Shown here in pieces: positions 1 through 51,427 of a stretch of DNA of 51,427 bases (positions are counted from its first letter, which is position 1; each line of letters starts with the position of its first letter). The notes beneath the pieces were generated by a model. That model was not told the origin of the DNA. It saw only the letters and a program-made list of their open reading frames with translations, and did no database searches. The position numbers and the translations under genes are program-made. Origin of the DNA: Bacteroidales bacterium (GTDB lineage Bacteria; Bacteroidota; Bacteroidia; Bacteroidales; P3); contig JAISUE010000054.1 of the NCBI GenBank assembly GCA_031272245.1, positions 1 to 51,427 on the forward strand, read 5' to 3'.

Positions 1-108
1 AGTACTTTCACAAATTATCTTCCAAATATGACAGTGAATATTCAAACAGATAATCTGTATGAACTTACGGTTCAATCAAATGAGTCAATAATTATTCCAA
101 ATATTTAA
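1..108 (+). CDS. C-terminal fragment of an unknown protein (5' end outside window)
   Basis: Frame 1 is open from the first base to a TAA at 106-108, giving 35 residues ending SNESIIIPNI. The residues are polar and beta-prone (TVNIQTDNLYELTV), as in the end of a surface or periplasmic domain, but the piece is too short to assign. It converges on the leftward MuiA-like gene 68 bases away. It could be chance reading-through in AT-rich DNA; the lack of stops over 35 codons and the balanced composition favour a real gene end. Confidence 0.45.
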   Translation, partial: STFTNYLPNMTVNIQTDNLYELTVQSNESIIIPNI

Positions 109-176
109 GTGAAACATACCAGTATATTGGTGTGAAGAATGCAAAAACATAAAATATGGTTATTATATATAATTTT

Positions 177-1886
177 TTAATTTAATATCAGTTTGGTATC
201 TTTTGGATAGCGGACATTATAAACAAATTTTATTGTTTTGCTTTGTCCCGCCTCTATAGTTAAATCCCAAGTAAGTTTGCCGCTTTTTGTGTCATATTCA
301 GCCAAAGCCGTATCTATCGCCGTTACTTTGATGTCTTTATCTTGCGAAAGTGGAATCTGGTCTTGCAAATTAAGAGATACGGGATATTGATTGCCGTTGC
401 GGACGATTAAAGTAACTTCTACGTTATTTTCCAGCATGGAAGAAAGAATGTTAGTTTTCTCTGGTTTAGTGCGAACGATTTTGCGGTCGGTTGTAACTCT
501 CTTGTCTTGTCCTGTTTCTATGGAAAGAGTGTCATCTGTAAGATTTTGTGTTAAATATCCATTGTTTATATATCTATTATCAAGGTAAATACGGCAAGGA
601 GCGTCCATTAACTCAAGTTCTTCCCACGAAGCAATGCGAGCAGAAAGAAAAACTGTTTTGGAAAGTTTAGGTATGGCAAAATGTTTATAAGTTGCATTTT
701 TGGCTTTTGTTTCCAAAGGAATGGTTTTTTGCCGTTCGCCCGACAAAATAGTGTGCTTCGTACCAACTGTATATTCTTTTCCAAGCATTGTTGTTTCGGT
801 TTGAGTGAGTTGAGTGTAAGCTTGAACGGCGTTAATAGGAGATGCATCGGTTGAAACGGCTTTTTCTGCACTTGAAACAGCATTGTATAAATCCATACTT
901 TCTTCCTCTTTAACTCCTCTTGTCTGTTTCAAAACAATGGGTTGCAGACTGTGAAGATAATAAGGATAGAGTGTTCCGAGATTTTCGCCCGTCAAACTTT
1001 CGGTTGAAAACACCAAAGTTATGTCTTTCCAGTCTTCACCTGTGTTTTGTGTAACTTGAGCCTTGAGAACGAACTTTGCAGGGACTTTTGGGTCAGAAAA
1101 TTTCACGTCATAAATAGGTTGCCACACCACATTACCAACATGATAGTTGTAATAAAGAGTTATTTCCGTCGCTTTCTCGCTGTAAATGTTCATTGTTATG
1201 ATATATTGATTGCGAATCATGACGTTATCCTCTGTTTCATCTTGAATAATCAGGTTTAATTCCGTTTGAATTGCCGTTATTTGTTCCTGACGTTTTGCAA
1301 GAGTGCGGTTTTCCCTTTGAATACTCTCATTCAACTCCGTCATTTTCTGATGAAAATAGGTTATTGCGTCCTTAATTTTGCCAACTGTATCAACAGACTG
1401 CGAATTTGATATAGATTTCATGTTTTTTAATGCTGTTTGCTCGGTTTGCATCACTGCAATGAGGTTCTTTGTTGCTGTCTGTTGGTAATTTATTGCATCA
1501 AGGCTGTCTCTCAATAATTTTATTCGGCGTTTTGTGTCTTGAGAAAACTTGCTTTCATCCGCTTTATTTTGCACATATCGCAGCGAAGGTGTAAAATCCG
1601 TTACCATAACTTGCTCATCTGTTTGAAATTGTAGAGAATTGGCAATCATAAACTCCGAATTACCAACGAGAATTACCTCATTATTTCCCGTTTTGAGCGT
1701 TATCTTTGCCTCTTTTTCAATCAAAGCTTGATGAGGAAAAATTGTAATTTTTTCTATTTTGCCTGTTATTTCTTTTGATACATTGCTTGTTTTTGAATTA
1801 TTTTGCAATTGAGCAAAACTACTGACAGAAACAAATGAAAATATAGCAATGCCTGCCAATATTTTAACTTTAAATTTTGTATTCAT
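177..1886 (-). CDS. MuiA-family (DUF4140/DUF4139) exported protein
   Basis: 569 residues. A Sec signal peptide ends near residue 25 (FSFVSVSSFAQ). It is followed by a DUF4140-like N-terminal beta segment (about 40-110, with IEKITIFPHQALIEKEAKI), a coiled-coil stretch (about 115-215) and a DUF4139-like beta domain (about 220-569, with the typical YHVGNVVWQPIYDVKF). This order and length match the 'mucoidy inhibitor MuiA' family, whose biochemical role is unknown; the name comes from an old mucoidy phenotype. It is probably periplasmic or at the cell surface. It stands alone and is preceded on its own strand by a hairpin-plus-T-run about 60 bases upstream of the start, which is unusual. Family call firm, function not. 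Confidence 0.85.
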   Translation of the reverse strand: MNTKFKVKILAGIAIFSFVSVSSFAQLQNNSKTSNVSKEITGKIEKITIFPHQALIEKEAKITLKTGNNEVILVGNSEFMIANSLQFQTDEQVMVTDFTPSLRYVQNKADESKFSQDTKRRIKLLRDSLDAINYQQTATKNLIAVMQTEQTALKNMKSISNSQSVDTVGKIKDAITYFHQKMTELNESIQRENRTLAKRQEQITAIQTELNLIIQDETEDNVMIRNQYIITMNIYSEKATEITLYYNYHVGNVVWQPIYDVKFSDPKVPAKFVLKAQVTQNTGEDWKDITLVFSTESLTGENLGTLYPYYLHSLQPIVLKQTRGVKEEESMDLYNAVSSAEKAVSTDASPINAVQAYTQLTQTETTMLGKEYTVGTKHTILSGERQKTIPLETKAKNATYKHFAIPKLSKTVFLSARIASWEELELMDAPCRIYLDNRYINNGYLTQNLTDDTLSIETGQDKRVTTDRKIVRTKPEKTNILSSMLENNVEVTLIVRNGNQYPVSLNLQDQIPLSQDKDIKVTAIDTALAEYDTKSGKLTWDLTIEAGQSKTIKFVYNVRYPKDTKLILN

Positions 1887-3159
1887 TTATAATTATATAT
1901 TTGATATTAAAAACAAAATTAATATTTTTTCTAATATCATGATAAAAAAACGGGGTGAAACATATAATATTCTCCCCGTCAAGTAATGGTTTTAATAATA
2001 GTTGTTACTTATATTTAACATATAGGTAATATTTTAAGATTGTTTATGTTTGACTTTTACCCATAAAAAACATAATAAATCGTTACACGTAAAATCATTT
2101 GTTGTTAATTTATTAAATTTCTTTTTTCAATAATTTATTATTATTTAGAAGACTATAAACAATAAACCACTCCAAAGTTGTAAGTAAACTTACTTTTTCT
2201 TCATTGCAATGTGACAAAATGACAGATTAATTTAACAAATTTAATATGTTTTTTGCGACAAATAAAGAAACTTTTGGGTGGTTTGGAATAATGATACACT
2301 GCATAAGCAGTAAAATATAAATCTAAAAAAGAGAGCGAGGCGGATTTTTGACATTATGAAGTTTGTTAATTTAATTATTATAAACAACCCCGCTCTTAAA
2401 TATTTTAAGTTTTTTTTCTTAAACTTAAATTTTTATTTTAGTTTTACGTTTTTTCAACGTATGAAACAGAACTTTTGCCATCTGTTTTTTAGTCATCTAT
2501 ATAAATATACTTAAAGATTTGGATACTATACAGGTAATATAGATTTTTAATCAATTAAGTCAAATATTAATTTATTTTTATTTCTGTTATACTTTTTTAT
2601 TTTTTCTTTTATAACTTATTTTACTGTTAATAACTTTAATTTTTATTCTTTTTATGTATACTTTGACTTAACTTTCAAATGCAAAAGTACAATAAATTTT
2701 TTATAAACAATACTTTTTCAAAAAAAATTTTCTATTTTCCCTATAATAGACTGTATTTCAAAGAGAAAAAATTATTTTTTTCTCTTATTTCAGTTAAAAA
2801 GAATTACAGAAAATTTGATTTTCTAATTAAAAAATAAGATTATTATGTATGAAAAATTATGACTTTCTATTCTAAAAAGTTTATAAGAACTATGTTTTAA
2901 GTATTTTATTTTTGTCATTTATGTTATTTTCAACAATTATTTGATTTTTATAAAGATTTATCACAATATCATACTGTAAAATCAGCGATTTTTGTCAAAA
3001 AAATCAAAGTTTTATAACGTATATAATAACAATGTGTTATAACTTATTTTAATACTCATTTCAATGTAAATAACAAACATATATTGTTGCAGATATATTC
3101 TTTGTTATTATTTTAGAATAGGTGCAATAAGTAAGTATTTTTAGTATATAGGACGAAAA
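1887..3159. other. 1.27-kb AT-rich intergenic region without a recognisable gene
   Basis: No convincing ORF on either strand. Contents visible by eye: the leftward terminator at 1944-1979; a 5-bp hairpin with an ATAA loop (2298-2311); GC-richer arms AGAGCGAGG / CCCCGCTCT (about 2332-2397, one mismatch, loop of about 46) that could form a long stem; direct repeat TGACA-aaa-TGACA near 2211-2223; inverted repeats TTATAAC/GTTATAA (3012-3018/3036-3042) and AATAACAAA/TTTGTTATT (3069-3077/3101-3109). It may hold an RNA gene or be a decayed locus; I cannot name either. Confidence 0.5.
1944..1979 (-). terminator. Rho-independent terminator-like hairpin upstream of the MuiA-like gene
   Basis: ACGGGG (1950-1955) pairs with CCCCGT (1974-1979). 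GAA/TTC extends the stem inside one T-T mismatch. On the minus strand the stem is followed by seven T residues (1950-1944). It therefore ends leftward transcription, although no leftward gene lies to its right for more than 1 kb. It may terminate a small RNA or act as a leader attenuator for the gene starting at 1886. Confidence 0.6.
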
Positions 3160-3179
3160 GTGTTGTTTTTTCTTTTTAT

Positions 3180-3187
3180 TATTTTTG
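3180..3187 (+). promoter_or_regulatory. Bacteroidota -7 box for argS
   Basis: TATTTTTG fits TAnnTTTG and would start transcription near 3193. This lies inside the longest upstream extension of the argS frame, so it argues for a start codon downstream (3223 or 3235). The -33 element is poor. Confidence 0.45.
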
Positions 3188-3222
3188 CAAATTCAAAAGA
3201 AATAAAATATATATTCTATATT

Positions 3223-4998
3223 ATGATAGATATTATGCTTCAAAATTCTATAGTTCAAGCCTTAAAAAATCTTTATGGTATTGATATTAACACAAAAAAT
3301 ATAATATTAACACCAACAAAAAAAGAATTTGAAGGTGATTTTACTTTAGTTGTTTTTCCTTTTGTGAAACAGGCTCGAAAAAAACCTGAGGTTTTAGCAA
3401 ATGGAATTGGGGAATATGTTGTAAACGATTGTACATATATTGCTGACTTTAATGTAATAAAAGGTTTTCTTAATTTTTCTATTGATCAGTCTTACTGGCT
3501 TAATTTTATAATAGAAAACTATAGTAATCCAAATTTTGGATATAAGCCGGCAAAAAACGAGAAACCTGTGGTTGTAGAATTCTCTTCTCCAAATACTAAT
3601 AAACCTTTACATCTTGGACATATTCGTAATAATTTACTTGGATGGTCTGTTTCCGAAATACTTAAAGCAAATGGTTATGCGGTGAAAAAAGTAAATTTAG
3701 TTAACGATAGAGGGATTCATATTTGTAAATCAATGATTGCATGGCAGAAATTCGGGCATGGAGAAACTCCACAATCAAGCAATATGAAAGGGGATCATTT
3801 AGTTGGGAAGTATTATGTTGTGTTTGATAAGGAATATAAGGCTGAAATAGAAGCTCTTAAATCAAAAGGAATGAGTGAGGATGAGGCAAAACAAAATGCA
3901 TCTTTAATGCTTCAGGCACAAGAAATGTTAAGAAAATGGGAAGCAAAAGATGAAGAAATTATGTCGTTATGGAAAAAAATGAATGGGTGGGTTTATGAAG
4001 GTTTTGAGGAAACATACAAAAATTTAGGGATAGATTTTGATAAAATATATTATGAAAGCAACACCTATCTTTTAGGTAAGGAACTTGTAAATGAGGGTTT
4101 GAAAAAGGGGGTGTTTTATCGTAGAGAAGATGGTTCCGTTTGGATAGATTTGACAGATGAAGGACTTGATGAAAAACTTCTTTTACGCAAAGACGGAACA
4201 TCGGTTTATATGACTCAAGATTTGGGAACAGCTTGTTTACGACATAAAGATTTTGATTCTGATAGACTTATTTATGTTGTTGGTAACGAACAAAACTATC
4301 ATTTTTCAGTATTAAAGTTAGTTTTACAGAAATTAGGTTTTGAATGGGCAGATAATCTTTATCATTTATCTTATGGAATGGTGGAATTGCCCACAGGAAA
4401 AATGAAATCACGTGAAGGAACTATTGTAGATGCTGACGATTTGATAGCATCTATGATAGAAATAGCAAAAGAACAAACTCAATCTCACGGAAAAACAGAC
4501 GAATTTACAGAAGAGGAGGCGAATAAACTATACAAACAATTAGCACTCGGAGCATTAAAATACTTTATTTTGAAAGTAGATCCTGTTAAAAATATGCTTT
4601 TTAATCCTCAAGAGTCAATAGATTTTAATGGTAATACGGGAACATTCATACAATATACATTTGCACGAATTAATTCTATATTGAAAAAAGCAACAATTAT
4701 CACAGATTGCGAAAAAGAGTTAATAACATTTAATATCAAGGAATTGGCTCTGATAAAAATTTTATATGCTTTTCCATCTGTGATTGAACAAGCCGCAACA
4801 AATTATTCTCCTGCGGTAATTGCAAATTATGCCTATGATTTAGCTAAAGTTTTTAATGCTTTTTACCAAGATACGCCTATATTAAAGGAGAATAATAAAA
4901 TAATGCGACTTATACGACTGCAATTAACAGAGTTTTCAGGAAGAACTATTAAAACAGCAATGCACCTTTTAGGAATAGATGTACCACAAAAGATGTAA
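3223..4998 (+). CDS. argS: Arginyl-tRNA synthetase
   Basis: 591 residues from ATG 3223; ATG 3235 is equally possible. The frame stays open upstream to 3160, but that stretch contains the likely promoter. The product charges tRNA-Arg with arginine in the cytoplasm. Visible family features: N-terminal Arg-tRNA-synthetase domain (LKNLYGIDI at the start), class I HIGH motif as HLGH in SSPNTNKPLHLGHIRNN, the KMSKS-loop variant in TGKMKSREGT, and a C-terminal anticodon-binding DALR domain ending LLGIDVPQKM. Length is normal for the family. It is followed 17 bases later by queD and then cutA in the same direction, a plausible operon of unrelated housekeeping functions. Confidence 0.96.
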   Translation: MIDIMLQNSIVQALKNLYGIDINTKNIILTPTKKEFEGDFTLVVFPFVKQARKKPEVLANGIGEYVVNDCTYIADFNVIKGFLNFSIDQSYWLNFIIENYSNPNFGYKPAKNEKPVVVEFSSPNTNKPLHLGHIRNNLLGWSVSEILKANGYAVKKVNLVNDRGIHICKSMIAWQKFGHGETPQSSNMKGDHLVGKYYVVFDKEYKAEIEALKSKGMSEDEAKQNASLMLQAQEMLRKWEAKDEEIMSLWKKMNGWVYEGFEETYKNLGIDFDKIYYESNTYLLGKELVNEGLKKGVFYRREDGSVWIDLTDEGLDEKLLLRKDGTSVYMTQDLGTACLRHKDFDSDRLIYVVGNEQNYHFSVLKLVLQKLGFEWADNLYHLSYGMVELPTGKMKSREGTIVDADDLIASMIEIAKEQTQSHGKTDEFTEEEANKLYKQLALGALKYFILKVDPVKNMLFNPQESIDFNGNTGTFIQYTFARINSILKKATIITDCEKELITFNIKELALIKILYAFPSVIEQAATNYSPAVIANYAYDLAKVFNAFYQDTPILKENNKIMRLIRLQLTEFSGRTIKTAMHLLGIDVPQKM

Positions 4999-5015
4999 TT
5001 ATAAATAAAAGAAGT

Positions 5016-5459
5016 ATGATTATAAGAATAACAAAAGAATTTACATTTGAAGCTTCGCACGCTTTGGATAATTATGATGGATTGTGCAAAAATATTCACG
5101 GACATTCATATAAACTTTTAGTTACACTCAAAGGAGAACCTGTTTATGATGAAAATTCTCCGAAATTAGGTATGATTATGGACTTTGCTGATTTAAAAAA
5201 AATAGTTAAACAGGAAATACTTGATAGTTTTGATCACGCTATTGTTCTAAAAAATGATAGTCGTTTTATCAATATTAAAGACACAAAAATAGTTTTTGTT
5301 CCATATCAACCTACATGTGAAAATATGTTGAGTGATTTTGTGAAAAGAATTTCTACACGTTTGCCAAAAAACATAATTCTTTCTAACATAAAATTGTATG
5401 AAACAGCTACTTCATGTGCAGAATGGAGATTGGAAGACAATTTTAATGTTGATTATTAA
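5016..5459 (+). CDS. queD: 6-carboxy-5,6,7,8-tetrahydropterin synthase (QueD/PTPS family)
   Basis: 147 residues. QueD converts dihydroneopterin triphosphate to carboxytetrahydropterin, the first dedicated step towards preQ0/queuosine. Seen in the sequence: zinc-ligand histidines in FEASHAL and HGHSY, the catalytic Cys in GLCKNIHGH, the DFADLK and FDHAIVL blocks, PTCEN and a C-terminal LYETATSCAEW. These match the bacterial QueD subgroup rather than animal PTPS. The next pathway enzyme, queE, is in this window at 31196-31801 on the other strand. Starts 17 bases after argS. Confidence 0.9.
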   Translation: MIIRITKEFTFEASHALDNYDGLCKNIHGHSYKLLVTLKGEPVYDENSPKLGMIMDFADLKKIVKQEILDSFDHAIVLKNDSRFINIKDTKIVFVPYQPTCENMLSDFVKRISTRLPKNIILSNIKLYETATSCAEWRLEDNFNVDY

Positions 5460-5489
5460 AATAATTATTTTATACTTAAACAAGCATTT

Positions 5490-5819
5490 ATGTTTACGCG
5501 AAAAACAAAATATATAATCATAACAACAACTTATCCAAACAATGAAGCCGGATTAGATTTTTTAGTTAATTCATTGGTAAATGAAAAGCTTGCTGCTTGT
5601 GTACAAGTATTTCCTGTAAAAAGTATCTATACATGGAAAGATAAAAAAGAAGAAACAGAGGAGTTACTTTTAGTTATTAAGACAAAAAAAATTCTATATA
5701 AAAAAATAGAAGAAAAAATTAAAATTATTCATCCTTATGAAATTCCGCAAATAATAACTATTCCTATCAATAAAGGTTATGATGCTTACCTTAAATGGAT
5801 AGAAAAAAACACTCTTTAA
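5490..5819 (+). CDS. cutA: CutA-like divalent cation tolerance protein
   Basis: 109 residues, the usual CutA size (a small ferredoxin-like trimer). Family signatures: ITTTYPNNEAG near the start, LVNEKLAACVQVFPVKSIYTWKDK in the middle, and HPYEIPQIITIPINKGYDAYLKWI at the end. CutA was linked to copper tolerance in E. coli; its true function remains debated. Last gene of the argS-queD-cutA run; its 3' end faces the convergent kdsD-type gene. Confidence 0.93.
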   Translation: MFTRKTKYIIITTTYPNNEAGLDFLVNSLVNEKLAACVQVFPVKSIYTWKDKKEETEELLLVIKTKKILYKKIEEKIKIIHPYEIPQIITIPINKGYDAYLKWIEKNTL

Positions 5820-6130
5820 AGTGTCAATTAAAATAATGGTTATGCTAACTATAATGGATGTACGAACTAATCCTGCATAATTTTTTATCATATTTTTGAT
5901 AAAAACCATTTAAAACTAATCCATTATATTTACATATTAAGGTTAATTAATAAAAAAACAGGGATATTATAATCAAAAACAATAAATTTTCAGAATAAAA
6001 TAAAGATATTTTATTCCAAAGTGAAAATATTTTACAGGCAATTTATGTTTGACTAATGGTTATATACAGATTTTGTTGTTATATAATTAAAGTAATTATC
6101 AACAATGAACAACAGGCAGAGTAAAGGTGT
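5820..6130. other. Convergent intergenic region with an AT hairpin
   Basis: 311 bases between convergent cutA and the kdsD-type gene. It holds a perfect 9-bp inverted repeat TTTTTATCA (5882-5890) / TGATAAAAA (5897-5905) with a 6-base loop. The T run lies on the 5' side and the A run on the 3' side, so it is not a canonical terminator in either direction. Nothing else recognised. Confidence 0.5.
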
Positions 6131-7150
6131 CTAAATTATTCCTTCCCTTATTAAATCGTGAAGATGAATAACACCTTTGTAATTATGATTTTCGTCTGTT
6201 ACAAGTAATTGTGTTATGCTGTTTTGCCGCATAAGAGTTAAAGCATTAGCAGCAAATTCTGTCTCCATAATGGTTTTTGGCGTTGTAGTCATAATGTCTT
6301 TGGCTGTTAAAGATGTTAAAGAAATTAAAGAATGTAAGGAATTAGTGTTTATTTTCATATTTTCATTAAAATCTTTAGATAACATTCTCCGTAAATCACC
6401 ATCGGTTACAATACCTAATATTTTGTTATCCGATGAAATAACAGCAGTACATCCTAATCGTTTGGAACTTATTTCAAGAATTGTTTGCGCAAGTAAGGTG
6501 TCTGGTGCGACAAACGGTCGTTCATTATTTGGATATAAATCACTTACTTTCAAATAAAGCCGTTTTCCTAATGAACCTCCGGGATGATATTTGGCAAAAT
6601 CTTTACTTGTAAAACCACGCATAGCCAAAAGAGCCATTGCAATAGCATCACCCATTACTAATTGAGCAGTTGTACTGCTCGTTGGCGCGAGATTATTTGG
6701 GCATGCTTCACGTTCTACATAACAATTCAAAATATAATCAGCTTCTTTCGCTAAAAAACTTTTTGGATTACCTACAAGAGCTATTAAAATATTGCCAGCG
6801 TGTTTAATTAGTGGAGCAAGGACTTTTATTTCCGGCGTATTTCCGCTTTTGGATATACATATTATTATGTCGTTTTGCTGAATCATACCCAAATCTCCAT
6901 GAACAGCATCTGCTGCGTGCATAAAAATAGATGGTGTTCCTGTGGAATTGAGAGTAGAAACAATTTTTGTTGCAATATTTGCACTTTTTCCTATTCCTGT
7001 TATTACGACTCTGCCATTGTTTTCAAAAATAATACGTACAATTTTTGCAAATTCTTCATTGATATAACTTGTAAGATTTTCAATGCTTTGCACTTCTTCG
7101 CGAATAGTTTTTTTTGCAATTTTAATTATTTCTTCGTTTGTATTTACCAT
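6131..7150 (-). CDS. kdsD: D-arabinose-5-phosphate isomerase (KpsF/GutQ family)
   Basis: 339 residues. The enzyme interconverts ribulose-5-P and arabinose-5-P, the first step to Kdo of LPS. An N-terminal SIS sugar-isomerase domain (about 40-175) shows ITGIGKSANIATK, STGTPSIF, HAADAVHGDLGM and SKSGNTPE. Two CBS domains follow (about 205-335; VTDGDLRRML and a C-terminal HLHDLIREGII). Domain order is exactly that of KdsD/KpsF. It fits the window's other LPS genes (lpxB, lpxD, lpt, glycosyltransferases). Divergent from recQ across 110 bases. GutQ-type paralogues cannot be excluded from sequence alone. Confidence 0.9.
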   Translation of the reverse strand: MVNTNEEIIKIAKKTIREEVQSIENLTSYINEEFAKIVRIIFENNGRVVITGIGKSANIATKIVSTLNSTGTPSIFMHAADAVHGDLGMIQQNDIIICISKSGNTPEIKVLAPLIKHAGNILIALVGNPKSFLAKEADYILNCYVEREACPNNLAPTSSTTAQLVMGDAIAMALLAMRGFTSKDFAKYHPGGSLGKRLYLKVSDLYPNNERPFVAPDTLLAQTILEISSKRLGCTAVISSDNKILGIVTDGDLRRMLSKDFNENMKINTNSLHSLISLTSLTAKDIMTTTPKTIMETEFAANALTLMRQNSITQLLVTDENHNYKGVIHLHDLIREGII

Positions 7151-7234
7151 ATTATCAAAATTTTTTATACTTTTGTACTTTGTTTAACTTTAAACACTGA
7201 TAAAAGTAATATAGAAAAACAAAATTTTATTTTG

Positions 7235-7242
7235 CAAAGATA
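7235..7242 (-). promoter_or_regulatory. -7 box for the kdsD-type gene
   Basis: CAAAGATA on the plus strand reads TATCTTTG on the minus strand (TAnnTTTG). It predicts a start near 7228, a leader of roughly 80 bases. No good -33 match. Confidence 0.4.
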
Positions 7243-7260
7243 AACAATATATGTTATAAA

Positions 7261-9501
7261 ATGAGTAAAAGAGAACTTAAAACCGACGGGAAAGATATTT
7301 TTGTTGAATTAAAACGGATTTTTGGTTTTGAAAAATTCAAAGGTAATCAAGAAATAGTTATACGTAGCTTATTGGCTGGAAATGATACCTTTGTTATAAT
7401 GCCAACAGGAGGTGGAAAAAGTCTTTGTTATCAGTTACCTGCTTTGATAAGTGAGGGAACGGCAATAGTAGTTTCTCCATTAATATCTCTTATGAAGAAC
7501 CAAGTTGATGCTATAAGAAATTTTGGTGCTGTTCATGGTGTTGCTCATTTTTTGAATTCGTCTCTTTCAAAACTTGAAATTCAACAAGTGAAAGATGATA
7601 TGCTTGCAGGTGTAACTAAACTGCTTTATGTTGCTCCGGAAAGTTTGGTAAAAGAAGAAAATGCAGAATTTCTTTCTTTTATCAATATAAGTTTTTATGC
7701 TATAGATGAGGCACATTGTATTTCTGAATGGGGACATGATTTTAGACCGGAATATAGAAAATTAAGAGAAATTATAAATGCTATAGAATATCGGCGTGCT
7801 AATCCTTATGTATGCCCTATACTTGCGCTTACGGCAACAGCTACTCCTAAAGTACAGCAAGATATTATAAGGAATCTTCAAATGGAAAATGCTCAAATCT
7901 TTATTTCTTCTTTTAATAGACCTAACCTTTATTATGAAGTACGTCCAAAGCCAAAAGATACAATGGCTGTCAATAAAGAAATTATAAAATTTATAAAAAA
8001 GAATCCTAACAAATCGGGTATAATTTACTGTTTAAGTCGTAAAAAGGTAGAAGAAGTAGCAGAAACTTTGGTGCTGAATGGGATAAAAGCACTTCCATAT
8101 CATGCAGGTCTTGACTCTGTAACCCGTGCAGAAAATCAGGATAAATTTATAATGGAAGAAATAAATGTAATAGTTGCTACTATTGCATTTGGAATGGGTA
8201 TAGATAAACCTGATGTGCGATTTGTTATTCATTATGATATGCCTAAAAGCCTTGAAGGTTACTATCAAGAAACAGGACGAGCAGGGCGAGATGATGGTGA
8301 AGGTAAATGTATTGCATTTTATTCTGAAAAAGATATTGTCAAACTTGAAAAGTTTTTAATTGATAAATCAGTATCTGAACGGGAAGTAGCAATGGAACTT
8401 ATGAATGAAACCATTTCTTATGCAGAAAGTTCTGTATGTAGAAGAGCTAACATATTAAGGTATTTTGGAGAAGAATTTCATGAGGAAAATTGTGGTGCGT
8501 GTGATAATTGTTTAAATCCTAAAACAAAAGTTGAAGCCAGTCAAGATATAAAACTTGTTATTGAAACAATTCTTGCTGTCAAAGAAATGTTTAAGGGTGA
8601 TCATATTGTAAATATCATTATAGGAATAAATAATACTCAGATTAAAAATTGTAAACATCATAAACTTGAGCAGTTTGGAGCAGGAGGAGATAAAAACGTT
8701 AATTGGTGGAAGGCTGTAATTCGTCAATGTATTATTGAGGGTTTTATACATAAAGTTATTGAATCTTACGGAACTTTGAGCGTTATGGAAAGAGGTCGCA
8801 AATATCTTGAACAATCATATCCTATACTCGTACCGGAAGATCATAATTACGAAGAAGAAGAAGATGATGATGATATAACCATTGCTCATCAGGCGAAAGA
8901 TTCAGCAGTTGATAATGTGTTGTTTTCTATACTGAAAGATATTAGAAAAAGTATTGCAACAAAAGAAAATTTGCCTCCTTATGTCATTTTTGAAGATCGT
9001 TCACTTGAAGATATGACTATTCAGTACCCTATCAATGAAGATGAAATGAAAACAATTATAGGTGTTGGCATTGCAAAGGCTCAAAAATATGGTGTACCGT
9101 TTATGAATGCAATAAAACAATACGTTGAAGATAATGAAATTGAACGTCCCGCTGATATGCTTGTTCGTTCTATACCAAATAAATCTACTAATAAGGTGTA
9201 CATCATTAAAAGTATAGATAAAAAACTTCCATTAGACTTGATAGCACAAGGTAAAAATCTTGATTTGAATGAATTACTTACGGAAATAGAAAGCATAGTT
9301 TCTTCTGGCACGAAAATAGATATAAGTTATTACACAGATGAAAACGTTTTACCAGAACATAGGGAGGAAATTTTAGATGTATTAAGAGAGCTTCAAACGG
9401 ATAATATAGAAGAAGTTATGGAAAATCTTAGTGATGATAATTATGAAGAAGAAGAAATTAGATTGATGAGAATAGTTTTTTTAAATAAATACGGATACTA
9501 A
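7261..9501 (+). CDS. recQ: ATP-dependent DNA helicase RecQ
   Basis: 746 residues. This 3'-5' superfamily 2 helicase acts in recombination and replication-fork repair. Visible in order: motif I TGGGKS (49-54), the DEAH box within AIDEAHCISEWGHDFRPEYR, motif III ALTATAT, motif V/VI with ATIAFGMGIDKPDVR and QETGRAGRD, a zinc-binding set of cysteines (VCRRANILRYFGE...CGACDNC), an RQC winged-helix region (about 430-520) and a long acidic linker. The C-terminal helical region with IIGVGIAKAQKYG looks HRDC-like but diverged. Length is typical for Bacteroidota RecQ, longer than the E. coli protein. Confidence 0.95.
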   Translation: MSKRELKTDGKDIFVELKRIFGFEKFKGNQEIVIRSLLAGNDTFVIMPTGGGKSLCYQLPALISEGTAIVVSPLISLMKNQVDAIRNFGAVHGVAHFLNSSLSKLEIQQVKDDMLAGVTKLLYVAPESLVKEENAEFLSFINISFYAIDEAHCISEWGHDFRPEYRKLREIINAIEYRRANPYVCPILALTATATPKVQQDIIRNLQMENAQIFISSFNRPNLYYEVRPKPKDTMAVNKEIIKFIKKNPNKSGIIYCLSRKKVEEVAETLVLNGIKALPYHAGLDSVTRAENQDKFIMEEINVIVATIAFGMGIDKPDVRFVIHYDMPKSLEGYYQETGRAGRDDGEGKCIAFYSEKDIVKLEKFLIDKSVSEREVAMELMNETISYAESSVCRRANILRYFGEEFHEENCGACDNCLNPKTKVEASQDIKLVIETILAVKEMFKGDHIVNIIIGINNTQIKNCKHHKLEQFGAGGDKNVNWWKAVIRQCIIEGFIHKVIESYGTLSVMERGRKYLEQSYPILVPEDHNYEEEEDDDDITIAHQAKDSAVDNVLFSILKDIRKSIATKENLPPYVIFEDRSLEDMTIQYPINEDEMKTIIGVGIAKAQKYGVPFMNAIKQYVEDNEIERPADMLVRSIPNKSTNKVYIIKSIDKKLPLDLIAQGKNLDLNELLTEIESIVSSGTKIDISYYTDENVLPEHREEILDVLRELQTDNIEEVMENLSDDNYEEEEIRLMRIVFLNKYGY

Positions 9502-9502
9502 T

Positions 9503-9652
9503 ATGTTGTTGAATAAAATAATGTCAAAAAATAAAAATAATTATATTGAACTTTTGGATATATATTCAAAAGTTTTGAGAAAATATGCTGATATGTATAT
9601 CAATAGATTAAATAAAATAATAACAAATAATATAATATTTATTAACCATTAA
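9503..9652 (+). CDS. Possible 49-residue protein between recQ and aroB
   Basis: An ATG one base after the recQ stop opens a 49-codon frame (ending KIITNNIIFINH) that stops 11 bases before aroB. An internal ATG at 9521 is an alternative start. The product would be basic and helical. Gapless packing between two genes favours translation; the very high AT content and lack of any recognised family argue against. Not recognised. Confidence 0.25.
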   Translation: MLLNKIMSKNKNNYIELLDIYSKVLRKYADMYINRLNKIITNNIIFINH

Positions 9653-9663
9653 AACCAAAGATT

Positions 9664-10698
9664 ATGTATTTTCTAAATGATAGTCTAATATCTTTGCAAT
9701 ATGTATTAGACAATGAGTGTAAAAATGCACAAAAAGTAATATTGCTAGATGAAAACACCAAAAAACATTGTTTACCAATTTTATTGGAAAATGTTAATGG
9801 ATTAAAAGATGCACTGATGATTGAAATTGAATCAGGGGAAAAAAATAAAAATGAAAAGAACCTGATAAAAATTATCTCTGCACTTGTTAATGTTTCCGCC
9901 GACAAAGGAACAGTTTTTCTTAGTCTTGGTGGCGGAGTAATAACTGATTTGGGAGGATTGGCAGCTGCGTTATATTATCGTGGTATTCGTCATATTGAAA
10001 TTCCAACTACTTTGCTTGGCATGGTAGATGCTTCAATAGGAGGTAAAAACGGTATAAATTTTGGGGAACTTAAAAATCAAATTGGAACAATTACAAGACC
10101 GTTTTTTACTTGTTTCTATCTACCATTTTTAAGAACTCTTGGAAAACGTCAAATTTCTAACGGCGCTGCCGAAATGATAAAGTTAGCTCTCGTTGCAGAT
10201 AAAGCAATGTGGGATAAAATGAAAACAAAATCGCCTATTGAAATAGGACAGGATGAAGGGTTAATTACGCGGTGTATTGAACTTAAACAAAGAATCTGTG
10301 ACGAGGATTTCAATGATGTAAACAAACGTAGAATTTTGAATTTTGGACATAATTTTGGACATGCTATAGAAGCATTTGCTTTGAAACATTCTTTTGATAT
10401 TCTTCACGGAGAATCAATAGCGAGAGGTATGTATTATGAAACAATTCTCAGTAGAAATATTCTTGGGTTTGATACTAAAGAATATAGTGAAATACTTGCT
10501 TATATTCAGCGTTATTATGCAATTAAACGTACCGTTGATCAATATTTGCAGTTGCTTGATTACCTTCGTCACGATAAAAAAACTTTTGCAGGCGATCAAA
10601 AATTTACTCTTTTACAAGAAATAGGTTATGCAAAAACCAATATTACTGTATCAGAAGGTGAAATTATGAAACTTTTACTAATTTTGCAATCACATTAA
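9664..10698 (+). CDS. aroB: 3-dehydroquinate synthase
   Basis: 344 residues. It converts DAHP to 3-dehydroquinate using NAD+ and a divalent metal, the second shikimate step; the first-step enzyme is at 27863-28948. Diagnostic blocks: LGGGVITDLGGL (dinucleotide binding), EIPTTLLGMVDASIGGKNGINFG, KNQIGT, the metal-ligand region GAAEMIKLAL and LNFGHNFGHAIE, then LHGESIARGM. Length is typical of the shorter Bacteroidota enzymes. It lies between recQ and a T9SS cargo gene, so no aromatic operon is formed here. Confidence 0.95.
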   Translation: MYFLNDSLISLQYVLDNECKNAQKVILLDENTKKHCLPILLENVNGLKDALMIEIESGEKNKNEKNLIKIISALVNVSADKGTVFLSLGGGVITDLGGLAAALYYRGIRHIEIPTTLLGMVDASIGGKNGINFGELKNQIGTITRPFFTCFYLPFLRTLGKRQISNGAAEMIKLALVADKAMWDKMKTKSPIEIGQDEGLITRCIELKQRICDEDFNDVNKRRILNFGHNFGHAIEAFALKHSFDILHGESIARGMYYETILSRNILGFDTKEYSEILAYIQRYYAIKRTVDQYLQLLDYLRHDKKTFAGDQKFTLLQEIGYAKTNITVSEGEIMKLLLILQSH

Positions 10699-10736
10699 AA
10701 TAATAATAGTTATAAATTAAAAAAACACAGAAAGAA

Positions 10737-11783
10737 ATGAAAAAAATTTTAATTTCATTAGTAGCTATGGCAGTAATGTTTTCTGTCAATGCTCAACAGT
10801 TTTATAATTCAGAATTTGAAGATTGGACTTCTACAACAAAAGCTGAAGATTGGAGTGGCTTGGAAGTACATCTTTCAGATTATGGTATTCCAGCTATTCC
10901 TGGTGTACCTAATGATATTGCAATAGGAACAGAACCTATTAGTAGATCTACTAATATGCATGGGGGACAATATGCACTAAAACTTGCGGCATCTCAATTT
11001 AATTCCAATATTGCTACTTTCATTAATAACCCATTAATATCAACTTACATTCCTGATTCATTACAAGATGTTTTGAATGTGTTGCAACAGCAGCCTATTC
11101 CTGCAGTATTAACTAATGGAAAAATAGATTTTATAGGTTTAGCAGAAGCTATTTTACCAATGCTCTCTACGGGAATAGATCCTACTCTTATTATGAGTCT
11201 TGGAGATTATATTACCGACGGTTTGGAAATATCGCAAAGACCTTCTATAATTACAGGTTTTGCAAAGGCAAATAAATTAGAAAATGCTGATATGCTTGGT
11301 TTTGCTGCTTTAGTTATGAGTGAATATGGTGGAACAAGACACATTATTGGGTTTGGAGTTGCGGATATTTCTGCAGCTGATTATGAACAATTTAATATAA
11401 ATATATCTTATTTACCGGGTTTTGAAGGAGAAACCCCAAGCGAACTTTTGCTTCTTGGCTATGTTTTTGTAGTTGGACATAATGAAACAGACAATACATC
11501 TATGTTAATAGATGATTTGAACATAGTATATCAAACAGGCTTAATTGATAATGCAATGGAAAATGTTAATATTGCTGTTTATCCGAATCCAAATAAAGGA
11601 AAATTTTCTATTGATTGCAAAAATGGGTCAAAAGTTGTAATTACAAATATGCTTGGACAGGAAATTGTAACAATTAACAATTATGTCAATGGAAATATTA
11701 TTAACATTGAACAAAAAGGTATGTATTTTGTGAAAGTTGATAATGGCGTAAAACAAGTTACTAAAAAAGTTATCGTTAAATAA
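10737..11783 (+). CDS. Secreted protein with C-terminal type IX sorting domain
   Basis: 348 residues. The signal peptide ends near residue 19 (MAVMFSVNAQQ). The central part (about 20-260) begins FYNSEFEDWTSTTKAEDW, as in Bacteroidota surface proteins with a carbohydrate-binding-like jelly-roll. The final 75 residues are a clear T9SS type A sorting domain: VYPNPNKGKFSID, VVITNMLGQEI, GMYFVKV, TKKVIVK. It should cross the outer membrane by the por/gld machinery and be anchored or released there. The substrate of the central domain is unknown. Confidence 0.8.
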   Translation: MKKILISLVAMAVMFSVNAQQFYNSEFEDWTSTTKAEDWSGLEVHLSDYGIPAIPGVPNDIAIGTEPISRSTNMHGGQYALKLAASQFNSNIATFINNPLISTYIPDSLQDVLNVLQQQPIPAVLTNGKIDFIGLAEAILPMLSTGIDPTLIMSLGDYITDGLEISQRPSIITGFAKANKLENADMLGFAALVMSEYGGTRHIIGFGVADISAADYEQFNINISYLPGFEGETPSELLLLGYVFVVGHNETDNTSMLIDDLNIVYQTGLIDNAMENVNIAVYPNPNKGKFSIDCKNGSKVVITNMLGQEIVTINNYVNGNIINIEQKGMYFVKVDNGVKQVTKKVIVK

Positions 11784-11792
11784 GTTTTTAAC

Positions 11793-12299
11793 TTGAAACG
11801 ATTATTAGTATTTTTTTTCATAATATTATTAATGTTGGTGTCAGCCTGTGTTGGAGGTTATTCTTTCACAGGCGCATCAGTTTCTGCCGATGTTAAAACT
11901 TTTTCGGTAGAAAATTTTGTTAATCGTGCATCTATTGTACAACCTATTCTTGCAAGCGAGATGACATACGCATTAACAAATAAAATAAAATCTTCTACAA
12001 ATCTTACAGCTGTTGATTATGATGGTGATTTAAGTTTTAAAGGAATTATTTCTGGATATACTGTTACACCAACAGCTATTTCAAGTAATGATCAAGCTAC
12101 ACAAAACAGATTAACCATAACAATAAAAGTAGAATTTATAAATAAAAAAAATCCTAAAGCTAATTTCACACAATCTTTTTCTCGATTCAAAAATTATGAT
12201 AGCCAACTTTCGTTATCAGAAGTAGAAGAAAATTTAATATCAGAGATAAACAGTGAATTGATTGATGATATTTTTAATAAAGCTTTGGTAAATTGGTAA
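11793..12299 (+). CDS. lptE: LptE-like outer-membrane lipoprotein
   Basis: 168 residues from a TTG start. TTG is chosen because it supplies the Lys-Arg n-region of a lipoprotein signal (MKRLLVFFFIILLMLVSAC, lipobox LVSAC with Cys19). The next ATG would leave the signal without positive charges. The mature part fits the short Bacteroidota LptE family: GGYSFTGAS at the start, then ASEMTYALTNKIKSSTNL and NRLTITIKVEF, with the final helix EVEENLISEINSELIDDIFNKALVNW. LptE plugs LptD and aids LPS insertion in the outer membrane. No lptD is nearby, but other LPS genes are. Starts 9 bases after the preceding stop. Confidence 0.75.
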   Translation: MKRLLVFFFIILLMLVSACVGGYSFTGASVSADVKTFSVENFVNRASIVQPILASEMTYALTNKIKSSTNLTAVDYDGDLSFKGIISGYTVTPTAISSNDQATQNRLTITIKVEFINKKNPKANFTQSFSRFKNYDSQLSLSEVEENLISEINSELIDDIFNKALVNW

Positions 12300-12486
12300 T
12301 TATCTAAAATTGCTATTTTGTCTTAATGGTTTTGTAATACAAAAAGAATTTTTTTAAGACACACATTCATAAAAATATTTTCAAAAGATAAAATATTAAA
12401 ACACTGCAAATCCAGAAAAAAGTGCTAAAAATGATTATTTATTTTTTTGTTTTACATGGATTTTCTTTTATTTTGAAAAAAAAATA

Positions 12487-12494
12487 TACTTTTG
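12487..12494 (+). promoter_or_regulatory. -7 box for the ferredoxin gene
   Basis: TACTTTTG matches TAnnTTTG perfectly, 33 bases before the ATG. The candidate -33 is only a T-rich run near 12461-12468. Confidence 0.6.
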
Positions 12495-12526
12495 CATCCA
12501 TATAAACCCTAAAATAAGTAAAAGTC

Positions 12527-12697
12527 ATGGCTTATAAAATTAGTGAAGATTGTGCTGCGTGCGGCACTTGTATAGATGAATGTCCAGTAGGAGCAATTTC
12601 TGAAGGAGACATTTATAGCATCGACCCATCAAAATGTACTGATTGTGGTACATGTGCCGATGTTTGTCCTGTTGAGGCTATTGCCCCAGAGGCATAA
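12527..12697 (+). CDS. 2[4Fe-4S] ferredoxin
   Basis: A 56-residue protein beginning MAYKISEDCAACGTCIDECP. Two complete CxxCxxCxxxCP motifs are visible (CAACGTCIDECP and CTDCGTCADVCP), each binding a [4Fe-4S] cluster, with the clostridial-type spacing and pseudo-twofold symmetry. It is a low-potential electron carrier for enzymes such as pyruvate:ferredoxin oxidoreductase or Rnf; a lone rnfA gene lies 5 kb downstream. Monocistronic: a strong -7 box precedes it and a textbook terminator follows 13 bases after the stop. Confidence 0.95.
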   Translation: MAYKISEDCAACGTCIDECPVGAISEGDIYSIDPSKCTDCGTCADVCPVEAIAPEA

Positions 12698-12710
12698 ATG
12701 AAACATTTGT

Positions 12711-12740
12711 TAAGGGCGGATAAAAATTCGCCCTTATTTT
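12711..12740 (+). terminator. Rho-independent terminator after the ferredoxin gene
   Basis: TAAGGGCG (12711-12718) pairs perfectly with CGCCCTTA (12729-12736) across a 10-base loop, followed by TTTT. Textbook form. Confidence 0.9.
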
Positions 12741-12759
12741 AAGTAAATAGGAATGGAAA

Positions 12760-13419
12760 ATGAATAATGCAGAGCTTGGATTAGCAATAGTAAAAAAAAA
12801 TAAATTGCTAAAAGATGTATATGAAAATACTCTTGCAGCGTTTAATATTTTTAAATTGTCTGCGGAACAAATTATTTCCGAACTTGCACAAATACATTCA
12901 GATAAGGATTTTCTTTTTAATGAAAAAGGAGAGTTTGAATTTAATATTCGTTTTGGAGCTGATATATTAATTTTTTCTATGCATACAAATGTTTTTGAAT
13001 TTTCTCGTATGCACGAAGTAATGAAATTGCCATATATTAAGGAGGATATAGAGCGTTCGTTTTGTGGCATGATAAATATTTACAATTTTCTCGCAGATTC
13101 ATTTGATTATAATCGGACAAGTGATTTGGGATATTTGATAGGTAGAATGTTTATAAATAAAGACAACCATTATTTTATTGAAGGAAAAAGAGAAATAGGA
13201 TTGTTGTTCAATAATTTTAATACATCCTTAGTTAATAAAGAATCAATAGAAGATATTATTCGTTCTGCAATGGAATACGCTAATAATTTTGATTTGCTTA
13301 CACCTCCTTTTGAAGAAATTAAAGTCATAACACTTGGAGAAATACTTGCTTTGCCAATGTATAAAAAACAGGTAACAGCAAAACGTCTTGGCTTTGAGTT
13401 TCGTAAAGACGAAAATTAG
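12760..13419 (+). CDS. Conserved-looking hypothetical protein upstream of the LptF/G permease
   Basis: 219 residues, no signal peptide or membrane segment; mixed alpha/beta, charged, with a C-terminal signature VTAKRLGFEFRKDEN. The start ATG 12760 follows the ferredoxin terminator. A competing ATG 7 bases upstream hits a stop after four codons. I do not recognise a domain. It ends 37 bases before the LptF/G-type permease and is likely cotranscribed with it. The coding character is clear: long frame, normal amino-acid balance and no comparable frame on the other strand. Confidence 0.75.
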   Translation: MNNAELGLAIVKKNKLLKDVYENTLAAFNIFKLSAEQIISELAQIHSDKDFLFNEKGEFEFNIRFGADILIFSMHTNVFEFSRMHEVMKLPYIKEDIERSFCGMINIYNFLADSFDYNRTSDLGYLIGRMFINKDNHYFIEGKREIGLLFNNFNTSLVNKESIEDIIRSAMEYANNFDLLTPPFEEIKVITLGEILALPMYKKQVTAKRLGFEFRKDEN

Positions 13420-13456
13420 AAAACAAAAAGTTATTATTTTTGCTTTCAGTTTTAAT

Positions 13457-14896
13457 ATGAAAAAGCTTGATAAATTTATACTCAAATCGTATATAGGTCC
13501 ATTAATCCTAACTTTTTCTATTTCAATGTTTGTATTGCTATTGCAATTTCTTTGGCAAAAAATGGAAAGAATTATTGGCAAAGGATTAGAATTGTCTGTG
13601 TGGGTAAAAATTATTTCCTATGCTTGTGCTACAATAATTCCTATGGCGTTGCCTCTTACAATACTTTTAGCCTCAATTATGACTATGGGAAACTTTGGAG
13701 AACGTTATGAACTTGTGGCAATGAAAGCTTCGGGAGTAAGTCTTTGGCGAGTTTTGAGACCTTTAATATTGCTTTCAGTAGTTTTATCTGTTATTGCTTT
13801 TTGGTTTTCTAACAATATAATTCCTGTAGCAGAGGAAAATTCAAGGGTAATTATGTACGAAGTCAGTTCAAAAAAGCCAACTTTAAACATAAGGGAAAAC
13901 GAATTTTATTCTGATATTGATGGATATGTGATAAGGATAGGCAAAAAAGATAAAAAAGGTGAGAATCTTTCTAATATAATTATTTACGACCACACCAAAG
14001 AAATAGGGAATCTTAATGTTACAATGGCTAATACTGGACAAATGTATAGTGAAGATAATGGAAATACTCTTGTCTTTAATTTGAAAGATGGCTTTACTAT
14101 TGGCGAAAGTGTAGAAGGGGAGAATTATTTTAAGAGACCATTTACCAGATTGTATTTTAAGGAACAGCTTGTACGAATTGATGTGTCAAGTTTTGCTTTT
14201 AAGGAGACCGATAAAGATCGTTATAAGGGACATTATAAAACAATGAATTTAATGGAATTATTAAATCAAATTGGTACGTTGAGAAAACAAAATGCAGATT
14301 TTAATCATTCTTTTCTAAAATCTTTTTCCAATAACTCCATTATAATTCCTGTTCACAAATCTATTAGAGCAGAAAACATTGAAAATAATAAAACTCTATA
14401 CGAAACATATAAAGATCTTCCTTTAGTAAAAAAGCGTCTTGTAAATAACTTTATAAAAAGTTCTATCTCTACGATGCAAAACGATATAAAATCATGTAAT
14501 TTTAAGAATGAAGATGATAAAGCAACAATAGTTTTACATCAAATAGAAGTGCATAGAAAATTTACATTGTCAGCCGCTTGTTTGATATTGTTTTTCATTG
14601 GAGCACCTCTTGGTGCGTTAATTCGTAAAGGTGGATTAGGAATGCCTGTTGTTATTTCAATCATTGCGTTTATTCTTTATTATTTAGTTGGTATGCTTGG
14701 AGAAAAAATAGTTAAAGAGGGTTCAATGGGAGCGGCTATTGGAATGTGGTTAAGTTCGGTTGTATTTCTTGCTCTTGGTATTTTTCTTACAATAAAAGCA
14801 ACCAGAGAATCATCAATGCTTAATGCTGAACAATGGCAAAGTAAATGGCAGTGGTGCGTAGATAAAATAAAAGAATTTTTCACTAAATCTAAATAA
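13457..14896 (+). CDS. LptF/LptG-family LPS export permease
   Basis: 479 residues from ATG 13457 (MKKLDKFILKSYIGP). The frame extends upstream to 13388, but that overlaps the preceding gene and lacks the family's start. Three N-terminal membrane helices occur (about 15-120, with MALPLTILLASIMTMGNFGERYELVAMKASG, a family hallmark that contacts LptB). A periplasmic beta-jellyroll follows (about 135-370), then three C-terminal helices (about 380-465; FIGAPLGALIRKGGLGMPV). It forms part of the ABC transporter extracting LPS from the inner membrane. Whether it is LptF or LptG cannot be told; the partner and LptB are not in the window. Confidence 0.9.
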   Translation: MKKLDKFILKSYIGPLILTFSISMFVLLLQFLWQKMERIIGKGLELSVWVKIISYACATIIPMALPLTILLASIMTMGNFGERYELVAMKASGVSLWRVLRPLILLSVVLSVIAFWFSNNIIPVAEENSRVIMYEVSSKKPTLNIRENEFYSDIDGYVIRIGKKDKKGENLSNIIIYDHTKEIGNLNVTMANTGQMYSEDNGNTLVFNLKDGFTIGESVEGENYFKRPFTRLYFKEQLVRIDVSSFAFKETDKDRYKGHYKTMNLMELLNQIGTLRKQNADFNHSFLKSFSNNSIIIPVHKSIRAENIENNKTLYETYKDLPLVKKRLVNNFIKSSISTMQNDIKSCNFKNEDDKATIVLHQIEVHRKFTLSAACLILFFIGAPLGALIRKGGLGMPVVISIIAFILYYLVGMLGEKIVKEGSMGAAIGMWLSSVVFLALGIFLTIKATRESSMLNAEQWQSKWQWCVDKIKEFFTKSK

Positions 14897-14952
14897 ATTT
14901 TCAAACTTTTTAAAGGCAGAATGCTTGAAAAATAAATTATTTTTATTACTTT

Positions 14953-14960
14953 TACATTTG
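14953..14960 (+). promoter_or_regulatory. -7 box upstream of the small lipoprotein / lpxB group
   Basis: TACATTTG fits TAnnTTTG, 27 bases before the small lipoprotein ATG. No -33 at the expected distance. Confidence 0.4.
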
Positions 14961-14986
14961 TAAAAATAATAAATAAAGGTAATAAT

Positions 14987-15265
14987 ATGAAAAAATTGTT
15001 TTTAATTCTTATTGTAGTATTGTGCTTTTGCGGTTATTCGTGCAGTGATAACGTAAGTTGCTCGTGTATCATTATTTTTGATGAAAATGATTATGGGATT
15101 GTTGCAGAAGATGGACAAATTTACGAAGAAGTCATCACCGATATAGATGAGCAAGATTGCACAAACAACGACAGAAATATGTTTTCCTCACGAATGAACA
15201 GTATTATATCTCAGTTTGACAGCCTGAATGTATGGTATAATTTGAATTGTGAAGTCATAGATTAG
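14987..15265 (+). CDS. Small cysteine-rich putative lipoprotein
   Basis: 92 residues. A lipoprotein signal (MKKLFLILIVVLCFCGYSC, lipobox GYSC) is followed by a cysteine-rich start (SDNVSCSCIIIF), an acidic middle and two more Cys (DEQDC, NLNCEVID). No family recognised. It lies 8 bases upstream of lpxB and probably shares its transcript. A leader role in that operon is possible, but the signal peptide suggests a genuine envelope protein. Confidence 0.65.
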   Translation: MKKLFLILIVVLCFCGYSCSDNVSCSCIIIFDENDYGIVAEDGQIYEEVITDIDEQDCTNNDRNMFSSRMNSIISQFDSLNVWYNLNCEVID

Positions 15266-15273
15266 AAACTTTA

Positions 15274-16380
15274 ATGAGATATTATATTATTGCAGGCGAA
15301 TTATCAGGTGATTTGCATGCTTCATATTTGCTTTCCGAACTTAAAAAGCAAGATAGTGATGCAGTTTTCCGTGGTTTTGGAGGCGAAAAAATGGAAAATG
15401 CTGGATGCTTTATTGTAAAATCGTTGAAAGACCTTGCCTTTATGGGTTTTGTAGAGGTTGTAACACATTTAAAAAAAGTCCTTAATAATATAAAGGAATG
15501 TAAAGAAGACATTAAACGGTTCAATGCGGATGCCGTAATACTTGTTGATTATCCCGGCTTCAATTTGCGTATTGCAAAATTTGTTAAACAATTAAACATT
15601 CCAATATTTTATTATATCTCACCAAGTGTTTGGGCATGGAAAAAAGGAAGAATTAAAACAATGAAGCGACTTTTGACAAAACTTTATGTGATTTTGCCTT
15701 TTGAAAAAGATTTCTTTGCTCAAAATAATATGGAAGTATGTTATTTTGGCAATCCATTAGTTGACGAAATAGCTGATTTTCGTAGGGAGACAACAGTTAA
15801 AATAAATGACGGAAAACCATTAATTGTTTTAATGCCGGGTTCAAGAACTCAGGAAATAAATAAAATGTTGCCTCTTCAAGTGAAGATTGCTGACAAATAT
15901 CCTCAATATCATTTTGCAGTAGCTGCAGTAAATACTCACAACCGCAGTTTTTATGAGAAATTTACAGGCAATCGTCCAATAGATATTCTTTATAATTCTA
16001 CATATTCTCTGTTAAATTCCGCTTATGCAGCGATTGTTTGTTCGGGAACAGCAACATTGGAAACAGCCTTATTTAATGTTCCACAAATAGTTTGCTATAA
16101 GGCTAATATTGTATCTTGGTATATTGGTAGATTAGTTGCTAATGTTAAATATATTTCACTTGTTAATCTTATTTTGAACAGAGAGTGTGTTGTTGAGTTG
16201 TTGCAGGATAAGTGCAATATAAGGCAAATAGATACATATTTTCAAAAAATAGTCTTGGAAGAGAAAGAGAGAATACGTATTCATAATGATTATATTCAAC
16301 TTAATATGCTTCTTGGAAAAGAAGATACTTCAAAAAAAATAGCTAACGATATTTATACATTCTTATCACACAAAAAATGA
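15274..16380 (+). CDS. lpxB: Lipid-A-disaccharide synthase
   Basis: 368 residues. It joins UDP-diacylglucosamine and lipid X to make the lipid A disaccharide, at the inner-membrane face (GT19). Diagnostic: N-terminal YYIIAGELSGDLHASYLL, the GFGGEKMENAGC block, VILVDYPGFNLRIAK, ISPSVWAWKKGRIKTM, PFEKDFF, LMPGSRTQEI, and CSGTATLETALFNVPQIVCYK near the C-terminus. Length is near the family norm. Its ATGA overlap with the next gene indicates translational coupling to the SpoIID-domain protein. lpxD is at 35877. Confidence 0.96.
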   Translation: MRYYIIAGELSGDLHASYLLSELKKQDSDAVFRGFGGEKMENAGCFIVKSLKDLAFMGFVEVVTHLKKVLNNIKECKEDIKRFNADAVILVDYPGFNLRIAKFVKQLNIPIFYYISPSVWAWKKGRIKTMKRLLTKLYVILPFEKDFFAQNNMEVCYFGNPLVDEIADFRRETTVKINDGKPLIVLMPGSRTQEINKMLPLQVKIADKYPQYHFAVAAVNTHNRSFYEKFTGNRPIDILYNSTYSLLNSAYAAIVCSGTATLETALFNVPQIVCYKANIVSWYIGRLVANVKYISLVNLILNRECVVELLQDKCNIRQIDTYFQKIVLEEKERIRIHNDYIQLNMLLGKEDTSKKIANDIYTFLSHKK

Positions 16381-17588
16381 AAATAAAAACATCAATCGTA
16401 ATTCTGTTTTTATCTTTGTTACCAACAATATTATTGTCTCAAAGAGTGAATATCAGAATTTTTTCCGACAAACAAATTAAAAACGTTCAACTTCTCCCTT
16501 CTTTTGGGAAGTATCTGCTTGTAACTAATGATAAAGATACTTTATTTTTACAGAAGAATTCAAGGCTTGATTTTAAATCCAAAGCAAAAAAAATAGAAGC
16601 ATCTATTAACGATAGCGTGATAGGAATGTTTAATAAAATAAATTTTGTTTCAAGCGGCTTAAAGTGCTTCTTCCAGATAAATACTACCGCAAAAACAGCA
16701 GATAAAAACAATATCACTGAACAGGATTTGGCAGAAGCAGAGAAAAATAAAATAATTCGCCGATATGATGGTGATTTAATTATTTTACCAAATGGTGAAG
16801 AGCTGATGCTTATTAATAATGTGGATGCGGATAGTTATATTGCCGCAGTTGTACAGAGCGAAACATGGGGTGCTACTACAAATGTTGAATTTTTTAAGGT
16901 GCAAGCTTTATGTTGTAGAAATTATCTTTATTCCAATTTGCAGAAGCATGCAAAGAATGGGTACAATCTTTGTGATAATGTACATTGCCAAGTATATTTT
17001 TCCAGAGCCAATAAAGCAGAAGTTATAGATGGAGCTTATGCAACAAAAGGTGAAATTGTTGTTGATAAGGAAGGAAATATTATTGAAACATTGTTTCATT
17101 CTAATTCAGGCGGACAAACTGTGGCTGCAAAAGATGTTTGGGGAAAAGATATTCCTTATCTTGTGTCTGTAATAGATTCATTTTCTCTTTCGAGCAAACA
17201 CTTAAATTGGGAAAAAACAATACGGGAACGTCAATGGTTGGACTATTTTCGTAAAAAAGGTTTGGACGTTCGTGATAGCACAATAAAAGAAGAGTTACTG
17301 CATTTTAATCAAAAGGATGGACGCAAAACAAATATAGCAGGGATACCTCTTGTTGAAGTAAGAAAAGATTTTGATTTGCGAAGTACTTTTTTTGATGTTT
17401 CTCCTTGGGGTACTGATGTTAAACTTTCAGGGAAAGGTTATGGGCATGGAGTAGGATTGAGTCAGGAAGGAGCAATACAGATGAGTGAAAATGGTTACGA
17501 ATACTGGGAGATATTGGAACATTATTTTCCTTCATGTACTGTTATAAAGAAAACAGAAACAGATAAACTTTTTCTGCCAAAAAATTAA
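16377..17588 (+). CDS. SpoIID/LytB-domain protein
   Basis: 403 residues. The N-terminal hydrophobic signal (about 5-22) should send it to the periplasm. The SpoIID domain (about 120-395) shows DSYIAAVVQSETWG, FFKVQALCCRNYLYSN, HSNSGGQTV and the C-terminal GKGYGHGVGLSQEGA. SpoIID proteins of Firmicutes are lytic transglycosylases acting on denuded peptidoglycan; Bacteroidota homologues are widespread without sporulation and presumably trim cell wall. The start codon overlaps the lpxB stop (ATGA). The acidic N-terminal 100 residues are unassigned. Confidence 0.85.
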   Translation: MKIKTSIVILFLSLLPTILLSQRVNIRIFSDKQIKNVQLLPSFGKYLLVTNDKDTLFLQKNSRLDFKSKAKKIEASINDSVIGMFNKINFVSSGLKCFFQINTTAKTADKNNITEQDLAEAEKNKIIRRYDGDLIILPNGEELMLINNVDADSYIAAVVQSETWGATTNVEFFKVQALCCRNYLYSNLQKHAKNGYNLCDNVHCQVYFSRANKAEVIDGAYATKGEIVVDKEGNIIETLFHSNSGGQTVAAKDVWGKDIPYLVSVIDSFSLSSKHLNWEKTIRERQWLDYFRKKGLDVRDSTIKEELLHFNQKDGRKTNIAGIPLVEVRKDFDLRSTFFDVSPWGTDVKLSGKGYGHGVGLSQEGAIQMSENGYEYWEILEHYFPSCTVIKKTETDKLFLPKN

Positions 17589-17662
17589 TAATTATATTTG
17601 CGATACATTTGAAACAAATAAAAGCAGTTAATAAAAAACAAAGAAATTTAATTTATTTTATG

Positions 17663-17670
17663 TAATTTTG
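17663..17670 (+). promoter_or_regulatory. -7 box for rnfA
   Basis: TAATTTTG matches TAnnTTTG, 23 bases before the rnfA ATG, suggesting rnfA starts its own transcript. The -33 is not evident. Confidence 0.5.
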
Positions 17671-17692
17671 CAATCTCTAAAAAATTATTGCT

Positions 17693-18271
17693 ATGGAATA
17701 TCTTGCTATTATTGTTTTTACTATTTTTGTAAGCAATGTTATCCTTTCACAGTTTTTGGGCATTTGTCCTTTTCTTGGAGTTTCTACTAAAACAAGTACA
17801 GCTTTGGGAATGGGTGCTGCCGTTATCTTTGTAATGACGCTTGCAACTATTGTTACTTTTTTATTGCAAGAGTTTATTTTATTACCTCTCGGAATAGAAT
17901 TTTTAAGAACAATAGCTTTCATTCTTGTTATTGCTGCTTTGGTTCAAATGGTAGAAATTATTTTGAAAAAAGTAAGTCCTTCGCTTTATCAGGCACTTGG
18001 AGTTTTTTTACCGCTTATTACAACTAATTGTGCCGTATTGGGTATTGCTATTGTTGTAGCTGATAAAGGGCAAGGATTACTTTGGGGGCTTGTTTATACT
18101 ATTGGAATGTCAATAGGTTTTACTGTTGCTATTGTTCTGTTTGCCTCACTTAGAGAACATATTGAGTTGATAGGTGTGCCAAAAGGATTAAAAGGAATGC
18201 CAATCGCACTTATTACTGCCGGTATTCTGGCTATGGCATTTATGGGATTCGCAGGTTTGGTAAAACTTTAA
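17693..18271 (+). CDS. rnfA: Electron transport complex subunit RnfA
   Basis: 192 residues with six hydrophobic helices. The diagnostic stretches are SQFLGICPFLGVSTKTSTALGMG, LPLGIEFLRTIAFILVIAALVQ, VFLPLITTNCAVLGIAIV and the ending MAFMGFAGLVKL. These follow RnfA rather than its paralogue NqrE, which reads FLGMCTFLAVSKK at the first block. RnfA is an inner-membrane subunit of the ferredoxin:NAD oxidoreductase that couples electron flow to Na+ or H+ transport. Unusually, no rnfB, C, D, G or E lies on either side. The remaining subunits must be elsewhere or the gene is an orphan. The small gene 6 bases downstream may share the transcript. Confidence 0.9.
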   Translation: MEYLAIIVFTIFVSNVILSQFLGICPFLGVSTKTSTALGMGAAVIFVMTLATIVTFLLQEFILLPLGIEFLRTIAFILVIAALVQMVEIILKKVSPSLYQALGVFLPLITTNCAVLGIAIVVADKGQGLLWGLVYTIGMSIGFTVAIVLFASLREHIELIGVPKGLKGMPIALITAGILAMAFMGFAGLVKL

Positions 18272-18277
18272 GCCAAA

Positions 18278-18601
18278 ATGTCAGATTCAAAAGACAATGC
18301 TATGTTTTTAAGACGCTGGAGAAGGAAAAAGTTATTGCAAAACATAAAGGCAGAACTTGAACCTTACGGAGTAAAATCTGCTTATGCTCACACACATTTT
18401 GTTCAGGGAGAAGAGAAACGTCCTAAAAATATCACAATATACGTTGAATTTCACGCCAATAACGACAATACTCTAGCAAATCAGGCAGACAGCATAATGG
18501 ATACGAAGTTTCGTCGAAAGAAAATCAACATTATAGATGTCAAAACGCTGCAACCTGCCATTTGGGACTTTGTTTTCAAGGATTTAACCCGTATTTTATA
18601 A
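18278..18601 (+). CDS. Degenerate minimal-nucleotidyltransferase-like protein
   Basis: 107 residues. The layout resembles small MNT-type nucleotidyltransferases: helix, YGVKSAYAHTHFVQGE where active members read YGVxxxxLFGSxARGE, then RPKNITIYVEF where they carry SDxDLLVEF, and KKINIIDVKTLQPAIWDFVFKDLTRIL where they read GRKVDLVTxxxLxPxI. In this alignment the GS pair and all three catalytic acids are replaced, so the protein would be inactive as an enzyme. No HEPN partner is adjacent. Alignment is from memory of the family; unrelated origin is possible. Located between rnfA and a glycosyltransferase. Confidence 0.5.
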   Translation: MSDSKDNAMFLRRWRRKKLLQNIKAELEPYGVKSAYAHTHFVQGEEKRPKNITIYVEFHANNDNTLANQADSIMDTKFRRKKINIIDVKTLQPAIWDFVFKDLTRIL

Positions 18602-18619
18602 CATACAATTCAGTCATTT

Positions 18620-19372
18620 ATGAAACTGTCCGCTGTCATTATAACTTTCAACGAAGAAAAAAACATTGAACGATGCCTGAAATCATTGCAGGGAATAGCA
18701 GATGAAATTCTTGTTATAGACAGTTACTCAACAGATAAAACGGAAGAAATTTGCCGAAAATTTGATGTCAAATTCATACAACATCGTTTTGAAGGTCATA
18801 TTGAGCAGAAAAACTATGCACTTTCCCTTGCTTTAAATGATTATGTCCTTTCTTTGGATGCGGATGAGGCTCTTTCGGAGGAATTATTTCAAAGTATCAA
18901 TGCTATAAAATCTCAAAATACTCCTGCTGATGCTTATTCCTTCAATCGTCTTACTAATTATTGCGGGAAATGGATTAAGCATAGCGGCTGGTATCCCGAT
19001 GTTAAAATTCGTTTATGGCAAAAAAAATCAGGCTGTTGGGGAGGAACAAACCCTCACGATAAAGTTATAATGCAGCCAAATACCGAAATAATTCACTTAA
19101 AGGGAGATTTGTTACATTATTCTTATTATTCTATTAGTGAGCATCTCAAACAAATAGAACGTTTTAGCACTATCGCTGCAGAACAGACAAAAAAGAAAGG
19201 ACATAAAGTATCATTCATTTCCATTATAATAAAGAGTAAATGGAAATTTGTTAGAGATTTTATTTTTAAAAGAGGCTTTTTAGATGGTAAAACAGGTTAT
19301 CAAGTTTGTAAACTATCAGCTTTTGCAACATATTTGAAGTATGTTAAAATTAGGGAATTCAATAAAAAATAA
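18620..19372 (+). CDS. Glycosyltransferase family 2, LPS-core type (WaaE/KdtX-like)
   Basis: 250 residues. GT-A fold signatures are at the start: LSAVIITFNEEKNIERCL, IADEILVIDSYSTDKTEEI, and the metal-binding LSLDADEAL. Then FNRLTNYCGKWIKHSGWYPD and RLWQKKSGCWGGTNPHDKV follow. This pattern matches the WaaE/LgtF-like group that adds hexose to the LPS inner core. No transmembrane anchor beyond a weak C-terminal hydrophobic patch. It overlaps the next gene, a heptosyltransferase-type GT9, by 32 bases, which supports a shared role in core oligosaccharide assembly. Exact donor and acceptor unknown. Confidence 0.85.
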   Translation: MKLSAVIITFNEEKNIERCLKSLQGIADEILVIDSYSTDKTEEICRKFDVKFIQHRFEGHIEQKNYALSLALNDYVLSLDADEALSEELFQSINAIKSQNTPADAYSFNRLTNYCGKWIKHSGWYPDVKIRLWQKKSGCWGGTNPHDKVIMQPNTEIIHLKGDLLHYSYYSISEHLKQIERFSTIAAEQTKKKGHKVSFISIIIKSKWKFVRDFIFKRGFLDGKTGYQVCKLSAFATYLKYVKIREFNKK

Positions 19373-20387
19373 TCCGATAATACTTATTTGTCGTACAGAT
19401 GGTTTGGGTGATGTCGTTTTAACTTTGCCTCTTGTTGGAATGATAAAAAAGTTATTACCGGAAAGTAGGATTATTTTTCTTGGAAAAGATTATACTTTTC
19501 CTGTAATTCAGTGTGATTGTGATATAGATCAATTTATTTCATGGGATAATCTTAAGATATTGTCTTATAAATCACAAATAAATTTTTTGAGAGAAAAAAA
19601 TATAGATATTGTTTTGCACGTATTTCCTGTTAAAGAAATTGTGCGACTTACTTATAAAGCAAGAATTCCTTTACGTATTTCAACATCTCACCGTATTTAT
19701 AACTTGTTATATTGTAATAAATTTCAAAGTTTTTCAAGACGAAAATCAAATTTACACGAAGCACAACTTAACATTTTGCTGTTGAAATCTTTGTTTTCTG
19801 ATCTGATTATTCCTGAATTGACAGATATTGTTCAATATATTAATTTTAAGCCTGTAACTTTTGCACCATTAGGTGATATAACAAAAGATAAATTTAATAT
19901 TATTCTGCATCCAAAATCAAAAGGCAATGGAAAAGAATGGGGAGAAGAAAATTTTAATCGTTTGATTTCTATTTTGCAATTGGATAAATTTAGGATTTTT
20001 GTTTGCGGAACACAGCAGGAAGGTGATAATATAAAAGATACAATACTTCAACCCAATATGGATAAAATAATAGATTTGACAGGCAAATTAACACTTTCTC
20101 AATATATTTCTCTTATTTCACAAGTAGATTGTCTTATAGCGTCAGGTACAGGTCCTTTACATATTTCTGGAGTATTGGGTAAGCTAACCATAGGTCTTTT
20201 TCCTCCAATTCGTCCAATGCATCCTGAACGTTGGCAACCTGTTGGTAAAAATGTTAAAATACTTTGTAAAAAGGATAAATGCAATAAATGTCGTAAAAAG
20301 GTAAGTTGTAAATGTATTCAAGATATACAACCGGAAGAAATAAGTCTTATTTTAAAACAACAATTAATTAGTAATAATAAAGTATAA
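19341..20387 (+). CDS. Glycosyltransferase family 9 (LPS heptosyltransferase-like)
   Basis: 348 residues. N-terminal LICRTDGLGDVVLTLPLVGMIKKLLP is the GT9 signature; IILHPKSKGNGKEWGEENF, FVCGTQQEGD and IASGTGPLHISGVLGKLTIGLFPPI form the nucleotide-sugar-binding C-terminal half. GT9 enzymes transfer heptose or related sugars to the LPS inner core. The ATG at 19341 overlaps the preceding glycosyltransferase by 32 bases. The tail contains five cysteines in 17 residues (CKKDKCNKCRKKVSCKC), a possible metal or structural cluster. Its stop lies 11 bases from the convergent lipoprotein gene. Confidence 0.88.
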   Translation: MLKLGNSIKNNPIILICRTDGLGDVVLTLPLVGMIKKLLPESRIIFLGKDYTFPVIQCDCDIDQFISWDNLKILSYKSQINFLREKNIDIVLHVFPVKEIVRLTYKARIPLRISTSHRIYNLLYCNKFQSFSRRKSNLHEAQLNILLLKSLFSDLIIPELTDIVQYINFKPVTFAPLGDITKDKFNIILHPKSKGNGKEWGEENFNRLISILQLDKFRIFVCGTQQEGDNIKDTILQPNMDKIIDLTGKLTLSQYISLISQVDCLIASGTGPLHISGVLGKLTIGLFPPIRPMHPERWQPVGKNVKILCKKDKCNKCRKKVSCKCIQDIQPEEISLILKQQLISNNKV

Positions 20388-20398
20388 CTTATTATTTG

Positions 20399-20929
20399 CT
20401 AATATCGTTTGTCTTCTACTAATCTTTTAGGAACATCTTTCAGTATTAATTTAGCATCTCTTTTATCCATTTCATCGTAAATATTAGTCATTTTACCGTT
20501 AAATGATACAGATATTTTGCTATCATCTTCACTTGTTATTTTAAAATCTCCGCTTTCAGAGTAAAAAAACATATCAAATTCCATCGTATTTGTGTTTTTA
20601 TTTTTGTAATACTCTACTTTGAATGAAGAAATATTACCATCAAGATTTCGGTTCAAATGAATCCAAAGTCTGTTTTTATACAAATCTGCCGTAGAAGAAT
20701 CACTGCAAGCAGTTATATCCATAAAACTTTGTTCTAAACCCTGCCCATAATATGCAAAAAATTCAGGTAAATTATTGTTTACGGTTGCGTTCCATTCAAT
20801 GTTACCCATTTCAAATATAACATTTTGATTAGTAGATTGACTAACAAGTGTTGTTTCCGTATCATTTTCCTTACAGGTAACAAATATTATACATGTAATC
20901 AATGCAAATAATAAAAAATACCTTTTCAT
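20399..20929 (-). CDS. Putative lipoprotein of unknown function
   Basis: 176 residues from the ATG at 20929, chosen because it starts a proper lipoprotein signal (MKRYFLLFALITCIIFVTC, Cys19); the frame extends 24 residues further upstream without sense. The mature part is polar and beta-rich (SFKVEYYKNKNTNTMEFDMFFYSESGDFKIT). No family recognised. It is monocistronic and convergent with the GT9 gene. It is probably an outer-membrane or periplasmic lipoprotein. Confidence 0.7.
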   Translation of the reverse strand: MKRYFLLFALITCIIFVTCKENDTETTLVSQSTNQNVIFEMGNIEWNATVNNNLPEFFAYYGQGLEQSFMDITACSDSSTADLYKNRLWIHLNRNLDGNISSFKVEYYKNKNTNTMEFDMFFYSESGDFKITSEDDSKISVSFNGKMTNIYDEMDKRDAKLILKDVPKRLVEDKRY

Positions 20930-21482
20930 ATAATAAAAATTTAAATGACAAAAATATATAATTTGTTTAATTTGACAATATTTTTGGTAGAAATAAGACA
21001 ATTTCTTTTAATATATAACAGTAAAATGTTAGCAAATGTAACCTTATCGTGCGACAAAACATTTATTCTAAATAGATTTATAGTGAATGATTTATACTTA
21101 TCATAGATTTACTAAAGTATTTGAAAAGGGAAAATACTTTTTTTAAGAGTTTTAATTACTTTATAATGTATGTGAATTGATATTAATGGGTGAATTTTTA
21201 TTATTTTAATCCTTTTTTATGAAGTTTGAGCAATAAATTTCAAATATCAAACATAATTTATTATTTTTTTCTCCTATTTATTTGGAAATATTATAATTAA
21301 AAATAATGGATAAAAAACAGCAAAAAAGTAGGTAAATAATTAAAATACATATAATTAAAGATTTGAATAAAAAAAATTTTTTCAACTTTTATTCATAATA
21401 ATTTTATTATTCAAAAAAAAAGTATTACTTTTGCAATCAAAAATTTAGAATAAATAAAATGTCTAATTATAATTTAAGTTTT
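20930..21482. other. AT-rich divergent intergenic region between lipoprotein and OmpA genes
   Basis: About 550 bases of very AT-rich sequence with no ORF worth calling. The right end carries the OmpA promoter (-7 box 21426-21433). A short upstream ATG at 21459 is in frame with OmpA. Nothing else recognised. Confidence 0.5.
21426..21433 (+). promoter_or_regulatory. -7 box for the OmpA-family gene
   Basis: TACTTTTG, a perfect TAnnTTTG, sits 50 bases before the ATG at 21483, following an A-run. A long leader is plausible for an abundant porin mRNA. Confidence 0.6.
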
Positions 21483-22751
21483 ATGAAAAAAATATTAGTT
21501 TTATTTTGCTTGATAATATTTGCTTGTATTGGTTTAAATGCACAAGAATATCAAACACAATCTCAAGAAAATCTTTATTGGAAAAATTTTAAAACGAATG
21601 GATTTTGGGATAATTGGGAAATTTCTGCAGGTATTGGTGTAGATTTCTTTGTTAGATTAGGAAATAGAGAAGGTATGACTAATCCTAAATTTGGAGATAT
21701 TCCTACGTTCTCTTTTGACATTTCTGTAGGAAAATGGTTTACGCCGGTGGTTGGTGCTCGTTTGCAGTTGCAAGGTCCCTCTGGGCATTCATACAAAAAG
21801 GGTACTACCGAGTTAATGGATTGGAATTATCTATTTATTCATTATGATCAAATGTGGAATTTAACAAACTGGTTTGTAGGTTATAAACCTGACAGAGTAT
21901 ATAATGGTATTTTAACCACAGGTTTTGGTTGGGCACATAGATTTGCAGGAACCGGTGATCCTAACGCTTCTATCGATTATAAGGGAAATAATAATGAATA
22001 TGCTATAGCTTTAGGTTACTTGAACAGATTCCGTGTTACTAATTCTTTATCACTGAATATTGATTTAAAATTTATGCTAACAAAACTTGATTTTGATTCA
22101 ATTGTGCCAGATATTAGAACAGGTTCTGAGAGATTTTCTATGGGTATTTCCGCAATGGCAGGCTTTACATACAAATTCCCTGTAAGCACTTGGGAGATTT
22201 CACCTGTTTGTCCTGACCTTGACCCTTATAATGATAGAATTGCAAGTCTTGAGAGTGATTTAGATAATGCAATGAAAGCACTTGATGAAGCTAACAAGCA
22301 GATAGCTGCTGATCAGGATGCAAAAGATAAATGTGCTAAGGAGTTAGAAGATGCTTTAGCAAAATTAAAAGAATGTCAATCAAGACCTGCTGCTCCTACA
22401 ACTGCAGCTGAAATTCAAAACACAGATGTTTCGTTCACTATATTCTTTGAGAAAGCAGATGTTTTAACAGCTGATGCACAAATTACAATCAGACAGATTG
22501 CGAATATCATTAAGAAGAATGACAAAAACACTTCTTACATGGTAGTTGGTTATGCTGATAAATCAACAGGAACTTATCAAGGAAATATGAATATCAGTAA
22601 AAAACGTGCTGAAAAAGTTCGTGCTGCATTGATAAAAGAAGGAGTTAGAAATACACAAATCAAAGTGGATTGGAGAGGAGATACTGAACAACCTTACAGT
22701 GCAGAATCAGGTATTCTGAATAGAGTTGTAGTTGTTACAATGATAAAGTAA
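21483..22751 (+). CDS. OmpA-family outer-membrane protein
   Basis: 422 residues from ATG 21483 (MKKILVLFCLIIFACIGLNAQ, cleaved before Gln-Glu); an in-frame ATG at 21459 would add eight residues before the signal. An eight-stranded beta-barrel-like part (about 25-225; aromatic alternating strands, ending FTYKFPVSTWEIS) is followed by a coiled coil (DRIASLESDLDNAMKALDEA, about 245-295). Then a C-terminal OmpA peptidoglycan-binding domain (about 305-420; VSFTIFFEKADVL, GYADKSTGTYQGNMNISKKRAEKVRAAL, LNRVVVVT). The layout resembles P. gingivalis Pgm6/7-type major porins linking outer membrane and wall. Monocistronic with a strong terminator. Confidence 0.92.
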   Translation: MKKILVLFCLIIFACIGLNAQEYQTQSQENLYWKNFKTNGFWDNWEISAGIGVDFFVRLGNREGMTNPKFGDIPTFSFDISVGKWFTPVVGARLQLQGPSGHSYKKGTTELMDWNYLFIHYDQMWNLTNWFVGYKPDRVYNGILTTGFGWAHRFAGTGDPNASIDYKGNNNEYAIALGYLNRFRVTNSLSLNIDLKFMLTKLDFDSIVPDIRTGSERFSMGISAMAGFTYKFPVSTWEISPVCPDLDPYNDRIASLESDLDNAMKALDEANKQIAADQDAKDKCAKELEDALAKLKECQSRPAAPTTAAEIQNTDVSFTIFFEKADVLTADAQITIRQIANIIKKNDKNTSYMVVGYADKSTGTYQGNMNISKKRAEKVRAALIKEGVRNTQIKVDWRGDTEQPYSAESGILNRVVVVTMIK

Positions 22752-22775
22752 GCTTGTTAAAATTATAACACATAT

Positions 22776-22812
22776 AAGAGTCTTTTGATAATTATCAAAA
22801 GGCTCTTTTTTT
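22776..22812 (+). terminator. Strong Rho-independent terminator after the OmpA gene
   Basis: A 16-bp hairpin: AAGAG (22776-22780) with CTCTT (22803-22807), one T-G wobble, then CTTTTGATAA with TTATCAAAAG, followed by a T run ending at 22812. Confidence 0.93.
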
Positions 22813-23148
22813 ACTATGCAGATATAAATCTATCATAATTACAATCGGCAATTAAAACCGTCCATTATTTTCAGATAATGAAACTTTTTAACAATTACTC
22901 TATTCTCACGTTTTGATAAGATTGGCTAACAATATACTTTGTTGTATTATTGATTGTATATAATAAATGTTACATGGCTTTATCTTCCGTACATATTTTG
23001 CTTGTAAAATTTTCAGAGTATATTAAAATAAATGGGGTTTAATAAAGATAAATGTTTGCGATTATTACTGTATTTTCATATTTATATTACAATTCATAAT
23101 AATAAGATACTGTAATTATAAATAGAATAATATATAAATGAAATAAAA
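22813..23148. other. Convergent intergenic region, nothing recognised
   Basis: 336 AT-rich bases between the OmpA terminator and the 3' end of uvrB. No ORF, RNA or clear repeat seen. Confidence 0.5.
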
Positions 23149-25143
23149 CTATTCTTTTATCAGTTCTTTTAGTTCCTTTATTTCATCTCGATATTTTGCC
23201 GCAATAAGAAAATCAAAATCTTTTATAGCTTGCTGCATAAGTTCTTCTAAAGAACGTATTTCTTTTTTCAGATCTTTTTGGGAAAGAATCAAACGACGTT
23301 TTTGTTTTTCTTCAATATTTACAGACTTTGTTAGAGAAATTTCATTGTGATGCTTATTTAGTGTGTCCTTTATTGGTGAGTGAATTTGTTTTGGAATGAT
23401 ATTGTATTTTTGATTATAAGCTATTTGTGTTGTTCTGTTACGATTGTTTTCGTTGATTGCTCTCTGCATTGACCCTGTGATTTTATCTCCATATAATATA
23501 GCTTTGCTGTGAATATTACGAGCTGCACGTCCTATAGTTTGTATCAGAGCTTTATCTGAACGTAAAAAGCCTTCTTTGTCAGCATCAAGTATTGCAACAA
23601 GTGCAACTTCTGGAATATCTAAACCTTCACGCAAAAGATTTACCCCAATAAGTACATCAAATGCTCCAAGTCGTAATTCTCGTATTATTTCAACACGTTC
23701 CAAAGTCTCAACATCAGAATGAATATATTTGTTTTTTACATCAAGTTTTGTTAGATAATTACTTAACTCTTCTGCCATTCGTTTAGTTAATGTAGTAACA
23801 AGCACACGTTCTTCATTAGCAACAACTTTATGTATTTCTTCTAAAAGATCATCAACCTGATTACTTGCAGGACGTACTTCTATTTCCGGGTCTAATAAAC
23901 CGGTAGGGCGTATTAGTTGCTCAACTACTACACCTTCCGATTCATTGATTTCATAATCAGAAGGTGTAGCACTGACATATATTGTTTGTGGTTGTAATGA
24001 ATGAAATTCATCAAAGCGCAAAGGACGGTTATCTAAAGCCGAAGGCAATCTAAAGCCGTATTCTATTAAATTTACTTTTCTTGAATGATCTCCACCATAC
24101 ATTGCGTGAATTTGAGGAACTGTTACATGACTTTCATCAATAACCATAAGGAAATCATTAGGAAAAAAATCTAACAGACAAAAAGGGCGTTCGCCTTCTT
24201 TTCTTCGGTCAAAGTAGCGAGAATAATTTTCAACTCCGGCACAATAGTTCATTTCTTGTAACATTTCTAAATCATTTGATACTCTATCCTCTATTCTTTT
24301 TGCTTCAAGTTCTCTTCCCTGTTCCCTAAACCATTCAGATCTTTTAAACATATCAATTTGTATTTCTCTTATTGCAGTATTGATAGTTTCCTTATTGGTA
24401 AGAAAATGTCCGGCAGGATAGATAACTATATTATTTTTCTTTTCTAAAGTTTGTCCGTTTTGTGGATTGATAACGGAAAGCGATTCTATCTCATCATCAA
24501 ACATTGATATTCTGTATGCATAATTATCATACGCTGGAAAAACATCAATAGTATCACCCATAACTCTAAACTTTCCTCTGGAAAATTCTATTTGATTTCT
24601 TGAATATAAACTATCAACAAGAGTAAGCATAAATTTGTTTCTCTCCAATTTATCACCTACGTTCAAATATATAGTTCCTTCTCGAAAATCATTAGGGTTT
24701 CCTATTCCATATAAACAAGATACGGAACTAACAACAATCACATCACGCCTACCACTCAACAAAGATGAAGTAGTATTAAGTCTCAATGCATCTAAATCAT
24801 CATTTATTGCAAGGTCTTTTTCTATATAAGTATTAGTTTGCACAATATATGCCTCAGGTTGAAAGTAATCGTAATAAGAAACAAAGTATTCTACTGCATT
24901 ATCTGGAAAAAAATTTTTAAATTCACTGTAAAGTTGAGCTGCAAGTGTTTTATTATGGCTAATAATTAAAGTTGGACGTTTTAATTTTTGAATGGCATTT
25001 GCGATAGTAAATGTTTTGCCGGAGCCTGTTACACCTTGTAAAACTATAGCATTTGCACCATCATTTATTCCTTTAACTAATTGATTTATTGCTTGAGGTT
25101 GGTCTCCTGTTGGAGAAAAATTAGATTTTAATTTGAAGTCCAT
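23149..25143 (-). CDS. uvrB: Excinuclease ABC subunit B
   Basis: 664 residues, the normal UvrB length. It is the damage-verifying helicase-like subunit of nucleotide excision repair, loaded by UvrA and recruiting UvrC. Seen: Walker A GVTGSGKT (about 38-45), the beta-hairpin inserted in DNA (YYDYFQPEAYI), DESHVTVPQIHAM, motif V/VI region (GVNLLREGLDIPEVALV, QTIGRAARN), and a C-terminal UvrC-binding helical hairpin (LEELMQQAIKDFDFLIAAKY). It is last in a leftward run after the PHP phosphatase (14 bases) and the U32-family gene. Confidence 0.97.
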   Translation of the reverse strand: MDFKLKSNFSPTGDQPQAINQLVKGINDGANAIVLQGVTGSGKTFTIANAIQKLKRPTLIISHNKTLAAQLYSEFKNFFPDNAVEYFVSYYDYFQPEAYIVQTNTYIEKDLAINDDLDALRLNTTSSLLSGRRDVIVVSSVSCLYGIGNPNDFREGTIYLNVGDKLERNKFMLTLVDSLYSRNQIEFSRGKFRVMGDTIDVFPAYDNYAYRISMFDDEIESLSVINPQNGQTLEKKNNIVIYPAGHFLTNKETINTAIREIQIDMFKRSEWFREQGRELEAKRIEDRVSNDLEMLQEMNYCAGVENYSRYFDRRKEGERPFCLLDFFPNDFLMVIDESHVTVPQIHAMYGGDHSRKVNLIEYGFRLPSALDNRPLRFDEFHSLQPQTIYVSATPSDYEINESEGVVVEQLIRPTGLLDPEIEVRPASNQVDDLLEEIHKVVANEERVLVTTLTKRMAEELSNYLTKLDVKNKYIHSDVETLERVEIIRELRLGAFDVLIGVNLLREGLDIPEVALVAILDADKEGFLRSDKALIQTIGRAARNIHSKAILYGDKITGSMQRAINENNRNRTTQIAYNQKYNIIPKQIHSPIKDTLNKHHNEISLTKSVNIEEKQKRRLILSQKDLKKEIRSLEELMQQAIKDFDFLIAAKYRDEIKELKELIKE

Positions 25144-25157
25144 ATATGGTTAATATT

Positions 25158-26009
25158 TTAATTTAATGCTTTTGCTTTCCACCCTTGTTCATAATACCAA
25201 ACTTCTTTAAAGCCTGTTGTTTTTAGAAGGTTTAATGTCTCTTCAAACAGTAAATCTATTTCTTCGGTTTTATGACAGTCAGTGGAAATTGTAACAGGAA
25301 TTTCCATATCTTTCATAACTTTAAACCATTTTTGAGAAGGGAAATAATCATAATAACGTTTTTTATAAAGACCTCTTGTGTTTATTTCTATAACAGTTTT
25401 ATTGTTTTTTTTTACACATTCCAACGTTTCATAAACAAGATTTTCATACCATTTATCATTTTCTGAAAAAAAACGTTCTTTATTGTGCATCTTTATTTTG
25501 TCAAAGTGTCCTAAAATATCGGGTTTAGTTTTAACAATCATTTCATTAGTTTGAGCAAAAAAAGTTTTTACTCCTTTATGAACATCACAATGAAATACCG
25601 ATTCAAGTTCTTTATCGTACGTTTCCTGACTACTCCCGTCAATAAACCATATATTATTGTTTATTCCTTTTTCTTTAACCATGTGAACAGAACCTATAAA
25701 GTAATCAAGATTATATTTTTGAGCCTGTCTGTCTATATTTTCCATAATATTGGGGATATAGTCAAACTCCATTGCAGAATATAGATGTATTTTGTCTGCA
25801 TAAATATTTTTCAGTCTGCTACATTCCATCAGGTAATCTTGAACTTTATTTTGAGGTATTGCAAATTTATTTTCAAAAGGTACAGGTGCATGAGAGGAAA
25901 ATCCATAATGCGTTAAACCAAGAGCAATAGCTTTTTTTACCATTTCTTCCAAAGAGTTTTTCCCATCGCAAAAATTACTGTGAGAATGAAAGTTAAATTT
26001 TTGTAACAT
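25158..26009 (-). CDS. PHP-domain phosphatase, histidinol-phosphatase type (HisK family)
   Basis: 283 residues. The PHP metal-binding motifs are visible: FHSHSNFCDGKNSLEEM near the start, then HYGFSSHAP, YFIGSVHMV, DILGHFDKI, EINTRGLYKK and ISTDCHKTEEI. These are the trinuclear-metal ligands of the HisK-type histidinol-phosphate phosphatase, which makes histidinol in histidine synthesis. No other his gene is nearby, so a different phosphoester substrate is possible. It starts 3 bases after the U32-family stop and ends 14 bases before uvrB, clearly one transcript. Confidence 0.82.
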   Translation of the reverse strand: MLQKFNFHSHSNFCDGKNSLEEMVKKAIALGLTHYGFSSHAPVPFENKFAIPQNKVQDYLMECSRLKNIYADKIHLYSAMEFDYIPNIMENIDRQAQKYNLDYFIGSVHMVKEKGINNNIWFIDGSSQETYDKELESVFHCDVHKGVKTFFAQTNEMIVKTKPDILGHFDKIKMHNKERFFSENDKWYENLVYETLECVKKNNKTVIEINTRGLYKKRYYDYFPSQKWFKVMKDMEIPVTISTDCHKTEEIDLLFEETLNLLKTTGFKEVWYYEQGWKAKALN

Positions 26010-26012
26010 GAC

Positions 26013-27260
26013 TTAATCCCTTTCTGTTTGCCTTACAATATAAACTTTATCACCGCGTCTGACAAGTTTTTTTGCAGGTATTGAACACATTTCTCCTTTA
26101 ATTGTGCTTTTAACAGGTCGTAAATCTACACGTATTTCTTCTATTTTATCTTCATAAACACCAGTTGTTTTACCCATTATGTATATGTTATCTCCTATTT
26201 CTAATTTTCCACTTTGCATTTGTATTTCCGCTACATTTATTTTCGCAAAATAATTAGTTATCAAACCAACATATTCTTTTGTAGTTGTAGCTTGTGAACC
26301 ATATTTTTCAGTCCATGCCCCAACTTTTTGCCCTAAATAATATCCATTCCAAAAGCCTCTATTATAAACTTTTGCTAAATCTTCATTCCATTTTTTAAGA
26401 TTTTGTTCGTTCCAACAGCCATCAAAGTAAGCATTAACGGCATCTTTATATGTACGTGTTACTATTTTTACATATTCGGGACTGCGACCTCTTCCCTCTA
26501 TTTTCAAAACTCTTACTCCGGCATCAAGTATTTTGTCCAAAAAATCTATTGTTTTTAAGTCTTTTGGAGACATAATATATTTATTATCTATGGCAAGTTC
26601 TGTTTCCCCGTCAAGATCTGTAACTTTATATGGTCGCCTGCAAAACTGCAAACATTGACCTCTGTTAGCTGATTTATTGGCATTATCTAAAGAAATGTAA
26701 CATTTTCCCGATATAGCCATACATAAAGCTCCATGAACAAAACATTCTATTTCTAAAATTCTGCCACTTGCTCCACGAATATTTTCATTTTTTATCCACG
26801 CAGTAATATCTTTTACCTGTTTTAAGCTTAATTCTCTTGCAGTAACAATTACGTCGGCAAATTGAGAATAAAACTTCACAGCTTCTCTGTTTGTTATATT
26901 ACACTGAGTAGAAAGATGTATTTCAATTCCTTGCTGGCGTGCATAAGAAATAACAGCAAAATCAGATGCAATTATGGCACTAACTCCGCATGTTTTTGCG
27001 GTGTCAATAATTTGTTTCATATACTCTAATTCATCATCATAAATAACGGTATTCATTGTTAAATAAGTTCGTACTTTATGTTTCTGTGCAATTTTAACAA
27101 TCTGTCGTAAATCATCAATAGAAAAATTGTTTGATGAGGCTGAACGCATATTTAAATATCCAATACCAAAATAAATGCTGTCGGTTCCTGCTTCTATTGC
27201 AGCCATAAGAGCTTCATAAGAACCTACAGGAGACATAATTTCTACTTTGTTAGAAGTCAT
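26013..27260 (-). CDS. U32-family protein, probable prephenate-dependent RNA hydroxylase (TrhP/RlhA type)
   Basis: 415 residues. Family marks: the N-terminal IMSPVGSYEALMAAIEAGTDSIYFG barrel start, HLSTQCNITN, and the cysteine signature ECFVHGALCMAISGKC...NRGQCLQFCRRPY (about 165-205), which in TrhP/RlhA/UbiU relatives binds an Fe-S cluster. A small C-terminal beta-barrel follows (about 335-410). E. coli members TrhP (tRNA U34) and RlhA (23S rRNA) hydroxylate RNA and need prephenate. The 'collagenase/peptidase U32' label is historical. It heads the leftward operon with PHP and uvrB. Divergently placed, about 600 bases away, is the chorismate mutase that makes prephenate. Confidence 0.85.
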   Translation of the reverse strand: MTSNKVEIMSPVGSYEALMAAIEAGTDSIYFGIGYLNMRSASSNNFSIDDLRQIVKIAQKHKVRTYLTMNTVIYDDELEYMKQIIDTAKTCGVSAIIASDFAVISYARQQGIEIHLSTQCNITNREAVKFYSQFADVIVTARELSLKQVKDITAWIKNENIRGASGRILEIECFVHGALCMAISGKCYISLDNANKSANRGQCLQFCRRPYKVTDLDGETELAIDNKYIMSPKDLKTIDFLDKILDAGVRVLKIEGRGRSPEYVKIVTRTYKDAVNAYFDGCWNEQNLKKWNEDLAKVYNRGFWNGYYLGQKVGAWTEKYGSQATTTKEYVGLITNYFAKINVAEIQMQSGKLEIGDNIYIMGKTTGVYEDKIEEIRVDLRPVKSTIKGEMCSIPAKKLVRRGDKVYIVRQTERD

Positions 27261-27692
27261 TTGTTATAATTTTGTTGATACAAGATAATTACGAAAATTA
27301 TCTTCTTATTTAGAGAAAGCAAAAATACATAAAAGTTTATAATACATTCTTCAATATTTTATGACAATTAAATTTATGATAATTAAAATGATTTTTCTTT
27401 ATTTAACCTGACATTGTAGAGTAAAAGAAATAATTGTATTTTTTCTTAATTTTATTGATGAAAAATAGTGTTTAAATTATATTTATCTTGATAAAAATTT
27501 GAAAATATATATATCTGAATTATTTATTACAGCAGTCGGTGAAAATAAATGTTTATTAAGACAGTTTAAGTTTTATGTTATATATATTTCAGATGTTACT
27601 GTCTGATTTTTAAAGTATTTTTTATCATACAATATAAAAATATTTGTTACGTTTTCCTTATGTAATTATTTATAAATTAAAAAATTTAATCT
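27261..27692. other. Divergent regulatory region between the U32 and DAHPS operons
   Basis: 432 bases. It holds a 7-bp inverted repeat GATAATT/AATTATC (27284-27290 / 27296-27302) near the U32 start and a minus-strand -7 box TATTTTTG (27327-27320). The right half is AT-rich without a clean promoter. No riboswitch or peptide leader was recognised. Confidence 0.5.
27320..27327 (-). promoter_or_regulatory. -7 box for the U32-PHP-uvrB operon
   Basis: The plus-strand CAAAAATA reads TATTTTTG leftward, matching TAnnTTTG, about 60 bases upstream of the U32 start. Confidence 0.4.
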
Positions 27693-27863
27693 ATGGAAGA
27701 CGAATACATTTTAGAACAAATTAATGAATGGGAAGACGATATGTTTGACGCATATTGTACAATGGACACTGACATAGAAATGAATGAAAGTTTATCTGTT
27801 AGAATCATTAACAGGCTTATTGAGCTTTCAAGATTTGTAGACTATTATTGTCCGACTGTCTAA
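27693..27863 (+). CDS. 56-residue acidic protein coupled to DAHP synthase
   Basis: The ATG at 27693 opens a 56-codon frame starting MEDEYILEQINEWEDDMFD, strongly acidic at the N-terminus, with an amphipathic helix (SVRIINRLIELSRFVDYY) and three cysteines. The stop TAA shares its last base with the ATG of the DAHP synthase gene (TAATG), the standard arrangement for translational coupling. No family recognised and no aromatic-codon run, so it is not a classical attenuation leader. It could be a small partner or regulator of the enzyme, or an unrelated operon member. Confidence 0.6.
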   Translation: MEDEYILEQINEWEDDMFDAYCTMDTDIEMNESLSVRIINRLIELSRFVDYYCPTV

Positions 27864-28948
27864 TGCAAATAAATAAATTAGACTCAATTAAAGATAATAA
27901 ACCTTTTATTATTGCAGGACCATGCAGTGCAGAAAGTAGATTTCAAGTAATTGAAACAGCAAAAGAAATTGTAAAAGAAAGTGAAAACATTGTAAAATGG
28001 TTCAGGGCAGGGGTATGGAAACCGCGTACACGACCTTCTGATTTTGAAGGCGCAGGAAAAAAAGCTTTGCAATGGCTTGCAGAAGTTAAACAAATTACAG
28101 GATTATCTGTATGCACCGAAGTAATAAAGCCCAATCATATTGAAAAATGTCTCGAAAGTAGAATGGACGGGCTTTGGATTGGTGCGAGAACAACTGCTAA
28201 TCCTTATTTAGTACAGGAACTTGCAAACACTTTACATACTCTTTCTGCGACAAACATTCCAATTTTTGTAAAAAATCCTCTCAATCCGGACTTGAATCTT
28301 TGGATTGGAGCAATGGAACGGTTTTATAATGCAGGATGTACAAACATTATAGCTGTACATAGAGGTTTCTGTTTGACCGATAACGGTAAGTATCGCAATA
28401 CTCCGCTTTGGCAGATACCCATAGAATTAAAAAGGTTGTTTCCTGATTTATTCTTAATTTGCGATCCAAGTCATATTGCAGGAAAAAATGAATATGTGCA
28501 GGAAATTTCTCAAATGGCAATGAATTTAAGCTTTGACGGTTTGATGATAGAGGTGCATAATTGTCCTGCTTCTGCAAAAACAGACAGCAAACAGCAGTTG
28601 AATCCTTCACAACTAAAAAAACTTTTAACAGAGCTTTATGTTCCGAATGATGGAAAAAAATTATTAGCGACTATAACATCTATTAGAGAGAAAATAGATT
28701 GCATTGACACAGAAATTATTTCCCTTTTGCAACAACGAATGCAATACAGTGAAGAATTGGCAAAAATAAAATGGAAAGAGAACATGAGCCTCTATCAACC
28801 ACAACGTTGGAAAGAGTTGCTGCAAAAAATAATTGAACAGGCAAAACAAAAAGGTTTGTCGGAAGATTTTATCAAATCACTTTTTGAACAAATACATGAG
28901 GAATCAATAAATGTACAGAATAATACTGTAGCAAAGAAACCAAAATAA
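27863..28948 (+). CDS. Bifunctional DAHP synthase / chorismate mutase (type II)
   Basis: 361 residues from ATG 27863; the frame is open 15 bases upstream but the overlap-coupled ATG fits best. The N-terminal KDSA/AroF-type DAHP synthase barrel (about 5-260) shows FIIAGPCSAES, WFRAGVWKPRTRPSDFEG, WIGARTTANPYLVQ, FVKNPLNPDLNLWIGA, ICDPSHIAGKN and LMIEVHNCP. The C-terminal AroQ-type chorismate mutase (about 270-355) shows IREKIDCIDTEIISLLQQRM. It condenses PEP and erythrose-4-P, and rearranges chorismate to prephenate. The fusion is common in Bacteroidota and Firmicutes and usually lets prephenate inhibit the synthase. It is followed 6 bases later by prmC. Confidence 0.94.
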   Translation: MQINKLDSIKDNKPFIIAGPCSAESRFQVIETAKEIVKESENIVKWFRAGVWKPRTRPSDFEGAGKKALQWLAEVKQITGLSVCTEVIKPNHIEKCLESRMDGLWIGARTTANPYLVQELANTLHTLSATNIPIFVKNPLNPDLNLWIGAMERFYNAGCTNIIAVHRGFCLTDNGKYRNTPLWQIPIELKRLFPDLFLICDPSHIAGKNEYVQEISQMAMNLSFDGLMIEVHNCPASAKTDSKQQLNPSQLKKLLTELYVPNDGKKLLATITSIREKIDCIDTEIISLLQQRMQYSEELAKIKWKENMSLYQPQRWKELLQKIIEQAKQKGLSEDFIKSLFEQIHEESINVQNNTVAKKPK

Positions 28949-28954
28949 CAATAA

Positions 28955-29827
28955 ATGAGAATACAATCCAATAAATTAAAAGATATAATAACTTTTACAA
29001 AAGACGAATTGAAAACCATTTACTCCCCAAATGAATGTCGCTCGTTAGCTTTAATCTTAATTGAATATTATGCACATATTTCTGTTGCGGAGGCTCTTTC
29101 TGCTCCCGAAACAACAATAAATGAAAGCGAACTTTTGGAAATAAATTTTGCAGTTAAAGAATTGAAAAATCACAAACCTGTGCAATATATTTTAGGGCAA
29201 ACAACTTTTTGTGGCATAACCATAAAAGTAAATGAGTCTGTTCTTATTCCGCGTCCGGAAACGGAAGAACTGGTTAATATTATTATTGAAGAGAATAATA
29301 ATTTTAACGGTAAGATTGCCGATTTAGGTTGCGGGAGCGGATGTATAACTCTGGCTTTGGCTCATTTTCTGCCGAATAGCGAAGTTACGGGTTTTGATTT
29401 GTCTGAAAAAGCATTGTCTGTTGCAAAAGAGAATAGTGTTTCTTTGGGAGAAAATAATCATTTACGAGTAAAGTTTTGTAAAAAGGATATTTTGACGCCG
29501 AATTTTACTGATGAAACCTTTGACATTATTGTTAGTAATCCTCCATACGTAAGAGAAAAAGAAAAGACAATGATGAAAAAAAATGTCCTTTGTTTTGAAC
29601 CGCAAGAGGCATTGTTTGTTCCGAACGAAGACCCATTAAAATTTTACAGGGCGATAGCAAAATTTGCAGAGAAAAATCTTAACTCCAAAGGGAAAATCTA
29701 CTTGGAAATCAATGAAAATTTCGCAAAAGACACCTTAAATCTGTTTATTTTTTCTAATTATAAATCAAAGATAATTAAAGACTTATTTGCGAAAGAAAGA
29801 TTTATTTACCTTGAAAAGTTAAACTAA
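28955..29827 (+). CDS. prmC: Release factor glutamine methyltransferase PrmC/HemK
   Basis: 290 residues. It methylates the Gln of the GGQ motif in release factors RF1/RF2. Seen: N-terminal helical RF-binding domain (about 1-75), PVQYILGQTTFCG (family hallmark), VLIPRPETEELV, the SAM-binding IADLGCGSGCITLALA, and the active-site NPPY in IIVSNPPYV, then LEINENF near the end. Normal length. Last gene of the coupled set with the 56-residue protein and DAHPS-CM; a tRNA-Ser with its own promoter follows. Confidence 0.95.
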   Translation: MRIQSNKLKDIITFTKDELKTIYSPNECRSLALILIEYYAHISVAEALSAPETTINESELLEINFAVKELKNHKPVQYILGQTTFCGITIKVNESVLIPRPETEELVNIIIEENNNFNGKIADLGCGSGCITLALAHFLPNSEVTGFDLSEKALSVAKENSVSLGENNHLRVKFCKKDILTPNFTDETFDIIVSNPPYVREKEKTMMKKNVLCFEPQEALFVPNEDPLKFYRAIAKFAEKNLNSKGKIYLEINENFAKDTLNLFIFSNYKSKIIKDLFAKERFIYLEKLN

Positions 29828-29829
29828 AT

Positions 29830-29860
29830 TTTGCTAAAAAGAAAAAATATTGTACTTTTG
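29830..29860 (+). promoter_or_regulatory. Consensus Bacteroidota promoter for tRNA-Ser
   Basis: TTTG (29830-29833), 19 bases, TACTTTTG (29853-29860): a perfect match to TTTG-N19-TAnnTTTG. The predicted transcription start is within a few bases of the tRNA 5' end. Confidence 0.88.
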
Positions 29861-29865
29861 CAGAC

Positions 29866-29950
29866 GGAAAGTTGGCAGAGTGGTCGATTGCGGCAGTCTT
29901 GAAAACTGTTGACTGTAACAGGTCCGGGGGTTCGAATCCCTCACTTTCCG
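29866..29950 (+). tRNA. tRNA-Ser (anticodon UGA)
   Basis: 85 bases. Acceptor stem GGAAAGT pairs with ACTTTCC (29943-29949), discriminator G29950. D-arm GGCAGAGTGGTCGATTGC; anticodon loop CTTGAAA, with anticodon TGA closed by CAGT/ACTG; a serine-type long variable arm; T-arm GGGGGTTCGAATCCCTC. The CCA end is not encoded (the gene is followed by CAATC), so it is added enzymatically. Confidence 0.97.
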
Positions 29951-29982
29951 CAATCAATTCATTGATTTAGGTTTTTAATTTC

Positions 29983-30022
29983 ATAACGGCTTTCGTTTGT
30001 TTCAAGCGGAGCCGTTATTTTT
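29983..30022 (+). terminator. Rho-independent terminator downstream of tRNA-Ser
   Basis: ATAACGGCT (29983-29991) pairs perfectly with AGCCGTTAT (30010-30018), followed by TTTT. It ends the tRNA transcript 32 bases after the mature 3' end. Confidence 0.88.
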
Positions 30023-30289
30023 ATCTCATTGCTCTTCTTTGTTTTAAGGAAAATAAATATTTCAATCCACATTTCATAAATTTTTTATTGCAAATCTGAA
30101 AACAGCAACGCAAATCCCTGATTGTTTTGTTTTTTACAGTTGAAAAAAGATACAATCTCAAAAAAATACGAAGTCTTTTCAATACAACTAATGCCGATTA
30201 AATTTAAATTTTCGGGCGAATATAAAAATATATCAACATTCTTTTATCCGTCCATATTCTATATTAAGACTGTTTTATAATTTTGCTCT

Positions 30290-30430
30290 CCGTAAAAGTG
30301 CGAAAGTCTTATAACGGTGTTTTTAAGTTTCCGCAAAAGTGCGAAAGTCTTATAACGATGTTTTTAGGTTTCCGCAAAAGTGCGAAAGTCTTATAACAGT
30401 GTTTTCAGGTTTCCGCAAAAGAGCGAAAGT
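30290..30430 (+). repeat. 3.4 copies of a 41-bp tandem repeat
   Basis: Units start at 30290, 30331, 30372 and 30413 (the last partial), each beginning CCGCAAAAGTGCGAAAGTCT and ending in a T-rich stretch; copies differ at a few bases only. Each unit has a 4-bp hairpin CGCA-AAAG-TGCG; in unit 1 the first pair is changed. The array ends about 50 bases before the DUF6261-like gene. The 270 bases between the tRNA terminator and the array hold nothing I recognise. There are no spacers, so it is not CRISPR. Confidence 0.93.
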
Positions 30431-30478
30431 TAAAATAATATGAAATTTATATGATTGACAATTAAAAAATATTAGAAA

Positions 30479-31189
30479 ATGATAAAAATCAAAAAATTGC
30501 ATTTACCTCATTTGCGAAATGAAGAATGGTTCGAATTTATGCGAGAAATCAAACAACTAATAACAATGGATACTGTTGTTTGTGAAAGTATGTCTGACGA
30601 AATGGAAACGCTGACAGAACTTTTACACAAGGCAGAACTCGCCCTGCGACAAATGCGGAAAAGCGAAATATCGCAGGAAATTGTCGCTTTAGACCGCAAA
30701 CGCGAAAACATTTACACAGGATTGAAATATCATCTTTTGTCGGCAAAATATCATTTCCAAACTCAAAAACAAAACGCAGGGCAGGTACTTTTAACTGTTC
30801 TTAAAAGTTACGGGAATATATTTAAGCAAACGTATTACGAAGAATCGGGAACAATTCAGCATTTGACGGAAATTTTACAAAATAAATATGGTAACGAGGT
30901 CAGCATTTTGGGCATTGAAGAGTGGATTTCTCAATTACAATCGGTCAATGAAGAATTTTTCACTGCACTGCAAAACAGAAATAAGGAGCAGGGTCAAAAA
31001 ATTAAATTTACGATGGCTGATGTGAGGCTTCAAACAGACATTTGTTACCGTTCAATAACCGAAAAGTTAGAGGCTTTAGCCCTTCTCAACAGTCAAAACG
31101 ACAGTTTTCATGATGTAATTAACAATATAAATGCGGCGGTTAAGAAAAATAAAAATCTGCTTACTCACCGTAATACGAAAAATGAGTGA
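30479..31189 (+). CDS. DUF6261-like Bacteroidota protein
   Basis: 236 residues, all-helical in appearance, no signal or membrane segment. The start MIKIKKLHLPHLRNEEWFEFMREI resembles the Bacteroidota-restricted DUF6261 family (L-x-x-L-x-N-x-E-x-F pattern) and the ending is lysine-rich. The function of the family is unknown. The gene is more GC-rich than argS or lpxD and sits just after a 41-bp tandem repeat array, suggesting a variable or recently gained locus. It converges on queE with a 6-base gap. Family assignment is from memory of the N-terminal pattern. Confidence 0.6.
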   Translation: MIKIKKLHLPHLRNEEWFEFMREIKQLITMDTVVCESMSDEMETLTELLHKAELALRQMRKSEISQEIVALDRKRENIYTGLKYHLLSAKYHFQTQKQNAGQVLLTVLKSYGNIFKQTYYEESGTIQHLTEILQNKYGNEVSILGIEEWISQLQSVNEEFFTALQNRNKEQGQKIKFTMADVRLQTDICYRSITEKLEALALLNSQNDSFHDVINNINAAVKKNKNLLTHRNTKNE

Positions 31190-31195
31190 AAAACA

Positions 31196-31801
31196 TTAAG
31201 GAATATTCATATATTTATGGCTTTGCAGCGATATGCACCATTGCGGATTTTGTTTTATGTACTCAACAATATTATTCATAACTTTGTCTTTTACGCTCCA
31301 TTCCGGTTGCAAATATAGCAGGCAATCCATACGAACTTTTTTTGCATAATATTCGGCAAAAGCAAAATCGTCTTCATCGCAAATAATTATTTTTAATTCA
31401 TCTGCCAATTTTATATTCTCGTCCAAGGGTTTAATGTTCTTTTTTGCCGACAGACATATCCAGTCCCATTGCCCGCTAAACTTTGACGTTCCTGACGTTT
31501 CAAGGAAAACAGTTATTCCTTTCTCATGCAATCTTTTTGTCAAATAATCCAAATTATAAAGCAGGGGTTCTCCGCCTGTTACGACAGCGTTTTTTGTCGG
31601 CAGGGTCTCAATCCGTCGGATTATATCATCAATTTTTGTCGGTTCAATGTGCGAAATGTTCCACGACTGTTTGGAATCGCAAAAATCACAACCGACATCG
31701 CAACCGCCAATCCGTATGAAATATGCTGCCTTACCCGTGTTATAACCTTCCCCCTGCAATGAATAAAATTCTTCAAGTACGGGTAAAAATTCATTATTCA
31801 T
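31196..31801 (-). CDS. queE: 7-carboxy-7-deazaguanine synthase
   Basis: 201 residues. Radical-SAM enzyme that turns carboxytetrahydropterin (the QueD product) into carboxydeazaguanine on the way to preQ0. Seen: PVLEEFYSLQGEGYNTGKAAYFIRIGGCDVGCDFCDSK, where the iron-sulfur motif has the family spacing CxxxCxxC; then VVTGGEPLLYN and LETSGT, and the C-terminal LYLQPEW and ISLQSHKYMNIP typical of QueE. The start overlaps the end of folD by 8 bases, so the pair is cotranscribed leftward. queD is at 5016. Confidence 0.95.
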   Translation of the reverse strand: MNNEFLPVLEEFYSLQGEGYNTGKAAYFIRIGGCDVGCDFCDSKQSWNISHIEPTKIDDIIRRIETLPTKNAVVTGGEPLLYNLDYLTKRLHEKGITVFLETSGTSKFSGQWDWICLSAKKNIKPLDENIKLADELKIIICDEDDFAFAEYYAKKVRMDCLLYLQPEWSVKDKVMNNIVEYIKQNPQWCISLQSHKYMNIP

Positions 31802-32687
31802 TATTTTGGAACTTTGATTTGTAAGCCTTCATGGTGTTGTATAGCAGGCAAGCGATTGTCATAGGACCTACGCCGCCGGGTACCGGTGTTATTTTACTGC
31901 ACTTTGCTTTTACTTTCTCAAAATCCACATCGCCAATTATATGATAGCCTTTCTCGCTATTGTCCGCTATTCTGTGAATACCTACATCTATAACCACTGC
32001 CCCATCTTTCACCATATCTTCTGTTATAAAGGCAGGCTTTCCGATTGCTACAATTAGAATATCCGCTGTCAGACATATTTCTTTGAGGTTTTCCGTTTTG
32101 GAATGACAAAGAGTTACAGTGCAATTTGCAGAAGCTTCATTACGGGAAAGTAATATTGCAACAGGAGTACCAACAATATTACTCCGACCAACAACAACGC
32201 AATGTTTTCCCTGAGTTTCCACACCGGAACGTTCCAAAAGCAGTTTAATTCCCAAAGGTGTCGCCGGGATAAATGAAGAAAGACCCAGACTCATCCTGCC
32301 AACATTTACAGGATTAAATCCATCGACATCTTTTTTCGGAGATATTGCATTGATGATTGTCTGTTCGTTAATATGTTCAGGCAACGGTAATTGAACGATA
32401 TATCCATCAACTTCGGAATCTGTGTTTAGAAATTCAACCATTTGCAGCAGTTCTTCTTCCGAAGTATTTGCCGGAAGTCTGTAAACAGAAGAGAAGAAGC
32501 CAGTTTCTTTGCTTTGTTTTTCTTTACTTGCCACGTATGAAAGACTTGCTCCATCTTCTCCGACAATAATTGCAGCGAGATGAGGAGCACGTTTTCCACT
32601 GTCTAACATTTCAGAGACTTCATGTGCCAATTCATGTTTAATATCTTTGGCTATCTGTTTTCCGTCTATCAATTCGTATTTATTCAT
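31794..32687 (-). CDS. folD: Methylenetetrahydrofolate dehydrogenase / cyclohydrolase
   Basis: 297 residues. Bifunctional cytoplasmic enzyme interconverting 5,10-methylene-, methenyl- and 10-formyl-THF. Seen: SYVASKEKQSKETGF (catalytic Lys and Tyr region), VDGYIVQLPLPEHIN, PKKDVDGFNPVNVG, ATPLGIKLLL, CVVVGRSNIVGTPVAILL (NADP loop) and the C-terminal TPVPGGVGPMTIACLLYNT. First gene of a leftward pair with queE. Its promoter region is shared with ackA through a perfect 12-bp inverted repeat. Confidence 0.96.
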   Translation of the reverse strand: MNKYELIDGKQIAKDIKHELAHEVSEMLDSGKRAPHLAAIIVGEDGASLSYVASKEKQSKETGFFSSVYRLPANTSEEELLQMVEFLNTDSEVDGYIVQLPLPEHINEQTIINAISPKKDVDGFNPVNVGRMSLGLSSFIPATPLGIKLLLERSGVETQGKHCVVVGRSNIVGTPVAILLSRNEASANCTVTLCHSKTENLKEICLTADILIVAIGKPAFITEDMVKDGAVVIDVGIHRIADNSEKGYHIIGDVDFEKVKAKCSKITPVPGGVGPMTIACLLYNTMKAYKSKFQNNE

Positions 32688-32727
32688 AAACTTTTATGTG
32701 TTTAATTTAAGTATGTATTATTAGAAT

Positions 32728-32765
32728 CTTGCAAAGATACTCATTTTTTTTACTATCTTTGCAAG
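32728..32765. promoter_or_regulatory. Palindromic divergent promoter between folD and ackA
   Basis: CTTGCAAAGATA (32728-32739) and TATCTTTGCAAG (32754-32765) form a perfect 12-bp inverted repeat around a 14-base spacer. Each arm contains a TATCTTTG -7 box facing outward, one for ackA (32754-32761) and one for folD (32739-32732). A TTG for each promoter's -33 lies in the opposite arm, at 22-base spacing. Confidence 0.75.
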
Positions 32766-32793
32766 CAAAAAATAATAAATTAAACAATCAAAA

Positions 32794-33996
32794 ATGAACA
32801 TATTAGTTTTGAATTGCGGTTCTTCTTCAATAAAATATCAGTTAATTGATATGCAAGAAGACAAAGCAACTGTTTTAGCAAAAGGTCTTTTAGAAAGAAT
32901 AGGATTAGAAATGGGAGAATTTACCCACAGACCAAAAGGGAAAGACAAATATTATGAACAATTACCAATACAAAATCACAAAGCAGGTATTACTTTGGTA
33001 CTAAAAGCTTTGACCGATGAAAAAATGGGGGTTATTTCTTCATTAAAAGAAATAAATGCTTGTGGTCATCGTGTAGCTCATGGTGGAGAAGTTTTCAGAC
33101 AATCAGTAATCGTAGGTTCGAAGGAAAAAGAACAAATAAAAGATTTGTTTGCTTTAGCTCCATTGCATAATCCTGCAAATTTAGATGGAATAGAAGCTAT
33201 GGAAACATTATTGCCTACTGTTCCGCAGGTTGCAGTTTTTGATACATCTTTTCATCAAACAATGCCAGCGCTGGCTTATCTTTATGCTATTCCTTATGAA
33301 TATTATTTGAATGATAAAATTCGTAGATATGGTTTTCATGGAACTTCTCACAGATTTGTAGCTCCAAAAGCGGCACAAATGGTAGGAATGGATATTAATA
33401 ACAGTAAAATTATAAGTTGTCATCTTGGATCCGGTGCTTCTGTTTGTGCGGTAAAGAATGGAAAAAGTGTTGATACTTCAATGGGATTTACTCCTGTGGA
33501 AGGTTTGATAATGGGTTCTCGCTGCGGAGATTTAGATTTAGGTGTCCTCCTTTATATTGCAGAAAAAGAAAACATGACAACAAAAGATATGAATAACTTT
33601 ATAAATAAGAAATGTGGACTAGGTTCTATTACAGGAGGTGTTGTTGATATGCGTGATATTATTGCAGGAAAACTGGAAGGAAAAGAAAGAGAAACTTATG
33701 CTTTTGATATGTTTGCATATCGTGTTAAAAAATATATTGGTGCTTATGCTGCTGCAATGGGTGGAGTAGATATTATTCTTTTCACTGGCGGAATAGGAGA
33801 GAATGCTTCGTTACAGCGTGAAGCAATATGTGATGGTATGGAATTTCTTGGTGCAGAAATTGACAAAACATTAAACGAGCAATATACGGGAAAAGACGGA
33901 ATAATTTCAAAATCATCTTCTAAAGTTAAAATTTTGTCAGTAACAACAGACGAAGAATTAGTGATAGCAACAGATACATTTAATTTAATAAGATAA
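32794..33996 (+). CDS. ackA: Acetate kinase
   Basis: 400 residues, normal length. It makes ATP and acetate from acetyl phosphate in fermentation. Motifs: MNILVLNCGSSSIKYQL (phosphate 1), ACGHRVAHGGEVF, VAVFDTSFHQTMP, YGFHGTSHRFVA, ISCHLGSGASVCAVKNG, MGFTPVEGLIMGSRCGDLD, and the C-terminal DIILFTGGIGENA. The usual partner pta (phosphotransacetylase) is not adjacent. Divergent from folD. Confidence 0.97.
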   Translation: MNILVLNCGSSSIKYQLIDMQEDKATVLAKGLLERIGLEMGEFTHRPKGKDKYYEQLPIQNHKAGITLVLKALTDEKMGVISSLKEINACGHRVAHGGEVFRQSVIVGSKEKEQIKDLFALAPLHNPANLDGIEAMETLLPTVPQVAVFDTSFHQTMPALAYLYAIPYEYYLNDKIRRYGFHGTSHRFVAPKAAQMVGMDINNSKIISCHLGSGASVCAVKNGKSVDTSMGFTPVEGLIMGSRCGDLDLGVLLYIAEKENMTTKDMNNFINKKCGLGSITGGVVDMRDIIAGKLEGKERETYAFDMFAYRVKKYIGAYAAAMGGVDIILFTGGIGENASLQREAICDGMEFLGAEIDKTLNEQYTGKDGIISKSSSKVKILSVTTDEELVIATDTFNLIR

Positions 33997-34018
33997 AATT
34001 TTCATATTATTATTAAGG

Positions 34019-34049
34019 CTTAATAGTTAAAGTGTTTTTGACTATTAAG
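34019..34049 (+). terminator. Probable terminator hairpin after ackA
   Basis: CTTAATAGT (34019-34027) pairs perfectly with ACTATTAAG (34041-34049), followed by TTAATTTTATT. A weak T-tract, but the position fits the ackA 3' end. The loop contains the -33 element of the next promoter. Confidence 0.55.
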
Positions 34050-34067
34050 TTAATTTTATTACTTTTG
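34037..34067 (+). promoter_or_regulatory. Consensus promoter for the Zn peptidase gene
   Basis: TTTG (34037-34040), 19 bases, TACTTTTG (34060-34067): the same perfect TTTG-N19-TAnnTTTG layout as the tRNA-Ser promoter. The leader is about 30 bases. Confidence 0.85.
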
Positions 34068-34101
34068 TTGTGTTAAAAAATTAAAACAAAATAATTGAAA
34101 T

Positions 34102-34800
34102 ATGGAACAACCAAATCCTAATCTTATTTATTGGATTATATTTATTGGAGCTGCTGTTTTGAGCTGGATAATTAGCGGCTCATTAAAAAGTAAATTTAAA
34201 GAATACTCAAAAATTCCTACAAATGGAGGGTTGACAGGTAGAGATGTAGCAGAAAGAATGTTGCATGATAATGATATTTACGATGTTCAGGTAGTAAGTA
34301 TTGAAGGTTCATTGACCGATCATTACAATCCTCAAACTAAAATAGTTAATCTTTCCAAAGATGTTTATTTTGGAAACAGTGTTGCTGCTGCTGCTGTTGC
34401 CGCACACGAATGCGGACACGCTGTTCAACACACCCATGCTTATTCATGGCTAATGATGCGTTCAAAATTAGTACCTGTGGTTTCTTTTGCTTCGCATTGG
34501 GTTATGTGGGTATTGTTGGCAGGAATGTTATTGATAAAGGCGTTTCCGTCTCTTATGCTTTTTGGAATAATACTCTTCGCTTTAACCACTCTTTTCTCTT
34601 TTATTACGTTACCGGTTGAAATAAATGCTTCTCAAAGAGCTTTGGCTTGGTTAAATTCTCACGATATTACCACAAGAGAAACTCATACTAAAGCACAACA
34701 TGCTTTACGATTAGCAGCTTATACTTATGTTATTGCGGCACTTTCTTCACTTGCTACTTTGATGTATTATATTATGATTTATATGGGACGTAGAGAATAG
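34102..34800 (+). CDS. Membrane zinc metallopeptidase (YugP / DUF232 family)
   Basis: 232 residues. N-terminal membrane helix (about 8-25), then SIEGSLTDHYNPQTKIVNLS and the zinc motif in AAHECGHAVQH (about 107-117), two further hydrophobic helices (about 130-175), then LPVEINASQRALAWL and a final helix. This is the YugP-type Zn_peptidase_2 family, with HExxH as HECGH. The membrane-protein substrate is unknown. Followed 25 bases later by the PASTA protein, likely one transcript. Confidence 0.9.
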   Translation: MEQPNPNLIYWIIFIGAAVLSWIISGSLKSKFKEYSKIPTNGGLTGRDVAERMLHDNDIYDVQVVSIEGSLTDHYNPQTKIVNLSKDVYFGNSVAAAAVAAHECGHAVQHTHAYSWLMMRSKLVPVVSFASHWVMWVLLAGMLLIKAFPSLMLFGIILFALTTLFSFITLPVEINASQRALAWLNSHDITTRETHTKAQHALRLAAYTYVIAALSSLATLMYYIMIYMGRRE

Positions 34801-34825
34801 ATAATTTTCAAGTTATACAATTACA

Positions 34826-35677
34826 ATGTCAATAAGACAATTTCTCAAAACAAAACTTTTCTGGAAGCATTTTTTTATAATTATAGGAGTATTTCTACTC
34901 TTACTTATCATTATCTTTCAATTGTTGAAAGTTTATACCAGACATGGAAAAGAATATGAATTGCCAAATATTGTAGATTTTTCTATTGGTGAAATTAAAA
35001 CTATGCCTGAATTGGATTTGTTTGATATTGTAGTTATAGACAGTATATTTACGGAAGGAAAGCCTGAAGGAATCATACTTAAACAAGATCCTGTTGCAGG
35101 AACTAAAGTAAAAAAAGGACGTAAAATCTATGTCATTGTAACTTCACATACAGGAGAAATTATAGCAATGCCTAATTGTACAGATCAAAGTGTTAAAATG
35201 GCTGTACAGCAAATTGTTGCTGCAGGCTTACGAATAGGTTCTTTAATATTTAAATCAGGTGATATTTCTAATATAGTTGTAGGACAAAAATATGAAGGAA
35301 AACCGATAAATCCAAATGCAAAAATAAAACGTGGATCTTTTATTGATCTCGTTGTAGAAATAAGTGAAGATAATACCACTACAAATATGCCAAAAATTCT
35401 CGGAATGACAGAGAGTGAAGCCGAACAAGCTTTATGGTCTGCTTCCTTAAACATTGGAACAAAAACTTATGATGGTAAAAAAGATTCTGAACATTCAAGA
35501 GTTGTAGCTTTTGATCCGCCATATCGTTCATTTACGATAGGCTCTGCTGTGTCATTAATTTTTGCAAATGATACTAAAGCAAACTATAAATCTAAATTAG
35601 ATGACTTTCATATACAGGAAAATACGAAAGAAACAAATACAAATACCGATGAAGATTTATCTGACGAATATTTTTAA
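34826..35677 (+). CDS. PASTA-domain membrane protein
   Basis: 283 residues. Short cytoplasmic N-terminus, one membrane helix (about 15-36; FFIIIGVFLLLLIIIFQLL), then three PASTA repeats in the periplasm (about 45-110, 112-182, 184-256), each ending in a KxGRKIYVIVTS / KRGSFIDLVVEIS-like strand, and an acidic tail. PASTA modules bind peptidoglycan or muropeptides in PknB-type kinases and PBPs. Here no kinase or transpeptidase domain is attached. Bacteroidota proteins of this type are common and uncharacterised. Confidence 0.85.
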   Translation: MSIRQFLKTKLFWKHFFIIIGVFLLLLIIIFQLLKVYTRHGKEYELPNIVDFSIGEIKTMPELDLFDIVVIDSIFTEGKPEGIILKQDPVAGTKVKKGRKIYVIVTSHTGEIIAMPNCTDQSVKMAVQQIVAAGLRIGSLIFKSGDISNIVVGQKYEGKPINPNAKIKRGSFIDLVVEISEDNTTTNMPKILGMTESEAEQALWSASLNIGTKTYDGKKDSEHSRVVAFDPPYRSFTIGSAVSLIFANDTKANYKSKLDDFHIQENTKETNTNTDEDLSDEYF

Positions 35678-35710
35678 CTACAATAAATGTCTAAAGTAAT
35701 TTTCAAATTA

Positions 35711-35742
35711 TTTTTATCATTCAACAACATGAATGATAAAAA
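35711..35742. repeat. Perfect 13-bp hairpin downstream of the PASTA gene
   Basis: TTTTTATCATTCA (35711-35723) and TGAATGATAAAAA (35730-35742) with loop ACAACA. The T run precedes and the A run follows the stem, the reverse of a terminator. Its outer arms equal those of the hairpin at 5882-5905. Confidence 0.7.
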
Positions 35743-35847
35743 TAGCATTATATGTTTTTATTTTCTAATTTTTTTACACTAAAATTATGATATTTTAATT
35801 ACAGAATAGTAAAAAATAGCAGTAATATCACATAAGACAAAAATTAT

Positions 35848-35855
35848 TATTTTTG
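35848..35855 (+). promoter_or_regulatory. -7 box for lpxD
   Basis: TATTTTTG matches TAnnTTTG, 22 bases before the ATG at 35877. It overlaps the upstream extension of the frame (35853-35876), supporting the later start. Confidence 0.5.
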
Positions 35856-35876
35856 TTCTCTAAAATATGTAAAAAT

Positions 35877-36917
35877 ATGGAATTTACAGCTCAACAAATA
35901 GCCCAAATGCTTAATGGGGTAGTAGAAGGTAACGAACAAACTAAAGTTTGCAAATTATGCAAAATAGAAGAAGGTGAAAAAGGTGGTTTATCTTTTTTAG
36001 CAAATCCAAAATATAATCATTATTTATATGAAACACAAGCATCAATTGTTATAATAAACAGATTTTTAGAATTGGAAAAACCTGTTAAAGCTACATTGAT
36101 AAGAGTAGATGATGCTTACTCTTGTTTTGCAAAGTTATTGGAATTTTATAATCAATACAGACTTAATCGCAATGGTATTTCTTCTCTTTCTTTCGTTGAT
36201 AAAACAGCTGTCATTACAGATGATAATGATATATATATAGGTGAGTTTGTTGTTATTTCTGCAAATGCAAAAATTGGAAAGGGTACAAAAATTTATCCGC
36301 AAGTTTATATTGGTGATAATGTTCAGATAGGAGATAATGTTATATTAAATGCAGGCGTTAAAATATATCACGATTGCGTCATTGGAAATAATTGTATTCT
36401 ACATTGTGGATCTGTAATAGGAGCTGATGGTTTTGGTTTTGCACCTTTACAGGATGGTAGCTTAAAGAAAATAGAACAAATAGGCAATGTAGTTATTGAA
36501 GATAATGTAGAAATAGGAGCAAATACAACAATAGATCGTTCTACGATGGGTTCAACAAAAATTCTTAAGGGAGCAAAAATTGATAATTTGTGTCAAATAG
36601 GACATAATTGTATTGTTGGTTCTTCCACTGCGATGTCAGCACAAGTAGGAGTAGCAGGTTCATGTAAAATTGGCAATAACTGTTTTATTGGAGGACAAGC
36701 TGGATTTGCAGGACATTTATCTGTAGGAGATGGAAGTAAAATAGGAGCTCAATCGGGTGTTATTTCTGATTTGCAACCTGCTTCTACAGTTGTAGGTGCG
36801 CCATCATTAGATGCAAAAAAATATATGAAGAGTTATTTTCTATTTAGCAGATTACCTGACTTAAATAGAAAAATAGCAGAACTTGAACAAAAAATAGCAG
36901 AACTTGAACAAAAATAA
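35877..36917 (+). CDS. lpxD: UDP-3-O-acylglucosamine N-acyltransferase
   Basis: 346 residues from ATG 35877 (MEFTAQQIAQMLNG, the usual LpxD start). It adds the second acyl chain in lipid A synthesis. An N-terminal uridine-binding domain (about 1-105; GLSFLANPKYNHYLYET) precedes a left-handed beta-helix of hexapeptide repeats (about 110-310), including YHDCVIGNNCILHCGSVIGADGFGF with the catalytic His, NTTIDRSTMG and QIGHNCIVG. The C-terminus ends in a perfectly duplicated heptad (IAELEQK twice) encoded by a 21-bp tandem duplication. The 3' end overlaps the next gene by 14 bases. Confidence 0.95.
   Translation: MEFTAQQIAQMLNGVVEGNEQTKVCKLCKIEEGEKGGLSFLANPKYNHYLYETQASIVIINRFLELEKPVKATLIRVDDAYSCFAKLLEFYNQYRLNRNGISSLSFVDKTAVITDDNDIYIGEFVVISANAKIGKGTKIYPQVYIGDNVQIGDNVILNAGVKIYHDCVIGNNCILHCGSVIGADGFGFAPLQDGSLKKIEQIGNVVIEDNVEIGANTTIDRSTMGSTKILKGAKIDNLCQIGHNCIVGSSTAMSAQVGVAGSCKIGNNCFIGGQAGFAGHLSVGDGSKIGAQSGVISDLQPASTVVGAPSLDAKKYMKSYFLFSRLPDLNRKIAELEQKIAELEQK
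36870..36911 (+). repeat. Perfect 21-bp tandem duplication in the lpxD tail
   Basis: Two identical 21-base units (36870-36890, 36891-36911), each AAAATAGCAGAACTTGAACA plus one A, encode IAELEQK twice. The TTG start of the following gene lies inside the second copy. Confidence 0.93.
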
Positions 36918-39225
36918 TAAATATATAATATGTATACTGCTATTTATTCTTTCCTTAAATGTTTTTTCACAGGAAAGAGAACGCATAGGACTTGTTCTTA
37001 GTGGCGGAGGTGCAAGAGGCTTGGCTCATTTAGGAGTATTAAAAGCGTTGGAAGAAAATAATATTCCAATAGATTATATATGCGGGACTTCAATAGGAGC
37101 AATCGTTGGTGGTCTTTATGCTTCGGGTTATACTCTTGACGAGATAGAAAAGATATTTTTCAGTGATGAATTTCGTTTGGCTACAATGGGAAAAATGGAA
37201 GATGAATATCTATATTTTTATTTTCAGGAAAATCAAATGCCTATAGCTCTCTTCACATCTTTTGATACCAAAGAAAAATTTAAATGGCGTATGCCTTTAA
37301 GTATAGTCAGTCCAACTATTATTGATTATGCTTTTATGGAGTTTTTTTATGCTTCTTCTATTGCCGCTAACAATAATTTTGACTCACTTATGTTGCCTTT
37401 TTTTTGTGTTGCATCTGATATTACAAATCATAAAGCCAAAACTTTTCACAAAGGAGATTTGAGTCATTGCATAAGAGCATCTATGACTTTCCCTGTTGTT
37501 TTTTCCCCTGTTATGATTGATTCAATAATGTTTTATGATGGTGGAATGTATAATAATTTTCCTGCAAAAGAGATGCGGGAAAATTATAATCCGGATATAA
37601 TAATAGGAGTAACAATTACCGATCATTTGCCAAAACCAAAAGAAGGGGATTTAATATCTATTATGCAAAATGTGTGGATGACTAATCCTGATTTTAATTT
37701 GCATGGGAAAGGGGTCTTGATAGAACCGGATGTTATAAACATGTCTGTTATGAATTTCACAGATGAAGCTATGCGGAATGCTTATTATAAAGGTTATGAA
37801 GCAGGATTACAAAAAATAAAAGAAATAAGAAATCTCACAAAAGACAGTCTTACTACTGAAGAACTTGCAAATAAACGCAATCAATTTTGTAAAAAAAGAG
37901 ATAACGTTAAAATAAATAAAGTACAAATAAATGGGGTTAATAATAAGCAAAATCTATATCTTACTGCAATGATGAAAAAAAATAACTCTCAAATAGACCT
38001 TGAAAAATTTAAAATTTTCTATTTCAACCTTTCCTCTGACAGAAATATCAAAACTATTCATTCTTCTATTACTCATAATGATTCTATTAACATTCTAAAT
38101 TTAAACCTTACTACAAAACAAGCCTTGACAGCAAAAGCAGGAGGCTATCTTTCCTCCAATCCAAGTAATTATTTATTTGTGGGTTTAGATTATAATATGT
38201 TAAGCCATACATCTTTATTATTTAAAACTAATGCTTTTATTGGACGATTTTATTCTTCTTTTATGTTTGGCACAAGAATAGATTTACCTGTACGTAGTAA
38301 ACTATTTTCAGAAATTGAATATAATATAAACAAATGGAATTTTTATAAACTAAAAGACTTCTTTTTTCAATATTCTCCAACTAATTATTTGGAACAGGAA
38401 GAGAGTAACGTACAATTAAGATTAGGATTGCCCGTTTCATTAAAGGCAAAAGTTATGGCAAATGTAGGTTATGGTAAAACAACTGACGGATATTACAAAA
38501 ATGAATATATTACACTTGGAGAAAAAAAAGATTTCACCATTTTTCATAACCTTGATGTAGGTATAACTTATCATTATTACAGTCTTGACGATATACAATT
38601 TCCAACTGTTGGAAATTATAACAAAGTCAAAATACAATATATTTATGGCAATGAACATTATTTTCCGTCTTTAACTTCCGATGTTGTAACAACTATATTC
38701 AAACAGCAACGTGAATGGGTTCAATTTTTTATGAAACATAAATCATTTTTCCCAATGGGTAAATATTATTCTTTAGGTATTTATCTTGATTTCTTTTATT
38801 CGTTTCAACAACCTTTTATCAATGTAACATCATCTCTTTTACAGACAGGCAATTTTACTCCAACAAGTGAAACACTTTGTGCTTTTTATCCAGAATACAG
38901 GGCTAATCAATATATAGCTATTGGTACAGAAAATGTTTTAAAACTTGATTATTTGCTAAATACAGGTCTTTCATTACGATTTTCGGGTTATGCTTTTTTG
39001 CCAATAAGCAGCCTGAAAGAACTGCCAAACGAACAGCCTCTTTATGAAAAAGCGTTAGATAAGATTTATTTAATAGCTAATGCTTCGTTGGTTATCAAAA
39101 CTCCTTTTGGACCATTGAGTGTTGTGGCTTCGTTTCATCAAAGAAATGATAAAGACATTAGTCCTTTTATTTTCTCAGTCAATTTTGGATACTTATTATT
39201 TAATAAAACAAACATAGAACGATAA
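36904..39225 (+). CDS. Patatin-like phospholipase with outer-membrane barrel (PlpD-like)
   Basis: 773 residues from a TTG start inside the lpxD end; TTG is needed to give the signal peptide (MNKNNKYIICILLFILSLNVFSQ). The patatin domain (about 27-310) shows the oxyanion motif SGGGARGLAH, the nucleophile elbow GTSIG (61-65) and the dyad Asp in DGGMYNNFPA. A POTRA-like segment (about 330-395; KINKVQINGVNNKQNLYL) and a C-terminal BamA/Omp85-type barrel (about 400-773, many aromatic strands, ending FSVNFGYLLF) follow. This is the type Vd secretion layout: the lipase crosses its own barrel. Coupled to lpxD by overlap. Confidence 0.88.
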   Translation: MNKNNKYIICILLFILSLNVFSQERERIGLVLSGGGARGLAHLGVLKALEENNIPIDYICGTSIGAIVGGLYASGYTLDEIEKIFFSDEFRLATMGKMEDEYLYFYFQENQMPIALFTSFDTKEKFKWRMPLSIVSPTIIDYAFMEFFYASSIAANNNFDSLMLPFFCVASDITNHKAKTFHKGDLSHCIRASMTFPVVFSPVMIDSIMFYDGGMYNNFPAKEMRENYNPDIIIGVTITDHLPKPKEGDLISIMQNVWMTNPDFNLHGKGVLIEPDVINMSVMNFTDEAMRNAYYKGYEAGLQKIKEIRNLTKDSLTTEELANKRNQFCKKRDNVKINKVQINGVNNKQNLYLTAMMKKNNSQIDLEKFKIFYFNLSSDRNIKTIHSSITHNDSINILNLNLTTKQALTAKAGGYLSSNPSNYLFVGLDYNMLSHTSLLFKTNAFIGRFYSSFMFGTRIDLPVRSKLFSEIEYNINKWNFYKLKDFFFQYSPTNYLEQEESNVQLRLGLPVSLKAKVMANVGYGKTTDGYYKNEYITLGEKKDFTIFHNLDVGITYHYYSLDDIQFPTVGNYNKVKIQYIYGNEHYFPSLTSDVVTTIFKQQREWVQFFMKHKSFFPMGKYYSLGIYLDFFYSFQQPFINVTSSLLQTGNFTPTSETLCAFYPEYRANQYIAIGTENVLKLDYLLNTGLSLRFSGYAFLPISSLKELPNEQPLYEKALDKIYLIANASLVIKTPFGPLSVVASFHQRNDKDISPFIFSVNFGYLLFNKTNIER

Positions 39226-39367
39226 ACTAATTTTAACATAATAAATTGTCATCTTTTGTTTTCTTATTTAAAATTTGTATGATAATCCACTTTTTATTTT
39301 GTTTTTGTTGTTAGAAGATGTTGAAACTCTTATTACTCTTATTCTGTCTTTTACACTAAATTTTCTG

Positions 39368-39375
39368 TATTTTTG
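39368..39375 (+). promoter_or_regulatory. -7 box for the 1496-residue protein gene
   Basis: TATTTTTG fits TAnnTTTG and lies 39 bases before the ATG. Confidence 0.5.
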
Positions 39376-39413
39376 CAGATTAAATAATAAAAATGGCGTA
39401 ATTCTTAAACGAT

Positions 39414-42400
39414 ATGAAAATAAATGTTTTTAAATTTTACTTTTATGTAATGATTATTTTGGCGAGTGTTAATACACAAGCTCAGCGTTTTGCAGGTTTT
39501 TCAGGCTCTACGGAGAATTTTATAAGCGAATTGGAAGAACTTTATTCCTCTGACGCAAATATGAAAAAAGATGAACAGAAAATTTGGCAGCAGCTTCTAA
39601 AACAATATGACAGTGTTTGGTCTAATTCCAATTCTATTGTACAACGAGATATAGCCTTGTTATCCAAAATAATGTATGAAAGAAACGTAAGAGCAAGAAG
39701 TGGTTTTTTAGAATTTATAAAATGTCAAATAGCATTTGCTCATTCAAATCAAAGTTTGGATAGTTATAATCAGTGGTTAAAGGGTTTTCAAAAGTACATT
39801 TCAAATAAATCCATCACTATAAAAAGTTTCAATTCTGCTGTTTTAAGTACTCTAAATTTGCTAAATAACAATGCCCTTTATTTTTCCAAAACAATCAAAT
39901 GGGAAACAAGCGAAAAAGAAATTACATTTCGCAGTGATGATGCAAGAGGAGTGATAATCATGTTTAGAAACAACATAAATATCACCTATTCTTCTTCAAA
40001 AGAAAGTAATACTATTCATAACACTACAGGTACATTTTTTATAATGGAAAATATTTTTGAAGGCAAAAACGGGAATGTTACATGGGAAAAGGCTGGGTTA
40101 AAATCAAGTGATGTATTTGTTGAATTACAAAATTATACTATTGATTTGACTAAATCCGGTTTTACCGCAGACAGCGTCAGTTTCACAAATAAAGAATATT
40201 TTACTCATAAACTTTTTGGACGTTTTGAAGATATTTGTGGAGATAAAGCAGGAAATGCTACTTATCCAAGATTTTATTCTTATAAACATGAAGAAATAAT
40301 TAAGAATGTGTTTCCTAATGTGAATTATGTTGGCGGTTTTACACAGCAAGGTGGCAAATTTTTGGGAACGGGCAGCAATGTTGAACCTGCTCAATTAGTA
40401 TTTTTTAAAGAAGGAAAGAAGTTTGCAGTAGCAAAAGCTCTTGTTCATCCATTTAGTCAAAATGGAATTATAACAACAGATTGTCAAATAACTTTTTACA
40501 TCAATAATGATTCTGTTTATCATCCGGGAACAAAAATGTCTTATAATAAAAGTACAAATGAATTGTTTTGTACAGATAATAAAGAGGGTATTTCTGCATC
40601 TCCATGGATTTCTTCTTATCATCAAGTAGATATTTATGCAGAAGGGGTTTTCATAAATCTTAATGATTATAAAATGGAATTTGCACCGGCAAAAGGTTTG
40701 GCAAAGAATAGTTATGCAGTTATAGAAAGTAACAACTATTATTCAGCGGCAAAATGGACAGATGTGCAAAAAATAGATGAGGTAAGTCCGCTTTATCGCG
40801 TTAAGCAATTCACAGAAAAAGTAAATGACAGAACATTTACTGTTGATGAATTTTCTCATTTTTTGCGTTTAGACCCTGTGCAAGCAGAGATAATGTTGAT
40901 AAATCTTGCGTTGAATGGTTTTATAATTTATGAAAATTATCATAAAACAGCTATTGTAAAACAGAAACTATATGATTTTGTTGCTGCAAATGAAAAGAAA
41001 ATAGATTCGGATGCAATAAAAATTACTTCACGAACAAATAATGAATCAAATGCAATGTTGAACATTTTGGATATGACTCTTTGGGTTCATGGGGTAGAAA
41101 GTTTTTCTTTGAGTGATACGCATAATATAGTTGTTACTCCTTATAATGGAGATATAATAATAACAAAAAACAGAAATATTGATTTTAATGGAAGGGTTAT
41201 TGCTGGACGTTTTGTTATGGCAGGTAATGGTTGTAAATTCTCTTATGATAACTTTGCATTAAATCTGCCGACAATAGATTCTATGAAATTTTATGTGCCG
41301 CTGTTTGAAGACAGTACAAAGTTTATTGCAATACAAACTCCTTTGCAAAAATTAAAATGTGAATTACTTATAGATGCTCCGGATAATAAAAGCAGTTTGA
41401 AAAAATTAAGAGATTATCCTATTTTATCTTCTTTGGAGCCATCTTATGTTTATTATGATAATCCAAAAATACAGAAAGGTGTATATAATAGAGAAAATTT
41501 CTATTACAAATTAGATCCATTCAAAATAAAAAATTTGTTTACTTTTAAAACAGACAGTATAAAATTCACAGGTTTTCTTGTTTCTGCAGGCATTTTTGAA
41601 GATATTCACGAACCTTTACGCATAATGAGAGATTATTCTTTAGGTTTTATTACTCAAACTTCACAAACAGGAACTCCTGCTTATGGTGGTAAAGGTCAAT
41701 ATTATGAAAGTTTGGATTTAAGTATGAATGGATTGCTTGGCACAGGTAAGTTAGATTATATTTCTTCACGTTCAACTTCAAAAAAGTTTATATTTCATCC
41801 GGATAGTGCAATGTTTGTAACAGAAAAATTCATTGTAGCAAAAAATGTTTCTTTTCCAAATGTAAGTGTAACAAAAACTGATGCAAAATGGCAGCCAAAA
41901 CAAGACTTTATGGTTGTTAAACAATCTGCAGAAGAGTTTTATATGTTTGATGGAGAAGCATTACATAAAGGATCTTTGACAGTAAAACCTGAAGGATTGT
42001 TTGGAAATGGGACAACAACATCAGGACAAATGCTTGTAACGTCAAATAATACCTATTTTAAAACAATATCTTACAGTTCAGATACCGCTAAATTAGTTAT
42101 TAAGGCTTTTGATTTGGGAACGGATGCTTTTATTGCTGATAATGTAAAAGCTAATGTTGATTTTAAAACAAAAAAAGGATCATTTATTTCCAATGATGGT
42201 TTAGCCACACAGGAATTCCCTTATCTGCAATATGAATGTGAAATTGACAGATTTGACTGGGATTTGGATAAAAAACTTCTTTCTGTTCTCAACTCTCTTT
42301 CAACATCCGCAGGAAATATGGCATCAAACGATATGAGAGCAACTATTTTAAGTGACCAGCCTGGTGCAACTTTTACTTCAATACACCCTTCTCAAAAGGG

Positions 42401-43904
42401 ATTAACATTTAATGCAGTGAAAGCAACCTTGGATTTATCGGCATCTAAACTTGTAGCAACAGATGTTTTTCTCATAAAATCTGCAGATGCTGCGATTCGT
42501 CCAAATAATTATACTGTAATTATTAGACCGGGCGCACAAATGGATACAATAGAACAAGCGGAAATACTTGCAAATGTTGAAACTCAATATCATTTGTTCT
42601 ACAATTCACGTGTGCATATCGCTTCGGCAGCACTTTATTCTGCAAATGGCTATATTGATTATGTTGATGAAGAAGGTAAAAGGCATCCTGTATTTATGGC
42701 AAAAGTAAATCCTGCGTCAGGTATAACAAAAGCTGAAGGTTCAATAAGTAAGGAAAAGCCTTTGAATTTAAGTTCCGCATTTAAATTTTATGGAACAATG
42801 AGTGTAACAGCCGAAGACAGTAATTACTTTTTTGACGGAGGAGTGCAATTAACTCACCAGTGCAGTAATAACGGGTGGTTAAAATTCAAAGCCCATTTCA
42901 ATCCTGATGCTATTTATATTCCAATACCTGAAGCTCCTATTGACGTAAATGGAGACAGACTGACTGCGTCTATTCTTTTTGATAAAGCTAATTTAACACC
43001 TAAAATTGCATTTATTGCATCAGACAAAGAGGCAGATAATGTGATATTGAAAGCTCAGGGCTTTTTAACTTATGATAAAGTTTCTAACGATTATCGTATT
43101 GCCACACAGGATAAACTTGAAGATTTTGACAGTGAAGGAGATTTTCTTGCATTAAATAAACGTACCTGTGCGGCAAAAGGTAAGGGAGAAATCGGTTTGG
43201 GATTTGATAACAGTGGGATTGTAAAAATGCAAAATTATGGCACAATTACAGTTAAAAATAGTCAGGATGGTATGCCGTCAGCCGATATTAGAACTTCAAT
43301 CGGGTTAAAATTTCCATTTTCGCAACAGGCGTTAGACTTCATGGGTGTAGAACTTTATGAGGATATGAATCTCTCACCTGTTGAACTTGAAACCTCACTC
43401 TACAGGGAACAGATTATTCATCAATTTGGTTATGTAAAAGGTACGGAATTATACGAAGATATGCTCATCACAGGTGAATGGAAAACAATTCCTAAGGGAA
43501 TGGATTACAATCTTTATTTTAGTGATGTAAGGTTAAAATGGGATCCTGTTTATCGTTCTTATATATCACAGGGAGATGTTGAACTTGCTATTGTTGGAAA
43601 ATATCAAATCAACAAGAAAATTCGTGCAAGAATACAGCTTACAAAGGGAACTCATGGCTGTGAACTGAAAATATATTTGGAAGCAAATACGGACCATTGG
43701 TATTTTATTTCTTATAATGGGTCTATAATGAGTGTTCTTTCGTCTTACGATGATTTTAATACAATTATCAACGAAACTCCGCGAGGTGATAAGGAGTTTA
43801 CAAGTGGCAATAAACGGTTTCAATACAGAACTGCAAGTGCTATTGAGAAAAGGAATTTTATTCGCAAAATGGAGTTAGGAGAAGATTCTGAAAAAGAGGA
43901 ATAA
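39414..43904 (+). CDS. Giant secreted protein of unknown function (1496 residues)
   Basis: The signal peptide ends near residue 23 (ASVNTQAQRF). Residues about 25-150 look helical. The rest is overwhelmingly beta with alternating polar/hydrophobic strands, recurring short segments such as GRVIAGRFVMAGNGCKFSYDN and ADNVKANVDFKTKKG, and few cysteines. That texture recalls long beta-solenoid or OstA/LptD-like periplasmic folds, but I recognise no named domain, no T9SS tail and no lipobox. It is acidic at the end (GEDSEKEE). Monocistronic with its own -7 box and a bidirectional terminator. Placement after lpxD and the patatin porin hints at an envelope role; this is inference only. Confidence 0.8.
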   Translation: MKINVFKFYFYVMIILASVNTQAQRFAGFSGSTENFISELEELYSSDANMKKDEQKIWQQLLKQYDSVWSNSNSIVQRDIALLSKIMYERNVRARSGFLEFIKCQIAFAHSNQSLDSYNQWLKGFQKYISNKSITIKSFNSAVLSTLNLLNNNALYFSKTIKWETSEKEITFRSDDARGVIIMFRNNINITYSSSKESNTIHNTTGTFFIMENIFEGKNGNVTWEKAGLKSSDVFVELQNYTIDLTKSGFTADSVSFTNKEYFTHKLFGRFEDICGDKAGNATYPRFYSYKHEEIIKNVFPNVNYVGGFTQQGGKFLGTGSNVEPAQLVFFKEGKKFAVAKALVHPFSQNGIITTDCQITFYINNDSVYHPGTKMSYNKSTNELFCTDNKEGISASPWISSYHQVDIYAEGVFINLNDYKMEFAPAKGLAKNSYAVIESNNYYSAAKWTDVQKIDEVSPLYRVKQFTEKVNDRTFTVDEFSHFLRLDPVQAEIMLINLALNGFIIYENYHKTAIVKQKLYDFVAANEKKIDSDAIKITSRTNNESNAMLNILDMTLWVHGVESFSLSDTHNIVVTPYNGDIIITKNRNIDFNGRVIAGRFVMAGNGCKFSYDNFALNLPTIDSMKFYVPLFEDSTKFIAIQTPLQKLKCELLIDAPDNKSSLKKLRDYPILSSLEPSYVYYDNPKIQKGVYNRENFYYKLDPFKIKNLFTFKTDSIKFTGFLVSAGIFEDIHEPLRIMRDYSLGFITQTSQTGTPAYGGKGQYYESLDLSMNGLLGTGKLDYISSRSTSKKFIFHPDSAMFVTEKFIVAKNVSFPNVSVTKTDAKWQPKQDFMVVKQSAEEFYMFDGEALHKGSLTVKPEGLFGNGTTTSGQMLVTSNNTYFKTISYSSDTAKLVIKAFDLGTDAFIADNVKANVDFKTKKGSFISNDGLATQEFPYLQYECEIDRFDWDLDKKLLSVLNSLSTSAGNMASNDMRATILSDQPGATFTSIHPSQKGLTFNAVKATLDLSASKLVATDVFLIKSADAAIRPNNYTVIIRPGAQMDTIEQAEILANVETQYHLFYNSRVHIASAALYSANGYIDYVDEEGKRHPVFMAKVNPASGITKAEGSISKEKPLNLSSAFKFYGTMSVTAEDSNYFFDGGVQLTHQCSNNGWLKFKAHFNPDAIYIPIPEAPIDVNGDRLTASILFDKANLTPKIAFIASDKEADNVILKAQGFLTYDKVSNDYRIATQDKLEDFDSEGDFLALNKRTCAAKGKGEIGLGFDNSGIVKMQNYGTITVKNSQDGMPSADIRTSIGLKFPFSQQALDFMGVELYEDMNLSPVELETSLYREQIIHQFGYVKGTELYEDMLITGEWKTIPKGMDYNLYFSDVRLKWDPVYRSYISQGDVELAIVGKYQINKKIRARIQLTKGTHGCELKIYLEANTDHWYFISYNGSIMSVLSSYDDFNTIINETPRGDKEFTSGNKRFQYRTASAIEKRNFIRKMELGEDSEKEE

Positions 43905-43957
43905 ATTTTAAATTTGACGTGATGGACAAAATACTATAATTGTTCATTGATACAATC

Positions 43958-43997
43958 AAAAAGCCCGACAGATTAAATTTCTATCGGGCTTGTTTTT
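43958..43997. terminator. Bidirectional Rho-independent terminator
   Basis: AAGCCCGA (43961-43968) pairs with TCGGGCTT (43984-43991), with three further pairs inside one mismatch. A T run follows on the plus strand and an A run precedes it, so it serves both convergent genes. Confidence 0.9.
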
Positions 43998-44017
43998 AAT
44001 TTTAGTTTGCGTTAAGA

Positions 44018-46183
44018 TTATTCCACTACAACTTTCTTCGTTATTGTGCCTTTGTCTGTCTGCACTCTTACGAAGTAATTGCCTTTTGCAAAAGCAGAAA
44101 CATCTATCGTTGTTTCTTTGCCTTGATAAACTACTTTGCCGAGCAAATCAACAACTTCTATGCTGTTTATCTTCTCGCCGCAAGTAATGTTTATTTCCTT
44201 ATGGGCTGGGTTTGGATAAATTGAAAGGTTTGCTGTTTCAATATTATTCAAAGCAACAGCATTTGGATTGTTGGTCGCTATATTGGAACGGATTGAAGTT
44301 AAGGACTTGCTTATGGTGCAAGGATTGTCAAGCATTATTTCCACTACATAATAAACATAGCCATTGGTTGGAGCAGAGAAATCACTGTAAGAAGTGTTGC
44401 TGCTCGGTATTGTATTTATCAACTCCATTGTATCCATACTTGTACCGCGATAGATATTGTATGTTTGATAAGACATTCCTTCGTAAGCATCCCAAATCAA
44501 ATTCCAACTGTTATTTTGACCTGCATTTATGGTAAGGTGCATCGTTTTGTGAGGCTCACTCAACACGGACTCATTGCCGCAGGTGTCAATAGCCGAAACC
44601 TTATACCTGTATGAGCGTATTTTTGCATTGCTCGCCGTATCTACCCAATGATTAAGGCTGTCATAAGGGATGGTTGCCGCAACATCGTATTGCCCGTTAA
44701 CATTGCCTTCCTTGTAAATGACATAAGAAACAACGTTACTAATGTTATCATTGGAATTGGTATCGCCTGTATAGTCATCCCGTTTCCATACTACTTCATT
44801 GTGATTGTTTTCATCCACGGACACCATACACAATTCCTGTGCAGGCGGGTCTATCATAGAAAGCGTTAGCCGCACTACGCTATCACAACCATTAACATTT
44901 TGCAGGGTAGCCTCATAAATACCTTCATTCACTAACGGATTGGTAAAGTTATCATCCGTATAACTTGCATTTCTGCAGATTGTTTTGGAATAGTTGGTAA
45001 CAGGTACTTGCGGATAAAATGACAGATGCAGGCAGATTACGCTGTCGCAACCGTCGGCATTAGTCAAATAAGCATAATACGTTCCGGGATTATGCAAAGG
45101 TGTAGTGAAATTAGCATCCGTATAAGTATCGGTCGGACGATTACATATTGACGCATTGTAAGAAGTAGTATCTACATTGCCATTTGAAATGAAGTTGGTA
45201 AAATTACTCCAGTATGGAGCAGAGTGATAAGCCGTGTATGTTCCGCAAGGGATAATAACAGGAATGTTTGTCGATACTTGATAAAATGTATTTGAAGAAA
45301 TAGTTGGTGGAGTTGTTGCATTGGAAACAATAGTATCTATTCCGCTGCAACCAAAAAAAGCACCACCGCCTATTGACGTAACCGAATTACCAATAGTTAC
45401 CGAAGTTAAACCGCTACAACCACAAAAAGTCTCAATCCCTATTGACGTAACGGAATTTGGAATTGTTACCGAAGTTAAGCCGCTGCAACCATAAAAAGCA
45501 GCAGTATCTATTGACGTAACAGAATTACCAATAGTTACCGATGTTAAACCGCTGCAACCCCAAAAAGCACTAGTTCCTATTGACATAACAGAATGACCAA
45601 TAGTTAATGATGTTAATCCGCTGCAATTAGAAAAAGCAGCAATTCCTATTGACGTAACAGAATTAGGAATGTTTAATGTTCCTGTTAAGCCACTGCAATC
45701 CCTAAAAGCAGATTCCCCTATTGACGTAACGGAATTACCAATAGTTGCCGATGTTAAGATGCTGCAATCCCTAAAAGCAGATTGTCCTATTGACGTAACG
45801 GAATTAGGAATAGTTACCGAGGTTAAGCCGCTGCAAGAATAAAAAGCAGATTGTCCTATTGACGTAACGGAATTAGGAATAGTTACTGATGTTAATCCGC
45901 TGCAAATAAAAAAAGCATAATTTCCTATTGACGTAACATAATAGGTTAAATTATTTGTCCCGCCTATTATGGAATCTAAAATTGTGTAACTTCCTGTGGG
46001 ATTAGTTGTAAAAGCATCAGTATTATAGTTACCACTACCAAGTTGTACCTCATTAGGCGAAAGACTTGTAATTTTGTAGGTAACTCCACTAACAGAAAAT
46101 GTGTTTCCGACACTTTGTCCGATTGCATTAAAGGTTGCAAATATTGCGATTGCAAGAACCGCTACCATCATAATTTTTCTCAT
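44018..46183 (-). CDS. BspA-type leucine-rich-repeat protein with T9SS sorting domain
   Basis: 721 residues from the ATG at 46183, which begins a clean signal peptide (MRKIMMVAVLAIAIFATFNAIGQ). An in-frame ATG at 46333 would add 50 basic residues before it. Nine 23-residue BspA-type LRRs (VTSIGxxAFxxCSGLTSVTIPNS) span most of the N-terminal third. Two related ~60-residue modules follow (each with TYTDANFTTPL or SYTDDNFTNPL and NGCDSVxxLxLS), then FnIII-like sequence, and a C-terminal T9SS type A domain (LSIYPNPAHKEINIT, VVYQG, GNYFVRVQTDKGTITKKVVVE). It should be exported to the cell surface; BspA-like repeats bind host or partner-cell proteins in several species. More GC-rich than most neighbours. 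Confidence 0.88.
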   Translation of the reverse strand: MRKIMMVAVLAIAIFATFNAIGQSVGNTFSVSGVTYKITSLSPNEVQLGSGNYNTDAFTTNPTGSYTILDSIIGGTNNLTYYVTSIGNYAFFICSGLTSVTIPNSVTSIGQSAFYSCSGLTSVTIPNSVTSIGQSAFRDCSILTSATIGNSVTSIGESAFRDCSGLTGTLNIPNSVTSIGIAAFSNCSGLTSLTIGHSVMSIGTSAFWGCSGLTSVTIGNSVTSIDTAAFYGCSGLTSVTIPNSVTSIGIETFCGCSGLTSVTIGNSVTSIGGGAFFGCSGIDTIVSNATTPPTISSNTFYQVSTNIPVIIPCGTYTAYHSAPYWSNFTNFISNGNVDTTSYNASICNRPTDTYTDANFTTPLHNPGTYYAYLTNADGCDSVICLHLSFYPQVPVTNYSKTICRNASYTDDNFTNPLVNEGIYEATLQNVNGCDSVVRLTLSMIDPPAQELCMVSVDENNHNEVVWKRDDYTGDTNSNDNISNVVSYVIYKEGNVNGQYDVAATIPYDSLNHWVDTASNAKIRSYRYKVSAIDTCGNESVLSEPHKTMHLTINAGQNNSWNLIWDAYEGMSYQTYNIYRGTSMDTMELINTIPSSNTSYSDFSAPTNGYVYYVVEIMLDNPCTISKSLTSIRSNIATNNPNAVALNNIETANLSIYPNPAHKEINITCGEKINSIEVVDLLGKVVYQGKETTIDVSAFAKGNYFVRVQTDKGTITKKVVVE
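45314..45937 (-). repeat. Nine tandem 69-bp coding repeats (one of 72)
   Basis: DNA repeats encoding the LRR array. The plus-strand phrase CCTATTGACGTAACGGAATT recurs in each unit with minor changes, in one case with an extra codon (GTLNIPNS). High nucleotide identity implies recent duplication or gene conversion. Confidence 0.9.
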
Positions 46184-46386
46184 TTTTAATTGAATTTTTA
46201 AATTGTTTCTCCTACTCTGTGGCACTTCGGTTTTCCCGTTATTTTTCCTTGGTCTCTTCTCCATGGTTTGTGTTGCAATCTGTGCAGTCCGGTTGTCTCC
46301 GGTATTTCTTCTAAAAAAATCTTGATTTGCCATGTTTTATATTTTTTTATAATTCGTTAATGATAAATACAACTTAAAACTATTTG

Positions 46387-46394
46387 CAAAGATA
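46387..46394 (-). promoter_or_regulatory. -7 box for the BspA-like gene
   Basis: The plus-strand CAAAGATA reads TATCTTTG leftward. The start would be near 46380, upstream of both candidate ATGs (46333 and 46183), so it does not decide between them. Confidence 0.5.
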
Positions 46395-46431
46395 CACAAT
46401 TTTTTGAATTAAAAATTAAAAAATAATTTTT

Positions 46432-46712
46432 TGTCTGAACTTTGATTTTCGTATGATTGATGTGATTTCTATCACACGTTCGCCTCTTGCCCCACCATCC
46501 CTAGCCTGTTAATCGTATTATATTATGTATATATGTATGTAGAGACGTGGCGTGCCACGTCTCCATTATAAAATATTGATAATAAAATATTTATATTTCA
46601 AAAAAGACGTGGCACGCCACGTCTCTACATGAAAAATTGAGTGAAAATATAGAGACGTTGCACGCAACGTCTTTACAATCATAAAAATCTTATGAAAATC
46701 ATGGTTCAGACA
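46432..46712. repeat. Inverted-repeat element (TGTCTGAAC type), copy 1
   Basis: Left end TGTCTGAACTTTGATTTTC (46432-46450) is complementary at 17 of 19 positions to the right end GAAAATCATGGTTCAGACA (46694-46712). The interior contains three GAGACG palindromes. No ORF inside. It resembles a non-autonomous repeat. A second, differently filled copy is at 49331-49479. The 460-base gap between the BspA-like and GT2 genes is mostly this element. Confidence 0.8.
46539..46674. repeat. Three REP-like GAGACGT(G/T)GC palindromes
   Basis: Hairpin 1: GAGACGTGGC/GCCACGTCTC (46542-46563). Hairpin 2: AGACGTGGC/GCCACGTCT (46605-46624). Hairpin 3: AGAGACGTTGC/GCAACGTCTTT (46651-46674). The first begins GTAGAGACGTGGC and the second ends GCCACGTCTCTAC, so 46539-46628 also forms a 90-bp unit with terminal inverted repeats. 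Confidence 0.9.
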
Positions 46713-46793
46713 TTTTTTTATCGGAGAAAAAACAATAATTTTTATAAATTACAGTTAATAATAAGTACGTAAAACTATAAAATACGCAAAAAA

Positions 46794-47501
46794 ATGAGTA
46801 ATAAATTATACATAGTAATGCCTGCCTATAATGAGCAGGAAAATATAGAAGATGTTGTATCTCAATGGCATCCGATTGTTGAACAAATAGGGCAAGAAAG
46901 TCGGTTGGTTATTTTTGACGACGGCAGTAAAGACCAAACTTTTGCCAAAATGCAAGAATTAGAACAAAAATATCCGTTTTTTAAAGCGGAGACAAAAAGC
47001 AATTCAGGGCATGGCTCAACTTGTTTATACGCCTATCGTTACGCTATTGAAAAGGGGGCAGATTACATTTTTCAAACAGACTCGGACGGACAAACCATCC
47101 CCAATGAATTTTGGACACTGTGGAATGAAAAAATAAATTATGACTACCTGATTGGCTATCGCAGCCATAGACAAGACGGTTTTTCTCGCATTATTGTAAC
47201 AAAAGTACTCAAATGGATAGTCCGCTGTATTTTCGGCGTAAAAGTGAAAGACGCTAACACTCCTTTTCGTTTGATGAAAAGAGAACATCTCGCTGAATAT
47301 CTGAAAGTTATACCGAAAGATTTTTTTCTTTCCAATGTAATTATTTCTACCATTGCCGTCAAAAGGAAAGAAAATATTTTTTGGACACCTGTTACTTTCA
47401 AACCGCGACAAAAAGGAACTAATTCTATCAATATCAAGAGAATAATAAAAATCGGTTGGAAAGCCATTGGTGATTTTAAACAAATTCGGAAACAAATTTA
47501 G
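46794..47501 (+). CDS. Glycosyltransferase family 2 (polyprenyl-phosphate sugar transferase-like)
   Basis: 235 residues. GT-A signatures: LYIVMPAYNEQENIEDVV, LVIFDDGSKDQTFAKM, GHGSTCLYAYRYAIEKGADYIFQTDSDGQT (DxD-type metal site as DSD), and KDANTPFRLMKREHL. The arrangement follows dolichyl/polyprenyl-phosphate hexose transferases and their undecaprenyl relatives. There is no C-terminal transmembrane pair, so it is soluble or peripheral. First of three genes between the two TGTCTGAAC repeat elements. The acceptor is unknown. Confidence 0.85.
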   Translation: MSNKLYIVMPAYNEQENIEDVVSQWHPIVEQIGQESRLVIFDDGSKDQTFAKMQELEQKYPFFKAETKSNSGHGSTCLYAYRYAIEKGADYIFQTDSDGQTIPNEFWTLWNEKINYDYLIGYRSHRQDGFSRIIVTKVLKWIVRCIFGVKVKDANTPFRLMKREHLAEYLKVIPKDFFLSNVIISTIAVKRKENIFWTPVTFKPRQKGTNSINIKRIIKIGWKAIGDFKQIRKQI

Positions 47502-47569
47502 TATATTGTTGATATTCTGTTTGTTACATATTTTTTGCATAAATGTATTTTTAATTTTCTGATTTGAGC

Positions 47570-48625
47570 ATGGAAGAGCATAAAAAATACATCAAAAGAG
47601 CCTTAGAATTGGCACAAAAAGGTGGCGGTTTTGTGGCACCTAATCCGAAAGTGGGCGCCGTCATTGTGTCGCAGGGAAAAATTATTGGGGAAGGTTACCA
47701 TGCAAAATATGGTCAAAAGCATGCAGAAGTGGCTGCAATTGAGGCAGTTATAGATAAAACTCAACTCAAAAACAGCACTTTGTACGTTACCCTCGAACCT
47801 TGCTCTCATCATGGACAAACACCGCCTTGTGCAGATTTGATCATCGAATCTCAAATTCCCAAAGTAGTGGCGGCACTTTCGGATAGCAATCCAAAAGTGA
47901 ATGGAGAGGGATTTAAAAAGTTACAAAATGCTGGAATAGAAGTAATTACAGGCATTCTGGCGAATGAGGCAAGGTCTATCAATCAACGTTTTTTCACCTT
48001 TTGGGAGCAAGAACGACCTTACATTATTCTCAAATGGGCGCAAACAATAGACGGATTTATGGACATCAATTTGCCCCATACAGCCCTGCGACAAAATTAT
48101 TGGATTAGCAATGAAGAAATGAAAATTCGTGTGCATCAATGGCGGGCGGAAGAGAGTGCTATTATGGTGGGAATGAATACTTTACAAAATGATAACCCTG
48201 CTTTAACTGCTCGATACGGCAACCTCAAAAATCCTATCCGAATTACGATAGATACAAAAAATACACTTTCAAATATGTCTTTGCAAAAGTACCGTTTTTT
48301 TGACAATAACCAAACTGCCATAGTGTTTCATTTTGGCGAAGAAAAGCAAGTAAAAAACACTTATTTTTACACTTTAAATCAACAGGAAAATATTGTTAAT
48401 CAAGTAGTTAATAAATTATATCAACTTAAAATTACCTCCCTTTTGGTAGAAGGAGGTAATGCTGTTTTGAAACTTTTTTTGGAGACTGATTTGTGGGATG
48501 AAATGCGTGTAATTGAGGGCAATAAATGCTTTGGGAGTGGTTTAAAAGCCCCCGATTTAAGACCTTATAAGGCATCAATAGAAACGGTTGGAGATAATAA
48601 ATTATTGATTTTCAAGAATATATGA
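47570..48625 (+). CDS. ribD: Riboflavin biosynthesis deaminase/reductase
   Basis: 351 residues from ATG 47570; a TTG six bases upstream is in frame. The N-terminal deaminase (about 1-145) carries the zinc site HAEVAAIEA and PCSHHGQTPPCADLII, preceded by FVAPNPKVGAVIV. The C-terminal reductase (about 150-350) shows ILKWAQTIDGFM, SNEEMKIRVHQWRAEESAIMVGMNTLQNDNPALTAR and LLVEGGNAVLKLFL. It catalyses two successive steps in riboflavin synthesis. It overlaps the RNase H gene by 4 bases (ATGA). No other rib genes are nearby. Confidence 0.95.
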   Translation: MEEHKKYIKRALELAQKGGGFVAPNPKVGAVIVSQGKIIGEGYHAKYGQKHAEVAAIEAVIDKTQLKNSTLYVTLEPCSHHGQTPPCADLIIESQIPKVVAALSDSNPKVNGEGFKKLQNAGIEVITGILANEARSINQRFFTFWEQERPYIILKWAQTIDGFMDINLPHTALRQNYWISNEEMKIRVHQWRAEESAIMVGMNTLQNDNPALTARYGNLKNPIRITIDTKNTLSNMSLQKYRFFDNNQTAIVFHFGEEKQVKNTYFYTLNQQENIVNQVVNKLYQLKITSLLVEGGNAVLKLFLETDLWDEMRVIEGNKCFGSGLKAPDLRPYKASIETVGDNKLLIFKNI

Positions 48626-49254
48626 AACAAAAAAGCAAATTTTACGTAGTTTGGCAAGGACATCAAAGCGGTATTTTTAAAAGTTGGGCAGATTGTGAGC
48701 GACAAATCAAAGGTTTTACTAATGCCAAATACAAATCTTTCCCTACATTATCGCAGGCACAGCAGGCATTTGAAGAGGGTGCAGAGGCTCATTTGGGCAA
48801 AAAAGAGTCCCCGATGCAACCCATTTTCGACACATTGTACGGAAAACCGATCATCCCCAGCATAGCAGTAGATGGTGCTTTTAGCAGTTCTACTAAAAAG
48901 GCTGAATATCAGGGAGTTAATACGCAAACAGGAGTAGTAATTTTCAGATGCGGACCTTTTATGGAAGGTACCAATAATGTGATGGAATTTTTAGCCATTG
49001 TGCATGCGTTAGCATTGTGTAAGCAACATTGTTGGAACAAATTACCTATTTATTCGGACAGCGTTAATGCCATGTTGTGGATTAAAGCAAAAAAAGCACG
49101 CACAAATTTAGTGCCAACATCTCAAAATAAAGTAATTTTTGACCTCATCCAAAGAGCCGAAAAATGGCTTAAAACCACTCCTTACAACAACCCTATTCTA
49201 AAATGGGAAACCAAAGCATGGGGCGAAATTCCCGCCGATTTTGGCAGAAAATAA
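48622..49254 (+). CDS. Ribonuclease H with viroplasmin-like N-terminal domain
   Basis: 210 residues. The N-terminal caulimovirus viroplasmin-like domain (about 4-50; KFYVVWQGHQSGIFKSWADCERQIKGFTNAKYKSF) is an RNA:DNA-hybrid-binding module of RNase HI. The RNase H fold (about 75-210) shows the first Asp in AVDGAFS, the Glu in NNVMEFLAIVHAL, the next Asp in IYSDSVNAM, and the tail WGEIPADFGRK carrying the last acidic residue. It removes RNA from RNA:DNA hybrids. Typical Bacteroidota form. Coupled to ribD by ATGA. Confidence 0.92.
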   Translation: MKQKSKFYVVWQGHQSGIFKSWADCERQIKGFTNAKYKSFPTLSQAQQAFEEGAEAHLGKKESPMQPIFDTLYGKPIIPSIAVDGAFSSSTKKAEYQGVNTQTGVVIFRCGPFMEGTNNVMEFLAIVHALALCKQHCWNKLPIYSDSVNAMLWIKAKKARTNLVPTSQNKVIFDLIQRAEKWLKTTPYNNPILKWETKAWGEIPADFGRK

Positions 49255-49330
49255 AAAAATGTAGAAACAGCAGCCTGCCGTTTTTTTCAGAGTGGAGAGT
49301 GTAGAGATTTTTTTTGCATTTTTGCCCCCT

Positions 49331-49479
49331 TGTCTGAACTTTGATTTTGAATGATTTGCGTGATTTTTGTAATTATTTAAAATCTTGTTAATCTTATAAA
49401 TCTTGCAAAAATCAGTGGTTCAGACAATTTTATAATCCTGCTACTCTTATAAATCTTATGAAAATCAGTGGTTCAGACA
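49331..49479. repeat. Inverted-repeat element (TGTCTGAAC type), copy 2
   Basis: Left end TGTCTGAACTTTGATTTTG (49331-49349). There are two right ends, one ending at 49426 and one at 49460-49479 (GAAAATCAGTGGTTCAGACA). They are preceded by matching TCTTATAAATCTT stretches, so the right end is duplicated about 53 bases apart. No ORF inside. The 470-base gap between RNase H and AbiEi is this element plus the AbiE promoter region. Confidence 0.78.
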
Positions 49480-49580
49480 AAAACACTTAAAAAAAATTTT
49501 CTCCTTGCCAATCAACAAAATATAAAAATAATTGCAACTTTTTTTTCGCAAAATTAATTTTTTGTATCAAAAAAAAAGTG

Positions 49581-49588
49581 TACCTTTG
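49581..49588 (+). promoter_or_regulatory. Possible upstream promoter in the AbiE leader
   Basis: TACCTTTG fits TAnnTTTG, with a TTTG 16 bases upstream (49561-49564). No start codon follows before the AbiEi promoter, so it would give a long leader or a short RNA. Confidence 0.35.
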
Positions 49589-49647
49589 TAAAACATACAA
49601 AAAAAGTATAATCAGATCTTTAGTAGAAAAAAGATAGGACAGTAAAA

Positions 49648-49686
49648 TTTGTACAGTTTCTCGAATATTTTTCGAGTATATACAAA
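49648..49686. promoter_or_regulatory. Nested palindrome, candidate AbiEi operator
   Basis: The inner repeat CTCGAA (49660-49665) / TTCGAG (49671-49676) and the outer repeat TTTGTA (49648-49653) / TACAAA (49681-49686) share nearly the same centre. They cover the -33 region of the AbiEi promoter. AbiEi antitoxins of known systems repress their own promoter through inverted repeats. Confidence 0.55.
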
Positions 49687-49694
49687 AAAATTAC

Positions 49695-49702
49695 TATATT
49701 TG
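49695..49702 (+). promoter_or_regulatory. -7 box for the AbiE locus
   Basis: TATATTTG matches TAnnTTTG, 25 bases before the AbiEi ATG. The expected -33 position is occupied by the right arm of the inner palindrome. Confidence 0.6.
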
Positions 49703-49727
49703 CAGCCGAAATTAAAACGAAAAGAAT

Positions 49728-50360
49728 ATGCTTGATTTAGAGAGGTTTGGTAACATACCCTTTACCTACGCGGCTTTGGAAGAGATGCTGCACGGCTATC
49801 AGTCGCCCTACGACAAGGCGGCGGCGATGGTACGGTGTGGCGACATCGTCCGTTTGAGGAAGGGCTTGTATGTGGTTTCTCCAAAAATCAGCCGCAGGGA
49901 AATCTCGCGCGAACTTGTGGCGAACCATCTGTACCATCCGTCTTATGTTTCGCTCGAATCGGCGCTTGCGTATTACGGCTTGATACCCGAAAGGGTTTAC
50001 ACTGTGCGCTCGGTCTGTATGAAGTTGCGCAAGCAGTACGACACGCCGCTTGGACATTTTGAGTATATCAAAGTTCCTGAAAACTACTACCCGCTTGGCG
50101 TCCGTCAGGAAATTGTAAACAACGAGTACGCTTTTCTGATTGCCACGCCCGAAAAGGCGCTGTGCGACCTGATTCTTGCCACGCCCCGCCTAAGGCTGCA
50201 ATCCGTCCGTGCCATGCAAACCTATCTCGAAGAAGATTTGCGGCTCGATTTCTCGGCAGTAGAGCGGTGGGATACGGAAATTGTGCGGCAGTGCGCGGAG
50301 GCGGGAAAGAAGAAGGTGGAATTGGGGTTGTTGTTGAAATTAATAAATCAATATAATTAA
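49728..50360 (+). CDS. AbiEi-family antitoxin of a type IV toxin-antitoxin system
   Basis: 210 residues. The N-terminal winged-helix (about 1-60; IPFTYAALEEMLHGYQSP, DIVRLRKGLYVVSPK) is followed by the AbiEi middle region (VANHLYHPSYVSLESALAYYGLIPE, YTVRSVC, FEYIKVPENYYPLGV, FLIATPEKALCDLIL), the standard pattern of the family. AbiEi neutralises the AbiEii nucleotidyltransferase toxin and represses the operon. Much more GC-rich than the genome around it (38 of 60 bases at 49801-49860), a sign of transfer. Its normal partner does not follow directly: a low-GC channel gene starts 8 bases later and the toxin gene comes after. Confidence 0.88.
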   Translation: MLDLERFGNIPFTYAALEEMLHGYQSPYDKAAAMVRCGDIVRLRKGLYVVSPKISRREISRELVANHLYHPSYVSLESALAYYGLIPERVYTVRSVCMKLRKQYDTPLGHFEYIKVPENYYPLGVRQEIVNNEYAFLIATPEKALCDLILATPRLRLQSVRAMQTYLEEDLRLDFSAVERWDTEIVRQCAEAGKKKVELGLLLKLINQYN

Positions 50361-50367
50361 AAATAAT

Positions 50368-51216
50368 ATGCAAAATAATAATTCAATAGAAAATAACATT
50401 AAAGAAACTGTATTTGCTTCATATCCAAGTAATAAAAAACAAACATATCACTTTGTTGAACAAAAACAAACTTTAAGGTTTAGAAAAAGATTATGGAACA
50501 AAATGAATGAACATAGACCTCGTACTGCACTGATTTTGTATATTTGTGGCATTATTATATTTTCTTATTTATATTATAGAACATATAATTCGAACAACAA
50601 TTCATTTGTTTTTGCAAAAGATATTTATCAAACAAAATTAGAAGATAAAAAACAACAAGACAGCATTAAAATTTATACATTGGAAAAAATTTCTATGCTA
50701 TATGATTCCATTGACTACAAAATTTCTGAAAACAAAATCACATTTGAAATGCCAGATTTGTTTTTTGCACGAACACAAGGTTACAAAGTGTTTAGATATC
50801 GCAATGACATTGGTCAATTTATTGATTTTGAAATTCATAATATTGCACCTCCACACAATATAGCATTTTGTGATAGTCCAAATGTTCTAAACCGTGATGT
50901 AGAATATAAAATTTTCTCATATCCATATGATTCTTCGGTAGTAATTAAAAATATGATAGCCATTGATAAAAAAAAGATAGATGCAGAAATTGATTCCTTA
51001 AATAGTAAACAAATGAACAATATAGTGGAATGGCACTATTTTGATTTCTTGTATTTTAGTATTATAACGCAAACGACCATTGGCTATGGAGATATTTTGC
51101 CCAATACAACTTATATAAGATTTTTGGTAAGTATTCAAGCATTATTGGGTATTTTTTGTACAGTTTTTTTTGTTATCGGGGCATTTGAAAAATGGAAGAA
51201 TAAGGACATTAAATAA
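50368..51216 (+). CDS. Potassium channel-family protein inserted between AbiEi and AbiEii genes
   Basis: 282 residues. A hydrophilic basic N-terminus (about 1-50), one membrane helix (about 53-70; ALILYICGIIIFSYLYY), a polar region of about 150 residues (about 72-225, presumably periplasmic), then pore helix and selectivity filter in FSIITQTTIGYGDILP (TTIGYGD at 236-242), and a last membrane helix (about 253-273). This is the two-helix K+ channel plan with an unusually long segment between TM1 and the pore. No C-terminal ligand-binding domain. Very AT-rich (12 G/C of 60 at 50581-50640), like the host but unlike both flanking genes. It starts 8 bases after AbiEi, so it is probably cotranscribed. 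Confidence 0.82.
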   Translation: MQNNNSIENNIKETVFASYPSNKKQTYHFVEQKQTLRFRKRLWNKMNEHRPRTALILYICGIIIFSYLYYRTYNSNNNSFVFAKDIYQTKLEDKKQQDSIKIYTLEKISMLYDSIDYKISENKITFEMPDLFFARTQGYKVFRYRNDIGQFIDFEIHNIAPPHNIAFCDSPNVLNRDVEYKIFSYPYDSSVVIKNMIAIDKKKIDAEIDSLNSKQMNNIVEWHYFDFLYFSIITQTTIGYGDILPNTTYIRFLVSIQALLGIFCTVFFVIGAFEKWKNKDIK

Positions 51217-51242
51217 ATCATTCAAAATCAAATTTCAACATT

Positions 51243-51427
51243 ATGCTCAATCAAATTTTCCAAAATATGTTCTCCCGCTATTCAATGCGAACAAAAGACG
51301 AGCGCACAAATGCCACTCACGAGGTAATGCAGCAAATCGCGCTTGCAGGCTTGTACAAGGCGGGCTTTTTCGACCGTGCGGCGTTTTACGGCGGTACTTG
51401 CCTGCGCATTTTTCACGGTATGCAGCG
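51243..51427 (+). CDS. AbiEii/AbiGii-family nucleotidyltransferase toxin (N-terminal part, runs off window)
   Basis: 61 codons and two bases are visible: MLNQIFQNMFSRYSMRTKDE, then NATHEVMQQIALAGLYKAGFFDRAAFYGGTCLRIFHGMQ. The helix followed by FxGGTxLR is the nucleotide-binding start of AbiEii toxins (GGT[AC]LR motif). The family blocks growth by modifying tRNA ends in characterised members and acts in abortive phage defence. High GC (32 of 60 at 51301-51360), like AbiEi. It lies 26 bases after the channel gene. The catalytic acids are beyond the window. Confidence 0.82.
   Translation, partial: MLNQIFQNMFSRYSMRTKDERTNATHEVMQQIALAGLYKAGFFDRAAFYGGTCLRIFHGMQ

Follow-up and report, generated by a model that had tools for sequence, protein, structure and literature searches.

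The stretch of DNA analysed here, referred to as the window, comprises 51,427 nucleotides of contig JAISUE010000054.1 (assembly GCA_031272245.1) from a Bacteroidales bacterium, and carries on its + strand a small open reading frame (ORF) that overlaps the gene encoding a DAHP synthase-chorismate mutase (DAHPS-CM, aroF-CM). The small ORF spans positions 27693 to 27863 and consists of 56 codons from ATG to the TAA at 27861-27863, with the product MEDEYILEQINEWEDDMFDAYCTMDTDIEMNESLSVRIINRLIELSRFVDYYCPTV. An earlier note on this DNA had placed the ORF at 27693-27866; its start is correct, and its end lies three bases too far. The same note had described a TAATG stop/start overlap, which is present at 27861-27865, base 27863 being both the last base of the TAA and the first base of the enzyme ATG (27863-27865). 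The enzyme gene (27863-28948, + strand) matches DAHP_synth_1 (1.6e-38) and CM_2 (4.3e-26), the chorismate mutase domain being C-terminal, and it encodes the sole DAHP synthase found in the 1.8-Mb window genome (G000), where a second DAHPS match (C47, 2.6e-10) is taken to be a KDO8P synthase. An alternative TTG lies upstream at 27848 in the enzyme frame; translation of the enzyme probably starts at the ATG at 27863. The next gene, at 28955-29827 on the + strand, encodes a PrmC/HemK-like methyltransferase (named from the sequence alone) and lies outside the conserved unit, and the genes 3' of DAHPS-CM vary among the other species of the genus.

The gene 5' of the small ORF is divergent in the window, and the small ORF therefore opens the transcription unit. 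A 13-base element, TCATACAATATAA, is found at 27625-27637 on the + strand in what would be the promoter region or the 5' leader. It is kept in the genus, occurring exactly and once each in genomes G000, G001, and G002, 54-55 bases 5' of the small-ORF ATG, and its spacing to the small ORF is constant although the upstream genes differ. The element could be read in these three genomes; the G003 contig begins too near the small ORF. As a signal for a wider regulon the element was rejected, as exact matches are unique to the small-ORF locus and one-mismatch matches elsewhere occur at the control level.

The encoded protein is acidic, as had been claimed, with 15 D/E residues against 3 K/R and a computed pI of 4.05, and no membrane segment is apparent in its 56 residues. 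A model of the protein obtained with AlphaFold contains two helices (pLDDT 70, pTM 0.35), of which the second, residues 36-52, corresponds to the conserved core and is predicted with high confidence, the remainder being of low confidence. A Foldseek search with the predicted fold gave no match to a solved structure, and no relatives of the small protein were found among solved structures. The seven F/W/Y residues are scattered. Classical attenuation had already been considered unlikely, and an aromatic attenuation leader is rejected here given the absence of an aromatic run, the one-base overlap that leaves no room for a terminator, and an Rfam search that returned no match.

All four species of the genus were found to carry the small ORF, and the three other copies are 35-43% identical to that of the window and each time overlap the same DAHPS-CM gene. 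The gene 5' of the small ORF changes from a MurA-like gene (G001) to a D-Ala-D-Ala-ligase-like gene (G002) and the divergent gene of the window, these names being given from sequence. The search among relatives that the earlier note had proposed thus found the ORF present with its frame open, and its absence or interruption was not the outcome. Differences among the species at codon positions 1, 2, and 3 amount to 0.38, 0.31, and 0.57, and dN/dS is 0.15-0.35 for closer pairs in related genera when the overlap is excluded; the small ORF is under purifying selection. A W-[ED]-x-D motif and the helix positions are retained in the genus, and a C-terminal ...LN tail is lost in the window copy and in G001. 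An open frame of this length is by itself weak evidence of a gene at 32% G+C, the random-frame probability of 56 open codons being about 0.009 per frame. Being short and set in a genome of low G+C, the ORF might be read as a chance frame or an annotation artefact. That reading has a negligible probability, the chance explanation being already refuted by the occurrence of the ORF at the same place in four genera, by purifying selection, and by homologs found phylum-wide. Judged from its conservation and from the profile matches described below, the small ORF at 27693-27863 is a real, conserved gene.

Among 149 genomes of the taxonomic family, 32 gave strong matches to the small protein with an adjoining DAHPS-CM gene, which is every strong match (32/32), and these comprise every genome of g1 (the genus of the window), g4, g5, and g11 found to have DAHPS-CM. 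Overlap or immediate adjacency was kept in 29 of the 29 loci read in detail; measured from the final base of the small ORF, the DAHPS start lies between -28 and +2. Registers of -28, -12, -6, 0, and +2 were observed, so that more than one reading frame is used. Because the adjacency is kept in different frame registers, the loci suggest that the overlap arrangement itself has been selected, beyond what inherited sequence would account for. The 29-base overlap (register -28) is common to two g1 species, g4, and several g5 genomes, which points to one origin of the junction. The earlier note had also claimed translational coupling. The overlap on which that claim was built is kept across the four genera in differing registers, and the coupling, as read from this arrangement, is probable; a start so close to the terminating ribosome would suit termination-reinitiation. 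Shine-Dalgarno motifs are little used in Bacteroidetes, whether for de novo initiation or for reinitiation (PMC6728339).

The genes in g4, g5, and g11 are arranged as ECF sigma factor, small ORF, DAHPS, with the sigma stop 68-242 bases 5' of the small-ORF start. Orthologs of this sigma factor were found throughout the phylum (best NCBIfam match PRK12513, below its cut-off), and in many genomes of the phylum a small ORF of 45-82 codons lies directly 3' of the sigma gene. Such pairs are found without DAHPS in Flavobacteriia, Sphingobacteriia, and other Bacteroidales, and no DAHPS gene was found beside the small gene outside of the four genera. The core of the family approximates P-x-x-x-[TV]-[IV]-x-x-[IL]-[LI]-N-[YF]-S-[KR]-[AS]-[LF], and a C-terminal ...LN is very frequent. 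This -LN stands just before the stop across classes (small ORFs of loci L110-L188), and a binding motif or a C-terminal degron is possible.

The relationship between the DAHPS-linked and the sigma-linked proteins was examined with profiles. The test profile was built from the DAHPS-linked small proteins of g4, g5, and g11 only, the window's genus being left out, and, so that nothing was chosen by eye, it was run against every ORF of 35 codons or more (2885 in total) in 79 sigma loci from across the phylum. Of the 25 top matches, 24 lie on the sigma strand no further than ~430 bases 3' of the sigma gene. The same holds for most of the 30 that follow, nearly all of the ~50 top matches being the ORF immediately 3' of sigma. 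Among the 232 ORFs of the window, this profile gives the small ORF the top score (2e-6, runner-up 0.07); with the window sequence included in a profile, the similarity to the sigma-small-DAHPS relatives reaches 2e-19. When the DAHPS-linked set, window included, was compared with the phylum set profile to profile, the probability was 96.9% and E was 1.3e-10 over the full length. The phylum-wide profile alone does not detect the small ORF among the window ORFs, and the family placement of the window copy therefore rests on the intermediate genera. The window protein thus resembles the sigma-linked proteins directly through g4, g5, and g11, and the phylum set by profile-profile comparison; we conclude from these similarities that it is homologous to the tiny sigma-linked proteins of the Bacteroidota and is strongly diverged. 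No Pfam or NCBIfam model scored above its cut-off for any member of the family, and a Pfam match to Orthopox_F14 (E 0.0085, below cut-off) was taken as chance. A recognisable anti-sigma domain was not found with Pfam, NCBIfam, or Foldseek; a new domain would look alike.

The occurrence of the small protein follows the sigma factor. In a set of 37 genomes of the family, counted whether the genes are linked or not, the small protein is present in 23 of the 24 with the sigma ortholog and in none of the 13 without it (Fisher 4e-9, not corrected for relatedness), and 11 of these 13 have DAHPS-CM. Comparison of the two lists for all 149 genomes, also not corrected for relatedness, found the small protein in 103 of 115 with sigma and in 3 of 34 without (both were present in 103 genomes, sigma alone in 12, the small protein alone in 3, and neither in 31). 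By these lists the small protein and the sigma ortholog each occur in 7 of 12 genera, the same seven, and the agreement at the level of genera stands despite the caveat on relatedness. Many genomes from the order's other families carry sigma and gave no small-protein match. The small gene is often unlinked from sigma, yet retained (g1, g2, g6, and part of g3), a retention that would be difficult to account for if the protein acted on DAHPS. In g2 (G015), for example, a well conserved copy (phylum profile 7.7e-9) lies apart from both sigma and DAHPS at 1943-2140 on the - strand of locus L217.

In the window's genus the small ORF does not lie directly 3' of the sigma ortholog as it does in g4, g5, g11, and the phylum. 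The window genome does encode the sigma ortholog, on a different contig from the small ORF (G000:C62:35223-35810, locus L088), and its product shares 65% identity with the sigma encoded in the linked operons. No small ORF was found behind the sigma gene at L088. In G002 (locus L092) a superoxide dismutase-like gene is found 45 bases 3' of sigma on the sigma strand, at the usual place of the small ORF (reverse complement, 2142-2720). Upstream of sigma, three species of the genus (L090, L091, and L092) carry a second ECF-type sigma gene together with genes for a Spy-like protein and for a ~100-residue protein that probably has a membrane segment, these names being from sequence only.

Additionally, a leader motif, TAT[AC]G-N(7-12)-[AT]YTAC-TTT, was observed ~40-130 bases 5' of the sigma start in 54 of 106 phylum loci, against 1.6 expected by shuffling, and it lies at -44 in L088. 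An Rfam search of six loci gave no match for it, and as a regulon site it was rejected, being found elsewhere in seven genomes at the control level; it may be an mRNA leader that acts in cis or a site of autoregulation. The sigma-small pair of Flavobacteriia is flanked by a UvrA-like gene, which is divergent, and by an endonuclease III-like gene, which is convergent, and the flavobacterial sigma operon ends with the small ORF because the next gene is convergent. The same kinds of neighbours are found in Sphingobacteriia, where the endonuclease gene is co-directed (L113, L121, L131, L143, L149, L165, L176, L181, and L186 are among the examples of this repair-gene neighbourhood; names again from sequence). 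The pair keeps this DNA-repair neighbourhood over much of the phylum.

We favour, with a probability of roughly 0.6, the reading in which the 56-residue protein regulates the conserved, stress-type ECF sigma factor as a small cytoplasmic protein and is most probably a mini anti-sigma or sigma-binding cofactor. The protein would bind the sigma factor and restrain or tune its activity; binding is proposed because this is the usual behaviour of proteins encoded second in ECF operons, and that the effect would be inhibition rather than activation is a guess made by analogy. The sigma-small pair is phylum-wide and is therefore older than the junction with aroF-CM, which would have been gained behind an ancestral sigma-small order. 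The junction appears to have arisen in the line to g1, g4, g5, and g11. A quick sigma tree sets these four genera apart from g2, g3, and g6 on a long supported branch, without settling the branching order within them. If aroF-CM was joined ancestrally, the departure of sigma in g1 is therefore secondary, and the sigma gene would have moved elsewhere in the window's genus. There the frames of the regulator and the enzyme overlap behind one upstream region; the two would be made together, with most translation of DAHPS-CM coming from ribosomes that have just terminated at the end of the small ORF and with sigma supplied in trans. One of two options for the window's genus is that sigma activity would follow aromatic biosynthesis; the other is the ribosome-loading role of the small ORF taken up below. 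The window copy, which is strongly diverged and has lost the conserved C-terminal tail, may also have changed its role.

The earlier note had instead expected a regulatory subunit or chaperone of DAHPS-CM, whose proportions to the enzyme the coupling would maintain. It is true that the small gene stays with aroF-CM in all four species of the genus though the flanking genes differ and sigma is gone, and that every strong match in the family abuts aroF-CM. The phylum-wide relatives, which adjoin a sigma gene with no DAHPS nearby, argue against such a subunit, as do the 11 genomes of the family that have DAHPS-CM and lack both sigma and the small protein, so that the small protein was not found to accompany the enzyme independently of other partners. 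Additionally, the fused chorismate mutase domain already provides dimerisation and allosteric control in this class of DAHPS (PMC12202928). An enzyme subunit is thus quite improbable, and a regulator of sigma is the more likely role. It is less far-fetched, and still unlikely, that in the genus the chief role of the small ORF is to be translated as a leader and so load ribosomes onto aroF-CM, with a product left over as a relic of the sigma operon. The retention of the overlap in five registers would be expected if coupling itself were selected, and the missing tail in the window copy and G001 and the limited use of Shine-Dalgarno motifs fit such a leader. Constraint on the amino acids nonetheless persists in the genus, where codon position 3 differs more than positions 1 and 2 and the W-[ED]-x-D motif and helix positions are preserved, and the sigma-linked relatives have no need of such a leader.

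A fuller picture can be drawn tentatively, at somewhat poorer than even odds: a phylum-wide and undescribed family of mini sigma regulators, joined by overlap in one Bacteroidales clade to the shikimate entry enzyme, would form one translational unit that sets both sigma activity and pathway capacity. If the protein regulates sigma, the clade would provide an example from nature in which a stress-type regulator is linked to the synthesis of aromatic amino acids. A small-protein family without a Pfam or NCBIfam model accompanies a highly conserved Bacteroidota ECF sigma factor, and a regulator of this sigma would offer a handle on a phylum-wide response. The locus also cautions that a small ORF before an enzyme gene need not encode a subunit of that enzyme.

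Two-protein complexes of DAHP synthase and chorismate mutase exist, for example in Mycobacterium, and a small partner of DAHP synthase such as these contain is the sort of model underlying the first interpretation. Unlike that system, chorismate mutase is already fused to the window enzyme, and the small protein matches no chorismate mutase family. Among ECF systems, no partner like the small protein was found for the conserved sigma in the literature searched. EcfO-Reo of Bacteroides and Phocaeicola likewise pairs an ECF sigma with a downstream regulator in Bacteroidales, and was rejected as the closest relative since Reo spans both membranes (PMC13114119) and thus differs from the 56-residue protein in size and topology. 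The nearest reported case, by description, is PG1659-PG1660 (RpoE) of Porphyromonas gingivalis, an anti-sigma and sigma according to the title of Dou et al. 2021 (cited in PMC8579941), in which a hypothetical protein is encoded adjacent to a Bacteroidales ECF sigma; compared by description only, it serves as a lead. A transmembrane protein, BT1816, has been described as the partner of BT1817, with which PG1660 has been grouped (PMC12596196), and PG1659-PG1660 may therefore be another family. The general layout of ECF sigma/anti-sigma pairs is sigma gene first and regulator second (PMC7712824). The small protein resembles an anti-sigma factor by this layout, lying behind its sigma gene in most relatives and co-occurring with it, and is not filed as a member because no domain model tried recognises it. 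In contrast to these pairs, it is only 45-82 residues long across the family, has no recognisable anti-sigma domain, is often unlinked from its sigma gene, and in the clade of g1, g4, g5, and g11 is joined by overlap to a biosynthetic gene.
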